The notes under the pieces were generated by a model, which was not told where the DNA came from, did no database searches, and saw only the letters and a program-made list of their open reading frames with translations. A stretch of DNA of 64,000 nucleotides, taken from positions 1-64,000 of the forward strand of contig CASEGL010000008.1 in the NCBI GenBank assembly GCA_949287525.1. The letters run 5' to 3'. Numbering within the stretch: position 1 is the stretch's first letter; the number at the start of each line of letters is the position of its first letter. Below are positions 1-64,000 of this stretch, piece by piece. Position numbers and translations under genes: made by a program. This DNA is from an uncultured Rikenellaceae bacterium (lineage in GTDB: Bacteria > Bacteroidota > Bacteroidia > Bacteroidales > Rikenellaceae).

Positions 1-242
1 ATATACGCATCCTTCTCCTGCAACTTTGCCAATTCCAATGCCAGTTCGACCGGCACATTCGGGCAGACACAGGCATTCTTTCCATTCAGCGCCAGGTCGC
101 CGCCCGTCAATGTCACCGTCACATTGCGGCAACTGCCCCACTCATCGATCTGTCTCTTGATGATAGACCGGCTGCTCTGCGCAAACGCGGAAGTTCCCGC
201 ACACAGGCAGGCCAACATGACAATGTAAAACTTTATCTTCAT
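1..242 (-). CDS. Small secreted protein of unknown function (partial, C-terminus off the left edge)
   Basis: Reading leftwards from the ATG at 242, the frame stays open to base 1 (about 80 codons). It begins MKIKFYIVMLACLC and continues through a hydrophobic stretch to an AFAQ cleavage site near residue 22, a typical Bacteroidetes signal peptide. The mature part holds three cysteines (in SCRN and ACVCPN) within about 20 residues, which may form a disulfide or a metal site. I do not recognise the family. Because the C-terminus is missing, no function is assigned. Confidence 0.6.
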   Translation of the reverse strand, partial: MKIKFYIVMLACLCAGTSAFAQSSRSIIKRQIDEWGSCRNVTVTLTGGDLALNGKNACVCPNVPVELALELAKLQEKDAY

Positions 243-416
243 ACACCCAACGCATTATGATCGGTTCCGGAAAAAAGAACTTTGCCTGCGCGGAAATGCG
301 AAACCGACCCACCTCCGCGGCCGACAGGCTGGAAGGCGACGCCGCAGCGATGTCTTCCTAATTTCTAAAGATAAATATAATAAATTTCCACGAAATTACG
401 TTTATGATAATTTCCG

Positions 417-424
417 TAATTTTG
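417..424 (+). promoter_or_regulatory. Bacteroidetes-type -7 box upstream of mqnC
   Basis: TAATTTTG fits TAnnTTTG and lies 20 bases before the mqnC start in an AT-rich stretch (361-424) that contrasts with the GC-rich flanks. No clear -33 TTTG is visible at the expected distance. Confidence 0.45.
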
Positions 425-444
425 TCCGTCACGGAAGCCGCATC

Positions 445-1536
445 ATGAAACTGGAATCTCTCTACGAAAAAACGCTCGCCGGCGAGCGGATCGCTCCCGA
501 CGAAGCCCTCGTCCTCTACGAACAGACCCCCGTCGCCCGCCTGTGCCATATTGCCGACACCCTGCGGCGCCGCCGCACCGATCCCGATGTGGTGACCTGG
601 CAGATCGACCGCAACGTAAACATTACGAACGTCTGCCTGTCGGGCTGCAAGTTCTGCAATTTCCATTGCCGCCCCGACCAGCCGGAAAAGGCTTTCATCA
701 CCACGATCGAAGAGTACGACGCCAAAATCGCCGAGACGCTCCTGCTGGGCGGCGACCAGCTGCTCCTGCAGGGAGGGCTGCACCCGAAACTGGACATAAC
801 CTATTACGAGGAGCTGTTCCGCACGCTCAAGGCACACTATCCGCAGATCCGCCTGCATGCGCTCGGCGCCCCCGAAGTGGCACACATCGCCCGCATCAGC
901 CGCCTCTCCTACCGACAGACGCTCGAACGGCTCCGCGACACCGGACTCGACTCGCTGCCCGGCGCGGGTGCCGAAATCCTGTGCGACGACGTGCGCCGGC
1001 GCATCTCGCCCGGCAAGCCCACCGTAGCACAATGGTGCGAAGTAATGCGCGAGGCGCACCGCATGAACCTACCCACCTCGGCCACCATGATGTACGGCCA
1101 CGTCGAGACCCATGCCCAGCGGATCGAACACCTGTTCCGCATCCGTGACCTGCAGGACGAATGCCCCGCCGGTCACTACGGATTCATCGCCTTCATCCCG
1201 TGGATATTCTGCAGCACGGGTACCCAGCTGGAACGGGAAGGGATCCGGTCGCACTTCTCGCCGCTGGAATACCTGCGTCTGATCGCCATCAGCCGCATCG
1301 TGCTGGACAACATCCGCAACATCCAGGCCTCGTGGCTCACGGTCGGCAAGGAGACCGCCCAGATCGCCCTGCACTGCGGCGCCAACGACTTCGGGTCGAT
1401 CATGATCGAGGAACACGTCGTCTCCTCGGCCGGCGCGCGCAACACTTTCGACGCGGAGGGCATCCAGCAGGCCATCCGCGAGGCCGGCTTCACCCCCCGC
1501 CTGCGCGACCAGCTCTACCGTTTCCGGATCCGCTGA
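445..1536 (+). CDS. mqnC: Cyclic dehypoxanthinyl futalosine synthase (radical SAM, MqnC)
   Basis: This radical SAM enzyme of the futalosine route to menaquinone cyclises dehypoxanthine futalosine. The 363-residue protein has the CxxxCxxC iron-sulfur motif at C64, C68 and C71. It also has QGGLHP (about 109-114), a GAGAEIL segment followed by RRRISPGK, TSATMMYGHVET, and the late GANDFGSIMIEE block. These are characteristic of MqnC rather than of its paralogue MqnE, which carries a different cysteine context. It is monocistronic here, with a likely promoter at 417 and a strong terminator at 1566. No other menaquinone gene lies in the window, so the rest of the pathway must be elsewhere. Its presence suggests anaerobic respiration with menaquinone made through futalosine rather than MenF-type chemistry. 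Confidence 0.9.
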   Translation: MKLESLYEKTLAGERIAPDEALVLYEQTPVARLCHIADTLRRRRTDPDVVTWQIDRNVNITNVCLSGCKFCNFHCRPDQPEKAFITTIEEYDAKIAETLLLGGDQLLLQGGLHPKLDITYYEELFRTLKAHYPQIRLHALGAPEVAHIARISRLSYRQTLERLRDTGLDSLPGAGAEILCDDVRRRISPGKPTVAQWCEVMREAHRMNLPTSATMMYGHVETHAQRIEHLFRIRDLQDECPAGHYGFIAFIPWIFCSTGTQLEREGIRSHFSPLEYLRLIAISRIVLDNIRNIQASWLTVGKETAQIALHCGANDFGSIMIEEHVVSSAGARNTFDAEGIQQAIREAGFTPRLRDQLYRFRIR

Positions 1537-1565
1537 CCGGCCGACGGGTTCCTGGCGCACACCAT

Positions 1566-1602
1566 CGGGCATGACAGCGTGTCATGCCCGTCTTTGTTTT
1601 TG
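1566..1602 (+). terminator. Rho-independent terminator after mqnC
   Basis: A perfect 10-bp stem (CGGGCATGAC / GTCATGCCCG, 1566-1575 with 1581-1590) and 5-base loop is followed by the T-rich run TCTTTGTTTTTG. Confidence 0.85.
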
Positions 1603-1675
1603 TCCGCATCGGCGCCGGCCGCTTTTTTTCTTCCGCCAGGAGGGACGGCGGCACGGATTTTGCGGCATTACAGGG

Positions 1676-1695
1676 CGGCTGCCATGTGGCAGCCG
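1676..1695 (+). promoter_or_regulatory. Perfect hairpin in the ferritin leader
   Basis: CGGCTGCC ATGT GGCAGCCG forms a perfect 8-bp stem with a 4-base loop, 36 bases before the ferritin ATG. No T-run follows, so it is not a terminator. It could be an mRNA 5' stabilising structure or an operator-like palindrome for a regulator of iron storage. The role is inferred only. Confidence 0.35.
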
Positions 1696-1731
1696 GACAG
1701 ACAAAGCGTTTTCACAAAAACAGATAGCATC

Positions 1732-2214
1732 ATGGAACTCACTCAAAAGCTCTCCGCTGCTTTCAACGAACAGATCAAAGCGGAAATGTGGTCCTCCAAC
1801 CTCTACCTCTCCATGGCCATCCACTTCATGAACGAAGGCCTCGAAGGTTGCGCACACTGGATGAAGAAACAGGCCGAGGAGGAACTCGACCACGCCCACA
1901 AACTGATCGACTACGCCATTCAGCGGGGCGGCAAAGTAAACGTCAGCGCCATTGACGCCGTACCGACGACGTGGGAATCGCCGGTAGCCGTCTTTGAATA
2001 TGTCTACAAACACGAGAAACATGTTTCGGAGCTGATCGACAATTTGATGGATCTGGCCATCGCCGAGAAGGACAAAGCTACGCAGGATTTCCTGTGGTGG
2101 TTCGTCCGTGAGCAGGTCGAAGAGGAAAACAACGCAAAAACGATCCTCGACCAGTTCCGTGTGTACGGTGTACACGGTCTCGTCTGCATCGACAAGGAAC
2201 TCGGCAAACGCTAA
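1732..2214 (+). CDS. ftnA: Non-haem ferritin (FtnA type)
   Basis: This is a cytoplasmic iron-storage protein that oxidises Fe(II) and packs ferric mineral in a 24-mer shell. The start MELTQKLS gives 160 residues, the usual bacterial ferritin length; the frame is open further upstream but without family sequence. The ferroxidase ligands of the E. coli FtnA type are all present with a shift of one: E18, E51, H54, E95 and Q128. The gene stands alone between two terminators. A perfect hairpin sits 36 bases upstream and might be regulatory. Bacteroidales use such ferritins for iron supply and for protection on exposure to oxygen. Confidence 0.92.
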   Translation: MELTQKLSAAFNEQIKAEMWSSNLYLSMAIHFMNEGLEGCAHWMKKQAEEELDHAHKLIDYAIQRGGKVNVSAIDAVPTTWESPVAVFEYVYKHEKHVSELIDNLMDLAIAEKDKATQDFLWWFVREQVEEENNAKTILDQFRVYGVHGLVCIDKELGKR

Positions 2215-2241
2215 CCGTTCCCCGCACACATCCCGACACGA

Positions 2242-2280
2242 CGCCCCGTTCCGAATCCTTCGGAACGGGGCGTTTCTTTT
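2242..2280 (+). terminator. Rho-independent terminator after ferritin
   Basis: A perfect 13-bp stem (2242-2254 with 2260-2272) with loop ATCCT is followed by TTTCTTTT. Confidence 0.88.
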
Positions 2281-2353
2281 GTCCCGGGAAGTACGACCTG
2301 CGCGCGGCATGTCCGGAGTGACAGCACAGTCACGGCGCCGTCATGCCCCTCTC

Positions 2354-2396
2354 CGCCAAAAACGGCGGAGCCGCGGCGAATCGTTCGCCGCGGCTC
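2354..2396 (-). terminator. Probable terminator of typA
   Basis: Downstream of typA on the minus strand, a perfect 13-bp inverted repeat (2368-2380 with 2384-2396) closes a 3-base loop and is followed by GTTTTTGG. A second small stem, CTCCGCC/GGCGGAG, flanks the T-run. Confidence 0.6.
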
Positions 2397-2420
2397 CGCA
2401 GGACATGCGATCCGACCGCC

Positions 2421-4220
2421 CTATCGCGCAGCGCGTTTGCGTTCGGTCTCGTCGAGAATGATCTTGCGCAGGCGCATCGCCTTGGGCGTCACCTCCACAT
2501 ACTCATCCTCGCGGATATATTCGAGTGCCTCCTCCAGGGAGAAGATCACGGCCGGAGCGATGTTCATCTTCTCGTCCGAACCGCTGGCACGCATGTTGGT
2601 CAGTTTCTTCGACTTGGTCAGGTTGATGGTGATATCGCCCTCGCGGGTACTCTCGCCCACCACCTGTCCGCAATAGATGTCGTCGCCCGGCTCCACGAAG
2701 AAGCGGCCCCTGTCCTGCAGCTTGTTCAGCGCATAGGCATAGACCTGTCCCGTCTCCATAGCAATCAGCGAACCGTTCGTACGCATCTCGATCTCGCCCT
2801 TGTACGGCTCGAAATCCTTGAAACGGTGTGCCATGACCGCCTCGCCGGCCGTAGCGGTCAGCAGGTTGCTGCGCAGGCCGATGATGCCGCGCGAGGGAAT
2901 GTCGAACTCCAGTTTCGTCCGGCCGTTCTCCGCCACCATATTGGCCAGCGTACCCTTGCGCTTGGTGGTCATCTCGATCGCCTTGCCGGCATATTCGTCC
3001 GGCACGTCGATGGTCAGCTCCTCGACCGGCTCGCACTTGCGGCCGTCGATCTCCTTGATGATGACCTTCGGCTGTCCCACCTGCAACTCATAGCCTTCAC
3101 GGCGCATCGTCTCGATCAGCACCGACAGGTGCAGCACGCCGCGACCATAAACCACGAAACTGTCGGCCGTCGCGCCCGGCTCCACACGCAGAGCCAGGTT
3201 TTTCTCCAGCTCCCGCTCCAGACGCTCCTTGAGGTGACGCGAAGTGACATACTTGCCGTCGCGGCCGAAGAAAGGCGAATCGTTGATCGTGAAGAGCATA
3301 CTCATCGTCGGCTCGTCGATGGCGATCGGTTCGAGCGGCTCGGGATTCTCGTAGTCGCAGATCGTATCGCCGATCTCGAAGCCCTCGATGCCCACCACGG
3401 CGCAGATCTCGCCGCACGGCACCTCTTCGGCCTTGCTCTTGCCCAGTCCCTCGAACGTCATCAGGTCGCGTATCTTGGTTTTGACCATCGTTTTGCCGTC
3501 GCGTTTGGCCAGCGTCACGTTCATGCCGGCACGCAGCGTGCCGCGCGTCACCTTGCCTACCGCAATACGGCCCACATAGGGCGAATACTCCAGCGAGGTG
3601 ATCAGCATCTGGGGCGTACCCTCCACATAGGCGGGTTCGGGAATATCGTCTATGATGGCATCGAGCAGCGGCGTGATGCTGTCCGTCTTCTCGTTCCACT
3701 TGTGCGACATCCAGCCCTGTTTGGCGCTGCCGTAGATCGTCCGGTAGTCGAGCTGGTCCTCGTTGGCATTGAGCGAGAACATCAGGTCGAACACCTGCTC
3801 ATTCACGAATTCCGGACGGCAGTTGGGCTTATCCACCTTGTTTACCACCACGATCGGCTTTTTGCCGAGTGCGAGTGCCTTCTGCAGCACGAAGCGCGTC
3901 TGCGGCATCGTACCCTCGAAGGCGTCCACCAGCAGCAGCACGCCGTCGGCCATGTTCAGCACACGCTCCACCTCGCCGCCGAAATCGGAGTGTCCGGGCG
4001 TATCGATAATGTTGATCTTGTAATCCTTATAGATCACCGAAACGTTCTTGGAAAGGATCGTGATACCCCTTTCGCGTTCCAGGTCATTGTTGTCCAGTAT
4101 CAATTCGCCCGAAGCGGACGCATTGCGAAGCAGGTGTCCCTGCAGAATCATTTTATCGACCAGGGTGGTTTTTCCGTGATCGACGTGAGCGATGATGGCG
4201 ATATTACGCAACTTTCGCAT
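2421..4220 (-). CDS. typA: Translational GTPase TypA/BipA
   Basis: This ribosome-associated GTPase of the EF-G/LepA group is linked to stress adaptation and 50S assembly. It has 599 residues, the normal length. The G1 loop AHVDHGKTT starts at about residue 11, G3 is [14 protein letters not shown] and G4 is [10 protein letters not shown], followed by domains II, III, V and the BipA-specific C-terminal domain ([16 protein letters not shown]). The open frame extends 18 codons upstream, but the start MRKLRNIAI at 4220 has a strong AAAGGAG six to seven bases before it and matches family N-termini. It is transcribed divergently from aroB, with a TATCTTTG box at 4328-4335. Confidence 0.95.
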
Positions 4221-4327
4221 AAAAACTCCTTTCGTTATAAGCCGCGACGCAGAGACGACCGCCGTGTCCGGCAACAGGTTACAAACGGCATTGCGGCCCT
4301 CGTCCGACCGCCCGCCCGATTAGGATG

Positions 4328-4335
4328 CAAAGATA
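4328..4335 (-). promoter_or_regulatory. TATCTTTG -7 box for typA
   Basis: On the minus strand this is an exact Bacteroidetes -7 consensus, about 108 bases upstream of the typA start, in an AT-rich break of otherwise GC-rich DNA. Confidence 0.55.
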
Positions 4336-4447
4336 GTGATAAATCCCCGATTTTATTCCGTCCGGTCGGTCGAACCCAGCCGCAGAACCGCTTTCTCCAT
4401 GCGGAAAAAATTCCTTTTCGGCTGATCGGTACTAAACGAAACCGCAT

Positions 4448-4455
4448 TATCTTTG
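4448..4455 (+). promoter_or_regulatory. TATCTTTG -7 box for aroB
   Basis: An exact -7 consensus 22 bases before the aroB ATG implies a short leader. The -33 element is weak. Confidence 0.6.
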
Positions 4456-4477
4456 TAACTCCTGTGAGAGAAATTCT

Positions 4478-5578
4478 ATGGAGAACGTTATCGACATCGT
4501 ATGCGACGAGGGGGTTCGATCCCGCATAGCCATCGGTTCGGCACAACAGGATTTTGCCGCCATGCTGCCGGAGGAGGTCACCCGCGTCATCATCATTACC
4601 GACGCCAAGGTCCACGTCAATAATCTGACCTTCATCAATGCCTACGAACACATCGTCATCGGCCAGGGAGAGAGCAGCAAAACCTTCGTCAAGATCGAAG
4701 AGGTGTACCGCCAGCTGCTCGCCATGGGCGCTGACCGGAGTACGTTCCTGGTCGGCATGGGCGGCGGCATCGTGACGGACATCACGGGCTTTGTCGCCTC
4801 GACCTACATGCGCGGCGTCCGGTTCGGTTTCCTGCCCACCACCCTGCTGGCGCAGGTGGATGCCAGCATCGGCGGCAAGAACGGTGTCAATCTCGACGGC
4901 TACAAAAACATCATCGGTACGTTCAACCAGCCCGACCTCGTCCTCTGCGACCCCGATCTGCTGGGCAGTCTCTCCGACCGCGACTTCCGCGCCGGACTGG
5001 CCGAAGTGGTCAAGACGGCCATCATCGGCGACCCCGACCTGTTCGCCCTGCTCGAACGCCACACGTTTGAACAGATCCGCAACGACAAGGCACTGCTGCG
5101 CGACATCATCGTCCGCTCGATCCGCGTCAAGACCGCCATCGTCAAACACGACCAGCGGGAACACGGCGAACGGCGCAAACTGAACCTCGGCCATACGTTC
5201 GCCCATGCGATGGAAAAAAGCGTCTCGACGCTCTCGCACGGCGAGGCCGTAGCCGTGGGCATCGTCGTCGTCTGCCACGCGGCCGTCCGCCAGGGGCTGC
5301 TGCCGGCCGAGACGGCCGAACGCATCGAAAGCGTCGTGCGCCACCTGGGGCTGCCGACCGACAGCCCGGTAGAGATGCGCCAGCTGCTGACCCACGTCCG
5401 CGCCGACAAGAAACGGGAGGGCGCACGCATCTATCTCGTCTATCCGCACGCCATCGGCGCATGCGAGGTCGTACCGACGCCGACCGAGGCGCTGGACGAC
5501 ATCTTCATCGTTCCGGCGGCATCCCGTCCGGCAGGCGACGCTCCGGCCGCACAGCCGGAGGAACCGGCGGCAGTCTGA
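4478..5578 (+). CDS. aroB: 3-dehydroquinate synthase (AroB)
   Basis: AroB carries out the second step of the shikimate pathway, converting DAHP to 3-dehydroquinate with NAD and a divalent metal. The 366-residue protein shows the NAD-binding GMGGGIVTDITGFVAS segment (about 89-104), PTTLLAQVDASIGGKNGVN, and the metal-binding region LNLGHTFAHAME with LSHGEAVAVG. The last 25 residues, rich in Ala, Pro and Glu, extend beyond the usual family end and look disordered. The gene is divergent from typA and converges with the GNAT-QueG gene, only 6 bases separating the stops. Another shikimate gene, aroQ, lies at 16.4 kb, so the pathway genes are scattered. Confidence 0.95.
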   Translation: MENVIDIVCDEGVRSRIAIGSAQQDFAAMLPEEVTRVIIITDAKVHVNNLTFINAYEHIVIGQGESSKTFVKIEEVYRQLLAMGADRSTFLVGMGGGIVTDITGFVASTYMRGVRFGFLPTTLLAQVDASIGGKNGVNLDGYKNIIGTFNQPDLVLCDPDLLGSLSDRDFRAGLAEVVKTAIIGDPDLFALLERHTFEQIRNDKALLRDIIVRSIRVKTAIVKHDQREHGERRKLNLGHTFAHAMEKSVSTLSHGEAVAVGIVVVCHAAVRQGLLPAETAERIESVVRHLGLPTDSPVEMRQLLTHVRADKKREGARIYLVYPHAIGACEVVPTPTEALDDIFIVPAASRPAGDAPAAQPEEPAAV

Positions 5579-5584
5579 TCTCCG

Positions 5585-7057
5585 TTACCCGTCCCTGCGA
5601 CGCAGCAGGCGTTTTATCCGCTCCAATCCGGCGCGCGCCATCGGCGTTGCGCCGAATCTGTTTTCAAACGCCTCCTCCGACAGGGCGAGCCACGCTTCCG
5701 CAGCCATATCGGCCGGATGGAACAGCGGCCGGAACCGTTCGTTGCGGAACGGAGGCACATGCCGGTTATAGGGGCAGACGCTCTGGCAGACATCGCAGCC
5801 GAAGATCCAGCCGTCCGTATCGAGGCCAGCCGTCGCGGCCAGTTCGGGTACCGTATCGGGGTCGCGCTCGATGGTCCTGCGGGCAATGCAGCGCCGTGCA
5901 TCCAGTCCACCGGAGGTCAGCGCGCCGGTCGGACACGCCTCTTCGCACCGCCGGCAGGCACCGCATCCCGCACCGGCCGACAGCGGGGCGTCATACCGGT
6001 CCACGGGACGGTCGATCACCAGTTCACCCAGCAGCACGAACGAACCGAACGCCGGCGTAATCAGCAGTTTGTTGCGTCCGATAAACCCCAGTCCGGCCGC
6101 GACAGCCAGCCGCTTCTCCAGTAGCGGCGCCGTATCCGCAAACGTCCGGAAACGGATGCCGTCGCGCTGCAGCACCAGCCGCCCGGCCAGTTCGGCCAGC
6201 ATGGCCTTGATCGACACGTGGTAATCGACACAGCGGGCATAAGAGGCCACCTTCGGCACATCGGGTGCATCGCCGTAACCGAGACTCGTGTCGTTGCGGT
6301 AAGCTACGGCACAGACAATCACGCTGCGCGCCTCGGGCATCAATGCGGACACGTCGAACCTTTTCTCGACATTCCGCCGCAGGTAGCCCAGCCCGGCATC
6401 GCAGCCGCGCTCCAGCCAGCCGTCGAAGAAACGCCGCTCCGCCTCGAACCGCACGGGCCGGCAGATGCCGCACAGGTCGAATCCGACCGCGGCAGCCTCC
6501 CGCCGGATCCGTTCCGCCCCGATCGGCAGACTGGCCGTATCTCCGGCCGATCCGCCGCCGGGCAGGCTGTCGAGGTCGCAGAGCATGACGCACTCCCCGT
6601 CCCCCTCCTCCACGATGCGGAATCCGAACCGGTCGTACAGCCGCCACGCCGCCCGATTTGCCCGCTGCACGGAGAGCGACACCTGCCGCACCTCCTCGCT
6701 CCGCAGCCACGACAGCATCGTCCGCAACAGACGGGTTCCGATCCCCCTGCCGCGCCAGTCCGGTGCCAGCGCCATGGACAGTTCCGGCACCCGGTCGGAC
6801 ACAAAGCCGTACCCCTGCATCTGCCGCACCCAGACGGCTCCGACCAGCCGCCTCGACGCCTCGGCACACAATGCCCGATCGTCCGGCCGCTCTCCGAAAC
6901 CGTGCCAATAGGCCTGCAGCGCCGGTTCCCGCACGATGTCGCGCGGCGGCTTCGCAACCCCCTCCGGCACGAAGATCGCCTCGTACACCCATCCGGCCAG
7001 CAAGGAATACTCGCCAGGCCGCAAGGGTCGTATCGTTATCGCTCCTTCTGTCTGCAT
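5585..7057 (-). CDS. queG: Fusion: GNAT acetyltransferase + epoxyqueuosine reductase (QueG)
   Basis: One uninterrupted 490-codon frame joins two enzymes. Residues 1-165 are a GNAT N-acetyltransferase: LSMALAPDWRGRGIGTRLL at about 93-111 is the acetyl-CoA loop (RGRGIGTR), and NRAAWRLYDRFGF at 134-146 is the late GNAT motif. A Gly/Ser-rich linker (167-178) leads to a complete QueG at about 178-490. That half has FADTAPLLEK (catalytic Asp about 308) and GFIGRNKLLI. It also has two [4Fe-4S] clusters: C365, C368, C371, C375 (CxxCxxCxxxCP) and C390, C421, C424, C428. QueG reduces epoxyqueuosine to queuosine in tRNA, using cobalamin. QueG alone is about 310-380 residues; I know of no standard GNAT fusion. 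What the acetyltransferase acts on is unknown. Confidence 0.88.
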   Translation of the reverse strand: MQTEGAITIRPLRPGEYSLLAGWVYEAIFVPEGVAKPPRDIVREPALQAYWHGFGERPDDRALCAEASRRLVGAVWVRQMQGYGFVSDRVPELSMALAPDWRGRGIGTRLLRTMLSWLRSEEVRQVSLSVQRANRAAWRLYDRFGFRIVEEGDGECVMLCDLDSLPGGGSAGDTASLPIGAERIRREAAAVGFDLCGICRPVRFEAERRFFDGWLERGCDAGLGYLRRNVEKRFDVSALMPEARSVIVCAVAYRNDTSLGYGDAPDVPKVASYARCVDYHVSIKAMLAELAGRLVLQRDGIRFRTFADTAPLLEKRLAVAAGLGFIGRNKLLITPAFGSFVLLGELVIDRPVDRYDAPLSAGAGCGACRRCEEACPTGALTSGGLDARRCIARRTIERDPDTVPELAATAGLDTDGWIFGCDVCQSVCPYNRHVPPFRNERFRPLFHPADMAAEAWLALSEEAFENRFGATPMARAGLERIKRLLRRRDG

Positions 7058-7117
7058 CCGATGGCTGTTTTTCTTCTGTCCTGTTTTTTCTGCATGCTCG
7101 TTTCCGCGGCAGAGCCG

Positions 7118-8050
7118 TCACGGTTCGGTCCGCTTCACCGGTATGTCATACACCGCCAGCTCCTGCGCAATCTCCGTCGCGGGAAATACCGCACGAGCCT
7201 CCTCCAGCAGCACATCCATCTCCTTGTAACGCGACGAAAAGTGGCCGATCAGCAGCCGTCCCGCACCGGCCTGCGCCGCACATTTGGCCGCCTGCGCCGC
7301 CGTGGAATGGCCCGTCTCGCGCGCCATCGCCTTCTCGGCCGTCGCAAAGGTCGCCTCATGGTAGAGCAGATCGACCCCCTGCACCAGCCGCGCCACCTTG
7401 GCCGAATAGAGCGTATCGCTGCAATAGGCATACGCCCGCGGCTCATAGGGGCGGTAGGTCAGTTCGCCGTTCGGGACAACCGTCCCCTCCTCCAGCACCA
7501 CATCCTCGCCCCGCTTGGCGGCCGTGATCTGCGCGATGCCCAGCCTGTACCGGTCGATCGCTTCCTTGCGCACGTTCAGGGGCGGCACCTTCTCACGGAA
7601 CAGGTAGCCGGCCGCCGGCATTCTGTGGCGCAGGGGCAGGCTCCACACCTCCAGCACACTGTTTTCGTACAGCAGGGCATGCTTGCGCGTATCCACCTCG
7701 TGATAGACCACCTCGAAAGGCAGGTTGGTGTCGAAATAACGGTAATGCCAGCCGATCACCTCGCCGAACGGAGCCGGCGCATACACCGCAAAGGGCGTCT
7801 TCCGCCCCATCAGCCCCATGGTGGAGAGCAGCGGGAAAAGTCCGTACACATGGTCGCCGTGCAGGTGGGAGATGAAGGCGCCGTTGAGCCGCAGCGGATT
7901 GATGCCGCACTCCAGCAGGCGGAGCTGGGTTCCCTCGCCGCAATCGACCAAATAAAACTGCTCATGTACGTTCAGCACATGAGCAGCATGATGTCTGTAC
8001 AGCGTCGGCTTGGCCGATCCGGTTCCGAGTACGATCGCTTTGAAAGTCAT
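7118..8050 (-). CDS. rnz: Ribonuclease Z
   Basis: RNase Z is a zinc endonuclease that trims tRNA 3' ends. The 310-residue protein of the metallo-beta-lactamase fold has the metal motif HLHGDH (H62, H64, D66, H67), a YCSDT segment, LYHEATF, and the late GHFSSRY histidine motif. The frame opens 23 codons earlier (8119), but the start MTFKAIVLGTGSA at 8050 fits the family and has AGAGGA just upstream. It lies 60 bases downstream of the QueG fusion start and 123 bases below rpsA, all on the minus strand. It is a conserved Bacteroidetes housekeeping gene. Confidence 0.92.
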   Translation of the reverse strand: MTFKAIVLGTGSAKPTLYRHHAAHVLNVHEQFYLVDCGEGTQLRLLECGINPLRLNGAFISHLHGDHVYGLFPLLSTMGLMGRKTPFAVYAPAPFGEVIGWHYRYFDTNLPFEVVYHEVDTRKHALLYENSVLEVWSLPLRHRMPAAGYLFREKVPPLNVRKEAIDRYRLGIAQITAAKRGEDVVLEEGTVVPNGELTYRPYEPRAYAYCSDTLYSAKVARLVQGVDLLYHEATFATAEKAMARETGHSTAAQAAKCAAQAGAGRLLIGHFSSRYKEMDVLLEEARAVFPATEIAQELAVYDIPVKRTEP

Positions 8051-8173
8051 GATTGGTTCCTCTTCCGACGGGATCGGCCTCTCGTCCGCAACCGGCACTT
8101 CCGCCTCCCCCGTATGCAATCGGGACGGGAAGGAATAACCCCACCCGTCCCGATCAACTATTCATAACAGAGA

Positions 8174-10024
8174 TTACTTCTTCTCGTTCTCGGCCTCTTC
8201 CAGACGGGCTTTCAGTTCAGCCAGGCCGATGATGTCGCCGAGGGTCGTTTTCTCAACCGAAGCGTTGATCTTCTTCACGCTGGCTTTAGCAGCATCGGCA
8301 GCGGCACGTTTCTCGTCCTTGGCAGCCTTCTCCTCAGCGCGGCGGGCATCCTCGAAGATGCGGGTGTGCGACAGGGTGATGTGGCGCGTTACCTTCGAGA
8401 ACTCGGTCACCTTGAAGGGCAGCGTCTCGCCTACCTTGGCGGTCGTGCCATCCTCTTTCACGAGCTGGCGCGAAGGAGCGAAGCCTTCGATGTTGTCACC
8501 CAGCGATACGACGGCACCGCGGTCGGTGATCTCGGTGATCGTACCCTCGTGGATCGAGTCTACCGGGAACTTGCTCTCGAACTCGCCCCAGGGATTCTCC
8601 TCGAGCTGTTTGTGGCCGAGGCTCAGACGGCGGTTCTCCTTGTCGATGCCCAGCACGACAACGTCGATGTTGGCACCGATCTGGGTGATCTCTGCCGGAT
8701 GTTTGATCTTCTTGGTCCAGCTCAGGTCGGAGATGTGGATCAGACCGTCGATACCGTCGGCGATCTCAACGAAGATACCGAAGTTGGTGAAGTTGCGCAC
8801 CTTGGCGGTGTGACGCGAACCTACCGGGTAACGCTCCTCGATACCCTCCCACGGGTCGGAAGTGAGCTGTTTGATGCCGAGCGACATCTTGCGCTCTGCG
8901 CGGTCGAGGGTCAGGATCACGGCCTTCACCTCGTCGCCGATCTTCATGAAGTCCTGAGCCGAACGCAGGTGCTGGTTCCACGACATTTCCGATACGTGGA
9001 TCAGACCCTCTACGCCGGGAGCGATCTCGATGAACGCACCGTAGTCGTACATCATCACTACCTTGCCGGTAACGACGTCGCCGACCTTGAGGTTCGGATC
9101 GAGCGCCTCCCACGGATGGGGAGTCAGCTGCTTCAGACCCAGAGCGATACGTTTCTTGGCATCGTCGAAGTCGAGGATAACGACATTGAGTTTCTGGTCG
9201 AGTTTGACGATCTCCTCGGGGTGGTTTACACGGCCCCAGCTGAGGTCGGTGATGTGGATCAGACCGTCTACGCCGCCCAGGTCGATGAATACGCCGTAGG
9301 AGGTGATGTTCTTGACGGTACCTTCGAGGATCTGTCCCTTCTCGAGTTTGGACATGATCTCCTTCTTCTGGGCCTCAAGCTCCTCTTCGATAAGGGCTTT
9401 GTGCGAAACGACCACGTTGCGGAACTCCTGGTTGATCTTGACAACCTTGAACTCCATGGTCTTGTCCACGTACATGTCGTAGTCGCGGATCGGTTTCACG
9501 TCGATCTGCGAACCCGGCAGGAAGGCCTCGATGCCGAATACGTCTACGATCATACCGCCCTTGGTGCGGCACTTGATGTAACCCTTGATTATCTCGTCGT
9601 TCTCGAGGGCCTGGTTTACGCGATCCCACGATTTGAGCTGACGGGCTTTCTTGTGCGACAGCACGAGCTGACCTTTCTTGTCCTCTGCGCTTTCCACGTA
9701 CACTTCCACCTTCTCGCCTACGGCCAGTTCGGGGTTGTAGCGGAATTCGGAGATCGGGATGATACCTTCGGACTTGTAGCCGATGTTGACGATCACCTCA
9801 CGTTTGGTGATGCCTACTACGGTACCCTCGACAACCTCGCCCACCTGTACGTTGGAGAGCGACTCGTCATACTTCTTCTCGACATCCTCTTTGGACATGC
9901 CGTACACGTCGAGATCGTTCTCGAACGCGTCCCAGTTGAACTCCTCGTTGGAGATCTTCTTCGCGGGTTTTGCCTCGGGAGCAGCCTGCTCGGCAGCGCC
10001 CTCGATTACTTTGTTTTCTTCCAT
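8174..10024 (-). CDS. rpsA: 30S ribosomal protein S1
   Basis: S1 is an RNA-binding ribosomal protein used in translation initiation. The 616-residue protein contains six S1 (OB-fold) repeats, visible as recurring blocks such as GTVVGITKREVIVNIG, GTVKNITSYGVFIDLG, GKVVMMYDYGAFIEI and AKVRNFTNFGIFVEI. Each of the central ones is followed by GLIHISDLSW or a close variant. The N-terminal 50 residues are acidic with Ala/Pro/Lys, and the C-terminal 60 are Lys/Ala-rich, as in other Bacteroidetes S1 proteins. The leader holds a TATCTTTG box 73 bases upstream. Codon use is restricted, as expected for a highly expressed gene. Confidence 0.96.
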   Translation of the reverse strand: MEENKVIEGAAEQAAPEAKPAKKISNEEFNWDAFENDLDVYGMSKEDVEKKYDESLSNVQVGEVVEGTVVGITKREVIVNIGYKSEGIIPISEFRYNPELAVGEKVEVYVESAEDKKGQLVLSHKKARQLKSWDRVNQALENDEIIKGYIKCRTKGGMIVDVFGIEAFLPGSQIDVKPIRDYDMYVDKTMEFKVVKINQEFRNVVVSHKALIEEELEAQKKEIMSKLEKGQILEGTVKNITSYGVFIDLGGVDGLIHITDLSWGRVNHPEEIVKLDQKLNVVILDFDDAKKRIALGLKQLTPHPWEALDPNLKVGDVVTGKVVMMYDYGAFIEIAPGVEGLIHVSEMSWNQHLRSAQDFMKIGDEVKAVILTLDRAERKMSLGIKQLTSDPWEGIEERYPVGSRHTAKVRNFTNFGIFVEIADGIDGLIHISDLSWTKKIKHPAEITQIGANIDVVVLGIDKENRRLSLGHKQLEENPWGEFESKFPVDSIHEGTITEITDRGAVVSLGDNIEGFAPSRQLVKEDGTTAKVGETLPFKVTEFSKVTRHITLSHTRIFEDARRAEEKAAKDEKRAAADAAKASVKKINASVEKTTLGDIIGLAELKARLEEAENEKK

Positions 10025-10096
10025 GTTGATAAAAAATGTTTTCTACGCTGAAGTGTTAGACTTTATGGGTAGACTTCCCTTGCGGGAAAGAACGCG

Positions 10097-10111
10097 CAAA
10101 GATATATCTTT
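10097..10111 (-). promoter_or_regulatory. rpsA -7 box within an AT palindrome
   Basis: The minus strand reads TATCTTTG at 10097-10104. It is embedded in the palindrome AAAGATATATCTTT (10098-10111), with an extended CGAAAAG/CTTTTCG-like flank on one side. It lies 73 bases upstream of rpsA. Confidence 0.5.
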
Positions 10112-10197
10112 TCGGCGATAAACCGAAGAAAATCAGAAACAAATTCGCGCAACCGCCCTCCAGGCATGTTGTCACCGCCTTCGTTCGTACGGCACGC

Positions 10198-11172
10198 TCA
10201 CTTCTTTCGGCTCCCGTACCATGCGTCGGTGCGCAGGATGACATTCTCCTTGAGTGCGTCGCGATAGAAAAACAGTTCCTGCAGATGGTAATTGCCGACG
10301 GCAAACAACCCCGCCAGCGACGGTTCGTAATAGCGCATCGGATCGAATCCCTCGACCAGCAGCACCCGACGGTCCGTATCGACCCGCACGGTCACCGAAT
10401 CGTTGAGCGGCGCCGGTTCGCCGTCCGTGCGCCAGTTCAGCGGATTGATGCACAGCGCGCTGGGCGACAGCACGGGACAGATGGCCGCCGCATCGGCCAC
10501 GGAATTGTAACAGACCGTCACGCCCGTATCGCCGGCTCCCTCGGCCGGGCGGATCGCCACAGCGGCGAGATCCTCCTCCGTCACCCGATAGCCGATCACA
10601 TAGGCGGCCACGAGCCGTTCCGAGAGCGAATCGGGCAGTTCGCGCAGCAGCTCCACGACGCCTTTGCCCCCCTGGCTGAATCCGGCCAGCACGAAGGGGC
10701 GCCCCTCCGACTCCTCACGGATAAAACGGGCGAAGGCGGCGCGTATGTCCTGCATGGCCACTCCGAAACGACGTTCGACCGCTTCCTCCCCCGCAATCCA
10801 CGCATCGAGTGTAATCTGACGGTAGTAGGGCGCACAGAAAGCACCCCGTCCGCCGAAGATCTCCGCCGCCAACTCGTACGAAGGCTGCATGGCCGCCCGC
10901 TGCGCCGGATCGTAGGGATCGGCATAGTGGCACCACTGCCCCTCGCCGTCCTGCCAGTCCCACACGCAGGTGGGCAGGACGTAAAAGACATCGGCACGCG
11001 CCGCGACCTCCGTCTCCGGCTCCGTCCGGTACCACGCCTGCGGGTCGGCATAGTCGGGCGCCGCCGGCACCCTCTCCTGCACGGCCGGACGGGCGACGCA
11101 GCCCACACAGCACCACAGCACCAGCCAGCCGAACAGGCCGCAGCGTCGCATGACATTCACGGGAAACATCAT
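10198..11172 (-). CDS. DUF3089 family lipoprotein, alpha/beta-hydrolase-like
   Basis: About 324 residues. The N-terminus is hydrophobic and ends CCVGC, a plausible lipobox, so the protein is probably membrane-anchored outside the cytoplasm. FYVLPT near the start, then VLAGFSQGG (nucleophile elbow GxSxG at about residue 182), VCYNSVADA, CINPLNW and a late GNYHLQELFFFYR-like segment with its histidine match the DUF3089 group. This group is predicted to hydrolyse esters or lipids, but the substrate is not known. Three in-frame Met codons compete as starts (11217, 11172, 11151); 11172 gives a normal signal peptide. It follows the MFS gene by 22 bases, so the two are likely co-transcribed. Confidence 0.75.
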   Translation of the reverse strand: MMFPVNVMRRCGLFGWLVLWCCVGCVARPAVQERVPAAPDYADPQAWYRTEPETEVAARADVFYVLPTCVWDWQDGEGQWCHYADPYDPAQRAAMQPSYELAAEIFGGRGAFCAPYYRQITLDAWIAGEEAVERRFGVAMQDIRAAFARFIREESEGRPFVLAGFSQGGKGVVELLRELPDSLSERLVAAYVIGYRVTEEDLAAVAIRPAEGAGDTGVTVCYNSVADAAAICPVLSPSALCINPLNWRTDGEPAPLNDSVTVRVDTDRRVLLVEGFDPMRYYEPSLAGLFAVGNYHLQELFFYRDALKENVILRTDAWYGSRKK

Positions 11173-11194
11173 CTGTTTATCCTGTTCCGCACGG

Positions 11195-12397
11195 TCAGCG
11201 GAGTTTGTTGCGTTCAAAATGGGGTCCCACCTTCAATTTGAAGAAGAGCGCCGAGACCACCGTCAGACAGGCGCCGAAGAAATAGGCCATGTCCATCGTA
11301 CTGATCTGGCCGATGTAGCCGCCCACGAGCAGGCCGGCACCGATGCCCACATCCCACGAGGTGAGATAGGTCGAGGTGGCCGTACCGCGCTGGTTGTTGG
11401 GTGCCAGATTGACGAAGAGCGTATTGAAGGCGGGGAACATCGTACCGAAAGCCACGCCCAGCAGCAGGGCGATGCCGAAGAAGACGAACCGGCCGATCTG
11501 GGGGGCCTCGGCCATCAGCCATTTGCACCCCGACAGGGCGAAGAAGCAGGCGCAGGCCAGATAGATGCCGAACGAGATGACGGCCACGATGCGCCCCTTA
11601 TCCACCTGCCGGCCGGAGAACATCCGCGAGACGGCCATACCGGTCGCCATCAGCGTAAAGAAGAGTCCCGTTCCGCTGACAATGCCGATCTGTTTGGCAT
11701 ACATGGCGACATAGGTTGTCGTCATGCCGTACGGGATCGAGAGCAGCAGCAGGTCGATGCCGGCCGGAATGCCCTTCACGAGGAAGAAACGGTCGAGCGA
11801 AATGGGTTCCTTCTTCGGCACGGGCGCCTTGACGGGCGCCTTGACCAGCGAGGCGCAGATCAGCCCCAGGATACACGAACACAGCGCCCCCGTAAAGAGT
11901 ACGTTGAAGCTCAGCCCCGCATCGTGCATGAACAGTCCCACCATCGGGCCGACCGACATGGCGATGTTGTTGGCCAGGCCGTAGTAGCCGAGCGCCTCGC
12001 CGCGTCGCGAGGAGGGCGTGATGTCGATCACCAGCGTATTGCCCGACACGGTCACCGTACCGAAGGCCAGGCCATGCGCAATACGCAGGATGATGAATAC
12101 GGTCAGCGTACCGGCCACCATGTAGCCGGCGAAGATGCTCATGAAGATGAAATAGGCCAGCAGGTAGAGCGGCTTGCGGGCCAGCGTGTCGAGCAGATAG
12201 CCGGAGAACGGCCGGATGAGCAGGGCGGCAATCGTGTAGCACGACAGGGCGAATCCCATCATGGAACTGCTGGTCTGGAAAAACTCCGTCAGATAGAACG
12301 GAAAGACCGGCATCAGCAGATAGAAGCCGAAATAGAGCAAGAAGTTCGCTGCCAGAATCAGGCAATAACTCGGTGAGACAAGACGATCCTTACCCAT
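11195..12397 (-). CDS. Major facilitator superfamily transporter
   Basis: 400 residues with about 12 hydrophobic segments: an inner-membrane proton-coupled carrier. The typical MFS loop between TM2 and TM3 is present as SGYLLDTLARKPLYLL, and a second-half equivalent as SGRQVDKGRIVAV. A basic cytoplasmic loop with a repeated KAPVKAPVPKKEP divides the halves at about residue 190-200. The overall pattern resembles drug/metabolite exporters, but the substrate cannot be read from sequence. The DUF3089 lipoprotein follows it closely. The start MGKDRLVSPSY at 12397 gives a normal N-terminus. No obvious promoter box was identified in the 288 bases before it. Confidence 0.85.
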   Translation of the reverse strand: MGKDRLVSPSYCLILAANFLLYFGFYLLMPVFPFYLTEFFQTSSSMMGFALSCYTIAALLIRPFSGYLLDTLARKPLYLLAYFIFMSIFAGYMVAGTLTVFIILRIAHGLAFGTVTVSGNTLVIDITPSSRRGEALGYYGLANNIAMSVGPMVGLFMHDAGLSFNVLFTGALCSCILGLICASLVKAPVKAPVPKKEPISLDRFFLVKGIPAGIDLLLLSIPYGMTTTYVAMYAKQIGIVSGTGLFFTLMATGMAVSRMFSGRQVDKGRIVAVISFGIYLACACFFALSGCKWLMAEAPQIGRFVFFGIALLLGVAFGTMFPAFNTLFVNLAPNNQRGTATSTYLTSWDVGIGAGLLVGGYIGQISTMDMAYFFGACLTVVSALFFKLKVGPHFERNKLR

Positions 12398-12617
12398 AAA
12401 TCAAGAGTCGTGTTTTTAGATTCATATCGTTCCATTCCACGGGGCATCCGGAAGCGGCCGCGCACGCTGCTTGCCGAGGCTCCGATCTATGGATACGGAT
12501 GCCGTCAATCCGATGCAGTTGGCAAAGGTAAGGATAAAACAGATACATTATGTCTTTCCGGCCGCAGAACTCGCCTCTCGGGATTCCGGCTGCCTCGCCT
12601 GACCGCCGCCCTCATGC

Positions 12618-12659
12618 AAAAAAAATCCGGAACGCCCCAACAGGGGGACATTCCGGATC
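12618..12659 (-). terminator. Rho-independent terminator of htpG
   Basis: On the minus strand a near-perfect 14-bp stem around ATCCGGAA...TTCCGGAT (about 12625-12659) is followed by eight T residues (12618-12625). The remaining part of the 12398-12685 gap shows no gene. Confidence 0.8.
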
Positions 12660-12685
12660 ACAATTCACTTACGGACAGCGGGCTG

Positions 12686-14743
12686 CTATTTGCCGATCAG
12701 ATCGACGCTGCGTTTGATGAATGCGGTGAGCTGCTCGCCTTTCAGCATGCCGTTCGAGAGCAGGGCCAGATCGACCAGCTGTTTGACGATCTCGTTCTGT
12801 CCGCCGATCTCGCGCAGGCGGCCGTCACGCTGCGAGCGCAGCTCCTCGGCTCGTTTGTCGAGCTGTTCGCGCTGCTCCTTCTCCTCGGCGGTGAGGTCGG
12901 CCTCCTTCTTGTTCTTCAGCACCTCGGCCAGGGCATTCTGCTGCTTGCGCACCTCGGCGATCTCGCCGTCCACCTTCTTCAGGTCGTCGCCGTAGGCCTT
13001 CTCCACATCCTCCAGCACGTCGATCACCAGCGGATGGTTGCCGTTCACGGCCACCGTGTAGCTGTCGGGCATCTGACCGTAGAAGGCACTCATGCCGCCG
13101 CCCATGGCAGCCATCTCCTTCATACGGCGCATGTATTCGTCCTGCGTGATGACCACCGGCGCATCGGTCGGCGCCATCGCCTCAAAGGCCACGGTGAACA
13201 TCGTCTTGCCGTCCGAAGGCAGGCGGCACTCGAAGACGGGGCGCATGATCTCCTGCTGCTCGCTGCTGAGCGACAGGGTGCGGTTTTCGTCCTTGTCGAT
13301 CAGCCGCTCCACGACGTCCGAATCGACACGCACGAAGCGCAGGTCGTTGTGCTTGTTCTCGCACCAGCTGACGAAGTGGTTGTCGAGCTGGCCGTCCATC
13401 AGCAGCACGTCGTATCCCTTGGCGCGCGCCGCCTCGACAAAGCTGTACCGGCCGACGGCATCCTCCGTGTAGAGGCAGACGACCGTACCGTTCTTGTCGG
13501 TCTGCTGCTCCTTGATCCTGGCGCGGTACTCCTCCAGCGTGAAGTATTTGCCCTCGGTGTTCTTGAGCAGCATGAAGCCCTCGGCCTTCTCGGCGAACTT
13601 CTCGTCGGTCACGATGCCGTATTCGATAAAGATCTTCAGGTCGTCCCACTTGCTCTCATACTCCTCGCGCTTGCCGGTGAAGAGTTCGTTCAGTTTGTCG
13701 GCCACCTTGCGGGTGATGTAGCCCGAAATCTTGCGCACGTTGCTGTCGCTCTGGAGATAGCTTCGCGACACGTTCAGCGGGATGTCCGGCGAGTCGATCA
13801 CGCCGTGCAGCAGCGTGAGGAACTCCGGCACGATGCCCTCCACCGAATCGGTCACATAGACCTGGTTGCAGTAGAGCTGGATCTTGTTCTTCTGGATCTC
13901 GAAGTTGTTGCGGATCTTCGGGAAGTAGAGGATACCCGTCAGGTGGAACGGATAGTCGATGTTCAGATGGATCCAGAAGAGCGGCTCCTCGCTGCCCGGG
14001 TAGAGGTTGCGGTAGAATTCGCGGTACTGCTCGTCCTTCACGTCGGCCGGCTTGTGCATCCACAGCGGGTCGGTGTCGTTCACGATGTAGTCCTTCTCCG
14101 TATCGACGTACTTGCCGTCCTTCCACTCCTGCTCCTTGCCGCAGGCGATCTGAACCGGCAGGAAGCGGCAGTATTTGCGCAGCATGCCGCGGATGCGGGT
14201 CTGGTCGGCGAACTCGGCGCAGTCCTCGCTCAGGTGCAGGATGATGTCCGTACCGCGGCGGCGCTTCTCCTCGCGCTCGACCATCGTATAGGAGGGATTG
14301 CCGTCGCAGCTCCATACCACCGTCGGTGCCTCCTCCTGCCACGACTGGGTGACGATCTCGACCTTGTCAGCCACCATGAAGGCGGAGTAGAATCCCAGGC
14401 CGAAGTGGCCGATGATCGACTGGTTCTTGTATTTGGCCATGAACTCCTCGGCGCCGGAGAAGGCGATCTGGTTGATGTACTTGTCCACCTCGGCCTCCGT
14501 CATGCCGATACCGGCATCCGAAATGGTCAGCGTGCGGGCATCCGAGTCGGCCGTCACACGGACGGTCAGATCGCCCAGCTCGCCCTTGAAGTCGCCTGCC
14601 GAGGCGAGCGTACGCAGCTTCTGCGTAGCATCCACGGCATTGGACACCAGCTCGCGGAGGAAAATCTCGTGGTCGGAATAGAGGAATTTCTTGATGATGG
14701 GGAATATGTTTTCTGTGGTTACCCCGATGGATCCGTTCTGCAT
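12686..14743 (-). CDS. htpG: Molecular chaperone HtpG (Hsp90)
   Basis: HtpG is a cytoplasmic ATP-dependent Hsp90 homodimer. It has 685 residues. The GHKL ATPase domain starts with the ENIFPIIKKFLYSDHEIFLREL region and continues with SNAVDA, DAGIGM and GHFGLGFYSAFMV; the middle domain carries the catalytic-loop equivalent NVSRSYLQ. The C-terminal dimerisation region follows a long charged coiled-coil-like stretch. The frame extends 36 codons upstream (14851), but MQNGSIGVTTEN at 14743 is the family start. It is followed by a clear terminator. Its nearest upstream neighbour, a flippase, is 104 bases away, and htpG may have its own promoter in that gap. Confidence 0.95.
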   Translation of the reverse strand: MQNGSIGVTTENIFPIIKKFLYSDHEIFLRELVSNAVDATQKLRTLASAGDFKGELGDLTVRVTADSDARTLTISDAGIGMTEAEVDKYINQIAFSGAEEFMAKYKNQSIIGHFGLGFYSAFMVADKVEIVTQSWQEEAPTVVWSCDGNPSYTMVEREEKRRRGTDIILHLSEDCAEFADQTRIRGMLRKYCRFLPVQIACGKEQEWKDGKYVDTEKDYIVNDTDPLWMHKPADVKDEQYREFYRNLYPGSEEPLFWIHLNIDYPFHLTGILYFPKIRNNFEIQKNKIQLYCNQVYVTDSVEGIVPEFLTLLHGVIDSPDIPLNVSRSYLQSDSNVRKISGYITRKVADKLNELFTGKREEYESKWDDLKIFIEYGIVTDEKFAEKAEGFMLLKNTEGKYFTLEEYRARIKEQQTDKNGTVVCLYTEDAVGRYSFVEAARAKGYDVLLMDGQLDNHFVSWCENKHNDLRFVRVDSDVVERLIDKDENRTLSLSSEQQEIMRPVFECRLPSDGKTMFTVAFEAMAPTDAPVVITQDEYMRRMKEMAAMGGGMSAFYGQMPDSYTVAVNGNHPLVIDVLEDVEKAYGDDLKKVDGEIAEVRKQQNALAEVLKNKKEADLTAEEKEQREQLDKRAEELRSQRDGRLREIGGQNEIVKQLVDLALLSNGMLKGEQLTAFIKRSVDLIGK

Positions 14744-14847
14744 AATATGTCGTGTTTTTGATGATTCGGAAAACGAATGATTCCTTATCAAACCGCATGC
14801 CACGCCATGCGGAACGACACATTGGCAGGTCAGGCTGACACCCGCTG

Positions 14848-16305
14848 TCATTTATGGAACCGCGCCGCCACGACCTGTGCCAGAATGGTGCGCACCTCCC
14901 GCCATCCCTCCGGCCGGAAGAGCATGGCCAGACCGCCGTACACGACCACGCCGGCCACGATCTCGGCGATCAGCACCACCCACAGCGCCGTGTGGCCGAG
15001 CAGCAGCACCCGCACGCCCCACACGCCGGCCAGCATCAGCGCCGACAGCAGCAGATAGGGCAACGATCCCTTCAGCCGCTGCCACACGGTCCAGGGCAGG
15101 AAACGCCCTGCGCCGAGCAGGTTGAGCAGCGCATCGGAGAAGTAGATCGCCGTCTGACCCCAGGCGATGGCCTTTACGCCGAGCGGGATCGTCACGGCGA
15201 GGACGATGGTGGCGATCAGTTTCTTGATGATTTCGAGCCGGAAGATCAGTTTGCCGTCGCTTTTGATTTTCAGGATATTGTACGACACCACCGACAGCGG
15301 AGCGAACAGTCCCGACAGACACAGAATGCGGAAATAGGGAACCACCGGCAGCCAGCGTTCGGGCAGGAAGACGTCGATGAAATCGTACACGATGCCGATC
15401 AGCCCGAACATCACGGGGAAGATCAGGAAGTTCATCACCACGACGACCTGATGGGCGCTGAGGCGCATCTTCGCGGGGTCGTCCTGCAGCTGCGAGAGAG
15501 CCGGGAAGGTCACGTTCTGCACGGAGGTAATCACCGCGCTCACCGGCATGTCCTTGTACTGTTTGGCGCGGTTGTAGTAGCCGAGTGCCTCCTTGGTGTA
15601 CATGCGGCCGATGAACAGCTCCGAGATGTTGGCATAGATCGTATTGGTGATGTCGCTCAGCAACAGCCGCGAGCTGTATCCCAGCATGGGACGCAGCGGG
15701 CGCAGCGTGATGCGTCCCGACGGGCGCCAGTCGCTGCGGAACCACATCAGAAACGACTTGACGGCCGGCGTGACGAGCCGCTGTCCCAGCAGCGACCACA
15801 CCCCGCATCCGGCCACGGCCATGCCCACCGCCGCCGCGCTGCCCACGACGGTACCCCAGAGCGTATATTGCGAGATGGTCTTGAAGCCGAAGCTGCGGAT
15901 CAGCAGCGTATTCTGGATATTAGCCAGCGAATTGACCGGCACGAGCAGAAACAGCACGGGAGCCAGCTGCAGCATGACGGGCGAATCGTAGTAGCGTGCC
16001 AGCGCCGGCGTGAGGGCCAGCAGCAGCAGATACATGCCCACCGCCGTCAGCACATTGAAAAAGAAAACCGACGAATACTCCTGCTGGGGCACCTCGCGCC
16101 GCCGGATCAGCGCGGCCGAAAAGCCGCTGTCCACGAACACGGCGCAGACAGAGGTAAAGACAACGAGGATCTGGATCGTGCCGTAATCGTCCGGATATAG
16201 GAAGCTCATCAGCGCCAGTCCGGAGAGCATCTGGATGACGGTGGTGGCGATCTTCTCGAAGAAGGTCCATGCCATTCCCTTTACCACATGTTTCTTCAGT
16301 TCCAT
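14848..16305 (-). CDS. Polysaccharide/lipid-linked oligosaccharide flippase (MOP superfamily, Wzx-like)
   Basis: 485 residues with about 12-14 transmembrane segments. The N-terminal pattern KHVVKGMAWTFFEKIATTVIQ, together with GFSAALIRR and PQQEYSSVFFFN at about residues 60-85, is typical of polysaccharide synthase/oligosaccharide flippases (Polysacc_synt family). These move undecaprenyl-linked sugars across the inner membrane. No glycosyltransferases flank it, so it is an isolated flippase whose cargo (O-antigen, capsule or surface-glycan units) is unknown. It sits 91 bases downstream of aroQ and may be the end of the hpt-queE-divIC-aroQ transcript. Confidence 0.85.
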   Translation of the reverse strand: MELKKHVVKGMAWTFFEKIATTVIQMLSGLALMSFLYPDDYGTIQILVVFTSVCAVFVDSGFSAALIRRREVPQQEYSSVFFFNVLTAVGMYLLLLALTPALARYYDSPVMLQLAPVLFLLVPVNSLANIQNTLLIRSFGFKTISQYTLWGTVVGSAAAVGMAVAGCGVWSLLGQRLVTPAVKSFLMWFRSDWRPSGRITLRPLRPMLGYSSRLLLSDITNTIYANISELFIGRMYTKEALGYYNRAKQYKDMPVSAVITSVQNVTFPALSQLQDDPAKMRLSAHQVVVVMNFLIFPVMFGLIGIVYDFIDVFLPERWLPVVPYFRILCLSGLFAPLSVVSYNILKIKSDGKLIFRLEIIKKLIATIVLAVTIPLGVKAIAWGQTAIYFSDALLNLLGAGRFLPWTVWQRLKGSLPYLLLSALMLAGVWGVRVLLLGHTALWVVLIAEIVAGVVVYGGLAMLFRPEGWREVRTILAQVVAARFHK

Positions 16306-16396
16306 CCGTCCGTCATCTTTTCATCTTTCTTCTCCGGCACCGCTACGGCTCCGTCGTCCTGCCGCCGTCCGTCTCTCTCCTCTTCACCGCCTCCGC

Positions 16397-16819
16397 TCAG
16401 CGCAGGAAGCTCTCCACGGCCAGCCGGTAGGAATCGAGTCCGAATCCGCTCACGGAGCCGCGGCAGGCAGCTCCCGTCAGCGACACGTGGCGATAGCTCT
16501 CCCTGGCAAAAATATTGGACACATGCACCTCCACGACCGGCACCTCCACCGCGCGGATCGCATCGGCTATGGCCACCGACGTGTGGGTATAGCCGCCCGC
16601 ATTGAGGATCACCCCGTCGTAGCGGCCGTCGGCGCCCTGAATCTGATCGATCAGTTCGCCTTCGATATTGGACTGCACGTAATCGAGCGTCACGCCGTTG
16701 CCGGCATAGCGTTCGCGCAATGCGGCCAGATAGCCGCCGAAACCTTCGTTTCCGTATATTTCGGGTTCGCGGCGTCCCAGCAGATTCAGGTTGGGACCGT
16801 TCAGTATCAACAGTTTCAT
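16397..16819 (-). CDS. aroQ: Type II 3-dehydroquinate dehydratase
   Basis: AroQ dehydrates 3-dehydroquinate to 3-dehydroshikimate, the third shikimate step. It has 140 residues, the usual type II dodecamer subunit length. The start MKLLILNGPNLNLLGRREPEIYG carries the conserved Asn and catalytic Tyr of the flexible lid. NAGGYTHTSVAIADAI contains the conserved substrate-binding segment, and VEVHVSNIFARESYRH the catalytic His and Arg. It is 25 bases downstream of divIC. aroB at 4.5 kb makes its substrate, but the two are not linked. Confidence 0.95.
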   Translation of the reverse strand: MKLLILNGPNLNLLGRREPEIYGNEGFGGYLAALRERYAGNGVTLDYVQSNIEGELIDQIQGADGRYDGVILNAGGYTHTSVAIADAIRAVEVPVVEVHVSNIFARESYRHVSLTGAACRGSVSGFGLDSYRLAVESFLR

Positions 16820-16844
16820 AATCCTTGCCGTTCGTATTCCGTTA

Positions 16845-17123
16845 CTATTCGACCAGATAAAGCTCCTCGCCCCGCTCCTTCATATAGAACGTCTCGCGGG
16901 CATATTTCTCCAGGAACCAGTCATGCTTGAGCATCTCCAGGAACGTGCTGTCCTCGCGCGCCTGCTCGCGGTAGCGCATCTGCTCGCGGTGCATGACGCG
17001 GATACGATGGCGGATGGCCATCGCCTCGATCATCGTATTCTTCGAGAAGACCGTGACGATCAACACGAAAGCTATCGTCACGATGCATCCGATCCGGTAT
17101 TTCTGCCACAATTTCTTAAACAT
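16845..17123 (-). CDS. divIC: DivIC/FtsB-like septum formation initiator
   Basis: A 92-residue bitopic protein. It has a short basic cytoplasmic N-terminus, one membrane segment (about residues 11-27), then a coiled coil through residues 35-70, and the FtsB-type ending FLEKYARETFYMKERGEELY. FtsB/DivIC joins FtsL and FtsQ in the divisome and activates septal synthesis. A GTG two codons upstream also opens the frame, but ATG at 17123 has AAGGAGG at the right distance. It lies 10 bases after queE and 25 before aroQ. An FtsL-like partner is encoded at 55.5 kb. Confidence 0.85.
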   Translation of the reverse strand: MFKKLWQKYRIGCIVTIAFVLIVTVFSKNTMIEAMAIRHRIRVMHREQMRYREQAREDSTFLEMLKHDWFLEKYARETFYMKERGEELYLVE

Positions 17124-17133
17124 CGTCACCTCC

Positions 17134-17775
17134 TTAGGGTATGTTCATATATTTGTGCGTCTGCAACGAGATGCGCCAGCGGGGATGCGCCTTGACATAC
17201 GCCACGATCAGTTCCATGGCTTCCGCACGCCGTCCCCACTCGGGCTGCAAAAACAACAGGCAGCCGGAACCCACCTGCCCGGCACACGCCTCCGCCCAGT
17301 CCAGATCCTCCGGCACGCCGATCACGACCTTCAGTTCGTCGGCCATGCGGCACATCTCGCCGAGGGGCGGGCGATGACGCTTGGGCGACAGGCAGATCCA
17401 GTCGATCCGGCCGAGGGGGCGATGCGTTCCGGAAGTCTCCATCCACACCTCCAGTCCGCGGGCAGCCAGCGCTTCGGTCAGCGGCCCGAGCGGAAAGAGG
17501 GTCGGTTCGCCTCCGGTAATGACCACGGCCGGCGCACCGCTGGCTGCCGCCTGTTCCGCCACGGCCGTCACGTCGGTCAGCGGCGCATCGGCACCCTCCC
17601 ACGTATAGCGGGCATCGCACCACGGGCAGCGCACGTCGCAACCGCCCAGCCGCACGAAATAGGCGGCACGCCCCGTATGGGCGCCCTCGCCCTGCACCGT
17701 ATAGAACATTTCGGCGACCGGCAGGCGACTGCCGTCTCCGACCGCCGCAATCAGTTCTTCCAACGCCTTCGTCAT
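17134..17775 (-). CDS. queE: 7-carboxy-7-deazaguanine synthase (QueE)
   Basis: QueE is a radical SAM enzyme making CDG from 6-carboxytetrahydropterin, on the path to preQ0 and queuosine. The 213-residue protein has AEMFYTVQGEGAHTGR near the start (family signature), the cysteine motif CDVRCPWC at about 46-53, GGEPTLFP (SAM-binding GGE motif) and LSPKRHR. Its ATG overlaps the hpt stop by four bases (ATGA), so translational coupling is likely. It is the second queuosine-pathway gene in the window, with queG inside the fusion at 5.6 kb; the other queuosine genes are not seen here. Confidence 0.93.
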   Translation of the reverse strand: MTKALEELIAAVGDGSRLPVAEMFYTVQGEGAHTGRAAYFVRLGGCDVRCPWCDARYTWEGADAPLTDVTAVAEQAAASGAPAVVITGGEPTLFPLGPLTEALAARGLEVWMETSGTHRPLGRIDWICLSPKRHRPPLGEMCRMADELKVVIGVPEDLDWAEACAGQVGSGCLLFLQPEWGRRAEAMELIVAYVKAHPRWRISLQTHKYMNIP

Positions 17776-18329
17776 ACCCGTTCGCGATAAATATCGGGCA
17801 GATTGCGCCCCAGTCCGTCATAATCGAGGCCGAAACCGACCAGAAAACCCTCCGGCAACTCCATGCCCACATAGTCCAGCGGCACCTGTTTGCACAGGGC
17901 GGACGGTTTGGCCAGCAGCACGGCGGTACGGATCGAAGCGGGCTGCCGCGCCTCCAGCAGATCGAGCAGGTAGCGCATGCTGTATCCCGTCTCCACAATA
18001 TCCTCCACGACGATGACATCCCTGCCGGCAATATCCTCCTGCAGCCCCATCACCTCGCGCACAAGACCCGTCGAAGCGGTTCCGCTGTACGACGACAGGC
18101 GGATGAAGGCCAGTTCGCACGGCACGGTGATCCGCCGGATCAGTTCGGAACAGAACATGAAGGCTCCCGTCAGTACGCCGACGATGACCGGAGGCTGTTC
18201 GCCCGTCCGGTAGTCGGCATTGATCCGCTCGGCGAGCCGCGCCGTGACGGCACACAGTTCGTCATACGGAATAAACCTTTCAAATGTCCGGTCGTGCAAC
18301 ACGACCTGCGCTCCCTTGAGTTCCTGCAT
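17772..18329 (-). CDS. hpt: Hypoxanthine phosphoribosyltransferase
   Basis: This enzyme salvages hypoxanthine (and often guanine) to IMP/GMP with PRPP. It has 185 residues. The PRPP-binding motif is VIVVEDIVETGYSM (about 104-117), preceded by FIRLSSYSG with the flexible-loop Ser-Tyr, and the late base-contact segment VGFGLDYDG. The frame is open far upstream (to 18959), but that part has no family resemblance and contains the promoter. The start MQELKGAQVVLHD at 18329 has GGGGGAGAAAC before it. hpt heads the hpt-queE-divIC-aroQ run, with a -7 box at 18395-18402. Confidence 0.93.
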   Translation of the reverse strand: MQELKGAQVVLHDRTFERFIPYDELCAVTARLAERINADYRTGEQPPVIVGVLTGAFMFCSELIRRITVPCELAFIRLSSYSGTASTGLVREVMGLQEDIAGRDVIVVEDIVETGYSMRYLLDLLEARQPASIRTAVLLAKPSALCKQVPLDYVGMELPEGFLVGFGLDYDGLGRNLPDIYRERV

Positions 18330-18394
18330 AGCTGTTTCTCCCCCAATGATTTCATGCGCCTCCCCTGCCGGATCGGCTCCGGGACGCCAACGTA

Positions 18395-18402
18395 CAAAGG
18401 TA
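18395..18402 (-). promoter_or_regulatory. -7 box (TACCTTTG) for hpt operon
   Basis: The minus-strand TACCTTTG fits TAnnTTTG and lies 66 bases upstream of the hpt ATG. A TTTC element about 20 bases further upstream could serve as a weak -33. Confidence 0.5.
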
Positions 18403-18950
18403 CGAAAACATCGGCGAAAGAGAAACCGCATCGGCCAAAACCGCACCCGCCTCCTCTGCAGACCGTGCCGGAAGCCACCGCACCCCGGCCTCCACCTCCC
18501 GGCCTCCACTCCCCTGCCTCCGCACTCCTGTCTCCGACCGGCCGACCCTACATACCGCAAACCACACGGCACACGGCACACCGTCTCCGGCCGACCGCTT
18601 ACCCGCACAAAGCACGGCATGTCCCTCCCGCCTGCCGAGGTACGCGTATTCAGTTGGCTGCCCCTCTTCCCTTTCCCCGCCCGTCGCCGCGCAGCCTGCA
18701 CGGCAGACACCGGACGCACCGTCTCCTCCTGCGCCGTCCCGCGCTCCGTACCGACCAGCCACACCGCATCATCCCCCGCTGCGACCGGCAGGGCGGAACC
18801 GCCTCCGGACGGCCTCCCCGCTGCATGGCAAAACCTCTCCCTCCCGCCGCACCGCCATGCCCTCCCGCTGCATGGCCACCTCACCGCTGCACCGCCACAA
18901 TCGCCACGATGGCCGCGGCATCTTCCCCGCAGACAGCAGGCACCCCCTGG
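18403..18950. other. Gene-free, strand-skewed region (C-rich on plus, G-rich on minus)
   Basis: About 550 bases between the hpt promoter and the tsf terminator hold no convincing gene. Open frames on both strands have no recognisable domain and biased composition (Arg/Gly or Pro/Ala/His). The plus strand is strongly C-rich and G-poor, with repeated short motifs: CCGGCCTCCAC near 18484-18512, and CCGCTGCATGGC twice between 18818 and 18876. The minus strand at 18480-18530 has successive G tracts of 3-4 that could fold as a quadruplex. Nature unknown; it may be a decayed gene. Confidence 0.5.
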
Positions 18951-18951
18951 C

Positions 18952-18991
18952 AAAAACAAAGCGGAGCCGTTCCTTTCCGGAACAGCCCCGC
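18952..18991 (-). terminator. Rho-independent terminator of the rplM-rpsI-rpsB-tsf operon
   Basis: The minus-strand stem pairs 18979-18991 with 18961-18973 (one mismatch) and is followed by TTTGTTTTTG. It lies about 30 bases after the tsf stop. Confidence 0.8.
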
Positions 18992-19019
18992 ATGACGGGC
19001 AGTTGTCTGCCGCGCGATA

Positions 19020-19841
19020 TTAGTCGTTCAACGAGAAACGTTTGTAAGCGACAACCTGCGCCTCCTTGTCCACCGACTGGATGTGCTGGCCTACGCTCTC
19101 CTTCGGATTCTTCACGAAATCCTGATTCCACAGCGTGTTCTCCTTGAGGAACTTCTTGACCTTGCCGTCAGCGATTCTGTCGAGCATGGCCTCGGGTTTG
19201 CCCTCCAGACGAGCCTGCTCGCGGCCGATCTCATGCTCCTTCTCGATCACCTCCGTGGGGCAGTCAGCCTCGTTGATGGCAACGGGAGCCATGGCGGTAG
19301 CCTGCATGGCGATGTCGTGAGCCAGTTCGTCCGGCACTACCTTGTTGAAGCCGATCATCGCACCTACCTTGTGGTTGATATGCACGTAAGCGGCGCAGAA
19401 GGGAGCCTCGATGCGGGCATAGAAAGGCAACTCGACCTTCTCACCCGTCTGACCCGATTTCTCCGAAACGAGGTCGGCAACCGTACGGCCGCCTTCGGTG
19501 GTCGTCAGCAGCGTAGCCAGATCAGCCACGTCGTTCTTCACGGCGATGTCGAGAATCTCCTGAGCCGTTTTGCTGAAACCTTCGTTCTTGGCAACGAAGT
19601 CGGTCTCGCAGGCCAGACATGCCATATAGGCTTTCGTACCGCTCACGTGAGCCACTACCACACCCTCCGATGCGTTGCGGTCGGCACGTTTGCTGGCAAC
19701 GAGTTTACCTTTTTCGCGAATGATCTCCACGGCACGCTCCATGTCGCCGTTGGCCTCTGCAAGTGCGTTCTTGCAGTCCATCATGCCGGCCATCGTCATC
19801 TTGCGCAGCTGAGCTACGTCCGCAAGTTTTATCTCTGCCAT
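19020..19841 (-). CDS. tsf: Elongation factor Ts
   Basis: EF-Ts exchanges GDP for GTP on EF-Tu. The 273-residue protein has the N-terminal UBA-like segment with LRKMTMAGMMDCKNAL and the core motif KAYMACLACETDFVAKNEGF (about 86-105), then the dimerisation-type core and a late EQARLEGKPEAMLDRI. The frame is open 19 codons upstream, but MAEIKLADVAQLRK is the family start. It is the last gene of the operon, 157 bases after rpsB, and a two-tier hairpin lies in that gap. A terminator follows. Confidence 0.95.
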   Translation of the reverse strand: MAEIKLADVAQLRKMTMAGMMDCKNALAEANGDMERAVEIIREKGKLVASKRADRNASEGVVVAHVSGTKAYMACLACETDFVAKNEGFSKTAQEILDIAVKNDVADLATLLTTTEGGRTVADLVSEKSGQTGEKVELPFYARIEAPFCAAYVHINHKVGAMIGFNKVVPDELAHDIAMQATAMAPVAINEADCPTEVIEKEHEIGREQARLEGKPEAMLDRIADGKVKKFLKENTLWNQDFVKNPKESVGQHIQSVDKEAQVVAYKRFSLND

Positions 19842-19931
19842 AATCAATTTCTTTATTGTATTGAACCAATTTTTCTGTTTTCCGATCCGGACTTTCACCG
19901 GAGCGACCGGCTTGCGCCTACCGCTTTAACC

Positions 19932-19970
19932 GAACTACGGGAAAATGCCTGCGGCATGTCCCCGTAGTTC
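19932..19970 (-). promoter_or_regulatory. Two-tier hairpin between rpsB and tsf
   Basis: The 10-bp arms GAACTACGGG (19932-19941) and CCCGTAGTTC (19961-19970) enclose a second small stem, ATGCC/GGCAT. No T-run follows on the transcribed minus strand, so simple termination is unlikely. It may be an RNA-processing or regulatory structure that adjusts tsf relative to rpsB. Confidence 0.5.
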
Positions 19971-19998
19971 CGTATAAACGTATCAAGGAACCGCCTTA

Positions 19999-20844
19999 TT
20001 ATTCGGCCGTTTCTTCTTTTGCCTCCTCGGCAGCGGGCTGCTCGGCCTCCTCGGCGAAGTCCTCGCTGGCAGCGACCTTCACCGATTTGCGGATACGGGG
20101 CTTAGCCTCTTTCTCCTTGCCTTCACCAGCTTCCTCTGCCTCTTTGTCCTTCTCCAGCTTGCGCTCGGTCAGACCTTCGGCGATCGCCTGCGTCATCACG
20201 TCGATGATGGCGGCGATACTCTTCGTTGCATCGTCGTTCGCCGGAATCACGTAATCGATGTCTGTCGGATCACAACAGGTATCTACCATGGCGAATACCG
20301 GGATGCTGAGGCGTTTTGCCTCTTTCACCGCATTCTGCTCCTTCTGTACGTCCACTACGAAGAGTGCGGCGGGCAGACGGGTCAGGTCGGCGATGGAACC
20401 GAGGTTCTTTTCCAGTTTGGCGCGCTGACGAGAGATCTGGAGTTTCTCGCGTTTGGAAAGGTTGTCGTAAGTGCCGTCAGCCGTCATCTTGTCGATGGTG
20501 GCCATTTTCTTCACGGCCTTGCGTATCGTGGGGAAGTTGGTAAGCATACCGCCCGGCCAACGCTCCGTAACGTACGGCATGTTGACCGTAGCCACCTTTT
20601 CGGCTACGACCTCTTTCGCCTGCTTCTTGGTAGCGACGAAGAGGATGCGACGACCGCTCTTGGCGATCTGTTTGAGGGCGGCAGCCGCCTCATCGACTTT
20701 CACCACCGTTTTATGAAGGTCGATGATGTGAATCCCGTTTTTCTCCATGAAGATATACGGAGCCATTTTGGGATTCCATTTTCTTTTCAGGTGACCGAAG
20801 TGAACTCCGGCTTCCAATAACTGATTAAAATCTGTTCTTGGCAT
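19999..20844 (-). CDS. rpsB: 30S ribosomal protein S2
   Basis: S2 is a small-subunit protein at the head-body junction. It has 281 residues. Family signatures include LLEAGVHFGHLKRKWNPKMAPYIF at 9-32, the RWPGGMLTNFPTI block, and PVFAMVDTCCDPTDIDYVIPANDDA. The last 50 residues are a Lys/Glu/Ala-rich acidic tail beyond the S2 fold, a common feature of Bacteroidetes S2. It lies upstream of tsf, the nearly universal order, and 179 bases downstream of rpsI. Confidence 0.96.
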   Translation of the reverse strand: MPRTDFNQLLEAGVHFGHLKRKWNPKMAPYIFMEKNGIHIIDLHKTVVKVDEAAAALKQIAKSGRRILFVATKKQAKEVVAEKVATVNMPYVTERWPGGMLTNFPTIRKAVKKMATIDKMTADGTYDNLSKREKLQISRQRAKLEKNLGSIADLTRLPAALFVVDVQKEQNAVKEAKRLSIPVFAMVDTCCDPTDIDYVIPANDDATKSIAAIIDVMTQAIAEGLTERKLEKDKEAEEAGEGKEKEAKPRIRKSVKVAASEDFAEEAEQPAAEEAKEETAE

Positions 20845-21023
20845 TACTGTCTGTTTTTGCTAATTTTAATTCTCTTTCCATCAATCCGCAGGTAACGCTC
20901 TGCCGATCAGGCACTCAGGCGGTCCGGCGGATTTCCCGCGGAAAGGCAATCGCACGAGTAATCTTCCCGAAGGAGAGTCTGTACGATTTGCAAACCTTTT
21001 CCGTGCTTTGTCGGGACGTAATA

Positions 21024-21410
21024 TTAACGCTTGCTGAACTGGAATTTCCTACGAGCGCCGGGCTGACCGGGTTTCTTACGCTCAACCTCACGCGAGTCGC
21101 GGGTAAGGAATCCGTTCTTTTTCATAACCGTACGCCACTCCGGATTGATCTCGATCAATGCACGGGCGATACCCAGCCGAGCTGCTTCTGCCTGGCCGTG
21201 AATACCGCCGCCGGTAAGGTTGATGGTGATGTCATAGCTCTCCGCATTCTCCAGCACCAGGAGGGGCTGTTTTACCACATATTGGAAAATATCCAGCGGA
21301 AAGTAGGTCTCCATCGGCTTGTGGTTTACGGTAATGGTTCCCTTGCCGGGTTTCACGTAAACGCGTGCAACAGCAGCTTTCCTACGTCCTACGGTGTTTA
21401 CAACTTCCAT
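21024..21410 (-). CDS. rpsI: 30S ribosomal protein S9
   Basis: 128 residues. S9 sits in the 30S head, and its C-terminal tail reaches the P-site tRNA. It has VGRRKAAVARVYVKPGKG near the start, GGGIHGQAEAARLGIARAL in the middle, and the basic ending GARRKFQFSKR that replaces the usual KKARRRPQFSKR. It follows rplM by 5 bases, the standard L13-S9 pairing, and its stop is 179 bases from rpsB. Confidence 0.96.
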   Translation of the reverse strand: MEVVNTVGRRKAAVARVYVKPGKGTITVNHKPMETYFPLDIFQYVVKQPLLVLENAESYDITINLTGGGIHGQAEAARLGIARALIEINPEWRTVMKKNGFLTRDSREVERKKPGQPGARRKFQFSKR

Positions 21411-21415
21411 AGTTT

Positions 21416-21871
21416 CTACTTAATCTCGTTTAATTTGATGGTTTTGGGATTCTGCGCTGCATGCGGATGCTCCGCTCCGGCGTAGATCCTGAGGTTTCTG
21501 AGAAGCGCATCTCCGAGGCGCGTCTTGGGCAACATGCCTTTCACGGCGTGCTGCAGAAGGAATTCGGGCTTCCTTTTGAGGGTCTCTACCGGATTGGTGA
21601 AACGCTGTCCTCCCGGATAGCCGGTGTGTCTCGTGTAGACCTTGTCGGTCATCTTTCTACCCGTGAACCTTACTTTGTCGATGTTGATAACGATGACGTT
21701 GTCACCGCAATCCACATGAGGCGTAAAGCTGGGTTTGTGCTTGCCGCGGAGGATCTTGGCCACCTGCGAGGCAAGACGTCCCAAAACCTCCCCTTCCGCA
21801 TCGATGACGATCCATTCCTTATTGACCGTCTGGGCGTTAGCGGAGATTGTCTTGTAACTCTGTGAATCCAC
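21416..21871 (-). CDS. rplM: 50S ribosomal protein L13
   Basis: 151 residues; an early-assembly 50S protein. EWIVIDAEGEVLGRLASQVA is followed by LRGKHKPSFTPHVDCGDNVIVIN (about 42-64), RHTGYPGG, and AVKGMLPKTRLGDALLRNLRIY, all L13 signatures. It is the first gene of rplM-rpsI-rpsB-tsf. A TATCTTTG box lies 68 bases upstream. Confidence 0.96.
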   Translation of the reverse strand: MDSQSYKTISANAQTVNKEWIVIDAEGEVLGRLASQVAKILRGKHKPSFTPHVDCGDNVIVINIDKVRFTGRKMTDKVYTRHTGYPGGQRFTNPVETLKRKPEFLLQHAVKGMLPKTRLGDALLRNLRIYAGAEHPHAAQNPKTIKLNEIK

Positions 21872-22239
21872 TTTGTTTTACGTTTTTAAATACCTGTTAG
21901 TAAATATTTGTGATCCGTACCCGTACTCTACGGGCGTGCAAAGATAATGATTTTTCGTTCAATAAAAAAAGATTCGGCGAAATTGATTGATTTCGGCTTC
22001 TTTGACCGTGCGTCCCGCCGATCCGCCGGAGCCGCCCTGCAGGCATCCCGCAACCCCTTCCTCCGGCCGCAAAACCGCTCCGGAGCCGCCTCTCCGGCCG
22101 CATGCCGCCCCCCGACCTTCATCCCTCACGCGCTGCCCTGCACCGGCAAAGCCGGCACACAAATCCGTATTTTTGCGTATTTTCGCAACGGCATCTCCTC
22201 CGGCCGCGCGGCCGGAAGCCGCCGCACAAAATTCCAACC
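21872..22239. promoter_or_regulatory. Divergent intergenic region rplM / deaminase with two promoters
   Basis: The 368-base gap contains a minus-strand TATCTTTG at 21939-21946 (for rplM) and a plus-strand TATTTTTG at 22168-22175 (for the deaminase). The GC-rich middle (about 22000-22140) is again C-rich on the plus strand, and I see no gene in it. Confidence 0.55.
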
Positions 22240-22788
22240 ATGAAACGCATCATTCTGCTGGCGGCCTGCTACGCCGCCCTGCTTGCCGGCCCGACACTCC
22301 GAGCCTCCCAACCCGACCAGATGACACCGGAGGAACTCATGCGCCTGGCCATCCGCATCTCCGAGGAGAACATAGAGGCGGGCGGCGGTCCTTTCGGCGC
22401 CGTCATCGCCCGCGACGGCGTCATCGTCGCCACCGGCACGAACAGGGTAACGCCCGACTGCGATCCGACCGCCCATGCCGAGATCAGCGCCATCCGAGCC
22501 GCAGCCGCCGCACTGGGGACGTTCGACCTGAGCGGCTGCGAGATCTACACCTCGTGCGAACCCTGTCCGATGTGTCTGGGCGCCATCTACTGGGCGCATC
22601 TGGACCGGATGTACTACGGCAACGACAAACACGATGCGGCCGCCATCGGCTTCGACGATGCATTCATCTATGAAGAGATCGACCGCGCCCCCGCCGAGCG
22701 CCGGCTGCAGTCCCAGGAGCTGCTCCCCGACGAGGCCATCCACGCGTTCGACACCTGGCGCAACAAGAGCGACAAGGTGGCCTACTAA
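22240..22788 (+). CDS. Guanine deaminase-like cytidine/deoxycytidylate deaminase-fold enzyme with signal peptide
   Basis: 182 residues. The deaminase part (about 28-182) matches the small bacterial guanine deaminase (GuaD) type. Zinc ligands are H79 with the proton-shuttling E81 (TAHAEISAI), C109 and C112 (SCEPCPMC). The N-terminal GGGPFGAVIARDG and the late DAAAIGFDDAFIYEEI are diagnostic. Unusually, 27 residues precede the domain and read as a secretory signal peptide: MKR, about 14 hydrophobic residues, then LRASQ. An internal Met at codon 28 (22321) would give the normal cytoplasmic form, but it has no visible ribosome-binding site. Export to the periplasm is therefore inferred. Substrate could be guanine or another purine. 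Confidence 0.8.
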   Translation: MKRIILLAACYAALLAGPTLRASQPDQMTPEELMRLAIRISEENIEAGGGPFGAVIARDGVIVATGTNRVTPDCDPTAHAEISAIRAAAAALGTFDLSGCEIYTSCEPCPMCLGAIYWAHLDRMYYGNDKHDAAAIGFDDAFIYEEIDRAPAERRLQSQELLPDEAIHAFDTWRNKSDKVAY

Positions 22789-22813
22789 TCCCCTTTTTCC
22801 TGAATAACGCGAC

Positions 22814-22850
22814 GAGGCGACCCGGTGTACGGAGTCGCCTCGTTCTCTTT
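22814..22850 (+). terminator. Terminator hairpin between convergent deaminase and flavin reductase
   Basis: The perfect 9-bp stem CGAGGCGAC/GTCGCCTCG has a T/C-rich tail (TTCTCTTTCC) on the plus strand. It serves the deaminase and also lies inside the open frame of the flavin reductase on the other strand. Confidence 0.65.
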
Positions 22851-22860
22851 CCGGCCGGTG

Positions 22861-23400
22861 CGGCAGCTTGTCCGCCATGAGCGCCCGGCAATCGAACCGC
22901 TCCCCGTCCGCGACGAAAGTACCGTCGCCGACGGCATGTACCATCCGCCGGTCGCTGCACGAGGGATCGATCGCCACGCGCGTCACCTCCAGGATGACGA
23001 ATCCGTACGGCTCGACAAAATCGACCACCCGACACTCCAGGCAGGCGATGCAGCCGGCAATCAGCGGCGCCTTGACCGTTGCGGCAGGCAGCGCCGTCAG
23101 CCCGAAGTCGCGGAACTTGTCCGTATCGGCACCGCTCACATCGCCCACGCGCACCACCGTTTCGATCATGCCGGCAGGAGGAATGCAGACCACGCACTCG
23201 CGGGTTTTCATCAGCGCCTCGAACGAATGGTTCCACGGGCCGGTCGTAATGGCGATGTGGTGTGCAAAATCGATCGCCATGGTCCACGAGATCGTCATCA
23301 CGTTATTGCGCCTGCCGTCGAACGTGGTCACCCACACGACCGGCCCCGGCTCGATGAATGTCAATGCCCGCGCAACGGGTACCTCTTCATACTGATTCAT
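22861..23400 (-). CDS. Flavin reductase family protein (DIM6/NTAB type), native stop apparently lost
   Basis: The 180 codons from MNQYEEVPVARAL (23400; GAGGGG ribosome-binding site) form a complete FMN-binding split-barrel flavin reductase-like domain. It has NNVMTISWTMAIDFAHHIAI, a TRECVVCIPP segment, and the late HAVGDGTFVADG. Family proteins end a few residues after the KLP found here at 22861-22869. In this sequence no stop follows: the same frame stays open through the terminator hairpin and right across the opposite-strand deaminase to 22126, adding about 245 antisense-derived residues. The coordinates given cover only the recognisable domain. A short deletion that removed the natural end, a sequencing error, or a true non-stop gene are all possible. 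Such proteins reduce flavins or bind FMN for oxidoreduction. Confidence 0.7.
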
Positions 23401-23481
23401 ACTGTTCCCCTCCATGTTGTACAACGGACGGGACGCGACCGACTGCCGCACCCCGTCCGTTCTGTTTCTCCGTGCGCCCCG

Positions 23482-24030
23482 CTACAGCCGGAACGACACA
23501 CCCAGCGTAAAATAGGCTACGCCGAAGCCGAACTCGCCGTAAACGGCCATGTAAGGCAGCACATAATACTTCGCGCCGAGATAGAAGTCACCCACGAAGC
23601 CGCCGTTGCGGGGCGGATTGCCGTGACCGGGCCAGATGCCCTCGTTGCGGGTGTTGGCGATGTTGCCGCCCAGCATGATGCCTGCATAGGTGTCGAGCCG
23701 CTCCACGAATTCGTAGTGGAACGTTCCGCGCACGCCCAGCAGCACGCTGTTGATGTCCTGATAGAACATCCGGTCATACACCTTGTGTCCCGCCGCATAG
23801 CCGACGCAGAGGCCCACGCCGATCGCGCTGTGCGCATCGAACAGCTGATCCGCCACGCCGTACTCGCCCTGGAAGACGATCGGCGGCACCACGGTGCGTC
23901 CGATATCCAATGCAGTGCCGATGCCCACACCGGCGCTCAACACGATGCTGTTCTTGGTCATGGTCGTCTGTCCCTGCGCCGCAAAGGCACAGCAGAGGCA
24001 GGCCATGATGAGTAACAATCCCTTTTTCAT
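23482..24030 (-). CDS. Outer-membrane beta-barrel-like protein, unknown function
   Basis: 182 residues from MKKGLLLIM at 24030; the frame opens further upstream (24126) without a signal peptide, so this start is preferred. A 23-residue signal peptide ends AAQGQ. The mature protein consists of alternating hydrophobic/polar strands rich in Gly, Tyr and Phe, such as SIVLSAGVGIGTALDIG, YAGIMLGGNI, FYLGAKYYVLPYMAVYGEFGFG. It ends YFTLGVSFRL, with a penultimate-strand pattern and aromatic content typical of small 8-strand outer-membrane barrels. I do not recognise a specific family. It stands alone between the flavin reductase and the divergent MATE gene. Confidence 0.7.
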   Translation of the reverse strand: MKKGLLLIMACLCCAFAAQGQTTMTKNSIVLSAGVGIGTALDIGRTVVPPIVFQGEYGVADQLFDAHSAIGVGLCVGYAAGHKVYDRMFYQDINSVLLGVRGTFHYEFVERLDTYAGIMLGGNIANTRNEGIWPGHGNPPRNGGFVGDFYLGAKYYVLPYMAVYGEFGFGVAYFTLGVSFRL

Positions 24031-24177
24031 TATTTTCCTGTATCGATTGATATTAGCTGCTTGTTCCGGACGTCCGGCTCCCTCCGGCAGCCGGGCGGAG
24101 GTGCAAAATAAGCATTTTCCGCGCAACCGGCCAAACGAATCGGCCGCCCGACGCGGACAAGATTCGGCCGGAAGCGG

Positions 24178-24185
24178 TATTTTTG
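24178..24185 (+). promoter_or_regulatory. -7 box (TATTTTTG) for the MATE gene
   Basis: It fits TAnnTTTG, 31 bases before the start at 24217. No clear -33 was found. Confidence 0.45.
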
Positions 24186-24216
24186 CCCCACGGAAACCTT
24201 TTCAACTTTTGGTCAC

Positions 24217-25536
24217 ATGCAGGAGATGAACCGGCGGATCCTCCAACTCGCCATCCCCAACATCATATCGAACATCACGATCCCCCTGCTGGGCATGATC
24301 GACACCGCCATTGTCGGCCGGCTCGGCGAAACGGCCGCCATCGGCGCCATCGGCATCGGCACGACCATCTTCAACATGATCTACTGGACCTGCGGCTTCC
24401 TGCGCATGGGTACCAGCGGCATCACGGCCCAGGCCTACGGCGCACGCGACCTGCGCGAATGCACCCACATCCTCGTCCGCTCCATGACGGTGGCCGTCGT
24501 GCTGGCCGTGCTGCTGGTTCTCTTCCGCCGTCCGATCGGTACCCTGGCGCTCCGGCTGATGCAGGGCAGCGAGGGCGCGAGCCGGCTGGCGGCCGACTAC
24601 TTCTTCGCCCGCATCTGGGCCGCTCCGGCCTCCATTTCGCTCTTCGCCACACACGGCTGGTTCATCGGCATGCAGAACTCCAAAACGCCGATGGTCGTCT
24701 CGCTGATCTCCAACGTGGTGAACATCATCTTCAGCCTGCTCTTCGTTTTCCGCTACGACATGGGCATCGCCGGCGTGGCCTGGGGAACGGTGGTCGCCCA
24801 GTATGCGGGCGTGGCCGCCTCGTGGATCTTCTGGGGCGTCAATTACGGACGGCTGCGCAAATACGTCGACTGGCGGGCCAGCATGCGCCTGAAGCCCATG
24901 CTGCAGTTCTTCCACATCAACAAGGACATTTTCCTGCGCACGCTCTGCCTCGTTGCGGCCTACACCTTCTTCACGGCCGCCTCGTCGCGCTTCGGCGACG
25001 ACGTGCTGGCCACCAATACGCTGCTAATGCAGCTCTTCACCCTCTTCTCCTACATGTCGGACGGCTTCGCCTATGCCGCCGAATCGCTCACCGGCCGCTA
25101 CATCGGCGCCCGCAACCACCGCGGACTGCGCGAAGCCATCGGCCGCCTGATCTGGTGGAGCCTTGGCATCGCCCTCCTCTACGTGGCCGTCTATCTGGTC
25201 GGCTGGCGGTCGATCCTCTCCCTCTTCACCGACTCGGAGGCCATCATCGAAACGGCACGCCACTACATCGGCTGGGGCATCGTCATCCCGCTGGCCGGCT
25301 GCATCCCGTTCCTCATCGACGGCATTCTGCTGGGCGCCACCCGAACCCAGATGCTGCGCAACACCATGTTCATCGCCATCGCCTGCTACTTTGCGCTCTA
25401 CTACGGCACGGTAGCCACACTGGGCAACAACGCCGTCTGGCTGGCCTTCGTCTCGTTCATCGTCCTGCGCGGCGTGCTGCTGCTGATCGTCACACGCAAC
25501 CTGTCGCCCGACCGCCTGATGCCCGACGGCAAATGA
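24217..25536 (+). CDS. MATE family efflux transporter
   Basis: 439 residues with about 12 transmembrane segments; an inner-membrane cation-coupled multidrug/toxin exporter. The N-terminal half has LAIPNIISNITIPLLGMIDTAIVG with a conserved Asp in TM1, followed by GFLRMGTSGITAQAYGA. The two-fold repeat is visible in DDVLATNTLLMQLF...YAAESLTGRYIGAR at about residues 265-300. The overall pattern is closest to the DinF branch of MATE proteins. It is monocistronic, with a -7 box at 24178 and a very strong terminator after it. Substrate unknown. Confidence 0.9.
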   Translation: MQEMNRRILQLAIPNIISNITIPLLGMIDTAIVGRLGETAAIGAIGIGTTIFNMIYWTCGFLRMGTSGITAQAYGARDLRECTHILVRSMTVAVVLAVLLVLFRRPIGTLALRLMQGSEGASRLAADYFFARIWAAPASISLFATHGWFIGMQNSKTPMVVSLISNVVNIIFSLLFVFRYDMGIAGVAWGTVVAQYAGVAASWIFWGVNYGRLRKYVDWRASMRLKPMLQFFHINKDIFLRTLCLVAAYTFFTAASSRFGDDVLATNTLLMQLFTLFSYMSDGFAYAAESLTGRYIGARNHRGLREAIGRLIWWSLGIALLYVAVYLVGWRSILSLFTDSEAIIETARHYIGWGIVIPLAGCIPFLIDGILLGATRTQMLRNTMFIAIACYFALYYGTVATLGNNAVWLAFVSFIVLRGVLLLIVTRNLSPDRLMPDGK

Positions 25537-25580
25537 CCGCCGCACCTCAACGCCACCAACTCTGCATTACACACCATACA

Positions 25581-25627
25581 GCCAGGGGCGGTTCGCAGCA
25601 TTGCGAACCGCCCCTGGCCATTTTTTC
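25581..25627 (+). terminator. Strong terminator after the MATE gene
   Basis: A perfect 17-bp stem (25581-25597 with 25602-25618) and 4-base loop is followed by CATTTTTT. Confidence 0.9.
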
Positions 25628-25655
25628 TGACCGACAGAGCAACCCGCCCTTGACC

Positions 25656-25696
25656 CGAAAAACAACGGGGATGACGGCCGCTGCCGTCATCCCCGT
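25656..25696 (-). terminator. Terminator of the yicC...M23 peptidase run
   Basis: A perfect 14-bp stem (25665-25678 with 25683-25696) with loop of 4 is followed on the minus strand by TTGTTTTTCGG. It faces the MATE terminator, insulating the convergent transcripts. Confidence 0.82.
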
Positions 25697-25727
25697 ATCG
25701 TCCGTTCCACCGGGTGGTTCCCGACAC

Positions 25728-26777
25728 TTACCGTACCCGCAACTTGCGCCCTGCACGGATAATCGTCTTCTCGGTAATGTTGTTCAACTGGCACAACTTC
25801 CGCACGGTAGTGCCGTACTGCCGCGCGATCTTGCCCAGATAGTCACCCTTCCTGATCGTATGATAGACCGGTTCCGTCTTCGCCTTCTCCCTGGCGACGG
25901 CAGCCTTCTCGGCCGTTTCGATATTGTTCAGGATACCTTCCGAGGTCAGTTCGCCGTTCTGGTCGGCCGCCAGCAGCTTCCCGTCGTAATCGACCTCCTC
26001 TTCCAGCTCCGTGGAGGCACGCGAGTAGATGCTCAGATCCGATCGATCCAGCACAAACGTCTGGTAACGCAGATCGCCCTCTGCAAAATCAATCAAATGT
26101 TCCGGATCGAACGCCTGATCCTTGTAGCGCACCTCGAAATGGAGATGCGTACCGCTGCTGCGTCCCGTGCTGCCGGCAAAACCGATGACCGTTCCGGCCT
26201 TCACGTACTCGCCCGCCTCGACATTACACCGCAGCAGATGCCCGTACCAGGTCTCCAGCCCGTTGTCATGACGCACGATCACCAGATTGCCGTAACCGCC
26301 CGTATTGTACTGCGCATAGCGCACCCGGCCGCCGAATGCGGCGAAAACCGGCTCGCCCGAAGCCACGGAGATATCCACCCCCTGATGGCGGCGGCGCCCC
26401 CGCACACCGTAACGCGACCCGACACGTCCCATGACCGGCACATGGAAATCCTCGTAACGGTCAATGAGCTGCAGTTCGATCGACTTGGGCAGATCCTTCA
26501 GCTGCACGTCCCGGAACGCAAAGATGCCGTCCGTCACCCAATGGTCCTGAAAGGCTTCCTGCGCGAGACGCTCCTCCAGATCGACATAATAATAGCTCCA
26601 CGTATTGTTCGTATACAAGACGACCTTGACCCGTTCGTCGGCCGTGTCGAGCGTATCGATCGCCTGCCGCGGCAGTTCCTCCAGCGAAGGCGTGTAACGC
26701 TGTGCCGCCGCCGAAACCGGCAGCCAGGCCAGAGCCGCCCCCGCTGCCCAACGCAACAGGCGCTTTCCGTTATTCAT
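25728..26777 (-). CDS. M23 peptidoglycan endopeptidase with C-terminal LysM domain
   Basis: 349 residues. A signal peptide ends VSAAAQ (about residue 26). The LytM/M23 domain has a zinc motif HQGVDIS and the catalytic HLHFEVRYKD (about 200-210), with GYGNLVIVRHDNG and TWYGHL between. The C-terminal LysM (about 302-345) reads YHTIRKGDYLGKIARQYGTTV. It likely cleaves cross-links in peptidoglycan, or acts as a divisome activator, in the periplasm. ATG at 26777 (GGAGAG before it) overlaps the DUF3109 stop by 8 bases. The open frame reaches 26936, but that part is antisense-like and has no signal peptide. Confidence 0.88.
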   Translation of the reverse strand: MNNGKRLLRWAAGAALAWLPVSAAAQRYTPSLEELPRQAIDTLDTADERVKVVLYTNNTWSYYYVDLEERLAQEAFQDHWVTDGIFAFRDVQLKDLPKSIELQLIDRYEDFHVPVMGRVGSRYGVRGRRRHQGVDISVASGEPVFAAFGGRVRYAQYNTGGYGNLVIVRHDNGLETWYGHLLRCNVEAGEYVKAGTVIGFAGSTGRSSGTHLHFEVRYKDQAFDPEHLIDFAEGDLRYQTFVLDRSDLSIYSRASTELEEEVDYDGKLLAADQNGELTSEGILNNIETAEKAAVAREKAKTEPVYHTIRKGDYLGKIARQYGTTVRKLCQLNNITEKTIIRAGRKLRVR

Positions 26778-27375
26778 GTTCACTCTCTCCTGTTTCTTCA
26801 TTCTCCAGATAATGCGCCGCCGCCTCCAGCTCCTCGTAAAAGGCTTCGCCGAAACGGCGCACGATGGCTTCCCGCAGCGACTCGTACACCCGCACGCCTG
26901 TTTTGGCACCCAGTGCGCGCGCCGGAGCGCACACATCCCAGCGGTGGTAGTTGAGTCCCTCGCTGCCGTCGCTGAAGCGGGTCACCCGAATCGGGTAAAG
27001 GTGGCAGGAGACCGGCTTGCGGAACGACGTCCGTCCTTCGCGCCACGCCTTCTCGATGGCGCACAGCGTCACGCCCCCCTCCCGATAGGCATAGATGCAG
27101 TCCGCATCGCCGATCAGGGGCGTGGTGTAATCGCCCTCCCCGTCAATCACGTACAGACCCTGGCGTTCCGCCTCGCGGCGTCCCTCAGGCGTCATGTCGT
27201 CCCGGAAACGGGGATACTCCCGCTTCAGCACGTCGAGTTCCTCCTCCTCAAGCGGCGCTCCCGCATTGCCCTCTACGCAGCACATGCCCCGACAGCGTCC
27301 CAGGTCGCAGCAGAAGCGCTCGGTCAGCAGGTCGGTCACCACGATGCGGCCTTCGATCTCGATCAGTGTCTGCAC
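26770..27375 (-). CDS. DUF3109 family protein (cysteine-rich)
   Basis: 201 residues, a conserved Bacteroidetes family of unknown function. It has an N-terminal cysteine cluster FCCDLGRCRGMCC (about 21-33), then DCIYAY, VTLCAIEKAW, PVSCHLYPIR and a late DVCAPA. The arrangement of about eight cysteines with GRCRGMCC resembles CxxCxxCC-type Zn/Fe-chelating proteins (YkgJ-like), and a metal centre is inferred. It overlaps ddl (start 13 bases inside its 3' end) and the M23 gene, so it is translated with cell-wall genes. No direct link to peptidoglycan is established by sequence. Confidence 0.8.
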   Translation of the reverse strand: MQTLIEIEGRIVVTDLLTERFCCDLGRCRGMCCVEGNAGAPLEEEELDVLKREYPRFRDDMTPEGRREAERQGLYVIDGEGDYTTPLIGDADCIYAYREGGVTLCAIEKAWREGRTSFRKPVSCHLYPIRVTRFSDGSEGLNYHRWDVCAPARALGAKTGVRVYESLREAIVRRFGEAFYEELEAAAHYLENEETGESEHE

Positions 27376-28355
27376 AGCGTATCGGAAATTATGGTGTCGA
27401 GTACGTCGGAAAGTTTCATACCGGCCGCAGCGAGCTGTTTCGGCACGATGCTGCCGCCGCTCATGCCCGGCACGGAGTTGATCTCGATCATATAGATGCG
27501 GTCATCGGGCGTGAGCAGGAAATCCACCCGCACCAGCCCGCGGCAATGGCAGGCTTCGGCCGCACGTACGGCTGCCTGACGGATCCGTTCGGCCGTCTGG
27601 TCGGGAATCGGCGCCGGCGTAATCTCGTCCGACATGCCGGCCGTATATTTGGCTTCGTAGTCGAAGAATTCGTTGTGCGCCACGATCTCGGTCACCGGCA
27701 ATGCACGCACCTGGCCGGCTGTCAGCAGCACGCCGCAGCCGAACTCGCGGCCGGCGATGAACTCCTCGATCAGCACGGCGTCGCTCTCGGTGAAAGCCGT
27801 CTCGACGGCCTGCTCCAGCTGGGAGGCCTCCTTGACCTTCGTCACGCCGCAGCTGCTGCCGCTCGCATTGGGCTTCACGAACAGCGGCAGCCCCAACCGC
27901 TCTACGATGGCCTGCCAGTCGGGATGCTGGCCGCGGCGGATCAGCACCTCGCGCGCCAGATTCAGCCCCTCGACCTCCGACACGACCCGTTTGCAGAGGG
28001 TCTTGTCGAACGTCTCCACGGACGACACGCTGTCGGACGTGGAATACGGAATGCCCATCATCTCGAGGTAGCCCTGCAGTTTGCCGTCCTCGCCGGGCGT
28101 ACCGTGGATCATGATGAAGGCATAGTCGAACGCGATGCGGTCCTCGCCCAGATGGAGCGAGAAATCGGTCTTGTCTACCTCTACCTTGCGTCCGCCGGCT
28201 CCGTCGCACATCCATTGGCGGCCGTGGACATCCACGATGAATACATTGTATTTGGTCTTGTCGAATGCCTCATAGACCATCTTTGCGCTGTTCAGGGCGA
28301 TCTCCCGCTCCGAGGAGTTGCCGCCGGCCATCAGCGCAATATTCAGTTTCTTCAT
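27363..28355 (-). CDS. ddl: D-alanine--D-alanine ligase
   Basis: Ddl makes the D-Ala-D-Ala terminus of the peptidoglycan stem, which MurF then uses. The 330-residue ATP-grasp protein has the N-terminal GGNSSEREIALNSA, MIHGTPGEDGKLQGYLE (about 84-100) with the conserved acidic and Gly residues, VKPNASGSSCGVTKV, and the metal-binding end EINSVPGMSGGSIVPKQ. It is 96 bases downstream of a small TPR-like ORF and overlaps DUF3109, inside a run from yicC to the M23 peptidase. The peptide supply role matches the murE-murD cluster at 58-62 kb. Confidence 0.95.
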   Translation of the reverse strand: MKKLNIALMAGGNSSEREIALNSAKMVYEAFDKTKYNVFIVDVHGRQWMCDGAGGRKVEVDKTDFSLHLGEDRIAFDYAFIMIHGTPGEDGKLQGYLEMMGIPYSTSDSVSSVETFDKTLCKRVVSEVEGLNLAREVLIRRGQHPDWQAIVERLGLPLFVKPNASGSSCGVTKVKEASQLEQAVETAFTESDAVLIEEFIAGREFGCGVLLTAGQVRALPVTEIVAHNEFFDYEAKYTAGMSDEITPAPIPDQTAERIRQAAVRAAEACHCRGLVRVDFLLTPDDRIYMIEINSVPGMSGGSIVPKQLAAAGMKLSDVLDTIISDTLCRH

Positions 28356-28451
28356 GATTGCGTCAAAAAACTATACTGTCGTTCAAGATTTTTTCCTACG
28401 TTCCGTTACCGTGCCGCGAGGCTGCCGAAACAGCGCCTCGCCGCCCGCGCA

Positions 28452-28688
28452 TCACGGGTTATAATAATCGGTGCAACGGTACTCCAAAATCTCGTTAATC
28501 ATCTTCACGTACTGCTGCACCTCGGCATTCTCCTCGTCCATGCGCAGCACGGTATGGAAATCATTGAGCGCGCTGCCGAAGTCATGGGCGCGGAAATGGA
28601 GTTTGCCCCGCTCCACATAGAGGGCGATATTCTCCCGCTCCGCCTCGATAGCCGCCGTCAGTCTGGCGATTTCTCCTGCGTGATCCAT
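28452..28688 (-). CDS. Small TPR-like protein
   Basis: 78 residues, almost entirely helical: an N-terminal helix of about 20, then one tetratricopeptide-like repeat, ALYVERGKLHFRAHDFGSALNDFHTVLRMD. It overlaps the last 31 bases of nadD in another frame. The start MDHAGEIARLTA is plausible. Because it is small and overlaps, a spurious frame is possible, but the clear TPR signature and the gap after it support expression. Function unknown; perhaps a scaffold-type partner of its neighbours. Confidence 0.6.
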   Translation of the reverse strand: MDHAGEIARLTAAIEAERENIALYVERGKLHFRAHDFGSALNDFHTVLRMDEENAEVQQYVKMINEILEYRCTDYYNP

Positions 28689-29251
28689 AATTTATGCTCC
28701 TTTATGTAATTCTTCACCGCCTCCGCCACCATGTCGGAGTCGCCTTCGGCCAACGCCCGACGCACTTCGGTCGAGGAGCAGTCCTCGAAAGGCTCCCCCT
28801 CCAGCGTCTCGAACCGGGCATCGCCGTCGCCGGCATAGCCGCGGCGCGGATAGACATATATCTTATAACGGGAGACGATCCGCTCCCATTGCTTCCATCG
28901 TTCGATCTGCCCCACGATGTCGGTACCCACCAGCATGGCGAACCGGATGTCGGGCCACCGGCGCTCCAGCTCCTCCAGCGTGTCGATCGTGTAGGAGGGA
29001 CGCGGCATGCCGAACTCCACGTCGCACACCTTCATCCGGTCGGGATAGCGCGACGACTCGGCGGCCAGCTGGGTCATGCGCAGCCGGTGCCGCTCGTCAA
29101 TCAGTTCCGACTTCGGCTTGAGGGGATTCTGCGGCGACACCACAAACCACACCTCATCACACAGGCCGCGTTCCAGCACCCGTTCGGCCACCGCGATGTG
29201 ACCCTTGTGGATCGGGTTGAATGAACCGAAATAGAGGACGACCGTACGCAT
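28658..29251 (-). CDS. nadD: Nicotinate-nucleotide adenylyltransferase
   Basis: NadD adenylates NaMN to deamido-NAD. The 197-residue protein has GSFNPIHKGH at 9-18 (the HxxH nucleotidyl-transfer motif), VVSPQNPLK, the MLVGTDI segment, and the late SSTEVRRAL motif that binds phosphate. It starts 4 bases after gmk and overlaps the TPR-like ORF at its end. The order yicC-gmk-nadD is common in Bacteroidetes. Confidence 0.95.
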   Translation of the reverse strand: MRTVVLYFGSFNPIHKGHIAVAERVLERGLCDEVWFVVSPQNPLKPKSELIDERHRLRMTQLAAESSRYPDRMKVCDVEFGMPRPSYTIDTLEELERRWPDIRFAMLVGTDIVGQIERWKQWERIVSRYKIYVYPRRGYAGDGDARFETLEGEPFEDCSSTEVRRALAEGDSDMVAEAVKNYIKEHKLWITQEKSPD

Positions 29252-29255
29252 GGAA

Positions 29256-29834
29256 TCAGGCTCCGATGAAACCGGCCACCAGACGCTCCACCTCGGCGAT
29301 GGCCGTCTGCAGGTCGTCGTTCACCACGACATGGTCGAAACGGTCGGCGAAGGTCAGTTCATACTCGGCCTTGGCCACCCGTTTCTCGATCACCTCCGGG
29401 GCATCTGTGGCCCGTCCGACCAGTCTCCGGCGCAGCTCCTCGATCGAGGGAGGCATCACGAAGATCGACATGGCGCGGTCGCCGAAAATCGACTTGAGGT
29501 TCACGCCGCCCTTGACATCCACATCGAACAGGATGACATGCCCCTTGCGCCAGATGCGCTCCAGTTCCGACTTCAGCGTTCCGTAGCGGGTGCCGGCATA
29601 CACCTCCTCCCACTCCACGAAACGGTCTTCCGCACAGGCGCGTTCAAACTCCTCCGGCGTGAGGAAATAGTAGTCGCGTCCGTCCTGCTCGGTATGGCGC
29701 GGCGCACGCGAAGTGGCCGAAATGGAAAACTCCAGCTGCGGGAACTTCTCGGAGAGCGCCCGCACGATAGTGGTCTTGCCCGCCCCCGACGGCGCCGAAA
29801 AGATGACCAGCTTACCCGAAATAGCCTCCGACAT
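29256..29834 (-). CDS. gmk: Guanylate kinase
   Basis: It phosphorylates GMP to GDP. 192 residues: P-loop SAPSGAGKTTI at about 13-23, GMP-binding SATSRAPRHTEQDGRDYYF, VLFDVDVKGG, and the lid-region FVMPPSIEELRRRL. It starts 5 bases after yicC and ends 4 bases before nadD, so it is part of a tight operon. The purine salvage gene hpt in this window supplies GMP when guanine is used. Confidence 0.96.
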   Translation of the reverse strand: MSEAISGKLVIFSAPSGAGKTTIVRALSEKFPQLEFSISATSRAPRHTEQDGRDYYFLTPEEFERACAEDRFVEWEEVYAGTRYGTLKSELERIWRKGHVILFDVDVKGGVNLKSIFGDRAMSIFVMPPSIEELRRRLVGRATDAPEVIEKRVAKAEYELTFADRFDHVVVNDDLQTAIAEVERLVAGFIGA

Positions 29835-29839
29835 AACGC

Positions 29840-30718
29840 TTACAGAATATTGAGTACCTGTTCCTTGATTTTCTCCAGCTCGTCCTTCATCATCACCACG
29901 AGGCGCTGCATGTCGCTGTCGTTGGCCTTCGAGCCGAGCGTATTGATCTCGCGGCCCATCTCCTGGGCGATGAAGGCCAGTTTGCGGCCCACATTCTCCT
30001 CTCCGGCAGCCACCTCGCGGAAGTAGCGGCAGTGGTTGTCGAGCCGCACCTTCTCCTCGGTGACGTCCAGCTTCTCGACATAGAAGATCATCTCCTGCTC
30101 CAGCCGGTTCTCGTCCACGGGAATGCCGACCGAGGCGATGTTGTCACGGATACGCTCCTTGATGACCTGCACGCGGCGCTGCTCATAAGGCTCCACCTCG
30201 CGGCGATAACCCTCGATCTTGCCGATGCGCGCCACCAGGTCGTTGATGAGCGTCCGTCCCTCCTGCTCGCGGAAAGCATCGAACGCCGTCAGCGCGGCAT
30301 CCAGTGCGCCGAAGAGCGCCTCACGCTCCTCGTCCGACACGCTCGGCGTCTCGCTGCTGACCACCTCCGGCAGCCGCAGCACGGCCGCCATCAGCGCGGC
30401 ATCCATGCCCTCGCCGCCGCAGTTCAGCTCGGCGCCCAGCGAACGCAGGGTCTCGTAATAGGTTTTGAAAAGCTCCCGATTGATGGCGACGGGCAATGCC
30501 GCAACCGTCGTCTCCACATTGACGAACACATCGACCTTGCCGCGCACGACCGCCTTGCCTATCCGGCTGCGGATCTCGTACTCGAAGGGGCGATAAAGTG
30601 CCGGAAGGCGCATCGCCAGATCGAGCTGTTTGCTGTTGAGCGAGCGCACCTCCACCGTGATTTTCTTGTTACCGACCGTCGCTTCGGACTTGCCGTAACC
30701 GGTCATTGACTTCACCAT
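29840..30718 (-). CDS. yicC: YicC family endoribonuclease
   Basis: 292 residues. Its N-terminus, VKSMTGYGKSEA, is the YicC signature, followed by the VEVRSLNSKQLDLAMRLP block. The C-terminal DUF1732 domain ends SKANDSDMQRLVVMMKDELEKIKEQVLNIL, with the conserved catalytic/structural segment. E. coli YicC is reported to cleave the RyhB sRNA; the target in this organism is unknown. The start at 30718 follows the family; the frame opens further upstream. A -7 box lies at 30740-30747, so it heads the operon. Confidence 0.92.
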   Translation of the reverse strand: MVKSMTGYGKSEATVGNKKITVEVRSLNSKQLDLAMRLPALYRPFEYEIRSRIGKAVVRGKVDVFVNVETTVAALPVAINRELFKTYYETLRSLGAELNCGGEGMDAALMAAVLRLPEVVSSETPSVSDEEREALFGALDAALTAFDAFREQEGRTLINDLVARIGKIEGYRREVEPYEQRRVQVIKERIRDNIASVGIPVDENRLEQEMIFYVEKLDVTEEKVRLDNHCRYFREVAAGEENVGRKLAFIAQEMGREINTLGSKANDSDMQRLVVMMKDELEKIKEQVLNIL

Positions 30719-30739
30719 AGATGTTTTTGATTTAAAGTA

Positions 30740-30747
30740 CAAATATA
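30740..30747 (-). promoter_or_regulatory. -7 box (TATATTTG) for yicC-gmk-nadD
   Basis: Minus-strand TATATTTG is 22 bases upstream of the yicC start. Confidence 0.5.
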
Positions 30748-30807
30748 CGGCAAAAAACAGGAATGGCGAACGTCTTTCCGGAGGCCGCAAATTATTCCCG
30801 AAATAAA

Positions 30808-30838
30808 TTGCAGTATCGGAAACATTTGGCTATCTTTG
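30808..30838 (+). promoter_or_regulatory. Bacteroidetes promoter of serC operon
   Basis: TTG at 30808-30810 and TATCTTTG at 30831-30838 are 20 bases apart, close to the consensus -33/-7 layout. The serC start follows at 30912, leaving a leader of about 65 bases. Confidence 0.7.
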
Positions 30839-30911
30839 CAGGAAAGAACATCCACTAACGGATCGAAACAAAACAATCCATACATTCTAACAAATCAAAA
30901 GATTTAGAACC

Positions 30912-31994
30912 ATGCAGAAACACAATTTCAACGCAGGCCCCTGCGTACTGCCCAAGCCCGCGATCGAATCGGCTATCGCGGCTATCCGTGATTTCGACAA
31001 CACCGGTATCGGCATTCTGGAAATTTCTCACCGTACTCCGGGTTGGGAGCGCATCATGGCCGAAACGGAGCAGCTCTGGAGAGATCTTTTGAACATTCCG
31101 GACGACTACGCCGTACTCTTCCTCGGCGGTGGCGCATCGACGCAGTTCTTCGAAGTTCCGGCCAACCTGCTCAACAAGAAAGCCGCTTATCTGCAGACCG
31201 GCGTTTGGGCTAAGAAAGCCGTTAAAGAGGCTAAATTCTACGGCGAGGTAGAAGTAGTCGCTTCTTCCGAAGACAAAAACTACACCTACATTCCGAAGAA
31301 CTACACCATCCCGACGGATGCCGACTACTTCCACATCACGACCAACAACACCATCTACGGTACCGAGATCCACGAGGACATCGACTGCCCGATCACGCTC
31401 GTAGCCGACATGTCGTCGGATATCATGAGCCGTCCGGTTGACGTTAAGAAATACGGCCTCATCTACGGTGGCGCACAGAAGAACGTAGGCCCCGCCGGCG
31501 TAACGTTCGTTATCGTTCGCAAAGACCTCCTCGGCAAGATGGATCGCAAGCTCCAGACGATGGTGGACTACCGCACCCACATCGGCGACGAGCCGCGCAA
31601 CAACTCGATGTTCAACACCCCGCCCGTATTCTCGATCTTCGTAATGCACGAGACGCTGAAATGGGTTAAGGAACTCGGCGGCGTTGAGGAGATGTACAAA
31701 CGCAACAAGAAGAAAGCAGAAACCCTCTACAACGAGATCGACCGCAACTCGATGTTCGTAGGCACGGCCGTTAAGGAAGACCGTTCGATCATGAACGTTT
31801 GCTTCGTAATGGCTCCGGGTCACGAGAACCTCGAGAGCGAGTTCATGGCTTTCGCAAAAGAGAAAGGCATGGTCGGCATCAAGGGTCACCGTTCGGTAGG
31901 CGGCTTCCGCGCTTCGATCTACAACGCCTGCCCGCAGGAGAGCGTAGACGCTCTGGTTGCCTGCATGCAGGAGTTCGAGAAGCTCCACAAATAG
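30912..31994 (+). CDS. serC: Phosphoserine aminotransferase
   Basis: SerC is a PLP enzyme converting 3-phosphohydroxypyruvate to phosphoserine. The 360-residue protein starts [16 protein letters not shown], with [23 protein letters not shown] and the PLP-lysine segment [12 protein letters not shown] (K190). It is first of serC-serA-DUF1015. Codon use in these three genes, with more T- and A-ending codons than neighbours (GTA, GTT, GCT), suggests strong expression. serB is not in the window. Confidence 0.95.
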
Positions 31995-32075
31995 TCGATG
32001 GGAATCATCGCATTTGTATCGGATGCTCCAAAAAAAGAAAAGAGTATAGATTTCTATTCGTTAAACGATTTCGAA

Positions 32076-33002
32076 ATGAAAGTTTTATTGGCTACCGAGA
32101 AGCCCTTTGCAAAAGTTGCTTCCGACGGTATCAGAGAAATAATTGAAAAAGCAGGCTACGAACTCGTCGTTCTGGAGAAATACACCGACAAGAGCGCTCT
32201 GCTGGCAGCTGTTGCCGACGTGGATGCCATCATCATCCGCAGCGACAAAATCACGGCTGAGGTGATCGAAGCCGCCAAAAACCTGAAAATCGTGGTTCGT
32301 GCCGGTGCCGGTTACGACAACGTGGATCTGGCTGCCGCTACGGCCCGCAAGATCGTCGTAATGAACACTCCGGGTCAGAACTCGAACGCCGTTGCCGAGC
32401 TGGCTATCGGCATGATGATCTTCATGGCCCGCAACCAGTTCAACCCGGGTACGGGTACGGAACTCCGCGGCAAACGCCTCGGTATCCACGCTTACGGCAA
32501 TGTCGGCAAGATCGTGGCTCACTACGGCAAAGGCTTCGGCATGGAGGTTCACGCTTTCGACCCGTTCATCACGGACAAGAGCGTTTATGAGAAAGACGGT
32601 GTGATTCCGGTTTCGTCGATCGAGGAACTCTACTCGAACAGCGATTACGTTTCGATCCACATCCCCGCTACCGAGCAGACCAAGAAGTCGATCAACTATG
32701 ACCTGCTGAGCAAGATGCCGAAGGGTGCAACGATCGTGAACACCGCCCGCAAAGAGGTTATCGACGAGGAAGGTCTGGCCAAAGTTCTGGCCGACAGAAC
32801 CGACCTCAAGTACATTACCGACATCGCTGCCGACATGCAGGTTGTCCTGAACGAGAAATTCGGAACCCGCGTATTCGCTACGCCGAAGAAGATGGGTGCC
32901 GAGACTCAGGAGGCCAACGTGAATGCCGCTCTGGCAGCAGCCAACCAGATTGTGGGTTTCTTCACCAAAGGAGAAAACCGCTTCCAGGTAAACAAATGGT
33001 AA
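32076..33002 (+). CDS. serA: D-3-phosphoglycerate dehydrogenase (short type, Lys variant)
   Basis: It oxidises 3-phosphoglycerate in the first step of serine synthesis. The start MKVLLATEKPFAK gives 308 residues; an earlier ATG at 31998 opens the frame by 26 codons but lacks family sequence. It has RSDKITAEVIEAA, VRAGAGYDNVD, the NAD loop RLGIHAYGNVGK and NTARKEVIDEEGL with the catalytic Arg. Where longer SerA proteins have the catalytic His in a TPHIGA segment, here it reads TPKKMGAETQEAN. The Lys replacement is known for the short type III-K enzymes of Bacteroidetes and Entamoeba. There is no ACT regulatory domain, so no serine feedback is expected. Confidence 0.92.
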   Translation: MKVLLATEKPFAKVASDGIREIIEKAGYELVVLEKYTDKSALLAAVADVDAIIIRSDKITAEVIEAAKNLKIVVRAGAGYDNVDLAAATARKIVVMNTPGQNSNAVAELAIGMMIFMARNQFNPGTGTELRGKRLGIHAYGNVGKIVAHYGKGFGMEVHAFDPFITDKSVYEKDGVIPVSSIEELYSNSDYVSIHIPATEQTKKSINYDLLSKMPKGATIVNTARKEVIDEEGLAKVLADRTDLKYITDIAADMQVVLNEKFGTRVFATPKKMGAETQEANVNAALAAANQIVGFFTKGENRFQVNKW

Positions 33003-33092
33003 TCTGACCGATCAAGACCGGCACCATTGCTCCGTGCAGTGATGCCGGTCTTTGGTGTATAAAAACCGCAACAAATCCAAAACCGAAATACG

Positions 33093-34331
33093 ATGGTAAA
33101 GATCAAACCTTTCAAGGCCACCCGTCCGCCGAAACAGTATGCGGCTGAGGTTGCTTCGCGTCCTTACGACGTGCTGAACTCGCAGGAGGCAAAAGCCGAG
33201 GCTACCGAGCGCTCGCTGCTTCACATCATCAAACCGGAGATCGACTTCGACCCGATCGCCGGAGAACACGAACAGCGCGTATATGATAAGGCTGTCGAGA
33301 ACTTCAAACTCTGGAAAAACAAAGAGTGGCTCGTAAAAGACGGCGAGGAGCATTACTACATCTACGCTCAGACCATGAACGGCAAAACGCAGTACGGTCT
33401 GGCCGTAGCTTCGCACTTCCAGGACTACATCGACGGTAAGATCAAAAAACACGAACTTACCCGCGTGGAGAAAGAGGAAGACCGCATGATCCACGTAAAC
33501 ATCCAGAATGCCAACATCGAACCGGTATTCTTCGCTTATCCCGCCATCAAGGAAGTGGACGACATCGTTGCCAATATCGTGAAGAACCAGCCCGCCGAGT
33601 ATGACTTCACCTCGGAGGACGGCGTACGTCACCAGATGTGGGTTATCAACGAGAAGGCCACCAACGACCGCATCACGAAGATCTTCGAAGGCGTACCCGC
33701 CATGTATGTTGCCGACGGACACCACCGTACCGCAGCTGCCGCCCGTGTAGGTCAGGAGCGCATGAAAGCCAACCCCAACCACACCGGCGAAGAGGAGTAC
33801 AACTACTTCCTGGCCGTGATCTTCCCGGACAACCAGCTCAACATCATCGACTACAACCGTGTCGTAAAAGACCTGAACGGTCTCACGAAAGAGCAGTTCC
33901 TCGATGCCCTGAAGAAAGACTTCGACGTAGTAGAGGTAGGCAAAGAGATCTACAAACCGAACAAGCTCCACAACTTCGGCATGTATCTCGACGGCAAATG
34001 GTACAACCTGACCGCCAAGGCCGGCACGTACGATGACAACGACCCGATCGGTGTTCTCGACGTAACCGTGCTGTCGAACCTCGTACTGGACAACATCCTC
34101 GGCATCAAGGATCTCCGCACCGACAAACGTATCGACTTTGTCGGCGGTATCCGCGGTCTGGGCGAGCTGCAGCGTCGTGTGGACAGCGGCGAGATGAAGG
34201 TAGCGTTCGCACTCTACCCCGTTTCGATGAAACAGCTGATCGACATCGCCGACAGCGGCAAGATCATGCCTCCGAAAACGACGTGGTTCGAACCGAAACT
34301 GCGTTCGGGTGTCGTGATCCACGAATTTTAA
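33093..34331 (+). CDS. DUF1015 family protein, serine-operon partner
   Basis: 412 residues of the conserved DUF1015 family. The family signature AMYVADGHHRTAAAARVG is centred on D208-G-H-H-R212; this DGHHR-like motif resembles the active-site loop of ParB/sulfiredoxin-fold serine kinases (SerK/SbnI). No signal peptide or membrane segment is visible, so it is cytoplasmic. It follows serA by 90 bases on a shared transcript, and shares its codon usage. The same serC-serA-DUF1015 order occurs in other Bacteroidales. A role in serine or phosphoserine metabolism is inferred, not shown. Confidence 0.85.
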   Translation: MVKIKPFKATRPPKQYAAEVASRPYDVLNSQEAKAEATERSLLHIIKPEIDFDPIAGEHEQRVYDKAVENFKLWKNKEWLVKDGEEHYYIYAQTMNGKTQYGLAVASHFQDYIDGKIKKHELTRVEKEEDRMIHVNIQNANIEPVFFAYPAIKEVDDIVANIVKNQPAEYDFTSEDGVRHQMWVINEKATNDRITKIFEGVPAMYVADGHHRTAAAARVGQERMKANPNHTGEEEYNYFLAVIFPDNQLNIIDYNRVVKDLNGLTKEQFLDALKKDFDVVEVGKEIYKPNKLHNFGMYLDGKWYNLTAKAGTYDDNDPIGVLDVTVLSNLVLDNILGIKDLRTDKRIDFVGGIRGLGELQRRVDSGEMKVAFALYPVSMKQLIDIADSGKIMPPKTTWFEPKLRSGVVIHEF

Positions 34332-34355
34332 TCGATCCGAACCGATCGAATGAGA

Positions 34356-34385
34356 AGCGGTCCGCGCCATGCGGACCGCTTTTTA
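34356..34385 (+). terminator. Terminator of the serine operon
   Basis: The perfect 10-bp stem AGCGGTCCGC/GCGGACCGCT with loop GCCAT is followed by TTTTTAT. Confidence 0.88.
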
Positions 34386-34615
34386 TGTAAACGGGTAAGC
34401 AGTATCAGACAGGACAACAAGCAGAAGGGCAACTGCACGAAGGAGCAAATCGGCAGGCAGGACTTCTCTCCTGCCCAGGCGGCCATCCGGCGAACCTGAC
34501 TGCCTCAATCCCGACCGCCTCTGCCAACAAGTATGGGAACCAAAGAGAGACACGAAGAGAGGGGACGGCTGCATTCCGATCACGTCCATCCCTTGAAAGC
34601 CTACAGGCACCGTCT

Positions 34616-35425
34616 TCAGAAACGCGGATCATCCATCGTTCCGTAGAGCAGATCGGGACGGATGACGCGCAACTGGTACGCATCGCCGTACAGCGACAAC
34701 AGCCCCTCGATGCGTCCGCTGCCGGCCGGCACGACCCAACCGGCAAACCCGGCATACCGCGACGTCCGCACGGCCAGCCGTCCTCCGGCAGGATCCTCGA
34801 CATACCGAACCATATCGGCAAATCCCGATGCATCTTCCCCGTCGGCCGCACACCACATGACACCCGTTTCGACGAACTGCACCCCGTCGATCGCTACCAA
34901 ACGCCCCAGATCTTCCGGAGCGAGTCAGTCGATGGTTCGCACTGCGGGCATCACCGTCCCTTCACCCGAAGCCACCACCCGCACGCGGCGGCCGATCTCC
35001 TCCTCCCCGATATAATCGGTCTCATAGCCATCTGCAGAGGCTGCGCCGAGCTGCATGACCCCGCCGCGCTCGCCTACCGTCAGCCCGTTGCAGACGATCT
35101 CCACACGACACCCCATCGGATAGGTGAGGAACAGGTCCTGCGCATCGAGTTTCACCTCCGCAACGCCCGTACCGTCGTCCACCGCCAGGGTCTTGTAATA
35201 GTTGCCCGAACGGTCGGTGCTGATGACCTCGCCCCGCACCAGCCAGTTGTCGCGCACGAGCAGCGGATAGCCGCCGTAGCGGCCGTGCAGGAAAGCGATC
35301 GACACCACGGCATCCGTCCCCTCCTCCCCTTCGGCCGGATCGCCCGCCCGCTCGGGATAACTGCACCCCCAACAGCACCAAAGCGCCGCCAGAAGCACCC
35401 AGCCTCTATTCCACATCTTCCTCAT
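34616..35425 (-). pseudogene. DUF5689-like lipoprotein interrupted by one in-frame TGA
   Basis: From MRKMWNRGWVLL (35425) the protein has a signal peptide with lipobox ending at a Cys in CCWGC, then an OB-like domain. Strand pattern such as LVRGEVISTDRSGNYYKTLAVDDGTGVAEVKLDA matches DUF5689. A TGA at 34925-34927 stops it after VRTID. In the same frame the sequence continues without break as LAPEDLGRLVAIDGVQFVETG to 34616, which matches the corresponding part of its intact paralogue next door (a GRLVRIGPV segment). One base change therefore separates it from an intact 269-codon gene. Real decay or sequencing error. Confidence 0.8.
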
Positions 35426-36197
35426 CCCTCAACTCCAAAGCAAAACACGTGCGCGACCCGTCAAAGGGGCCGTGCAGCAGAATTCCCGTCAATGTCACAC
35501 TGTCGGACGGCACCAGTCCGCCCGCAAAATCGGCATAGCCGCTCGTAACGACCCGCACCGTGTCGCCCGCTCCGTCCCGAAAGGCCACCGTTCCGCTTTG
35601 GGGCGCCTCCGTATCGGTTTCGGGCTGCGCCCACCGCTCCGGACTCTCCGCGGTTCGCCGCACCGGGCCGATCCGCACCAGCCGGCCGCACATCGTCTCG
35701 TCCAACAGGGCGATCCGCTGCCGCAGCGGCGTCTCGTGACGGAAACGCACGTCCCGCTCCAGGCAGCCGTCGAGAATCGCCCGCACGCCGAACTCCGCCA
35801 CCTGATCGCCATCGGCATAGGCGCCGATCTGCACCACGCCGTCGTACCGTCCGATCGCCAACCCCTTCAGGTGCAGCACCACGCGGCGTCCGCGCGGCAC
35901 ATAGCGGAACAGATCGTACATGCCCGCCCGAATCTCGGCCGCACCAGTGGCATCCTCGATGAAAAAGCTGCGGTAGAAATTGCCGGTACGGTCGTCCGAA
36001 GTCACGTACCCTTCGACGACCAGATCCTCGGCAACCGTCTGTGCCGTCTCCTGCCCATAGGCGCGCAGCGTCGCCAGATCAGCATTGGGCAGCGCCGTCA
36101 CCTCCGGCAGGTCGTCCGCCGACAGCGGATCAAACCGGTCGTACCCGCAGGAGACCGCCACCCAGCAACACGCCAGCCATACCGCAATCCTTTTCAT
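35406..36197 (-). CDS. DUF5689 domain lipoprotein
   Basis: 263 residues from MKRIAVWLACCWVAVSCG (36197), with a lipobox Cys at 17. The N-terminal third has the GYVTSDDRTGNFYRSFFIEDATGAAEIRAG motif of DUF5689 (OB-fold-like, predicted surface binding), and the rest a nucleotide-binding-like OB strand set including GDTVRVVTSGYADFAG. It ends 20 bases inside the start of the damaged paralogue. It follows the TonB-receptor-like gene by 5 bases, suggesting an outer-membrane lipoprotein partner for the barrel. Its ligand is unknown. Confidence 0.8.
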   Translation of the reverse strand: MKRIAVWLACCWVAVSCGYDRFDPLSADDLPEVTALPNADLATLRAYGQETAQTVAEDLVVEGYVTSDDRTGNFYRSFFIEDATGAAEIRAGMYDLFRYVPRGRRVVLHLKGLAIGRYDGVVQIGAYADGDQVAEFGVRAILDGCLERDVRFRHETPLRQRIALLDETMCGRLVRIGPVRRTAESPERWAQPETDTEAPQSGTVAFRDGAGDTVRVVTSGYADFAGGLVPSDSVTLTGILLHGPFDGSRTCFALELRDEEDVE

Positions 36198-36202
36198 CCG
36201 TC

Positions 36203-38638
36203 TCAAAAACTTACCGTCAGCGAAGCCAGGAACGTCCGGGGATAGGCATATCCGTAACGCGACGGGAAGGGCGAAAAGCACTCCCTGCCGCCGACCGTGC
36301 GACGCTCCATGCGCATCTGTTCATAACCTCCGTACACGATGTCCCGACGGCCGAGGAGGTTATCGACCGACAGGCTGACAAAAACCCGCATGCCCGCCCA
36401 GTAGAATCCCTTGGTCACCCCGACATTGACCACCCAGGCGGCGGGCAGCCGCTCCTGCCGCATGAAATCGAGCCGCTCCTCCGGCGAGGCCGCACCGGCC
36501 AGCACCCGCTCCGTGCGCCGCAGGGGATTGGGTTCGACATAGCGCCGATCGGCCCACAGCCATTCGGCCGAGAAGCCCCACGACGAGGCGGTGCGGTACT
36601 CCGCGAGGAGACCGGCCATCGTCTGCGGCGAGGAGGTGTAGACAAACCCCTTCATCCGGCTGCGGTCCGCGCGCATCAGCACCTCGTGCGTCGCATCGTC
36701 GCGGATCTGCACGACGGGATCGTCCGCATAGCAGTAGCTGCCCATGGCAAAGGTGGCCTGCAGCGTCAGCCGCTCGGCAATATTCGCCCGGAAGCCCAGT
36801 TCCACACCCCAGTTGCGCTTGGCAATGTCCGTCATGGCCAGGTCGCAATAGGTGCGGTACATGTCGTCGTAGTAGCGGATCACCTGCGTCTCGTCGTCGG
36901 TACGCATCACGAAAGCGGCCGCCTGAAACTCGCCGAAGTAGGAGACCGGCAACCGGTAGTCCACCGATGCCCCGACCGCCCGCATGGTACACGGCCGGTC
37001 GATCGTCGTATTGAAATAGTCGGGTGCCAGGAAAAGATCCTCGCCATGGGGCAGACAGGCTCCGGCATATGCCTGCACGATGATCCGATGGGACGGAGAG
37101 AAGTTGTAGCGTCCGACCGCAAAGGCCTGCCACGGCGTAAACTGCATCCGGCCGGAGGAGCCGTATGACGAGGCGCCCGAAAGGCTCTGCTTCTCGTAAT
37201 GCCCCACCCGCTCCAGCGTTGCCACGGCCACCGCGCCGCCCAGTTCCACACCCCAGCGGCCGTGGCGGTAATGGAGCGACCCGAAGGCGACCGCCTCGTT
37301 GCGCCGGATGTCGTAGTCGTAATCGAACCGGTCCCCCACTCCGACCGTCCGGCCGGGATGGCGCAGGTCGCTCTCCTCGCCCGTGAAGGGATCGCGGTTG
37401 GCCGCATGGCCGGCGCCGAGCAGATCGGCGACCGTCCGGTAGAAATTGCTGCGGTCGGCACGGAGTCGCACGCCGTAGTCGCCTCCCAGCCCGAAGTCGG
37501 ATCCGGTACGCACCGTCAGGGCAATCTGCAGGTTGTCGATCCGCTCGTTGCGCCGGTCGGCCCAATAGCATGCGCCGCCATCGTCCGTGGCAAACAGGTT
37601 GGCATCGTACATCCGCTCCCAGTCGATCTGCGTTACCCGCTCGTCCCCGCTGCGCCACAGTTCGCCCAACCGGTCGGCCACCCACGGGTCGTCGCAATGG
37701 CCGGGCAGATTGGCATAATAGTCGGGGTAAGGGCTGGAGGCGTCCGTCCACGCCAGCCCGCTGCGGCTCCGCACGCCGAACCGGTAGCTGCACGCCGCCT
37801 GATAACTTTGCCGTTCGGAAGGCTGCCAGCTCCAGGCAGCCACCGCCAGCGGCGTCAGATCGCGGCGCACCCGGGCATTGCGCACCCGACCGTCATAGCT
37901 GCCCCAGTAGGGATTGTACAGATTGTTGCCGGTCAGATCGAACGCCTCCTGCTCGGTCCACCCGCGCAGGCCGCGCTGCTGGGGTGCAGCCATCACGAAC
38001 AGCGAGAGCGACATGGCATCACTCCACTGCTTCTCTACCGCCAGCGATCCCATGTAGGCCTCCGTGAAAACGCCCTCTACGCAGGCATCCGCACCCCATC
38101 GCCCCCGCAATGTGGCGGCATAATACCACCCGCTGCCCAGCTCTCCGGCCATCCGGAAACGCACGCCGGTGCGGTAGCGCCGCTCCGAGTAGGTATAGGT
38201 GGCGGAGATGCCGGCCGGAACGGACGAGGCGCGCACATCATAGACATCGACGAACAACGGCGAATAATGACCCGCCACCGGCACCCAGGTGCGGGAGGAG
38301 GCCGGCGCCAACGCCGACAGGGTCGAGTAGAGTCCGTAGTCGGGATAACGTCCCACGTCGGACGAGAGTTCCAGTCCGGCAACCTCGACCCGCTGGAACC
38401 GTTCGTCCGCTCCGCGCGGCGTGTAGGCCGTAAACGCAAAGCCGTAGCGCGACATGCGAGCGAACAACGACGCCTCGTCGCCCAGCGGAGCGTAAAAGAG
38501 ATTGGTATCCACCACGATCTCGCGGAAATCGTCCTCGAACGGATCGCCGAACACCGCCTCGTCGAACGGTTCCTGCGCTCCGACGATGCCGCAACCGACC
38601 CACCACACCAACATCAGCAGTCCGACCCGAATACGCAT
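36203..38638 (-). CDS. TonB-dependent-receptor-like outer membrane barrel
   Basis: 811 residues. A signal peptide ends GIVGAQ (about 22). A Tyr/Arg/Asp-rich beta-strand pattern runs to the C-terminal TFLASLTVSF, whose terminal Phe is an outer-membrane assembly signal. Residues 80-200 resemble a shortened plug-like part (SSDVGRYPDYGLYSTLSAL), but the carboxypeptidase-regulatory and typical plug domains of SusC-type receptors are not seen. TonB-type barrel strands such as RNEAVAFGSLHYRHGRWGVELGGA and SPSHRIIVQAYAGACLP are clear. It starts an operon with the two DUF5689 proteins, with promoter elements at 38673-38701. Substrate unknown. Confidence 0.75.
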   Translation of the reverse strand: MRIRVGLLMLVWWVGCGIVGAQEPFDEAVFGDPFEDDFREIVVDTNLFYAPLGDEASLFARMSRYGFAFTAYTPRGADERFQRVEVAGLELSSDVGRYPDYGLYSTLSALAPASSRTWVPVAGHYSPLFVDVYDVRASSVPAGISATYTYSERRYRTGVRFRMAGELGSGWYYAATLRGRWGADACVEGVFTEAYMGSLAVEKQWSDAMSLSLFVMAAPQQRGLRGWTEQEAFDLTGNNLYNPYWGSYDGRVRNARVRRDLTPLAVAAWSWQPSERQSYQAACSYRFGVRSRSGLAWTDASSPYPDYYANLPGHCDDPWVADRLGELWRSGDERVTQIDWERMYDANLFATDDGGACYWADRRNERIDNLQIALTVRTGSDFGLGGDYGVRLRADRSNFYRTVADLLGAGHAANRDPFTGEESDLRHPGRTVGVGDRFDYDYDIRRNEAVAFGSLHYRHGRWGVELGGAVAVATLERVGHYEKQSLSGASSYGSSGRMQFTPWQAFAVGRYNFSPSHRIIVQAYAGACLPHGEDLFLAPDYFNTTIDRPCTMRAVGASVDYRLPVSYFGEFQAAAFVMRTDDETQVIRYYDDMYRTYCDLAMTDIAKRNWGVELGFRANIAERLTLQATFAMGSYCYADDPVVQIRDDATHEVLMRADRSRMKGFVYTSSPQTMAGLLAEYRTASSWGFSAEWLWADRRYVEPNPLRRTERVLAGAASPEERLDFMRQERLPAAWVVNVGVTKGFYWAGMRVFVSLSVDNLLGRRDIVYGGYEQMRMERRTVGGRECFSPFPSRYGYAYPRTFLASLTVSF

Positions 38639-38672
38639 TTATGTTATCAAACAATCTATTTTTGTTACTCAA

Positions 38673-38701
38673 CAAATATACGCAAATCGTCCAAAAACAA
38701 A
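38673..38701 (-). promoter_or_regulatory. Bacteroidetes promoter for the TonB-receptor-like operon
   Basis: Minus-strand TTTG (38698-38701) and TATATTTG (38673-38680) are 17 bases apart; the start follows 35 bases later. A plus-strand TATTTTTG at 38657-38664 may serve the lipocalin. Confidence 0.6.
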
Positions 38702-38769
38702 TTGCATCTCCGAGCGAGTATGGCAGGCATTTTGCACTTAACGGATAAACAACGCTAAAATCATCGATT

Positions 38770-39309
38770 ATGAAACACCTCAACCTGATTCTTCTGGCCG
38801 GTTCGCTGATCGCCGTCGGCCTCGTCGCTTCATCCTGCATGAACAAGGGACGCCGCTCGATTCCCGAAAAGGCCGAAGCCGTCACCCCGTTCGACGCGTC
38901 GCGCTACCTGGGGCAGTGGTACGAGATTGCCCGCTTCGACTTCAAGTTTGAACGCGGCCTGAGCAAGACCACCGCCAACTACGCCCTCAACGAGGACGGC
39001 AGCATCAAGGTCATCAACCGCGGCTACAACGCCGAGAAAGACAAATGGCAGGAGGCCGAGGGCAGAGCCGTCTTTGTGGAGAACAGCAACATCGCCATGC
39101 TGAAGGTATCGTTCTTCGGACCGTTCTACTCGGGCTACAACGTCATCGCCCTCGATCCGGACTACAAATACGCCCTGATCGCCGGCAAGAACCTCGACTA
39201 CCTGTGGCTGCTCTCGCGCGAGAAGACCATGCCGCAGGCGGTCATCGACCGGTACCTGGCCATTGCCGAAGCGGTCGGTTACGACACCTCCCGCCTGCAT
39301 CCTGCCTGA
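38770..39309 (+). CDS. blc: Lipocalin-family outer-membrane lipoprotein (Blc-like)
   Basis: 179 residues. The signal peptide ends in the lipobox VASSC (Cys 23). The lipocalin domain has the hallmark YLGQWYEIARFDFKFERGL (GxW at 48-50), then TTANYALNEDGSIKVINRGYN, and YNVIALDPDYKYALIAGKNLDYLWLLSRE, the third lipocalin motif with its Arg. These proteins bind lipids such as lysophospholipids at the outer membrane and are induced under stress in E. coli. It is monocistronic, and a terminator follows. Confidence 0.93.
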   Translation: MKHLNLILLAGSLIAVGLVASSCMNKGRRSIPEKAEAVTPFDASRYLGQWYEIARFDFKFERGLSKTTANYALNEDGSIKVINRGYNAEKDKWQEAEGRAVFVENSNIAMLKVSFFGPFYSGYNVIALDPDYKYALIAGKNLDYLWLLSREKTMPQAVIDRYLAIAEAVGYDTSRLHPA

Positions 39310-39313
39310 CTTC

Positions 39314-39348
39314 CGGCCGCCGCCGCATCCGCGACGACGGCCTTTTTT
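39314..39348 (+). terminator. Terminator after lipocalin
   Basis: A GC-rich imperfect stem, GGCCGCCG...CGACGGCC, is followed by six T residues (39343-39348). Confidence 0.75.
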
Positions 39349-39475
39349 GCATCCGCAGAGCCGTTTCCGCCCCGTGCCGTCGGGAAAAAACTTCTTGCCA
39401 TTCCGTAAAAATCCTCTATTCTTGTCCCCCTGATTGCCGCGCTTGACGGCTTGCATTATCCAAACGACCGAACGG

Positions 39476-40609
39476 ATGGTAACTATCGTACCTATTTCAA
39501 CAAAAAAGGAACTCAAACTGTTCACGAAGTTCAAACTGCGTCTCTACAAAGGCAATCCGTTCGCTGCCCTGCCGCTCTATGCGGACGAACGCGAGGCATT
39601 GCTCGACGGGCGCAATCCGGCTCTGAAAGCCTATCCCCATCAGGTTTTCCTGGCCAAACGCGACGGGAAGGTCGTCGGCCGCGTCGTCGCCATCATCAAC
39701 CATGTCAGCAACCGGAAAGAGGGAACGAACTATGTCCGCTTCGGTTTCATCGACTTCATCGAGGACATGGAGGTGGCCGAAGCGCTGATCCGGGCAGTCG
39801 AGGAGTGGGGTCGCCGGCACGGCATGACGGCCATCCACGGACCGCTGGGATTCACCGACTTCGACCCCGAGGGCATGCTGGTCGAAGGATTCGACCAGCT
39901 CAGCACCATCGCCTGCCTCTACAACTACCCCTACTATCCCGAATTTTTCCGGCGCATGGGATTCGAGCCGGTCGCCGAATGGGTCGAATACAAAATCTTC
40001 GTACCCGACGAGGTGCCTGACAAATACCGCCGCATCGCCGACATCGTCCAGCAGAAATACGGCCTGCGCATCAAGCGGTTCCGCCGCATTGGCGACATCG
40101 TGCGCGCTGGATACGGCCGCCAGCTGTTCCAACTGCTGAATGTCTGCTATGCCCACCTCTACGGTTTTTCGGAACTCTCCGACGAGATGATCGAATACTA
40201 CATCCGCAAATACGTTCCCCTGCTGCGGCTCGAACTGCTGACGCTGATCGTCAACGAGAAGGACGAACTGGTCTGCTTCGGCGTGGCGCTCCCCTCGCTC
40301 ACCCGCGCCATGCAGCGCGCCCGGGGGCGCATGTTCCCGCTGGGCTTCTACCATCTGCTGCGGGCGCTCTACGGCAGGCGGGCCAGGGTCTGCGACCTGA
40401 TGCTGGTCGCCGCCCACCCCGATGTGCAGAATATCGGAGCCGCCGCCCTGCTCTTCACCGACATGATCCCGCAGTTCCGGCGCCTCGGCACGGAGTATGC
40501 CGAGAGCAATCCCGAACTGGTGGGCAACCAGCGCATCCATGCGCTTTGGGGCGGCTTCGACAAAGTGCAGCACAAACGCCGCGTGGTCTTCGCGTGCGAC
40601 ATACGCTGA
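39476..40609 (+). CDS. GNAT-like N-acyltransferase-type protein, unknown function
   Basis: 377 residues from MVTIVPISTKKELK (39476); the frame is open from 39434. The N-terminal half resembles GNAT/FemAB-like folds, with VFLAKRDGKVVGRVVAIINH, RFGFIDFIED and HGPLGFTDFDPEGMLV. The second half repeats the theme: LPSLTRAMQRARGR and LMLVAAHPDVQNIGAAALLF. It belongs to a conserved Bacteroidetes family of acyltransferase-like proteins whose substrate I do not know. No signal peptide or membrane segment. No close operon partner: lipocalin precedes with its own terminator, and rsmA converges. Confidence 0.7.
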   Translation: MVTIVPISTKKELKLFTKFKLRLYKGNPFAALPLYADEREALLDGRNPALKAYPHQVFLAKRDGKVVGRVVAIINHVSNRKEGTNYVRFGFIDFIEDMEVAEALIRAVEEWGRRHGMTAIHGPLGFTDFDPEGMLVEGFDQLSTIACLYNYPYYPEFFRRMGFEPVAEWVEYKIFVPDEVPDKYRRIADIVQQKYGLRIKRFRRIGDIVRAGYGRQLFQLLNVCYAHLYGFSELSDEMIEYYIRKYVPLLRLELLTLIVNEKDELVCFGVALPSLTRAMQRARGRMFPLGFYHLLRALYGRRARVCDLMLVAAHPDVQNIGAAALLFTDMIPQFRRLGTEYAESNPELVGNQRIHALWGGFDKVQHKRRVVFACDIR

Positions 40610-40634
40610 CCACCCTGCAAACCCCGAACGAACA

Positions 40635-40667
40635 AGGGGAGCGACCGTATTCGGCGCTCCCCTTTTC
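40635..40667 (+). terminator. Terminator hairpin between GNAT-like gene and rsmA
   Basis: Stem AGGGGAGCG (40635-40643) pairs with CGCTCCCCT (40655-40663), loop of 11, then TTTT. It lies between convergent genes. Confidence 0.65.
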
Positions 40668-40687
40668 CATAACTTTCCCTCCGGCGG

Positions 40688-41527
40688 TCAGCGATGCTCC
40701 GCCACCCAGTTGGTCAGTTCGACGAAGTCGGCCACCGTCAGCGTCTCGGCACGACGCGGGAAGAACGGATGCTCCGCCCCGCCGAAATCGCCGAACGCCG
40801 CCCGCAGCGGATTGCGCAGCATCTTGCGCCGCTGGCCGAAAGCCGCCTTCACCACCCGCACGAACAGCGCCTCGTCGCACCCCAGTTCGCGCACCCCGTT
40901 GCGGCGCAGCCGGATCACGGCACTCTTCACCTTGGGGGGCGGATTGAACACGTGTTCATGCACCGTAAACAGATATTCGATGTTATACCACGCCTGCAGC
41001 AGCACGCTCAGGATACCGTAGTCCCGGCTTCCGGCCGGCTCGGCAATCCGCACGGCCACCTCCTTCTGGATCATGCCCACGCATTCGGGAACCAGGTCGC
41101 GATGCTCCAGAATCTTGAAAAAGATCTGTGACGAAATGTTGTACGGAAAATTGCCGATCACCTTCACCCCCGCCGGAAACATCTTCTCCAGCGGCATCTG
41201 CAGGAAATCCTCGGCATACAGCCGGTCGGCGAATGCGGGATAGTGGCGGTGGAGGTAGACGATGCTCTCGCCGTCCACCTCGGCGCCGTAAAGGGTGATG
41301 TCGGGACGTGCCAGCAGAAACTGGGTCAGCATGCCCGTTCCGCACCCCACCTCCAGCACATCGCCCCCGCCGGACAATGCCTCCGCAATGCGTTGCGCAA
41401 TCGTGGTGTCTGTCAGGAAATGCTGTCCCAGCGCCTTCTTGGCGCGGACTTCCTGTTCGTCCTGACGACGGTTCCGCTCCGTTCTCTCTTCTCTGTTCAT
41501 ATTCCGATCAGCGATCATTTCGTCCAT
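40688..41527 (-). CDS. rsmA: 16S rRNA dimethyladenosine transferase (KsgA/RsmA)
   Basis: It dimethylates two adjacent adenines near the 3' end of 16S rRNA. 279 residues: KKALGQHFLTD at about 30-40, the SAM motif VLEVGCGTGMLTQFLL, the catalytic NFPYNISSQIFF, and the late FNPPPKVKSAVIRL. The first about 28 residues are charged (Arg/Glu) and precede the family start; alternatives are Met 4 and Met 10 (41500). The ATG used lies 12 bases inside the upstream methyltransferase gene. Confidence 0.94.
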   Translation of the reverse strand: MDEMIADRNMNREERTERNRRQDEQEVRAKKALGQHFLTDTTIAQRIAEALSGGGDVLEVGCGTGMLTQFLLARPDITLYGAEVDGESIVYLHRHYPAFADRLYAEDFLQMPLEKMFPAGVKVIGNFPYNISSQIFFKILEHRDLVPECVGMIQKEVAVRIAEPAGSRDYGILSVLLQAWYNIEYLFTVHEHVFNPPPKVKSAVIRLRRNGVRELGCDEALFVRVVKAAFGQRRKMLRNPLRAAFGDFGGAEHPFFPRRAETLTVADFVELTNWVAEHR

Positions 41528-42435
41528 CGACCGTACCGTGCGCGATAAAAGACGCCGAGGGGCAGCATCTTGCGGGCGCGGTCATAAAAGAACAGCTCCC
41601 CGAACCGCTCCTCGGCAGGCGCGGGAAACAACTGGTTGGTAATACTTTTGGCCAGCAGCGCCGACAGCCCCATCGAATAGAGGTTCAGCACCAGGAAGCC
41701 GTCCGGATCGAGCAGCTGCGCGCAGCAGGCCAGCATCTCGCCGATCTGCTGCTCCAGCACCCACTTCTCCCCCTCCGGACCGCGGCCGTAGGCAGGCGGA
41801 TCGAGGATGATGCCGTCGTAGCGGCGCCCGCGGCGCACCTCGCGATGCACGAACTTGAGCGCATCCTCCACGATCCAGCGGATGCCGTCCAGCCCGCTCG
41901 CCTCCATATTCTCGCGCGACCAGGTCACCACCTGCCGCACGGCATCGACGTGGGTCACGTCGGCGCCGGCACTGCGGGCCGCCAGCGAGGCACCCCCCGT
42001 GTAGGCAAACAGGTTCAGCACACGCGGCGCCTCCCCCTTCCGGTCGCGCAGCGCCTTCACGGAGTCGTAGATGAAGTTCCAGTTCTCGGCCTGCTCCGGA
42101 AAAACGCCGACATGCTTGAACGAGGTCAGTCCCAGCCGCAGGCGCAGGGACATCGCCCCGTAACGATAACCGATGAACCACTGTTCGGGCATTCCCCCGC
42201 GCAGCACCCAACGGCCGCGCTCCTCGCTGCCGCCCTCGCGCCGGAAGACGGCCGTGGCCAGCCGCTCCCACTCCCGTTCGGAGAGCGAACGGTTCCAAAT
42301 GGCCTGCGGCTCGGGGCGCACGGTCACCCAACGGCCGAAACGCTCCAGTTTCTCGAAATTGCCGCAGTCGATCAATTCGTAATCCTCCCACGCGGGAGTC
42401 AGTATTTCGGGTCCTTGCATTGTTCTCTTCTTCAT
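41515..42435 (-). CDS. Class I SAM methyltransferase (RlmI-like)
   Basis: 306 residues from MKKRTMQGPE (42435); MQGPEIL at 42420 is an alternative. A SAM-binding domain has VLNLFAYTGGASLAA, THVDAVRQVVTWSREN, and the catalytic motif LDPPAYGRGPEG. These match the SAM-dependent rRNA methyltransferase group (RlmI/RlmK type). The N-terminal part is shorter than in RlmI and lacks a PUA domain. The likely target is 23S rRNA cytosine or guanine, but this is inferred. It lies between the U32 gene (50 bases upstream) and rsmA, so it groups with RNA-modification genes. Confidence 0.82.
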   Translation of the reverse strand: MKKRTMQGPEILTPAWEDYELIDCGNFEKLERFGRWVTVRPEPQAIWNRSLSEREWERLATAVFRREGGSEERGRWVLRGGMPEQWFIGYRYGAMSLRLRLGLTSFKHVGVFPEQAENWNFIYDSVKALRDRKGEAPRVLNLFAYTGGASLAARSAGADVTHVDAVRQVVTWSRENMEASGLDGIRWIVEDALKFVHREVRRGRRYDGIILDPPAYGRGPEGEKWVLEQQIGEMLACCAQLLDPDGFLVLNLYSMGLSALLAKSITNQLFPAPAEERFGELFFYDRARKMLPLGVFYRARYGRWTK

Positions 42436-42485
42436 ACTTCTCGTCCATTGCGGCGACGGGAACCTCCGCTGCGCCGCAAGTGCGG

Positions 42486-44321
42486 TTATTTCTCTTCGCG
42501 CCCTTCGTACACGACCCGCATCTGGCAGCGGTCGCAGTCGAACTCCAGCCGGTAGCGGAACGCTCCGTGGCGCAGCCACAACGGGCCGCCGGTGCCTCCC
42601 TTGCGCAGGCACATGCCCAGCTCGCGCCGCACGCAATAGGGCGTCCGCATCACCGCCACGCCCCGCAGATCGCTGCGCAGGTCGTATCCCGACGCAGCCT
42701 CCCCGCCGCCATGCCGCTCGTAGAAACGGCGCGCCAGCCGGTTGGTGACATTCTCATAGCTGTCGGGCGTACCGTAAGGATAGCGCGCCCGATCGTCCCT
42801 CTCCGGTATATGCCGCCTCGGCTCCCGGGCCGTCCGGGCTGCAAGCAGCCGTTCCAACCCCTCGCGCCGCAGGGCGTTCAGTTCGGCGATCCGCACGAAA
42901 GGCACCTCGCCCGTCGCCGGAAAGCACACCTCCCCGACGCGGAAAATCGTATCACCCGACTTGGCCAGCTGGCCGACAATCGTCTCCCGCATGCGCTGCG
43001 CATCACGCGCCGCACCGTTCGCACACGGCCATACGGCCTCGGCCGTCACCCCCTCCTCGTCGGTAAACCGCACCTGCAGCCGGTCAGGCGCCGCCTCGAC
43101 GTCGGCTCTCACGCCGATCGTCCGGCGGGAACGGCATCCCTCCAGACTGTCGTAGAACCGTTTGTCATAGTTGCGATAGATCTCGGTTCCGACCCGCACG
43201 GCCATCTCGCGGTTGGGCCAGATGCGCCGCCCCTCCGCCTTGTTTACGTTCGTACCGGACAGTTCGTCCCCGATCAGGCAGCAGATGCCGTCACCGGCCG
43301 TCAGCGTTTCCTGTCCGTCCAGTTCAAACCACCCCTTGCCTGTGCGGGTCACGCGGCCGACCGACTGACCGACCGCCTTGGGCGTATCGGGCGTTGATAC
43401 GCCGCTGCGACGGCCGTCGAAAAAGTATTCCGTCCGGCCGCGCGAAAAGGTGCGCGCAATGTCGGGTTCGAAACCGGCCTCGCTCACTCCCAGCGACGAA
43501 CGCGACAGGCCGCGCCGGAGCATTGCCTCGTCGAGCCGGCGGCGGTACCAGGCCACCGTATTGCGGACATAGGCGGCGTCTTTCAACCGCCCCTCTATCT
43601 TGAACGAGGTGATGCCTGCATCGAGCAGGTCGCCCACCCTTCCCGACAGATCCATGTCGCGCACCGAAAGCAGGTGTTTGCTGCGGCACAGCACGTGTCC
43701 CCCGCCGTCGAGCAGATCGTAAGCCAGCCGGCAGGCCTGCGAACAGTCGCCCCGATTGCCGCTGCGGGGCGACATCGTCCGGCTCATGTAACAGCGGCCG
43801 CTGTAGCAGACGCAGATCGCACCGTTCACGAAACACTCCAGTTCGACATCGGTAGCCCGCCGGATCGCGCGAATCTCGGCCAGCGAAAGGTTGCGCTCCA
43901 GGATGACGCGCGCAAAGCCGCTGCGCGCCAAGAAATCGACCTTCTCGGGCGAGGCATTGAACGTCTGCGTGGAAGCATGCAGTTCCACTCCCCGCAGCCC
44001 CATCTCCATGTAGGCCATGTCCTGCACGATGAGCGCATCGGCGCCGGCGTCAATCACCTCGCGGGCGATCCGCTCCGCCTCGGCCAGCTCGTCGTCGAAC
44101 ACCAGCGTGTTGAGCGTCACATAGACCCGCACGCCGAACGGACGAGCCGCCTCCACCACGCGGGCGATGTCTTCCACCGCATTGCCGGCCGCCTGACGCG
44201 CGCCGAAACGGGGTCCGCCCATATAGACGGCATCGGCGCCGCAGGCGATGGCGGCCAGCGCCACCTCCGCATCGCGCGCCGGAGCGAGCAGTTCGATGCC
44301 GTGTCTCCGAGATTGTTCCAT
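42486..44321 (-). CDS. U32 family protein (TrhP/RlhA-like, RNA hydroxylation)
   Basis: 611 residues from MEQSRRHGIELLAPARDAE (44321, AGAGGA just before). The U32 domain has GADAVYMGGPRFGARQ, ELHASTQTF, and the cysteine segment CVCYSGRCYMS...GDCSQACR (about 180-205), likely an Fe-S site. A second half, from about 330, contains GRTEYFFDGR and a long C-terminal domain. U32 proteins such as TrhP and RlhA hydroxylate tRNA or 23S rRNA using prephenate-linked chemistry. Which of these this one does is not certain; long U32 proteins of Bacteroidetes are usually called peptidases. A TATCTTTG box lies at 44347-44354. Confidence 0.85.
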   Translation of the reverse strand: MEQSRRHGIELLAPARDAEVALAAIACGADAVYMGGPRFGARQAAGNAVEDIARVVEAARPFGVRVYVTLNTLVFDDELAEAERIAREVIDAGADALIVQDMAYMEMGLRGVELHASTQTFNASPEKVDFLARSGFARVILERNLSLAEIRAIRRATDVELECFVNGAICVCYSGRCYMSRTMSPRSGNRGDCSQACRLAYDLLDGGGHVLCRSKHLLSVRDMDLSGRVGDLLDAGITSFKIEGRLKDAAYVRNTVAWYRRRLDEAMLRRGLSRSSLGVSEAGFEPDIARTFSRGRTEYFFDGRRSGVSTPDTPKAVGQSVGRVTRTGKGWFELDGQETLTAGDGICCLIGDELSGTNVNKAEGRRIWPNREMAVRVGTEIYRNYDKRFYDSLEGCRSRRTIGVRADVEAAPDRLQVRFTDEEGVTAEAVWPCANGAARDAQRMRETIVGQLAKSGDTIFRVGEVCFPATGEVPFVRIAELNALRREGLERLLAARTAREPRRHIPERDDRARYPYGTPDSYENVTNRLARRFYERHGGGEAASGYDLRSDLRGVAVMRTPYCVRRELGMCLRKGGTGGPLWLRHGAFRYRLEFDCDRCQMRVVYEGREEK

Positions 44322-44346
44322 TCCTCTTGTCCGATAAGGATACGCG

Positions 44347-44354
44347 CAAAGATA
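44347..44354 (-). promoter_or_regulatory. TATCTTTG -7 box for the U32 gene
   Basis: An exact -7 consensus on the minus strand, 26 bases upstream of the start. Confidence 0.55.
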
Positions 44355-44410
44355 CGCAAGAAAACGGGAATGGCCACCACGTCGGCACGCGATCCTCACC
44401 CCGGAGCAAA

Positions 44411-44444
44411 CAAAAGCGGAACCGCCCGAAAGGGACGGTTCCGC
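44411..44444 (-). terminator. Terminator of the TPR gene
   Basis: A stem of about 12 bp (44416-44427 with 44432-44444, one bulge) and a GAAA-type loop is followed on the minus strand by CTTTTGTTTG. Confidence 0.75.
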
Positions 44445-44468
44445 CTGCGGTATCGATACGCCGTCAGC

Positions 44469-45443
44469 CTATTTGGCTGCCGGTTTGTTCAGGATGTCGA
44501 TCTGCGTCTTGGCAGCAGCCACGCTGTCGCCGCTGGTCACCTTGGCATAGGTAGCCAGAGCGGCCTGTACGTTCTCGGTGTTCTGGTAGGCGGCGCCGAG
44601 CATGTAGTAGATGTCCGACTGTACGTTTGCATCGGTCTGCGCCTCGGCGGCAGCCTCGCCCCATGCGATCACGTTGGCCCAGTCCTGAGCGTTCGTGGCG
44701 GTCTGAATGCGGAGCAGCTGAGCCTGTGCGTTCATCGGATCAACGGTCAGCAGCTCGTCGATGGCGGCATAAACACCGTCCTTGTCGGACTCGGCAGCAG
44801 CCTCGGAAGCACGCAGCAGCTGGTAGTAAACATATTTGTCCTTGGCCTGTGCAGCCGGCTCGGCATAGCGGCTGTGCTGCTGCTCCAGCGCCATCACGTC
44901 GCGGTAAACCTTCAGACCGTTCTCGTAGTCGCCCGAAGCGGCATAGCTTTCGGCCAGATAGAGCGCCAGATCGGTATCCTTGGGGTTCTGCTCGTATCCT
45001 TTCGAGAAGACCTCAATGGCCTTAGCCCAGTCCTTCTCGTTGAAAGCCTTGGCACCCATGAACGTGTAGGTCTGCGAAATCAGCTTGCGCGCATTGGCCT
45101 CGGTTTTGAAATCCTGGAACAGCTGGCTGTACATAACGGCCTTGTCGAGCGATGCGAGCGCATCATCGAAGTTGCCCGTCTTGCAGAGTCCCAGACCGTT
45201 CTGGAAATAACACGTCGGCAGCAGTTTCTGTGCGGCCGTCACCGTCGAAGCGGCATCGGCGCCGGCATTGAGACCCATCTCGACTGCCTGCTCGAGTACG
45301 GGGATGGCACCGGCATAGTTCTTGTTCTGAATCAGCGCAACGGCCTCGTTGTACTTCGTGTTCACTTCATTGACCGTCTGTGCGGAGAGTTCCACCGCGC
45401 CGAAAACGGCAATCGACGCCAAAAGGATGCTCAGTTTTTTCAT
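44469..45443 (-). CDS. Secreted tetratricopeptide repeat protein
   Basis: 324 residues: signal peptide ending VELSAQ (about 22), then at least four TPR-type helical pairs, such as YNEAVALIQNKNYAGAIPVLEQAVEMG, FNEKDWAKAIEVFSKGYEQNPKD and ALYLAESYAASGDYENGLKVYRDVM. It is periplasmic or surface-exposed, with binding-scaffold function inferred. It is monocistronic, terminator after it. Similar TPR proteins are common in Bacteroidales, but no specific partner can be named. Confidence 0.85.
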   Translation of the reverse strand: MKKLSILLASIAVFGAVELSAQTVNEVNTKYNEAVALIQNKNYAGAIPVLEQAVEMGLNAGADAASTVTAAQKLLPTCYFQNGLGLCKTGNFDDALASLDKAVMYSQLFQDFKTEANARKLISQTYTFMGAKAFNEKDWAKAIEVFSKGYEQNPKDTDLALYLAESYAASGDYENGLKVYRDVMALEQQHSRYAEPAAQAKDKYVYYQLLRASEAAAESDKDGVYAAIDELLTVDPMNAQAQLLRIQTATNAQDWANVIAWGEAAAEAQTDANVQSDIYYMLGAAYQNTENVQAALATYAKVTSGDSVAAAKTQIDILNKPAAK

Positions 45444-45554
45444 CGTGTGTTTTCGTTCGTTGATTGTATTGTAATGGTTTTATTCTCGTTTTCCCGCTTC
45501 CGTTCCATAACGGAATCTGACAAAAATAGGAAAATCAATCGACCCCGTCAATAG

Positions 45555-46004
45555 TTAGCGGCGCAGTTTTGCAAAAAAATCACGCATCAATGCCCCGCAC
45601 TCCTCTTCGAGAACCCCTGCCACGACCTGCGTTTTGGGATGCAGCAGCGCCGCTCCGAACCGCGCATAGCCGCGTTTGGGGTCGGGCGCGCCATATACGA
45701 TGCGCCCCACCTGCGCCCACGCACAGGCTCCGGCACACATCACGCACGGCTCCACCGTCACATAGAGCGTGCAGTCGCCCAGATACTTGCCGCCGGCCGC
45801 ATTCATTGCCGCCGTGAGCGCCTGCATTTCGGCGTGAGCCGTGGCGTCGCCCAGCGTTTCCACCAGGTTGTGTCCGCGCCCGACGATCCGGTCACCGGCC
45901 ACGACCACCGCACCGATAGGCACTTCTTTGTCTTGTAACGCACCGCGCGCCTCGGAAATTGCCGCGCGCATAAAAAATTCGTCCCGTTCCCGTCCCTTCT
46001 CCAT
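45555..46004 (-). CDS. tadA: tRNA adenosine(34) deaminase
   Basis: It converts A34 to inosine in the anticodon of tRNA-Arg. 149 residues from MEKGRERDEFFM (46004); the frame is open to 46061. Zinc ligands are in TAHAEMQAL (His with catalytic Glu) and PCVMCAGA (two Cys), and the TadA-type EVPIGAVVV and RIVYGAPDPKRG segments are present. The late AGVLEEECGALMRDFF is also TadA-like. A TATCTTTG box is at 46034-46041. It is divergent from aspS. Confidence 0.93.
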   Translation of the reverse strand: MEKGRERDEFFMRAAISEARGALQDKEVPIGAVVVAGDRIVGRGHNLVETLGDATAHAEMQALTAAMNAAGGKYLGDCTLYVTVEPCVMCAGACAWAQVGRIVYGAPDPKRGYARFGAALLHPKTQVVAGVLEEECGALMRDFFAKLRR

Positions 46005-46033
46005 GAAAATGATTACCTTTGAAATCCGTTTTG

Positions 46034-46041
46034 CAAAGATA
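46034..46041 (-). promoter_or_regulatory. TATCTTTG -7 box for tadA
   Basis: An exact -7 consensus on the minus strand, 30 bases before the tadA start. Confidence 0.55.
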
Positions 46042-46133
46042 GCACAAACGCGTTTTATCATAGAATATCAACCCGTTTTGTTTCGCCCCGCGGGAGCGGA
46101 ACGGACGAGGGATCGAACAAAACATACGATCTT

Positions 46134-47897
46134 ATGTACAGAACTCACACCTGCGGCCAGCTGCGCATCGCCGACGTCGGCACGGAAGTGAAACTCGCCG
46201 GCTGGGTACAGAAAGTGCGCAACCTGGGTGCGATGACCTTCATCGACCTGCGCGACCGCTACGGCATCACCCAGCTCGTCCTCGACGAAAACACCCCCGC
46301 CGAAGTGCGCGAAGCCGCCGCCGAAGTGGGACGCGAATATGTCCTGCAAGCCATCGGCACCGTCCGCGAACGGTCCTCCAAAAACGCCAAGATTGCTACG
46401 GGCGACATCGAAATCGCCGTCACGACGCTCACCATCCTGAACCGTTCGGAGGTTCCCCCCTTCACCATCGAGGAGCAGAGCGACGGCGGCGACGAACTGC
46501 GCATGCGCTACCGCTACCTTGACCTGCGCCGTCCGCCGCTCCAGCGCAACCTCATGCTGCGCCACCACATGGCACAGAGCCTGCGCCGCTTCCTCGACAA
46601 CGAGGGCTTCCTCGAGATCGAGACCCCGTTCCTGATCCGCTCCACGCCCGAAGGCGCACGCGACTTCGTCGTACCTTCGCGCATGAACGCGGGCGAATTC
46701 TACGCGCTGCCCCAGTCGCCCCAGACCTTCAAGCAGCTGCTCATGGTGTCGGGCTACGACCGCTACTTCCAGATCGTGCGCTGCTTCCGCGACGAAGACC
46801 TGCGCGCCGACCGCCAGCCCGAATTCACGCAGATCGACTGCGAGATGTCGTTCGTGGAGCAGGAAGACGTGCTGGAGGTATTCGAGCGGCTGGCCAAATA
46901 CATGTTCAGCGAGACGCTGGGCATCAGCTTCGACTATCAGTTCCCGCGCATGCCGTGGCAGGAGGCCATGGCGCGCTACGGCTCCGACAAACCCGATATC
47001 CGCTTCGGCATGGAGATCAACGACCTCTCGGCCGAGGCCAAAGGCAAAGGCTTCGTGGTCTTCGACTCGGCCGAATACGTGGGCGGCATCGTCGCCAAGG
47101 GCTGTGCCGACTACACGCGCAAGCAGATCGACGAACTGACCGAATTCGTAAAACGTCCCCAGGTGGGCGCCAAAGGACTGGTATGGATCCGTCTGGCTGC
47201 CGACGGCTCGGTCAAGTCGAGCATCGACAAGTTCTTCACAGCCGAAGAGCTGCAGGCATGGGCCGGCACATGCGGCGCCGGGGCGGGCGACCTGATGCTG
47301 ATCCTGGCAGGCGACCGCATGAAGACTCTCGCCGCCCTGAACGTGCTGCGTCTGGAGATGGGCGACCGGCTCGGTCTGCGTGACCCGCACAAGTTCGCCC
47401 CGCTGTGGGTGGTGGACTTCCCGCTGCTGGAGTGGGACGAGGAGACCAAACGGTTCTACGCCATGCACCACCCCTTCACCTCGCCCAAGCCGGAGGACAT
47501 CCCGCTCTTCGACACCGATCCGGGAGCCATCCGTGCCAATGCCTACGACTTCGTGGTGAACGGCGTCGAGGTGGGCGGCGGTTCGATCCGAATCTTCGAC
47601 AGCGCGCTCCAGAGCCGTCTGTTCGAGACGCTCGGCTTTACGCATGAGGAGGCCGAGAAGCAGTTCGGCTTCCTGATGAACGCCTTCAAATACGGCGCAC
47701 CGCCCCACGGAGGCATCGCCTTCGGTTTCGACCGCATGTGTTCGGTATTCGGCGGTGCCGATTCGATCCGCGACTACATCGCCTTCCCGAAGAACAACGC
47801 CGGCCGCGACACGATGATCGACGCTCCGGCTCCCCTCGCCGACGCCCAGCTCGACGAACTGGCGCTGCGCGTGGAAAAACCCGCAGAGACGAAATAG
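46134..47897 (+). CDS. aspS: Aspartyl-tRNA synthetase
   Basis: AspRS charges tRNA-Asp. 587 residues, the bacterial length. The N-terminal OB-fold has [29 protein letters not shown]. The class II catalytic domain has [38 protein letters not shown], and motif 2 [29 protein letters not shown]. The bacterial GAD insertion follows, and motif 3 [10 protein letters not shown] near the end. It starts 129 bases from the divergent tadA. It is followed by a terminator. Confidence 0.97.
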
Positions 47898-47920
47898 CCA
47901 CCTCAGACACGACAACAGCA

Positions 47921-47958
47921 GGCGAGGCGTCCGTAACGGAACGCCTCGCCTTGTTTTT
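47921..47958 (+). terminator. Terminator after aspS
   Basis: A stem of about 14 bp with one bulge (GGCGAGGCG...CGCCTCGCC) is followed by TTGTTTTT. Confidence 0.82.
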
Positions 47959-47976
47959 GCTCCCCTTCCGACGGTA

Positions 47977-48582
47977 TCAGCGCGGGATCACATCACCGAC
48001 AGGGACGACCGTCTGGCCGAGATCGAGCATGGCATTGATCAGGTGAATGCGGCGGTAGTCGCCGAGCCGGTCGGCACGGACGGCGCGCACCTCAATCCGT
48101 CCCGCGCCCAGCAGCCGTTTGCGCATGGTGCCGCGCAACAGCGGCTCGGCCGGCGTAACCAGCGCGCCCGACACATCCTCCAGCACGACATTCGTATAGG
48201 TGGTGTCGGTCACCAGCCCGCCGCGCACGATCAGCACCTCGTCGCCCGCCACTCCGGCACGCAGCCGCTCCAGCCGGCTGCGGTCAAGATACTTGTACGC
48301 ATAATCCAGCGTATCGTCCGCCGCAACAAGCGACAGGGAACGCACCGTCCGCGGCACATACGGCGCCCAGGAGACCTCGAACCGTTCCGGCCCGTACACG
48401 ATGCGGCACTTCACCCGCCCCGTGCGCAGGCTGTCCGGAACGACGAGTCCGTCCAGCCGGTCACCTGCACGGCCGCCCCAAAAGCGGCGGGCGGTGCGGT
48501 CCATCCGCGCGGCATGCACCTCCGGCACACATATCACGCCCTCCTGCACGCGGATCACTTCGGAAAAGAGCGGCTCGGTCAT
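47977..48582 (-). CDS. pabC: Aminotransferase class IV, aminodeoxychorismate lyase-like (PabC)
   Basis: 201 residues from MTEPLFSEVIRV (48582). It is a PLP fold-type IV protein: the PLP Lys lies in YAYKYLDRSRLE, followed by DEVLIVRGGLVTDTTYTNVVLED (the class IV signature) and a phosphate-contact PLLRGTMRKRLL. It is shorter than E. coli PabC. The four-base overlap with the pabB stop (ATGA) and the neighbouring pabA remnant point to p-aminobenzoate synthesis for folate: PabB makes aminodeoxychorismate and this enzyme would release pyruvate. Confidence 0.85.
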   Translation of the reverse strand: MTEPLFSEVIRVQEGVICVPEVHAARMDRTARRFWGGRAGDRLDGLVVPDSLRTGRVKCRIVYGPERFEVSWAPYVPRTVRSLSLVAADDTLDYAYKYLDRSRLERLRAGVAGDEVLIVRGGLVTDTTYTNVVLEDVSGALVTPAEPLLRGTMRKRLLGAGRIEVRAVRADRLGDYRRIHLINAMLDLGQTVVPVGDVIPR

Positions 48583-49574
48583 CGGAACGGCAGATAGATT
48601 TTTTCCAACACTTCGCGATACTCGGCACGGGGATCGCTGCTGGCCGTGATGCCGCCTCCGCTGCGGAACCACAGCTCGCCGTCGCGCCGCTCGATGAAGC
48701 GGATCAGCACGGCGCTGTCGAGCGTCCGGCCATCGTAGTAGCCGAACACGCCCGTATAGTATCCGCGGGGGCTTCCCTCGGCCTGCCGGATGATGCGCAG
48801 CGTCGAAGACTTCGGCGCCCCCGATACCGAACCGGCCGGCAGCATGTCGAAAACGATGTCCCCCAGCCGGCTGTCATACCCTTCGGGCAGCCGCCCCGCA
48901 ATCTCGGAGCTGACCTGCAGGATGTCGCCCCGCAGGGTGGCGATGCGGTCGATGTAGCGGAAACGCTCGACCGACACCCGGTCGGCATGCATGCCCAGGT
49001 CGTTGCGCAGCAGATCGACGATCGTATAGTGTTCGGCCGTCTCCTTCGGGTCGGCCAAAATCACCCGCTCCGCATCGGGTACCGACGCGCTGATGGTTCC
49101 CTTCATGGGATTGGTCGAGATGCGGCCGCCGGCGATCCGCACGAACCGCTCGGGCGAAAAGCAGACGAACCGATCCGGCACGCAGAGCTGATAGGGGGCC
49201 TCCGCCCGCCGGAAGATCTCCGTCAGCGAACAGGGCGTCTCGATGCGGGTTGCCACCGTCAGATTGGCGAGAAACGAATCGCCGCGCAGCAGCCCCCGCC
49301 GCACCGTATCGAAGCGGCGCAGGTACTCGGCCTCCTCCATCGGGAACGGTTCGACCGCAGCCTCGTGATCGACGGCCGGATCGCCTGCCGCGGCCAGAAA
49401 AGCGGCCTTGTTGCCGATTCCCGCCACCGAGAAGCCAATCCCGTCCCGCTCCAGCGGATGCTCCACAAAGAGGCCTTCGTGCAATTCAAAATCGACGGCA
49501 AAGAGGAACGGCCGCCGCGCCGCTCCCGCCCTGTTCATCTGCCGGCGCACCTCGCGGGCGTCAAAGAAACACAT
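48579..49574 (-). CDS. pabB: Aminodeoxychorismate synthase component I (PabB)
   Basis: 331 residues; chorismate-binding enzyme. NPMKGTISASVPDAE holds the Lys of the PabB-type PxKGT motif; YTIVDLLRNDLGMHADRVSVE and GAPKSSTLRIIRQAEGSPRGYYTGVFGYYD are core segments. The N-terminal lobe is short compared with E. coli PabB (453 residues), as in other Bacteroidetes. The gene lies directly after the disrupted pabA and before pabC. With PabA broken, it may depend on free ammonia or on another glutamine amidotransferase. Confidence 0.9.
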   Translation of the reverse strand: MCFFDAREVRRQMNRAGAARRPFLFAVDFELHEGLFVEHPLERDGIGFSVAGIGNKAAFLAAAGDPAVDHEAAVEPFPMEEAEYLRRFDTVRRGLLRGDSFLANLTVATRIETPCSLTEIFRRAEAPYQLCVPDRFVCFSPERFVRIAGGRISTNPMKGTISASVPDAERVILADPKETAEHYTIVDLLRNDLGMHADRVSVERFRYIDRIATLRGDILQVSSEIAGRLPEGYDSRLGDIVFDMLPAGSVSGAPKSSTLRIIRQAEGSPRGYYTGVFGYYDGRTLDSAVLIRFIERRDGELWFRSGGGITASSDPRAEYREVLEKIYLPFR

Positions 49575-49580
49575 GGAATG

Positions 49581-50139
49581 CTATTTTTTCAGAAAGTTGG
49601 CAATGATCCGGCCGCCGCAGGGGGTCATGACCGATTCGGGATGGAACTGCACGCCGTAAAGAGGCAGCGAACGGTGTGCGAGAGCCATGATCGTCCCGTC
49701 GTCCGTCTCGACCGCCACCTCCAGTTCGGCAGGCAGTCCCTCGCGCGCAACGACCTACGAATGGTAACGCCCCGCATCGAACCGCTCCGGCACCCCGTCG
49801 AACAACGGCACCGGCACCGTCTGCCGTACCTCGGAGCGGACACCATGCCACACGCGGGGTACATTGACAAGCCGGCCGCCGAACGCTTCGGCCAGCGCAT
49901 GATGGCCGAGGCACACCCCCAGCAGCGGCCTCACGCCGGCACAGCGGCGCACAAAGGGAAGCAGGCTGCCCGCCTCGGCAGGAGTACCCGGTCCGGGCGA
50001 AACGACGATCCGGTCGAACGCCATCGAGCCGGTCGTTCGGCAGAATGGAGACACGGCATGCCGCACCGCCCTCCTCGCGGAGCAGATGCACCAGGTTATA
50101 GGTGAAGGAATCGTAATTGTCGATCAGCAGAATCTGCAC
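49581..50139 (-). pseudogene. pabA: pabA/trpG-type glutamine amidotransferase, frameshifted and with an in-frame TAG
   Basis: The start MQILLIDNYDSFTYNLVHLL (50139) is a normal PabA N-terminus. After NDRLDG (about 50020) the frame must shift by +1 to continue as AFDRIVVSPGPGTPAEAG, then GVCLGHHALAEAFGG with the catalytic Cys. About six or more residues are also missing compared with the family. In this second frame a TAG stands in RYHS-stop-VVAREGLP, where PabA proteins usually have Leu (RYHSLVV). The frame then continues to the catalytic His in GVQFHPES and ends at FLKK-stop (49581). Two separate lesions make it unlikely to be functional. Confidence 0.85.
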
Positions 50140-50163
50140 AAACCTTTTTTTGGGGAATTCATA

Positions 50164-51117
50164 TTATTCGTAACGAACCACGGTGCGGATCCTTTCGTCT
50201 CCGGTCGGTTCCCAGCGCGGTCCCGTCACCAGCAGCATGATGACCTCACTGCTGGTCTCCTGCGAATACCAGGACAAGATCCGGATCGCCGACGGCACGC
50301 CATGGTCGTTCACACGAAACTCCACCACAATCTCCACCGGTTCGCCGGACGACAGCCTTTCCTTATGGTTGGTGGCAAAAAAAGCGTCGAATTCCGGATT
50401 ATGCACCATCCGCAAACCGCCCGCCACAGCCGCCTCCTCCATCTCGATCTCGCGAGCCTGCATCGAAACCGTGCGGGTGGCCACCGCCGTTTCGGCCGCA
50501 GGATCCGGCGCTACGGCATCCGCCTCTGCCGCAGCCTCCAGCAGTTCCGACTCAATCGGCTCCGGTTCGGAAGCCTCCTCGGCCTCCGCTGCCGGCACGG
50601 ACTGCGTCTCGGTCTCAACCGCAGCGGCTGTTTCGGCCGCAGCCGACTCGCTCCGAAGCGACGACTCCGCGGCAGCCTCCTCCGGCTCCATGCGCGCCAA
50701 ACGCGGCGCAGGCTCTTCCTCCGCCGGTGCGGCACCCTTCCGCAGGGCAACGGCCGACACCTCTTCCGCCGGCAGCTCTTCGGCCATGGCCAACGGCTCT
50801 CCGATCGGCTCGGCCGTTCTCCGTCCCGACGAACGCTCCATCCACCATACCGTACCGGCCACACCGACCAGCAGCACGGCCGCAACGCCGCCCAGGCCGA
50901 ACCACAGCCGGTTCCGGCTGCCGGATTCCTTGTGCTGACGCGCCGCGCGCGCATCGATCCGCTGGCTCAATTCGGCCAACTTGTCGGAATGGTTGCCGTA
51001 CACGGCATCGTATCCTTCGATGGCATCCGCCAGAAAGGGATCGCGCATGGTCTCCCGCTCCAACCGGTTGGCCTCCCGCCCGCGACGGCTCCCAAAAATA
51101 TAATCAATCAGTTTCAT
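50164..51117 (-). CDS. Anti-sigma-like membrane protein with C-terminal TonB-like domain
   Basis: 317 residues from MKLIDYIFGSRRG (51117). The cytoplasmic N-terminus (about 1-65) is charged, with RDPFLADAIEGYDAV; this segment is found in Bacteroidetes proteins next to ECF sigma factors. One membrane segment is at 71-92. A long periplasmic linker (about 98-235) is rich in Ala and Glu. The C-terminus (about 240-317) has PVEIVVEFRVNDHGVPSAIRI and VTGPRWEPTGDERIRTVVRY, a TonB C-terminal-like pattern. Its start lies 14 bases inside the sigma gene's end, as for sigma/anti-sigma pairs. Confidence 0.72.
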   Translation of the reverse strand: MKLIDYIFGSRRGREANRLERETMRDPFLADAIEGYDAVYGNHSDKLAELSQRIDARAARQHKESGSRNRLWFGLGGVAAVLLVGVAGTVWWMERSSGRRTAEPIGEPLAMAEELPAEEVSAVALRKGAAPAEEEPAPRLARMEPEEAAAESSLRSESAAAETAAAVETETQSVPAAEAEEASEPEPIESELLEAAAEADAVAPDPAAETAVATRTVSMQAREIEMEEAAVAGGLRMVHNPEFDAFFATNHKERLSSGEPVEIVVEFRVNDHGVPSAIRILSWYSQETSSEVIMLLVTGPRWEPTGDERIRTVVRYE

Positions 51118-51673
51118 GGCCGTTTTTCTCCACACACAACTTCAGGTTGCGTTTCCCGTTCTGCAAAAAACTCTTCACACTCGCCAGCGGATAGCGTGTC
51201 TCCGCCGCAATGTCGGCATAGGACTTCCCGTTCCAGAAAAAATCGACGATGCACGCCCGCTGTTTCTCCGGCAGCTTCTCCATGCAGGCTTCCAGCTGCG
51301 CCAGCCGGTCGCCGTCGCCCTTCTCATCGAGCCACAACGTCACATCGCGGCACTCGCCGAGCCGCTCGGACATGTCGAACGGAATCTTCCGCTGCCTGCG
51401 GCGCAACTGCTGAAGACAATAATTTTTCGTAACGGTATAGACCCACGGGCGGAACTCCTGCACCTCGTAGCGTCCGATACGGGCGGCCACCTCCTCGAAA
51501 ATCGCCATTACCGCATCCGCCGCATCGTCCGCATTGCGCAGATAACGCAAACAGACGCCGTAAATCATCGGCAGATAGCGCCCATACAATACGCCCAGAG
51601 AGCCGTCGGTACGCTCCTGGCCGTGTCGAGCCAACAATTCGGCATCGCTCAACTGCTCTTCACCGTTATCCAT
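51104..51673 (-). CDS. ECF-type RNA polymerase sigma factor
   Basis: 189 residues. Region 2 has YLRNADDAADAVMAIFEEVAARI with RPWVYTVTKNYC, and region 4 has LPEKQRACIVDFFWNGKSYADIAAETRYPLASVKSFLQNGKRNLK, a helix-turn-helix for -35 recognition. It is an ECF sigma with no region 3. It overlaps the next gene, a likely anti-sigma. A TATCTTTG box is at 51700-51707. The divergent peptide and fimbrillin-like lipoprotein genes across the gap might be targets, though their promoter looks like the housekeeping type. Confidence 0.9.
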   Translation of the reverse strand: MDNGEEQLSDAELLARHGQERTDGSLGVLYGRYLPMIYGVCLRYLRNADDAADAVMAIFEEVAARIGRYEVQEFRPWVYTVTKNYCLQQLRRRQRKIPFDMSERLGECRDVTLWLDEKGDGDRLAQLEACMEKLPEKQRACIVDFFWNGKSYADIAAETRYPLASVKSFLQNGKRNLKLCVEKNGHETD

Positions 51674-51699
51674 GTTCCAAGTTTGCTGATTCCGACCGG

Positions 51700-51707
51700 C
51701 AAAGATA
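51700..51707 (-). promoter_or_regulatory. TATCTTTG -7 box for the ECF sigma gene
   Basis: An exact -7 consensus on the minus strand, 27 bases upstream of the sigma start. Confidence 0.55.
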
Positions 51708-51821
51708 CATCATACAAACCAAATGCGTACTTTTTCTCCCCCCTCTTGTCCGCGACATTTTTTCCGATCAATCCGCCACAGCACAATATCCGGTATGCGA
51801 CGATTTTTTCACCGTCCAATA

Positions 51822-51852
51822 TTGTCTATTTCGTCCAAATAGTATATATTTG
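51822..51852 (+). promoter_or_regulatory. Promoter for the small peptide / fimbrillin-like genes
   Basis: TTG (51822-51824) and TATATTTG (51845-51852) are 20 bases apart. Transcription would begin near 51859, so an ATG at 51855 cannot be the start of the small gene, and 51960 is used. Confidence 0.7.
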
Positions 51853-51959
51853 CTATGAAGATTTTGCATCTAAATGCGATTTATTCAGCAGAAAACGGCA
51901 TCACAGATGCCCCGAATGGCAAAAACAACATTTTTATCAACCAAATAAACTCTTGGCTT

Positions 51960-52136
51960 ATGAATACAAAAGCGAACGAAGCGGTCAAGGTTCCGTACAC
52001 GCAACCTTCGATCGAGGAGACCAGCTTCCAGGTAGAAGCCGGCATCGCCATGTCTATTTCGACCGATCCGAACCAGGGAGCCATCGACTTCACGGTAGTC
52101 GGCACGTGGGACGAACTGCGACGCCCCAATTACTAA
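51960..52136 (+). CDS. 58-residue peptide of unknown function upstream of a fimbrillin-like lipoprotein
   Basis: MNTKANEAVKVPYTQPSIEE gives 58 residues. There is no signal peptide or membrane segment. The segment YTQPSIEETSFQVEAGIAMS resembles short Bacteroidales peptides with a Y-x-x-P-x-I/V-E pattern that lie near surface-protein or sigma loci. A start at 51855 opens the frame, but the promoter at 51822-51852 puts that ATG upstream of the expected transcript start. The stop lies 18 bases before the large lipoprotein, so the two are co-transcribed. Function unknown. Confidence 0.6.
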   Translation: MNTKANEAVKVPYTQPSIEETSFQVEAGIAMSISTDPNQGAIDFTVVGTWDELRRPNY

Positions 52137-52154
52137 CAACCTCTAACACGACGA

Positions 52155-54242
52155 ATGACTATGAAAAAAACATTACTTTTTGCTTCGGCTCTGTCGCTTG
52201 TCCTGTTGGCAGGCTGTACCAAAGAGCAACCCGCAGGCACGACTCCGGGTGCTGAAAACAAATTGACCATTTCGGGTTCGATCGTTATGCCCGCGACCAA
52301 GATTCAGATCGGCGAGCCGGCAGACGACAAGGCTTCCGTTCTGTGGGAAAACGGCGATCAGATCACGCTGTTCGCAGCCAACTCCGAGAACATAGTGCCC
52401 AAATCGTCGTTCGACATGTCGATTATGAAAAGCAGGACGTATTATGCGGATGCAACGGCAACGACTACGTCGCCTTCGACCTTTACCTATTTTACTTACG
52501 AATCCGGTCTCGATGGTGATTTGACCAACACCTCCTATACGCTGTATGGCGTTTGTGGTACATTAGACTACTACGCAAGTTTCCAAGCATCGCTTGAGAA
52601 CGGTTTCTCCCTGCCCGACTTCTCGACGCAGACTTACGGTTCCAGCAGCCCTTACTTCATGGTAGCATCGACACCGCTGGAGGCTGATCAGACTGCAGCT
52701 GATCTGGAATTTACCAACACGACTGCAGTCCTGATGCTGAATCTGTCCGGTACGGCTAAAATCAGCAAGATCACGATCCAACAGCTCGACGCCTCCTCGA
52801 TGGAAGGAACCGTTGCCTTGGCATACAGCGGCTATCCCCCTGTAAACTTCTTGAATGTACCTCAGGCTGGAGCAACGGCAGCTGATTTCGCCAATTTCGT
52901 TGATACGAGCATGGCAACGTCTTGTTCTACGATTACGGTAAATTTGGGTTCTACTGGCCTGCAATTGACCGAAAGCGGCGTTGCTGTACCGGTTGGTGTC
53001 GTACCATTTGATTTGAAAGCGAGCGACATGCTGATTGTTACCGTATATGGTAACAGCGACACGTTCGAGGAAAAAGCTATCCAGTGTACGTTTGCTCCGG
53101 GTGTAGAGACGAATATTTCGAGCAACTCGATCGCTTACCTCAATCTGGCTCCGTTCTCGCTCGAAGATTTCGGTCAGTCGGCTCCGAAAGACGACTGGAA
53201 AGCTGGTGACGTCGTATTGAACGAGGACTTCTCGTGGGTTACGACTGCAGTGGATTGGTCCGGCAGCGTAAGCGGCGGCGATGATGGCACCGATATCGGC
53301 GGCAGTGGCGCCATGAACTATACTGAGCTTGGTGGTTGGGCTGGCAGCTACAACAACAACAGCTTCCCCTACTTCAACATGCTTGACAGCTATCAGGGTG
53401 GCGCTACCGGTCTGCTGACAAAACGTGGCTACACCACTATGGGATATGCTTACTGCTTGTGGTATGAAAACGACGGTATGCTTTCCAGTGTGGATGAGTA
53501 TGGTACTGCAGGTCCTCTCGGATATTCTCTCTCCGCTCTTAATAATTACACCGGCAATGTTACCGTAACGTTCAAAGCCTGCCGTGTTACCGAAGCTAAC
53601 GGCGATGACAGTTGGGGTATGATGCCTTCGCAGTTCCCTGTTTCGATTACTGGCAACGGTACGATCGATGGTAACACCTCGGTTACGCTGGGTTCGCCCG
53701 AATACGCTCCGTTTACGTTCTACGAATACACGCTCGTCATCGAGAATGCAGATGCTTCGACCCAAATTACCTTCGGTTCTATGACGGCAGGTATGTATCT
53801 GGACGATATCAAGATTGTCATCTCCGACGAGGGTGACACCAACAACCTGACCGGTACCATGGTTGCGAAACCTGTTGCTGAGTTGAAATACAGCGAACCG
53901 GCTACTGGAACGACGGTAGATCTGCCCGCAACCGGTGCAAAGACTCAGACTCTCATCTTTAAAGTAAACGGTCCTTGGAAAGCTATCTATTCTGACAACT
54001 TGGGTACCAAGAGCAGCGAAGTTGATGGAATCAACAAATGGGCTCAACTTAGCGGTGCTCAGTGGAATATCTACGACGAGGACCTCGACGACCAGTACGG
54101 CAACATGATCCCGACTGCTCTCCAGATCTCGAATATCAAGGACAACACGACGGGCAAACCGCGTACGGCTACGATCAAGATCGTATCGCTGGACGAGACG
54201 ACGACCTACGCAACCTACAACTTCACGCAGGCTGTCGAATAA
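52155..54242 (+). CDS. Large fimbrillin-like surface lipoprotein with C-terminal BACON-like domain
   Basis: 695 residues. Signal peptide with lipobox LLAGC (Cys 21). Residues 35-330 resemble the Mfa-like/fimbrillin family: SVLWENGDQITLFAAN, then LEFTNTTAVLMLNL and late N-terminal-half strands. A galactose-binding-like or jelly-roll part (about 350-570) follows, rich in Gly/Asn/Tyr, with FPYFNMLDSYQGGATGLLTKRG. The C-terminal part ends with NTTGKPRTATIKI and FTQAVE, a BACON-type pattern that often binds carbohydrate or mucin. Base composition is more AT-rich and codon choice differs from flanking genes. It might be an adhesin or fimbrial tip protein; the target is unknown. Confidence 0.78.
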   Translation: MTMKKTLLFASALSLVLLAGCTKEQPAGTTPGAENKLTISGSIVMPATKIQIGEPADDKASVLWENGDQITLFAANSENIVPKSSFDMSIMKSRTYYADATATTTSPSTFTYFTYESGLDGDLTNTSYTLYGVCGTLDYYASFQASLENGFSLPDFSTQTYGSSSPYFMVASTPLEADQTAADLEFTNTTAVLMLNLSGTAKISKITIQQLDASSMEGTVALAYSGYPPVNFLNVPQAGATAADFANFVDTSMATSCSTITVNLGSTGLQLTESGVAVPVGVVPFDLKASDMLIVTVYGNSDTFEEKAIQCTFAPGVETNISSNSIAYLNLAPFSLEDFGQSAPKDDWKAGDVVLNEDFSWVTTAVDWSGSVSGGDDGTDIGGSGAMNYTELGGWAGSYNNNSFPYFNMLDSYQGGATGLLTKRGYTTMGYAYCLWYENDGMLSSVDEYGTAGPLGYSLSALNNYTGNVTVTFKACRVTEANGDDSWGMMPSQFPVSITGNGTIDGNTSVTLGSPEYAPFTFYEYTLVIENADASTQITFGSMTAGMYLDDIKIVISDEGDTNNLTGTMVAKPVAELKYSEPATGTTVDLPATGAKTQTLIFKVNGPWKAIYSDNLGTKSSEVDGINKWAQLSGAQWNIYDEDLDDQYGNMIPTALQISNIKDNTTGKPRTATIKIVSLDETTTYATYNFTQAVE

Positions 54243-54267
54243 TCGACCCTGTCGCGTAACAATCTCG

Positions 54268-54302
54268 GAGGAGCTTCCCATAACGGGGAGCTCCTCTTTT
54301 TT
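54268..54302 (+). terminator. Terminator after the fimbrillin-like gene
   Basis: A 12-bp stem with one G-T type mismatch (54268-54279 with 54285-54296), loop ATAAC, is followed by six T residues. Confidence 0.82.
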
Positions 54303-54575
54303 ATGACCATGCCCCTCATCATGACACCGCAAGAGACGGGACGCTTGCTCCGTAACCTTCGCCCTGTCACCTCAAAGTCTTCACAAAACGGCCATTCCAT
54401 AATCCGTACACAAACGACACCCTACTACTCGATGCCTACGCGAGGGTAACAAAACACGACGGCTCGTTTTCTCAAAAAAATATCGTACTTTTACCGGTTG
54501 TATCCATCCGGTGCGCTGATGCCGGACACAATGAGGTAAAGACCAAAAAATCAAACAGATAAACAGATCGATCGC
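54303..54575. other. Intergenic region before the division cluster
   Basis: The stretch between the fimbrillin terminator and rsmH holds no gene. There is no mraZ, which usually precedes rsmH. A TACTTTTA sequence at 54486-54493 is one base from the -7 consensus and may be the operon promoter. Confidence 0.45.
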
Positions 54576-55484
54576 ATGACTGCATACCATATTCCCGTAC
54601 TGGCAGCCGAATCCATCGAAGGACTCGGCATCCGTCCCGACGGCATCTATGCCGACCTGACTTTCGGCGGTGGCGGTCATTCGTCGCTCATCCTCTCCCA
54701 CCTCGGCCCCGACGGACGGCTCTACTCCTTCGATCAGGATGCCGATGCCCGTGCCAACGCCGAACGCATCGACGATCCCCGCTTCACCTTCATCGAAAGC
54801 AATTTCCGCTTCCTGCGGGGACAGCTCCGCCTGCGCGGCATCACCCAGGTGGACGGTGTGTTTGCCGACCTGGGCGTCTCGTCGCACCACTTCGACACCC
54901 CCGAACGCGGCTTCTCTTTCCGCTACGACACCCCGCTGGACATGCGCATGAACCGCCGCGGAGGCATGACCGCCGCCGACATACTCAACCGATACGAGCC
55001 AGAACGGCTAACCGACATCTTCGGCCGCTGGGGCGAACTGCAAACTCCCTACAAGATTGCCAACTGCATCGAACGCGCCCGCACGGAACGGCCGATCGTC
55101 ACCGTATCGGATCTCACCGCCGCCGTGGCTCCCTGCACGCCGCGCAAGGATGAGGCCAAGTTCCTGACCAAGCTGTTCCAGGCATTGCGCATCGAGGTGA
55201 ACGGCGAAATGCGCGCCCTGGAGATGGCACTCGAACAGAGCCTCAAGGTATTGCGTCCGGGAGGCCGGCTGGCCGTCATCTCCTACCACTCGCTGGAGGA
55301 CCGCATGGTGAAGAATTTCATGCGCAGCGGCAACTTTTCAGGCGAGGTGGAGAAAGACTTCTTCGGCAACGCCGCCTCCCCCTTCGAGGTCGTTACCCGC
55401 AAGGCGATCACCCCCTCGGAGCGAGAACTGGCAGAAAACCCCCGCTCGCGCAGTGCGAAACTCCGCGTAGCCATCAAGAAATAA
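54576..55484 (+). CDS. rsmH: 16S rRNA (cytosine(1402)-N4)-methyltransferase
   Basis: RsmH (MraW) methylates C1402 of 16S rRNA at N4. 302 residues: YHIPVLAAESIEGL, the SAM motif DLTFGGGGHSSLIL (about 26-39), SFDQDADA, VFADLGVSSHHFD, RGFSFRYDTPLDMRMNR and FLTKLFQALRIEVNGEM, with the late YHSLEDRMVKNFM. It is the first gene of the division and wall cluster and has no mraZ before it. ftsL follows after 21 bases. Confidence 0.95.
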   Translation: MTAYHIPVLAAESIEGLGIRPDGIYADLTFGGGGHSSLILSHLGPDGRLYSFDQDADARANAERIDDPRFTFIESNFRFLRGQLRLRGITQVDGVFADLGVSSHHFDTPERGFSFRYDTPLDMRMNRRGGMTAADILNRYEPERLTDIFGRWGELQTPYKIANCIERARTERPIVTVSDLTAAVAPCTPRKDEAKFLTKLFQALRIEVNGEMRALEMALEQSLKVLRPGGRLAVISYHSLEDRMVKNFMRSGNFSGEVEKDFFGNAASPFEVVTRKAITPSERELAENPRSRSAKLRVAIKK

Positions 55485-55505
55485 CCGGCAACCGCAACAA
55501 CGATC

Positions 55506-55910
55506 ATGAGAAAGACGGAACCCATAGCCGACACCCCCGAACAGGACCGGAAGCCGCTCGGCATCGTCGGTCAGGAAGAGCAGAAGCAGCCGCGCAGCAA
55601 GGCGGCCCGCGCCGCACGCGAGGTCATCACGGGTGACTTCATGGGCGACAGCCGTTTCCGCCGCTGGTACCCGCTGGCGCTGTACTGCACGCTGCTTGTT
55701 TTTCTGTACATTGCCCACACGTTCAATTTCCAGCGGCTCCAGCGCTCGGAGATCCAGCAGCGCATGGAACTGAACAACGAACGCTCGCGCGCGATGGTCT
55801 TCTCCTCGATGCGCATGAACGCATCGCGCCACAGCCGCATCCTCGAAGAGATCCAGCGGCGCGGTCTGGATCTCGAAGAATCGACCGTACCGCCGAAAAC
55901 CGTCAAATAG
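55506..55910 (+). CDS. ftsL: FtsL-like cell division protein
   Basis: 134 residues. A long charged cytoplasmic N-terminus is followed by one membrane segment (about 54-71, YPLALYCTLLVFLYIAHT) and a periplasmic coiled coil. Position between rsmH and the ftsI-type gene, plus the bitopic coiled-coil design, identify it as FtsL; sequence similarity of FtsL proteins is too low to confirm it by motif. It would pair with the DivIC/FtsB at 16.8 kb and FtsQ in the divisome core. Confidence 0.8.
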   Translation: MRKTEPIADTPEQDRKPLGIVGQEEQKQPRSKAARAAREVITGDFMGDSRFRRWYPLALYCTLLVFLYIAHTFNFQRLQRSEIQQRMELNNERSRAMVFSSMRMNASRHSRILEEIQRRGLDLEESTVPPKTVK

Positions 55911-55947
55911 CCACGCCTCAACCATTCCACAAAGAGTCCCGACTGCC

Positions 55948-58108
55948 ATGTCCGCACGCCAAACAGCACGCACGAATCCCCATCAGCAGAGTATCAAGAA
56001 GAGCATCATGTCCCGCGTCAGGGTGCTTTATGCGATCTTTGCCATCGTTGCCGTCGCCATTTTCGGCATGATTCTCGTCACCCAGTACGGCCCCAACGGC
56101 GGCCCGCTGCGCAACCGGTCGGACCTGAAGTGCTACAAGATGCTCGACGTACCGGCCTCGCGCGGCAACATCTACGCCCACGACGGCCGGATTCTGGCCA
56201 CCGACTCGCCCTCGTACAACATATCGCTCGACTTTACGGTGCTGGACATGAGCGCCGAGGAGTTCAACCGCGAAGCCAACGCCCTGGCCGACAGCCTCAG
56301 CCGGACAATTCCCGCCTACTCGAAAGGCTACTTCGTCCAGCGGCTCCACGCCATCCGCAACAAGGCCCTGCGCGGCGGCCCCGGCAGCCAGAACCAGCGG
56401 CTGATCCGCGAAAAGGTCAATCAGCCCGATCTTCAACAAGGGACGTCTGGGCGGCGGACTGATCTACACGCAGGACGCCGAACGCTACAAACCGTTCGGC
56501 ACGCTGGCTGCCCGCACCCTCGGCAAACCCGGGGAGTTCGGCCTCGAAGCCTCGTTCAACGACGTGCTGTCGGGGCATGACGGCCGCAACCTGTGCGTGC
56601 GCCTGGTGCGCGACGTGTGGGTACCCGTCGTAAACAAGGACAACGTCGAGGCCGTGAACGGCAAGGATCTGGTCACCACGATCGACGTCAACATGCAGGA
56701 CATCGTCGAAACCGAACTGCGCCGCCAGATCCTCGACAAACAGGCCTCCTGCGGCACGGCCGTCGTCATGGATGTCAAGACCGGCGAGATCCGCGCCATA
56801 TCGAACCTGACCCGTTACGGCAATGTCGTCCGCGACGACATCAACCATGCCATCACGATGCGCTGCGAGCCGGGTTCGACCTTCAAGCTGGTGTCGCTCA
56901 TGGCATTGCTGGAGAACTCCAGTTTCGAGCTGACCGATTCGGTCGACTGCTCGGCCACGGGCCGCTACTACTATCAGGTCGGCCGGCGCCGTTTCCTGAT
57001 CGCCGACGACCACAAGGTCGGCAAGACGACGATCCAGGGCATGTTCGAACAGTCGTCCAACATCGGATTCGTCAAGATGATCGACAGCGCCTTCCACGAC
57101 AAGCCGGAACGGTTCACCGACTTCGTCAATTCGCTGCACATCGACCAGCCGATCAACATGCAGCTCACGGGCGGCCTGAAACCGATCATCAAGGATCCGC
57201 GCCGCCCGAAGGAGACGGCCTGGGACGCCATTTCGCTCATCAAGATGGCCTACGGATACGCCGTCGAGATCACCCCGATGCACACGCTGATGCTCTACAA
57301 CGCCATTGCGAACGACGGCTGCATGGTGGCGCCCCGCCTGGTGACGGCCATCACCGAGGACGGCCATGTCGAGGAGAAATTCGATGTGGTGACCATCAAT
57401 GACAAACTCTGCAGCTCCCGCACGCTGCGGCTGGTTCGTCAGGCGCTCGAAGGCGTCGTGGAGAACGGCACGGGATCGCTGATGAAGAACCCCAACTACA
57501 AGGTGGCCGGCAAAACGGGTACGGCGCAGGTAGCCATGCAGAACCGGGGCTACTCCGACGCCCGCGGCGGACGCGACTATCTGGCGACATTCGTGGGCTA
57601 TTTCCCTGCCGACGAACCGCGCTACTCCTGCATCGTGGCCATCAAGACCTACTACGGCCCCGGTTCGCGCAACACCTTCTACGGCGCTTCGCTGGCCGGC
57701 CCCGCCTTCAAGGCCATCGCCGACCGCGTCTATGCGCTCGAGGCCGACTGGCATGCCCCGCTGACCGAAACCGAAGACCAGACCGTCGCCTCGGTCAAGG
57801 GCGGCGACCTGCATGAGATCCGCACAGCAGCCTCGCGGCTGTCGGTCCGCACCGATGCCGACTGGCTCGCCGAGGGCTGGGGACGCACGCAGAAAGACTC
57901 CACCGGCATCGAAGTGCTGCCGCTCGAACCGGAGGAGGGAGTCATGCCGGCCGTCACGGGCATGGCACTCAAGGACGCCCTCTACCTGCTCGAAAGCCGC
58001 GGCCTGCGCGTCCATGTCTCCGGCCGCGGCAAAGTCGTGTCGCAGTCGATCCGCGCCGGTTCGCACATCAGCGAAGGCGCTGCCGTCACGCTGACCCTGC
58101 GCCCCTGA
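55948..58108 (+). pseudogene. ftsI: FtsI/PBP transpeptidase with C-terminal PASTA domain, frameshifted
   Basis: Two overlapping frames together encode a septal D,D-transpeptidase of about 719 residues. The first (from 55948) has a membrane segment at about 27-46, then DVPASRGNIYAHDGRILATDSPSYN, and reads normally to REKVN near 56420. The sequence must then shift +1 to read PIFNKGRLGGGLIYTQDAE. Compared with the family, several residues between these blocks are missing. The rest is complete: active site EPGSTFKLVS (SxxK), EQSSN (SxN), GKTGTAQVA (KTG), and a PASTA-type end with GVMPAVTGMALKDALYLLESRG. ftsI is normally essential, so an assembly error is a strong alternative to true inactivation. 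Confidence 0.8.
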
Positions 58109-58154
58109 CGCGGTCAGCCCTGTTTACAGAACGATCAAAAAATTTTTCCGCAAT

Positions 58155-59627
58155 ATGAAAATCGAACAGTTGCTTTCCATCCTCGCACCGCTCCGTACAA
58201 TCGGCTCCAGCGATGCGGAAATCACCTCGATCGGCTTCGACTCGCGCACCGCAGAGGCCGGCCAGCTCTTTTTCGCGGCCAGAGGAAGCGCAAGCGACGG
58301 CCACGACTATATCGACGCCGCCATTGCCAAGGGCGCTCCGGCAATCGTCTGCGAACAGTTGCCCGAACACACCGATCCCCATGCGCTCTACATACAGGTG
58401 GCCGACAGTTCCGCCGCGCTGGGTGTGGCCGCCTCGGAATTCTACGGCCGGCCGAGCGAGAAGCTGCGGCTGGTGGGCGTAACGGGTACCAACGGCAAGA
58501 CGACCACCGCCACCCTGCTCTACGACCTCTTCCGCAGCCTGGGTTACAAGGCCGGCCTCATCTCGACCGTCGTCTACCGGATCGACACCGAGGAACGCCC
58601 CTCGACCCACACCACGCCCGACTCGGTACGGCTGAACGCCATGCTCGCCGAGATGGTGGAGCGGGGCTGCGACTACTGCTTCATGGAGGTCAGCTCGCAC
58701 AGCATCGTGCAGGAGCGCATCGCAGGCCTGCACTTCACGGGCGGCATCTTCACGAACATCACCCACGACCACCTCGACTACCACAAGACCTTCGCCGAAT
58801 ACATCAAGGCCAAGAAACGGTTCTTCGACGAACTGCCCGCCGAAGCCTTCGCGCTGGTAAACAGCGACGACCGCAACGGACTGGTCATGACCCAGAACAC
58901 GCGCGCCCGGGTCAGCACCTACGCCCTGCAGCGCTTTGCCGACTTCCGGTGCCGCATCCTGGAGAACACGCCGGAGGGCATGCTGCTCGACGAAAACGGC
59001 CAGCAGGTCTGGACCCGTTTTCTGGGCAAGTTCAATGCCTACAACCTGACCGCCGTATATGGCGCCGCCCGCCTGCTGGGTGCCGGTGAGGAGGAGACGC
59101 TCCGCACGCTGAGTACGCTGACCCCCGTCAACGGACGCTTCGACACGTTCCACACGCCGACAGGCGTTACGGCCATCGTGGACTACGCCCACACGCCCGA
59201 CGCCCTGCGCAACGTGATCGACACGATCAACGAACTGCGCGACGGAGCGGGCCGGCTGATCGTCGTGGTGGGCTGCGGCGGCGACCGCGACCGCACCAAA
59301 CGCCCCGTGATGGCTCAGATTGCCGTCGAAGGTGCCGATCTGGCAATCTTCACGTCGGACAACCCCCGCCATGAGGATCCCGATGCCATCCTGGCGGAGA
59401 TGACGGCCGGCATGGTCGCCTCGACCCGCTGGCTCTGCATCACCGACCGCCGGCAGGCCATCCGCACGGCCGCAATCCTCGCCCAAAAGGGGGATTACCT
59501 CCTCATTGCCGGCAAAGGACACGAGACCTATCAGATCGTCGGCGATGTCCGCAGCCACTTCGACGACAAGGAGGAAGTGCGTAACGCCTTCGGCCTCACG
59601 GCCGGTGGACAGACGACGAAAATATAA
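58155..59627 (+). CDS. murE: UDP-MurNAc-tripeptide synthetase (MurE)
   Basis: MurE adds the third amino acid to UDP-MurNAc-L-Ala-D-Glu. 490 residues; ATP loop GVTGTNGKTTTATLLYD (about 110-126), HTTPDSVRLNAMLAEMVERG, TNITHDHLDYH and VDYAHTPDALRNVI. The substrate-selecting motif is SDNPRHEDPDAI: DNPR indicates meso-diaminopimelate. It lies 46 bases after the broken ftsI and 83 before mraY. Confidence 0.95.
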   Translation: MKIEQLLSILAPLRTIGSSDAEITSIGFDSRTAEAGQLFFAARGSASDGHDYIDAAIAKGAPAIVCEQLPEHTDPHALYIQVADSSAALGVAASEFYGRPSEKLRLVGVTGTNGKTTTATLLYDLFRSLGYKAGLISTVVYRIDTEERPSTHTTPDSVRLNAMLAEMVERGCDYCFMEVSSHSIVQERIAGLHFTGGIFTNITHDHLDYHKTFAEYIKAKKRFFDELPAEAFALVNSDDRNGLVMTQNTRARVSTYALQRFADFRCRILENTPEGMLLDENGQQVWTRFLGKFNAYNLTAVYGAARLLGAGEEETLRTLSTLTPVNGRFDTFHTPTGVTAIVDYAHTPDALRNVIDTINELRDGAGRLIVVVGCGGDRDRTKRPVMAQIAVEGADLAIFTSDNPRHEDPDAILAEMTAGMVASTRWLCITDRRQAIRTAAILAQKGDYLLIAGKGHETYQIVGDVRSHFDDKEEVRNAFGLTAGGQTTKI

Positions 59628-59710
59628 CCTCCGCACGAACGACAACCGACCGGATTATTCGGTATTTTTACGCCCCGTAACATCATTTCGTACCCTTCAG
59701 AACAACCGTC

Positions 59711-61000
59711 ATGCTTTACGCGTTACTGGAATATCTCGAAACCCATTTCGACCTGCCCGGAACAGGTCTTTTCCAATACCTCTCCTTCCGTTCGGTCTGC
59801 GCCATCATCTTTGCGCTGCTGATCGGTGCCATCTTCGGCAAAAAGATCATCGAACGCCTGCGCCGCCATCAGATCGGCGAGGAGATCCGCAATCTCGGTC
59901 TGGAAGGACAGATGGAAAAACGGGGTACGCCGACCATGGGCGGTTTGATCATTCTCGGCTCAATGCTGATTCCCGTCGTGCTGTTCTGCGACCTGAGCAA
60001 CATCTATGTCCAGCTGATGGTCGTCTCCTCGGTATGGCTCGGTCTGCTCGGCTTCGCGGACGACTACATCAAGGTGTTCCGCAAGCACAAGGAGGGTCTC
60101 AAGGGCAAATTCAAGATCGTCGGCCAGGTCGGCCTGGGCATCATCGTCGGTACGACCATGTGCTTCAGCAACGACATCGTGATCGTCGAGAAGGCCCATC
60201 CGCAGGCCGCCGCCGTATCGGCCGTCGCAAACCTGCCGGAGACCGAAACCCCGACGACCGTCCTGCCGCAGGAAGGGTATGAAAAGGATGCGCCGGCCGA
60301 CTCGGCGCTCGGCAAGCTGAAGACCACCAAGACCACCATCCCGTTCGTCAAGAACAACGAGTTCGACTACCACTGGCTCATCCCGTCGCACACCTCGTGG
60401 GGCGATGCGCTGACGTGGCTGCTCTACGTGCTGGTGGCCATCTTCATCATCACGGCCGTCTCCAACGGCGCCAACCTCACCGACGGCCTCGACGGACTGG
60501 CAACGGGCGTGTCGGCCGTCATCATCGTCATACTGGGCGTCTTCGCCTACCTGTCGGGCAATATCATCTACTCGGACTACCTGAATATCATGTACATACC
60601 CGGCACAGGCGAGCTGATGGTCTTTGCGGCCGCACTGGTGGGCGCCCTCGTCGGCTTCCTGTGGTACAACTGCTACCCGGCACAGGTATTCATGGGCGAC
60701 ACGGGCAGCCTCGCCCTGGGCGGCATCATTGCGGTCTTCGCGCTGCTGGTTCGCAAGGAGCTGCTGCTGCCGCTGCTGTGCGGCGTATTCCTCGTCGAGA
60801 CGGTCTCCACCATGATTCAGGTGTCGTACTTCAAATATACGAAAATACGCTACGGCGAGGGCCGTCGCTACTTCCTGATGGCTCCGATGCACCACCACTA
60901 TCAGAAGAAGGGCATTCCGGAGAACAAGATCGTCGTCCGCTTCTGGATTGTCCAGATCCTGCTGGCGGCCATCACCCTCGTCACACTCAAAATCCGTTAG
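59711..61000 (+). CDS. mraY: Phospho-N-acetylmuramoyl-pentapeptide transferase (MraY)
   Basis: MraY attaches phospho-MurNAc-pentapeptide to undecaprenyl phosphate, making lipid I at the inner membrane. 429 residues, about 10 transmembrane segments: [22 protein letters not shown] with the double Asp, [12 protein letters not shown], and the late MHHHYQKKG histidine motif. About 65 residues between TM segments (about 160-225, rich in Pro/Thr/Ala/Glu) exceed E. coli MraY (360 residues); a similar insertion occurs in other Bacteroidetes. murD starts 4 bases after the stop. Confidence 0.95.
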
Positions 61001-61004
61001 CACC

Positions 61005-62381
61005 ATGAAGAAAGTCGTCATACTGGGAGGCGGCGAGAGCGGATGCGGCTCCGCCGTACTGGCCAAAGTCAAGGGCTGGAACACATTCCTCACCGACCGC
61101 GGCACCATCGCCCCGAAATACCTCGAACTGCTCGACCGTCACGGCATTGCCTACGAGCAGGGCGTGCATACCGAATCGGCCATTCTCGACGCCGACCTCG
61201 CCGTCAAGAGTCCGGGCATTCCGGACACAGCGCCGATCATCGTGAAACTCCGCGAGAAGGGCATCCCCGTCATCTCCGAAATCGAATTTGCCGGACGCTA
61301 CACGAAGGGGCGCACGATCTGCATCACCGGCTCGAACGGCAAGACAACGACCACTACCCTGCTCGGTCGCATCCTGCAGGCTGCCGGGTACGACTCGGCC
61401 GTGGGAGGCAACATCGGCGAAAGCTTCGCCTATACGGTAGCCGTAGCCGACAAGGCATGGTATGTGCTGGAGTTGAGCAGCTTCCAGCTCGACGGCATCG
61501 AGACGTTCCGCCCCGACATCGCCGTGCTGACCAACATCACGCCCGACCACCTGGACCGCTACGGATACGTGTTCCAGAACTATATCGACAGCAAGTTCCG
61601 CATCATCCGCAACCAGCGGCCGGAGGACTACTTCATCTACGACATCGACAACCCCGTTGTCAGCCGCGAGGTGGCACTCCGCACGCCCGACCTGCAGATG
61701 CTGCCCTTTGCCGCCCAGCATCCCTACGGTGTGGGGGCCGACTCTTCGGCTTTCGACCGTTCGGGAGCGTTCATGACCGACGGCGACCATTTCCGTGCCG
61801 CCGTCAAGGGACGCGAGGTGGTGATCGACATCCGCCGGATGGGCATCAAGGGCATCCACAACACCTACAACGCCATGGCCGCTGCACTGGCCGCGCTGGC
61901 CGCAGGCGTCGAACCCGCCGTGATTGCCGATACGCTCTACACGTTCGAGGGGGTGGAACACCGCATGGAGTTCGCAGGCCGCGTGAACGGCGTCACCTAC
62001 ATCAACGACTCGAAAGGCACGAACGTCGATTCGACGTGGTATGCGCTCGACAGCATGCGCACCCCAACCGTCTGGATCGCCGGCGGCACGGACAAGGGCA
62101 ACGATTACGACACCCTCAAGCCGCTGGCGCGCGAAAAGGTGAAGGCGCTGGTCTGCATGGGCGTGGACAACGCCAAGCTGATCGACAGCTTCACGGGCGT
62201 CGTTCCGGCCGTGTATGACACCCACTCGCTGGCCGACACGATGCGCATCTGCGCCGAAATCGCCTCGGAAGGCGACACGGTGCTGCTCTCGCCGGCGTGC
62301 GCCAGCTTCGACTTGTTCAAGAATTACGAAGACCGCGGACGGCAGTTCAAGGAGGCCGTCCGTGCGCTGCAAAACCGATAA
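61005..62381 (+). CDS. murD: UDP-MurNAc-L-alanine--D-glutamate ligase (MurD)
   Basis: MurD adds D-Glu to UDP-MurNAc-L-Ala. 458 residues from MKKVVILGGGESGCG (61005): N-terminal nucleotide-binding GGGESG, the ATP loop TGSNGKTTTTTLLGRIL, LSSFQLDGIETF, TNITPDHLDRY, GVEHRMEF, NDSKGTN and the late LLSPACASFDLFKNYEDRG. It starts 4 bases after mraY; ftsW follows after 6. In this pathway order it acts before MurE. Confidence 0.96.
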   Translation: MKKVVILGGGESGCGSAVLAKVKGWNTFLTDRGTIAPKYLELLDRHGIAYEQGVHTESAILDADLAVKSPGIPDTAPIIVKLREKGIPVISEIEFAGRYTKGRTICITGSNGKTTTTTLLGRILQAAGYDSAVGGNIGESFAYTVAVADKAWYVLELSSFQLDGIETFRPDIAVLTNITPDHLDRYGYVFQNYIDSKFRIIRNQRPEDYFIYDIDNPVVSREVALRTPDLQMLPFAAQHPYGVGADSSAFDRSGAFMTDGDHFRAAVKGREVVIDIRRMGIKGIHNTYNAMAAALAALAAGVEPAVIADTLYTFEGVEHRMEFAGRVNGVTYINDSKGTNVDSTWYALDSMRTPTVWIAGGTDKGNDYDTLKPLAREKVKALVCMGVDNAKLIDSFTGVVPAVYDTHSLADTMRICAEIASEGDTVLLSPACASFDLFKNYEDRGRQFKEAVRALQNR

Positions 62382-62387
62382 CGGCGC

Positions 62388-64000
62388 ATGAAGTTCCGCA
62401 AGAGACAAGCCGACACCGCACCCGACCCCTCCTCGGACAGGAAGGGTACGCTCTCTTCGCTGACCGAAAAGGGCGCCGAAACCGTCCAGGCCATCGGCTC
62501 CGGAGCCAAACGGCTGGGAGGCGAGGCGGCGCATGCCATCGGTACGGGAGCGAAGAAACTGTCGGATACGGCCGTCAATGCCCTGGGACCGGAGGCGCGC
62601 AAGTTCACCGAGGAGGCGGCACATGCCATCGGCGCGGGGGCGAAAAAGCTGTCGGATACGGCCGTCCATACGATCGCGCCGGAGGCCAGGCGGCTCACCG
62701 AAGAGGCGGCGCATGCCATCGGTACGGGCGCGAAGAAGCTCTCCGAAGCGGCCGCCAGCACGATCGGGCCGGAAGCCAAACGGCTCACTGAAGCTGGCAT
62801 GGAACTCGGCCGCATCGCCCAGAAGAAGGGCAAACGCTGGATCGACGCTATTTTCGGCGGCGACAAGGTGCTGTGGACGGTCATCATCGTCCTGCTGATC
62901 TTCTCGATGCTGCTGACCTTCTCCGCCACGGTGTACAAACCGGGCGGCACCCCCACGGCAAAGCTTCTCAACCAGATGGCCTTCATCGTGATCGGCATCG
63001 GCTCGCTGCTGTTCGTCCATCTGATCAAGTACCAGTTCTACGGCCGCATCGCCAACGCGGTCTTCATCGTGGGACTGATTCTCACCGTGCTGGCCATGCT
63101 GATCGGTCCGGAGGAGGCGGGCGCCCGACGCGACCTCGACATTCCGCTCGTCCACATCCGGTTCCAGCCGTTCGAAATTCTGAAGATCGGTGTACTGATG
63201 GTGCTGGCCAAACAGCTGGCCCGACGGCAGAAGACCATCGAACACACCCCCATCCTGCCCAGTCTGAACCCGATGGAATGGGCGCGCGACGCCCAGCGCA
63301 ACATGGACATCCTGCGCCACGAGACGATTCCCGTGCTGGGCCCCATCCTGATCACCTGCGTGCTGACATTCCTCTCGGTGGGCAACTCCACGACCCTCAT
63401 CATCGCCGCCACCTGCATGGTGATGCTCTTCATCGGCCGCGTCCGCATGGCCGACTTCGGCAAGATGGTGGCGCTGGTAGCCGTCGTCGGCATCGTCTTC
63501 TTCGCAGCGGGCTTGGGACGAAGCGACACGGGACGCAGCCGTATGGCCAGCTTCAAGCCCGATATGCTCACCAAACACGTCTCCTACACCCGCGACAGCA
63601 TCGAGATATATGACTATCCGGCCGCCACACGCCCCGACGGCAAGGTGATCCCCGGCGAATCGACCCAGTCGCTCAACGCCAAGATGTCGATCGCCTCGGG
63701 CGGCTTCTTCGGCAAGGGTCCCGGCATGAGTACCCACCGGTCGAACCTCGCCGAGGCGGAACGCGACTTTGCCTACGCCTTCATCATCGAGGAGTACGGC
63801 GCCGTCGGCGGACTGATCGTCCTGCTGCTCTATCTGTGGCTCTTCTTCCGCACGATCCAGATCTTCAAGAAGTGCGGCACGGCCTTCCCCAGCCTGCTGG
63901 TGCTGGGTCTGGGGCTGATGATCGTCCTGCAGGCCATGATCCACATGCTCGTTTCGGTGTCGCTCTTCCCCATCACCGGCCAGCAGCTACCGCTTATCAG
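62388..64000 (+). CDS. ftsW: FtsW/RodA-type peptidoglycan polymerase with repeat-bearing N-terminal tail (partial, 3' end off the window)
   Basis: The frame from ATG 62388 stays open to the window end (at least 537 codons). Residues 1-160 are a charged, Ala/Lys/Glu-rich cytoplasmic tail absent from ordinary FtsW. It holds three near-identical 30-residue repeats (44-73, 74-103, 104-133) of the form EEAAHAIGTGAKKLSDTAV..IGPEARRLT, with partial copies on each side. The SEDS core follows from the first membrane segment at about 161-178. It has RRDLDIPLVHIRFQPFEILKI, IASGGFFGKGPG, EAERDFAYAFIIEEYG and a late HMLVSVSLFPITGQQLPLI. FtsW polymerises glycan strands with its PBP partner, here ftsI just upstream. 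Confidence 0.9.
   Translation, partial: MKFRKRQADTAPDPSSDRKGTLSSLTEKGAETVQAIGSGAKRLGGEAAHAIGTGAKKLSDTAVNALGPEARKFTEEAAHAIGAGAKKLSDTAVHTIAPEARRLTEEAAHAIGTGAKKLSEAAASTIGPEAKRLTEAGMELGRIAQKKGKRWIDAIFGGDKVLWTVIIVLLIFSMLLTFSATVYKPGGTPTAKLLNQMAFIVIGIGSLLFVHLIKYQFYGRIANAVFIVGLILTVLAMLIGPEEAGARRDLDIPLVHIRFQPFEILKIGVLMVLAKQLARRQKTIEHTPILPSLNPMEWARDAQRNMDILRHETIPVLGPILITCVLTFLSVGNSTTLIIAATCMVMLFIGRVRMADFGKMVALVAVVGIVFFAAGLGRSDTGRSRMASFKPDMLTKHVSYTRDSIEIYDYPAATRPDGKVIPGESTQSLNAKMSIASGGFFGKGPGMSTHRSNLAEAERDFAYAFIIEEYGAVGGLIVLLLYLWLFFRTIQIFKKCGTAFPSLLVLGLGLMIVLQAMIHMLVSVSLFPITGQQLPLI
62517..62786 (+). repeat. Three 90-bp imperfect tandem repeats in the ftsW N-terminus
   Basis: Copies at 62517-62606, 62607-62696 and 62697-62786 encode 30 residues each. 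The core GCGGC(G/A)CATGCCATCGG recurs every 90 bases. Copies differ mainly at third codon positions, implying selection on the protein sequence rather than a very recent duplication. Confidence 0.85.

Follow-up and report, generated by a model that had tools for sequence, protein, structure and literature searches.

An array of alternating 15-residue half-repeats in the N-terminal tail of FtsW from two sister Tidjanibacter species

The FtsW protein encoded at the end of the analyzed window (64,000 nucleotides of contig CASEGL010000008.1 from an uncultured Rikenellaceae bacterium, genome G000) carried a 158-residue tail ahead of its first transmembrane helix (TM1), with the border lying between FGG and DKVLW. 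The tail contained three tandem copies of a 30-residue repeat, better described as alternating 15-residue half-repeats than as plain 30-mers, and its sequence was constrained. We read the whole protein as an ordinary FtsW in which a juxtamembrane cytoplasmic helix was probably duplicated.

The first-pass annotation had named the gene ftsW, and this identity was upheld by its profile match, fold and position between murD and murG. On the plus strand, ftsW (SEDS septal glycosyltransferase) occupied 62388..63998 and ran off the window end; the ORF from 62388 continued beyond it, and the full protein was 580 aa. The upstream neighbor murD (61005..62381, plus strand) ended 6 nt before the ftsW ATG, and the murD-ftsW-murG order in the dcw cluster was identical in G001, G003 and G020. 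A Pfam profile search matched the product to PF01098 (E 4.8e-49, 167.7 bits vs. a cut-off of 26.4). When the window-truncated FtsW sequence was searched against NCBIfam, the best model was TIGR02614 at 172.5 bits, below its cut-off of 337.5, and the RodA model scored 137.9; a second SEDS paralogue, presumably RodA, was located on another contig of the genome. The SEDS membrane fold of the AlphaFold2 model matched FtsW in 8p1u_A (E 2e-11) and 8bh1_A (E 5e-11), with TM-scores by target of 0.75-0.80. D460, in the large periplasmic loop, was invariant in 47- and 38-sequence alignments; we take this loop to be where the FtsW catalytic residue lies and D460 to be the essential, catalytic aspartate. 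No promoter or terminator was found within the ftsW tail region.

In the window genome, murC was intact, an apparent frameshift in it having come from the choice of ORFs. The ftsI gene (PBP3) was broken at window positions 55948-58108, where it was split into ORFs 55948-56580 and 56564-58108; at the junction (56424/56425), 26 nt present in G001 were missing and the frame was shifted. As FtsI is normally essential, this break is likely an assembly error, with a real mutation as the other possible cause. GC-rich short tandem repeats with periods of 14 and 21 were also present at 18474-18536 and 18840-18898; both lay upstream of a minus-strand ORF's phosphoribosyltransferase-like end.

The tail began with a variable N-terminus (residues 1-23, 62388..62456, plus strand), which was unalignable with most relatives and had pLDDT <50, followed by a border copy (residues 24-43, 62457..62516, plus strand) that in local alignments against shuffles resembled the single ancestral unit of G002, G003, G020 and G021. 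The three-repeat array spanned residues 45-134 (62520-62789) in the FtsW reading frame, with copies GEAAHAIGTGAKKLSDTAVNALGPEARKFT (62520..62609), EEAAHAIGAGAKKLSDTAVHTIAPEARRLT (62610..62699) and EEAAHAIGTGAKKLSEAAASTIGPEAKRLT (62700..62789), all on the plus strand and placed by Tandem Repeats Finder (TRF) and a 15-mer listing. A conserved juxtamembrane helix, EAGMELGRIAQKKGKRWIDAIFGG (62790..62861, plus strand), completed the tail and was common to 6/6 clade species, with an invariant RWIDA.FGG in the alignment. This anatomy agreed with the first-pass annotation, which had placed about 160 residues ahead of the first membrane helix (158 were measured), with three 30-residue copies flanked by incomplete ones (here identified as SLTEKGAETVQAIGSGAKRL on the upstream side and, on the downstream side, the juxtamembrane segment EAGMELGRIAQKK). 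TRF reported a period of 90, 3.0 copies and 79% matches at 62523-62793, and a separate repeat search gave three copies spaced 90 and 90 apart. The lag-30 self-match of the tail reached 53/128 residues, compared with at most 30 matches, whatever the lag, in 10,000 composition-preserving shuffles. At lag 15 the self-match was 41/143, and each 30-residue repeat split into alternating 15-residue halves, one of the EEAAHAIGTGAKKLS type and one of the DTAVHTIAPEARRLT type. The half-repeat pattern A-x-x-x-I-x-x-x-A-x-x-L (I/L, L/F) was kept in 12/12 half-repeats of G000 and G001. Across these 12 from two species, Ala3 and Ala11 were always present, position 7 was Ile or Leu, positions 12-13 were Lys or Arg, position 14 was Leu or Phe, and position 15 was Ser or Thr. 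The copies had been described as differing mostly at silent positions, which was an overstatement, as about half of the differing codons were silent (silent to replacing, 8:7, 9:9 and 8:7 in pairwise counts); the per-site rates, however, did show constraint.

Between G000 and G001, the array (90 codons) had a dS of 0.87 and a dN of 0.166, yielding a dN/dS of 0.191, while that of the FtsW enzyme core was 0.175. Silent and replacing changes per site differed in the array (Fisher p 2e-9), in a test whose sites are not fully independent and whose alignment register is uncertain after copy homogenisation. The array was thus shown to be under purifying selection with its protein sequence constrained, which argued against the repeats being an untranslated leader. 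The first-pass annotation had named two refuting outcomes, a translation start at a later Met near residue 138 and a tail restricted to this assembly, and neither was borne out. The former would make the repeats an untranslated or artefactual leader. A Met is indeed present at residue 138 (62799); however, the ATG at 62388 sits 6 nt past the murD stop, and the ATG-to-murD spacing was identical in G001. In G020, Met138 was replaced by Ile, and it was therefore not conserved across the clade. A start at Met138 is also unlikely because murD would then be followed by >400 nt of noncoding sequence in an otherwise packed operon, and because the sequence upstream of it evolved as coding sequence does, with silent sites changing far more than replacing sites. 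Furthermore, the array was found in the independent G001 assembly (L003/L035). A mis-called start was therefore highly improbable, and the dN/dS, the start position common with G001 and the lack of conservation of Met138 indicated that the FtsW tail is very probably translated.

FtsW was found in 23 genomes of the genus, six of which (G000, G001, G002, G003, G020 and G021) formed a clade. One genome per species was compared. As predicted by the first-pass annotation, repeats were present in a related FtsW: G001 (Ca. Tidjanibacter faecipullorum), the sister species, carried the identical array type. The array-bearing tails were 158 aa (G000) and 156 aa (G001), and those without the array were 73 (G002), 72 (G003), 78 (G020) and 142 aa (G021), the last being long yet not repeated. 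Each of these four species had one copy of a related unit adjoining the membrane, e.g., SEKGTEAARMVGAEAKRLSETGMEIGKKVGKRSRRWIDAIFGG. The copy-number variation sought between strains was seen between species, at one genome for each (three 30-mers in two, one unit in four). In the remaining genus members, where measurable, the FtsW tail was ~20-56 aa. When the tail was sought in 393 Bacteroidales genomes, it matched only FtsW of the same genus, with no match outside it, and elsewhere in the window genome there was a chance match only (E 0.10). No convincing match to the tail was obtained in Pfam, NCBIfam, PHROGs, PDB sequences or phage records; the best PHROGs match (E 0.0013) was judged compositional. 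By these searches, the array appears confined to one small lineage of two sister species of gut bacteria.

The FtsW core tree supported the six-species clade well and did not settle the branching order inside it. Over seven dcw proteins, G000 and G001 were 92% identical to each other and 77-80% identical to the other clade species, and by this seven-gene comparison they are resolved as sister species. The presence of one copy beside the membrane in four clade species suggested that tandem duplication of the juxtamembrane helix was the probable source of the array. The G000 border (residues 24-43) aligned better than shuffles did to the unit that each of the four relatives has once (p 0.0005-0.0025), and the G001 border also aligned to it, although not significantly against G020 (p 0.06). 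From these alignments beyond shuffled expectation, the most likely history is that a juxtamembrane unit already in place was tandemly duplicated into an array before G000 and G001 split. Two of the G001 copies were 86/90 nt identical, and the G000 and G001 arrays differed at their upstream edge. Copy exchange continued later, to judge from recent homogenisation within G001.

Such growth may have been nearly neutral, with a tolerant linker by TM1 duplicated via replication slippage or unequal crossing-over, a copy number without function, and selection merely keeping the segment helical, soluble and non-toxic. The restriction of the array to two sister species and the recent homogenisation of the G001 copies are consistent with this, as is the wide range of Rikenellaceae FtsW tails (about 12 to 130 aa), whose sequences are unrelated and one of which, in L163, has its own repeat. 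Four other genomes (G007, G008, G011 and G018) hold a different, GAHYA-like juxtamembrane motif twice. However, drift is what one would expect of an unconstrained linker, and the repeats were kept about as strictly as the enzyme core (dN/dS 0.19 vs. 0.175), whereas residues 1-23 diverged freely. The strict dN/dS of the array thus counts against neutral expansion, and we consider both the functionless copy number and this limited part for selection somewhat unlikely.

The repeats had been suggested to be helix-prone, and both structure models, which were monomer predictions, drew helix over nearly the whole tail, which, preceding TM1, should be cytoplasmic. AlphaFold2 with 38 sequences predicted one helix at residues 25-90 (pLDDT about 44-67; 51-67 over residues 31-100) and another at 97-155, up to TM1 (pLDDT 76-88 over residues 101-160), so that confident helix was limited to the ~60 residues adjoining the membrane. 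The tail-only model (5 sequences) gave a single helix at 23-156 (pLDDT about 50-72, pTM 0.24). The hydrophobic spacing within each half-repeat was 4-4-3-4, or 3.75 residues per turn (15/4), which is the pattern of a pentadecad coiled-coil repeat. Over the 90 residues of the array, the hydrophobic moment peaked at 96 degrees (0.437) and was close to nil at 100 degrees (0.010), the 96-degree peak being partly forced, as a 15-residue repeat allows moment peaks at multiples of 24 degrees only.

The first-pass annotation had suggested that the amphipathic repeats might bind the inner membrane or a division protein, and that such a tether may regulate septal synthesis. As a peripheral tether along the inner face of the membrane, they would hold FtsW or shape the septal membrane. 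Lys or Arg stands beside the hydrophobic stripe in every half-repeat, and M. tuberculosis FtsQ attaches to acidic membranes and to FtsZ through a cytoplasmic helix rich in Arg and Ala (PMC10036325). On a straight helix, however, the 15/4 stripe drifts about 60 degrees per half-repeat, and the charge swings (net -1 to +2 per 18 residues), low mean hydrophobicity (about 0.02-0.32) and whole-array moment of 0.01 at 100 degrees leave no continuous membrane face; over the repeats, a continuous hydrophobic face with a cationic flank at ~100 degrees was not found. With their moderate moments and near-neutral charge, the repeats gave poor support to membrane binding. The last ~30 residues before TM1 did look membrane-seeking: segment 130-156 was amphipathic, with a moment of 0.35-0.48, and carried a net charge of +3, as predicted for a membrane-targeting amphipathic helix, and this stretch, conserved in six species, is by its sequence the best candidate for membrane contact. 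As a description of the whole array, the membrane tether is unlikely. The 15/4 periodicity is more in keeping with a helical spacer or a right-handed coiled coil than with a long helix laid along the membrane surface, and a right-handed twist has been described for 15/4 pentadecad coiled coils (PMC4786415).

Our preferred explanation, held with confidence just short of even, is that the tail serves in the cytoplasm as a helical spacer or as a clustering arm whose pairing resembles that of a coiled coil. The juxtamembrane helix of FtsW was most likely duplicated in tandem in the ancestor of the two sister Tidjanibacter species, and the tail would form a long alpha-helix that extends TM1 into the cytoplasm. 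Its 15-residue (15/4) hydrophobic stripe could join one FtsW to another, or FtsW to a different helical protein of the divisome, and the tail would thereby set how far FtsW stands from the cytoplasmic division ring or the valency between them. Since one unit can stand in for another, tail length could be altered by unequal recombination. Retention of Ala3, Ala11, Ile/Leu7 and Leu/Phe14 in 12/12 half-repeats supported the coiled-coil reading. On the other hand, most half-repeats hold a mid-unit Gly and alternate ones a Pro, residues that stable coiled coils seldom have there, and core positions that are half alanine make for a weak core. The low pLDDT of the distal helix, the tail-only pTM of 0.24 and the presence of the array in two species only also weigh against an arm. 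A more specific version, in which FtsW carries its own self-associating 15/4 clustering arm whose copy number sets synthase spacing or cluster size and is changeable by duplication, has in our estimate only a small chance of being correct.

The expectation that FtsW starts within a few dozen residues of its first membrane helix held for most Bacteroidota sampled (N-terminal tail ~7-35 residues). Rikenellaceae depart from it: several FtsW proteins of the Alistipes group had tails of 60-130 residues, unrelated in sequence. Long frames partly guided the choice of the Rikenellaceae set, whose tail lengths therefore describe range and give no frequency estimate; in the family survey, a long open frame frequently represented read-through into murD or a long C-terminus rather than a tail. 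Alistipes acquired its long FtsW tails separately. A long tail alone is thus not unusual in Rikenellaceae, and the wide variation in length lowers the surprise of the window tail. The 60-130 aa tails of L162, L163, L168, L180, L183, L184, L186, L188 and L189 began with a recurring motif resembling YDERxxAELARDA. Between this motif and a conserved (F/V)R(I/L)FTG-like stretch that closes the tail ahead of TM1 lay a linker of variable, disorder-like sequence; the motif is possibly a docking peptide on a linker. Residues about 75-120 of the L163 tail formed an independent Ser/Asn-Pro-Gly-Ala tandem repeat, SNPGAAKNTSNPGAAKSSSKPGAAAGSSKPGAAG, with a best lag of 9. The GAHYA-like motif (GAHYxPxxSWxxxIFxG) occurred twice in the L014, L015, L018 and L019 tails and once in G004 (L023), and this difference within the same genus suggests that a juxtamembrane segment was duplicated a second time, independently.

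FtsW regulation is usually traced to loops and partner proteins. Cytoskeletal control of SEDS enzymes has been placed in cytoplasmic loops and partner domains, with FtsA acting on FtsW cytoplasmic loops and MreB binding the PBP2 cytoplasmic domain, so that there are earlier cases of SEDS/bPBP enzymes contacting the cytoskeleton through their cytoplasmic parts (PMC13327600). Our literature search, in a library with few of the subscription journals, returned no report of repeat tails on FtsW and no mention of highly variable Rikenellaceae FtsW tails. An essential division enzyme with a helical tail that is both modular and constrained would offer a natural experiment relating cytoplasmic length and valency to septal synthesis.

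The window FtsW shares sequence, fold, operon position and the invariant D460 with the FtsW/SEDS family (PF01098) and differs from it by the 158-residue repeated cytoplasmic N-terminal tail. The Alistipes-group tails (L163, L189, L162) are similar in position, bacterial family and lineage-specific occurrence, and one has its own tandem repeats, but they combine the YDERxxAELARDA-like motif with an Ala/Asp/Gly/Pro-rich, disorder-like linker, in contrast to the helical 15-mers of the window. With the M. tuberculosis FtsQ helix, that of a late divisome membrane protein, the tail has in common an Ala- and Arg/Lys-rich helix in a cytoplasmic tail; FtsQ, however, is a different protein with a single 29-residue helix, not a tandem array, whose binding to membrane and FtsZ has been measured (PMC10036325), whereas the FtsW array is known from sequence and models. 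The array shares the 15-residue period and 4-4-3-4 hydrophobic spacing of pentadecad (15/4) coiled coils (PMC4786415), from which it differs in its Ala-rich core and its mid-unit Gly and Pro.
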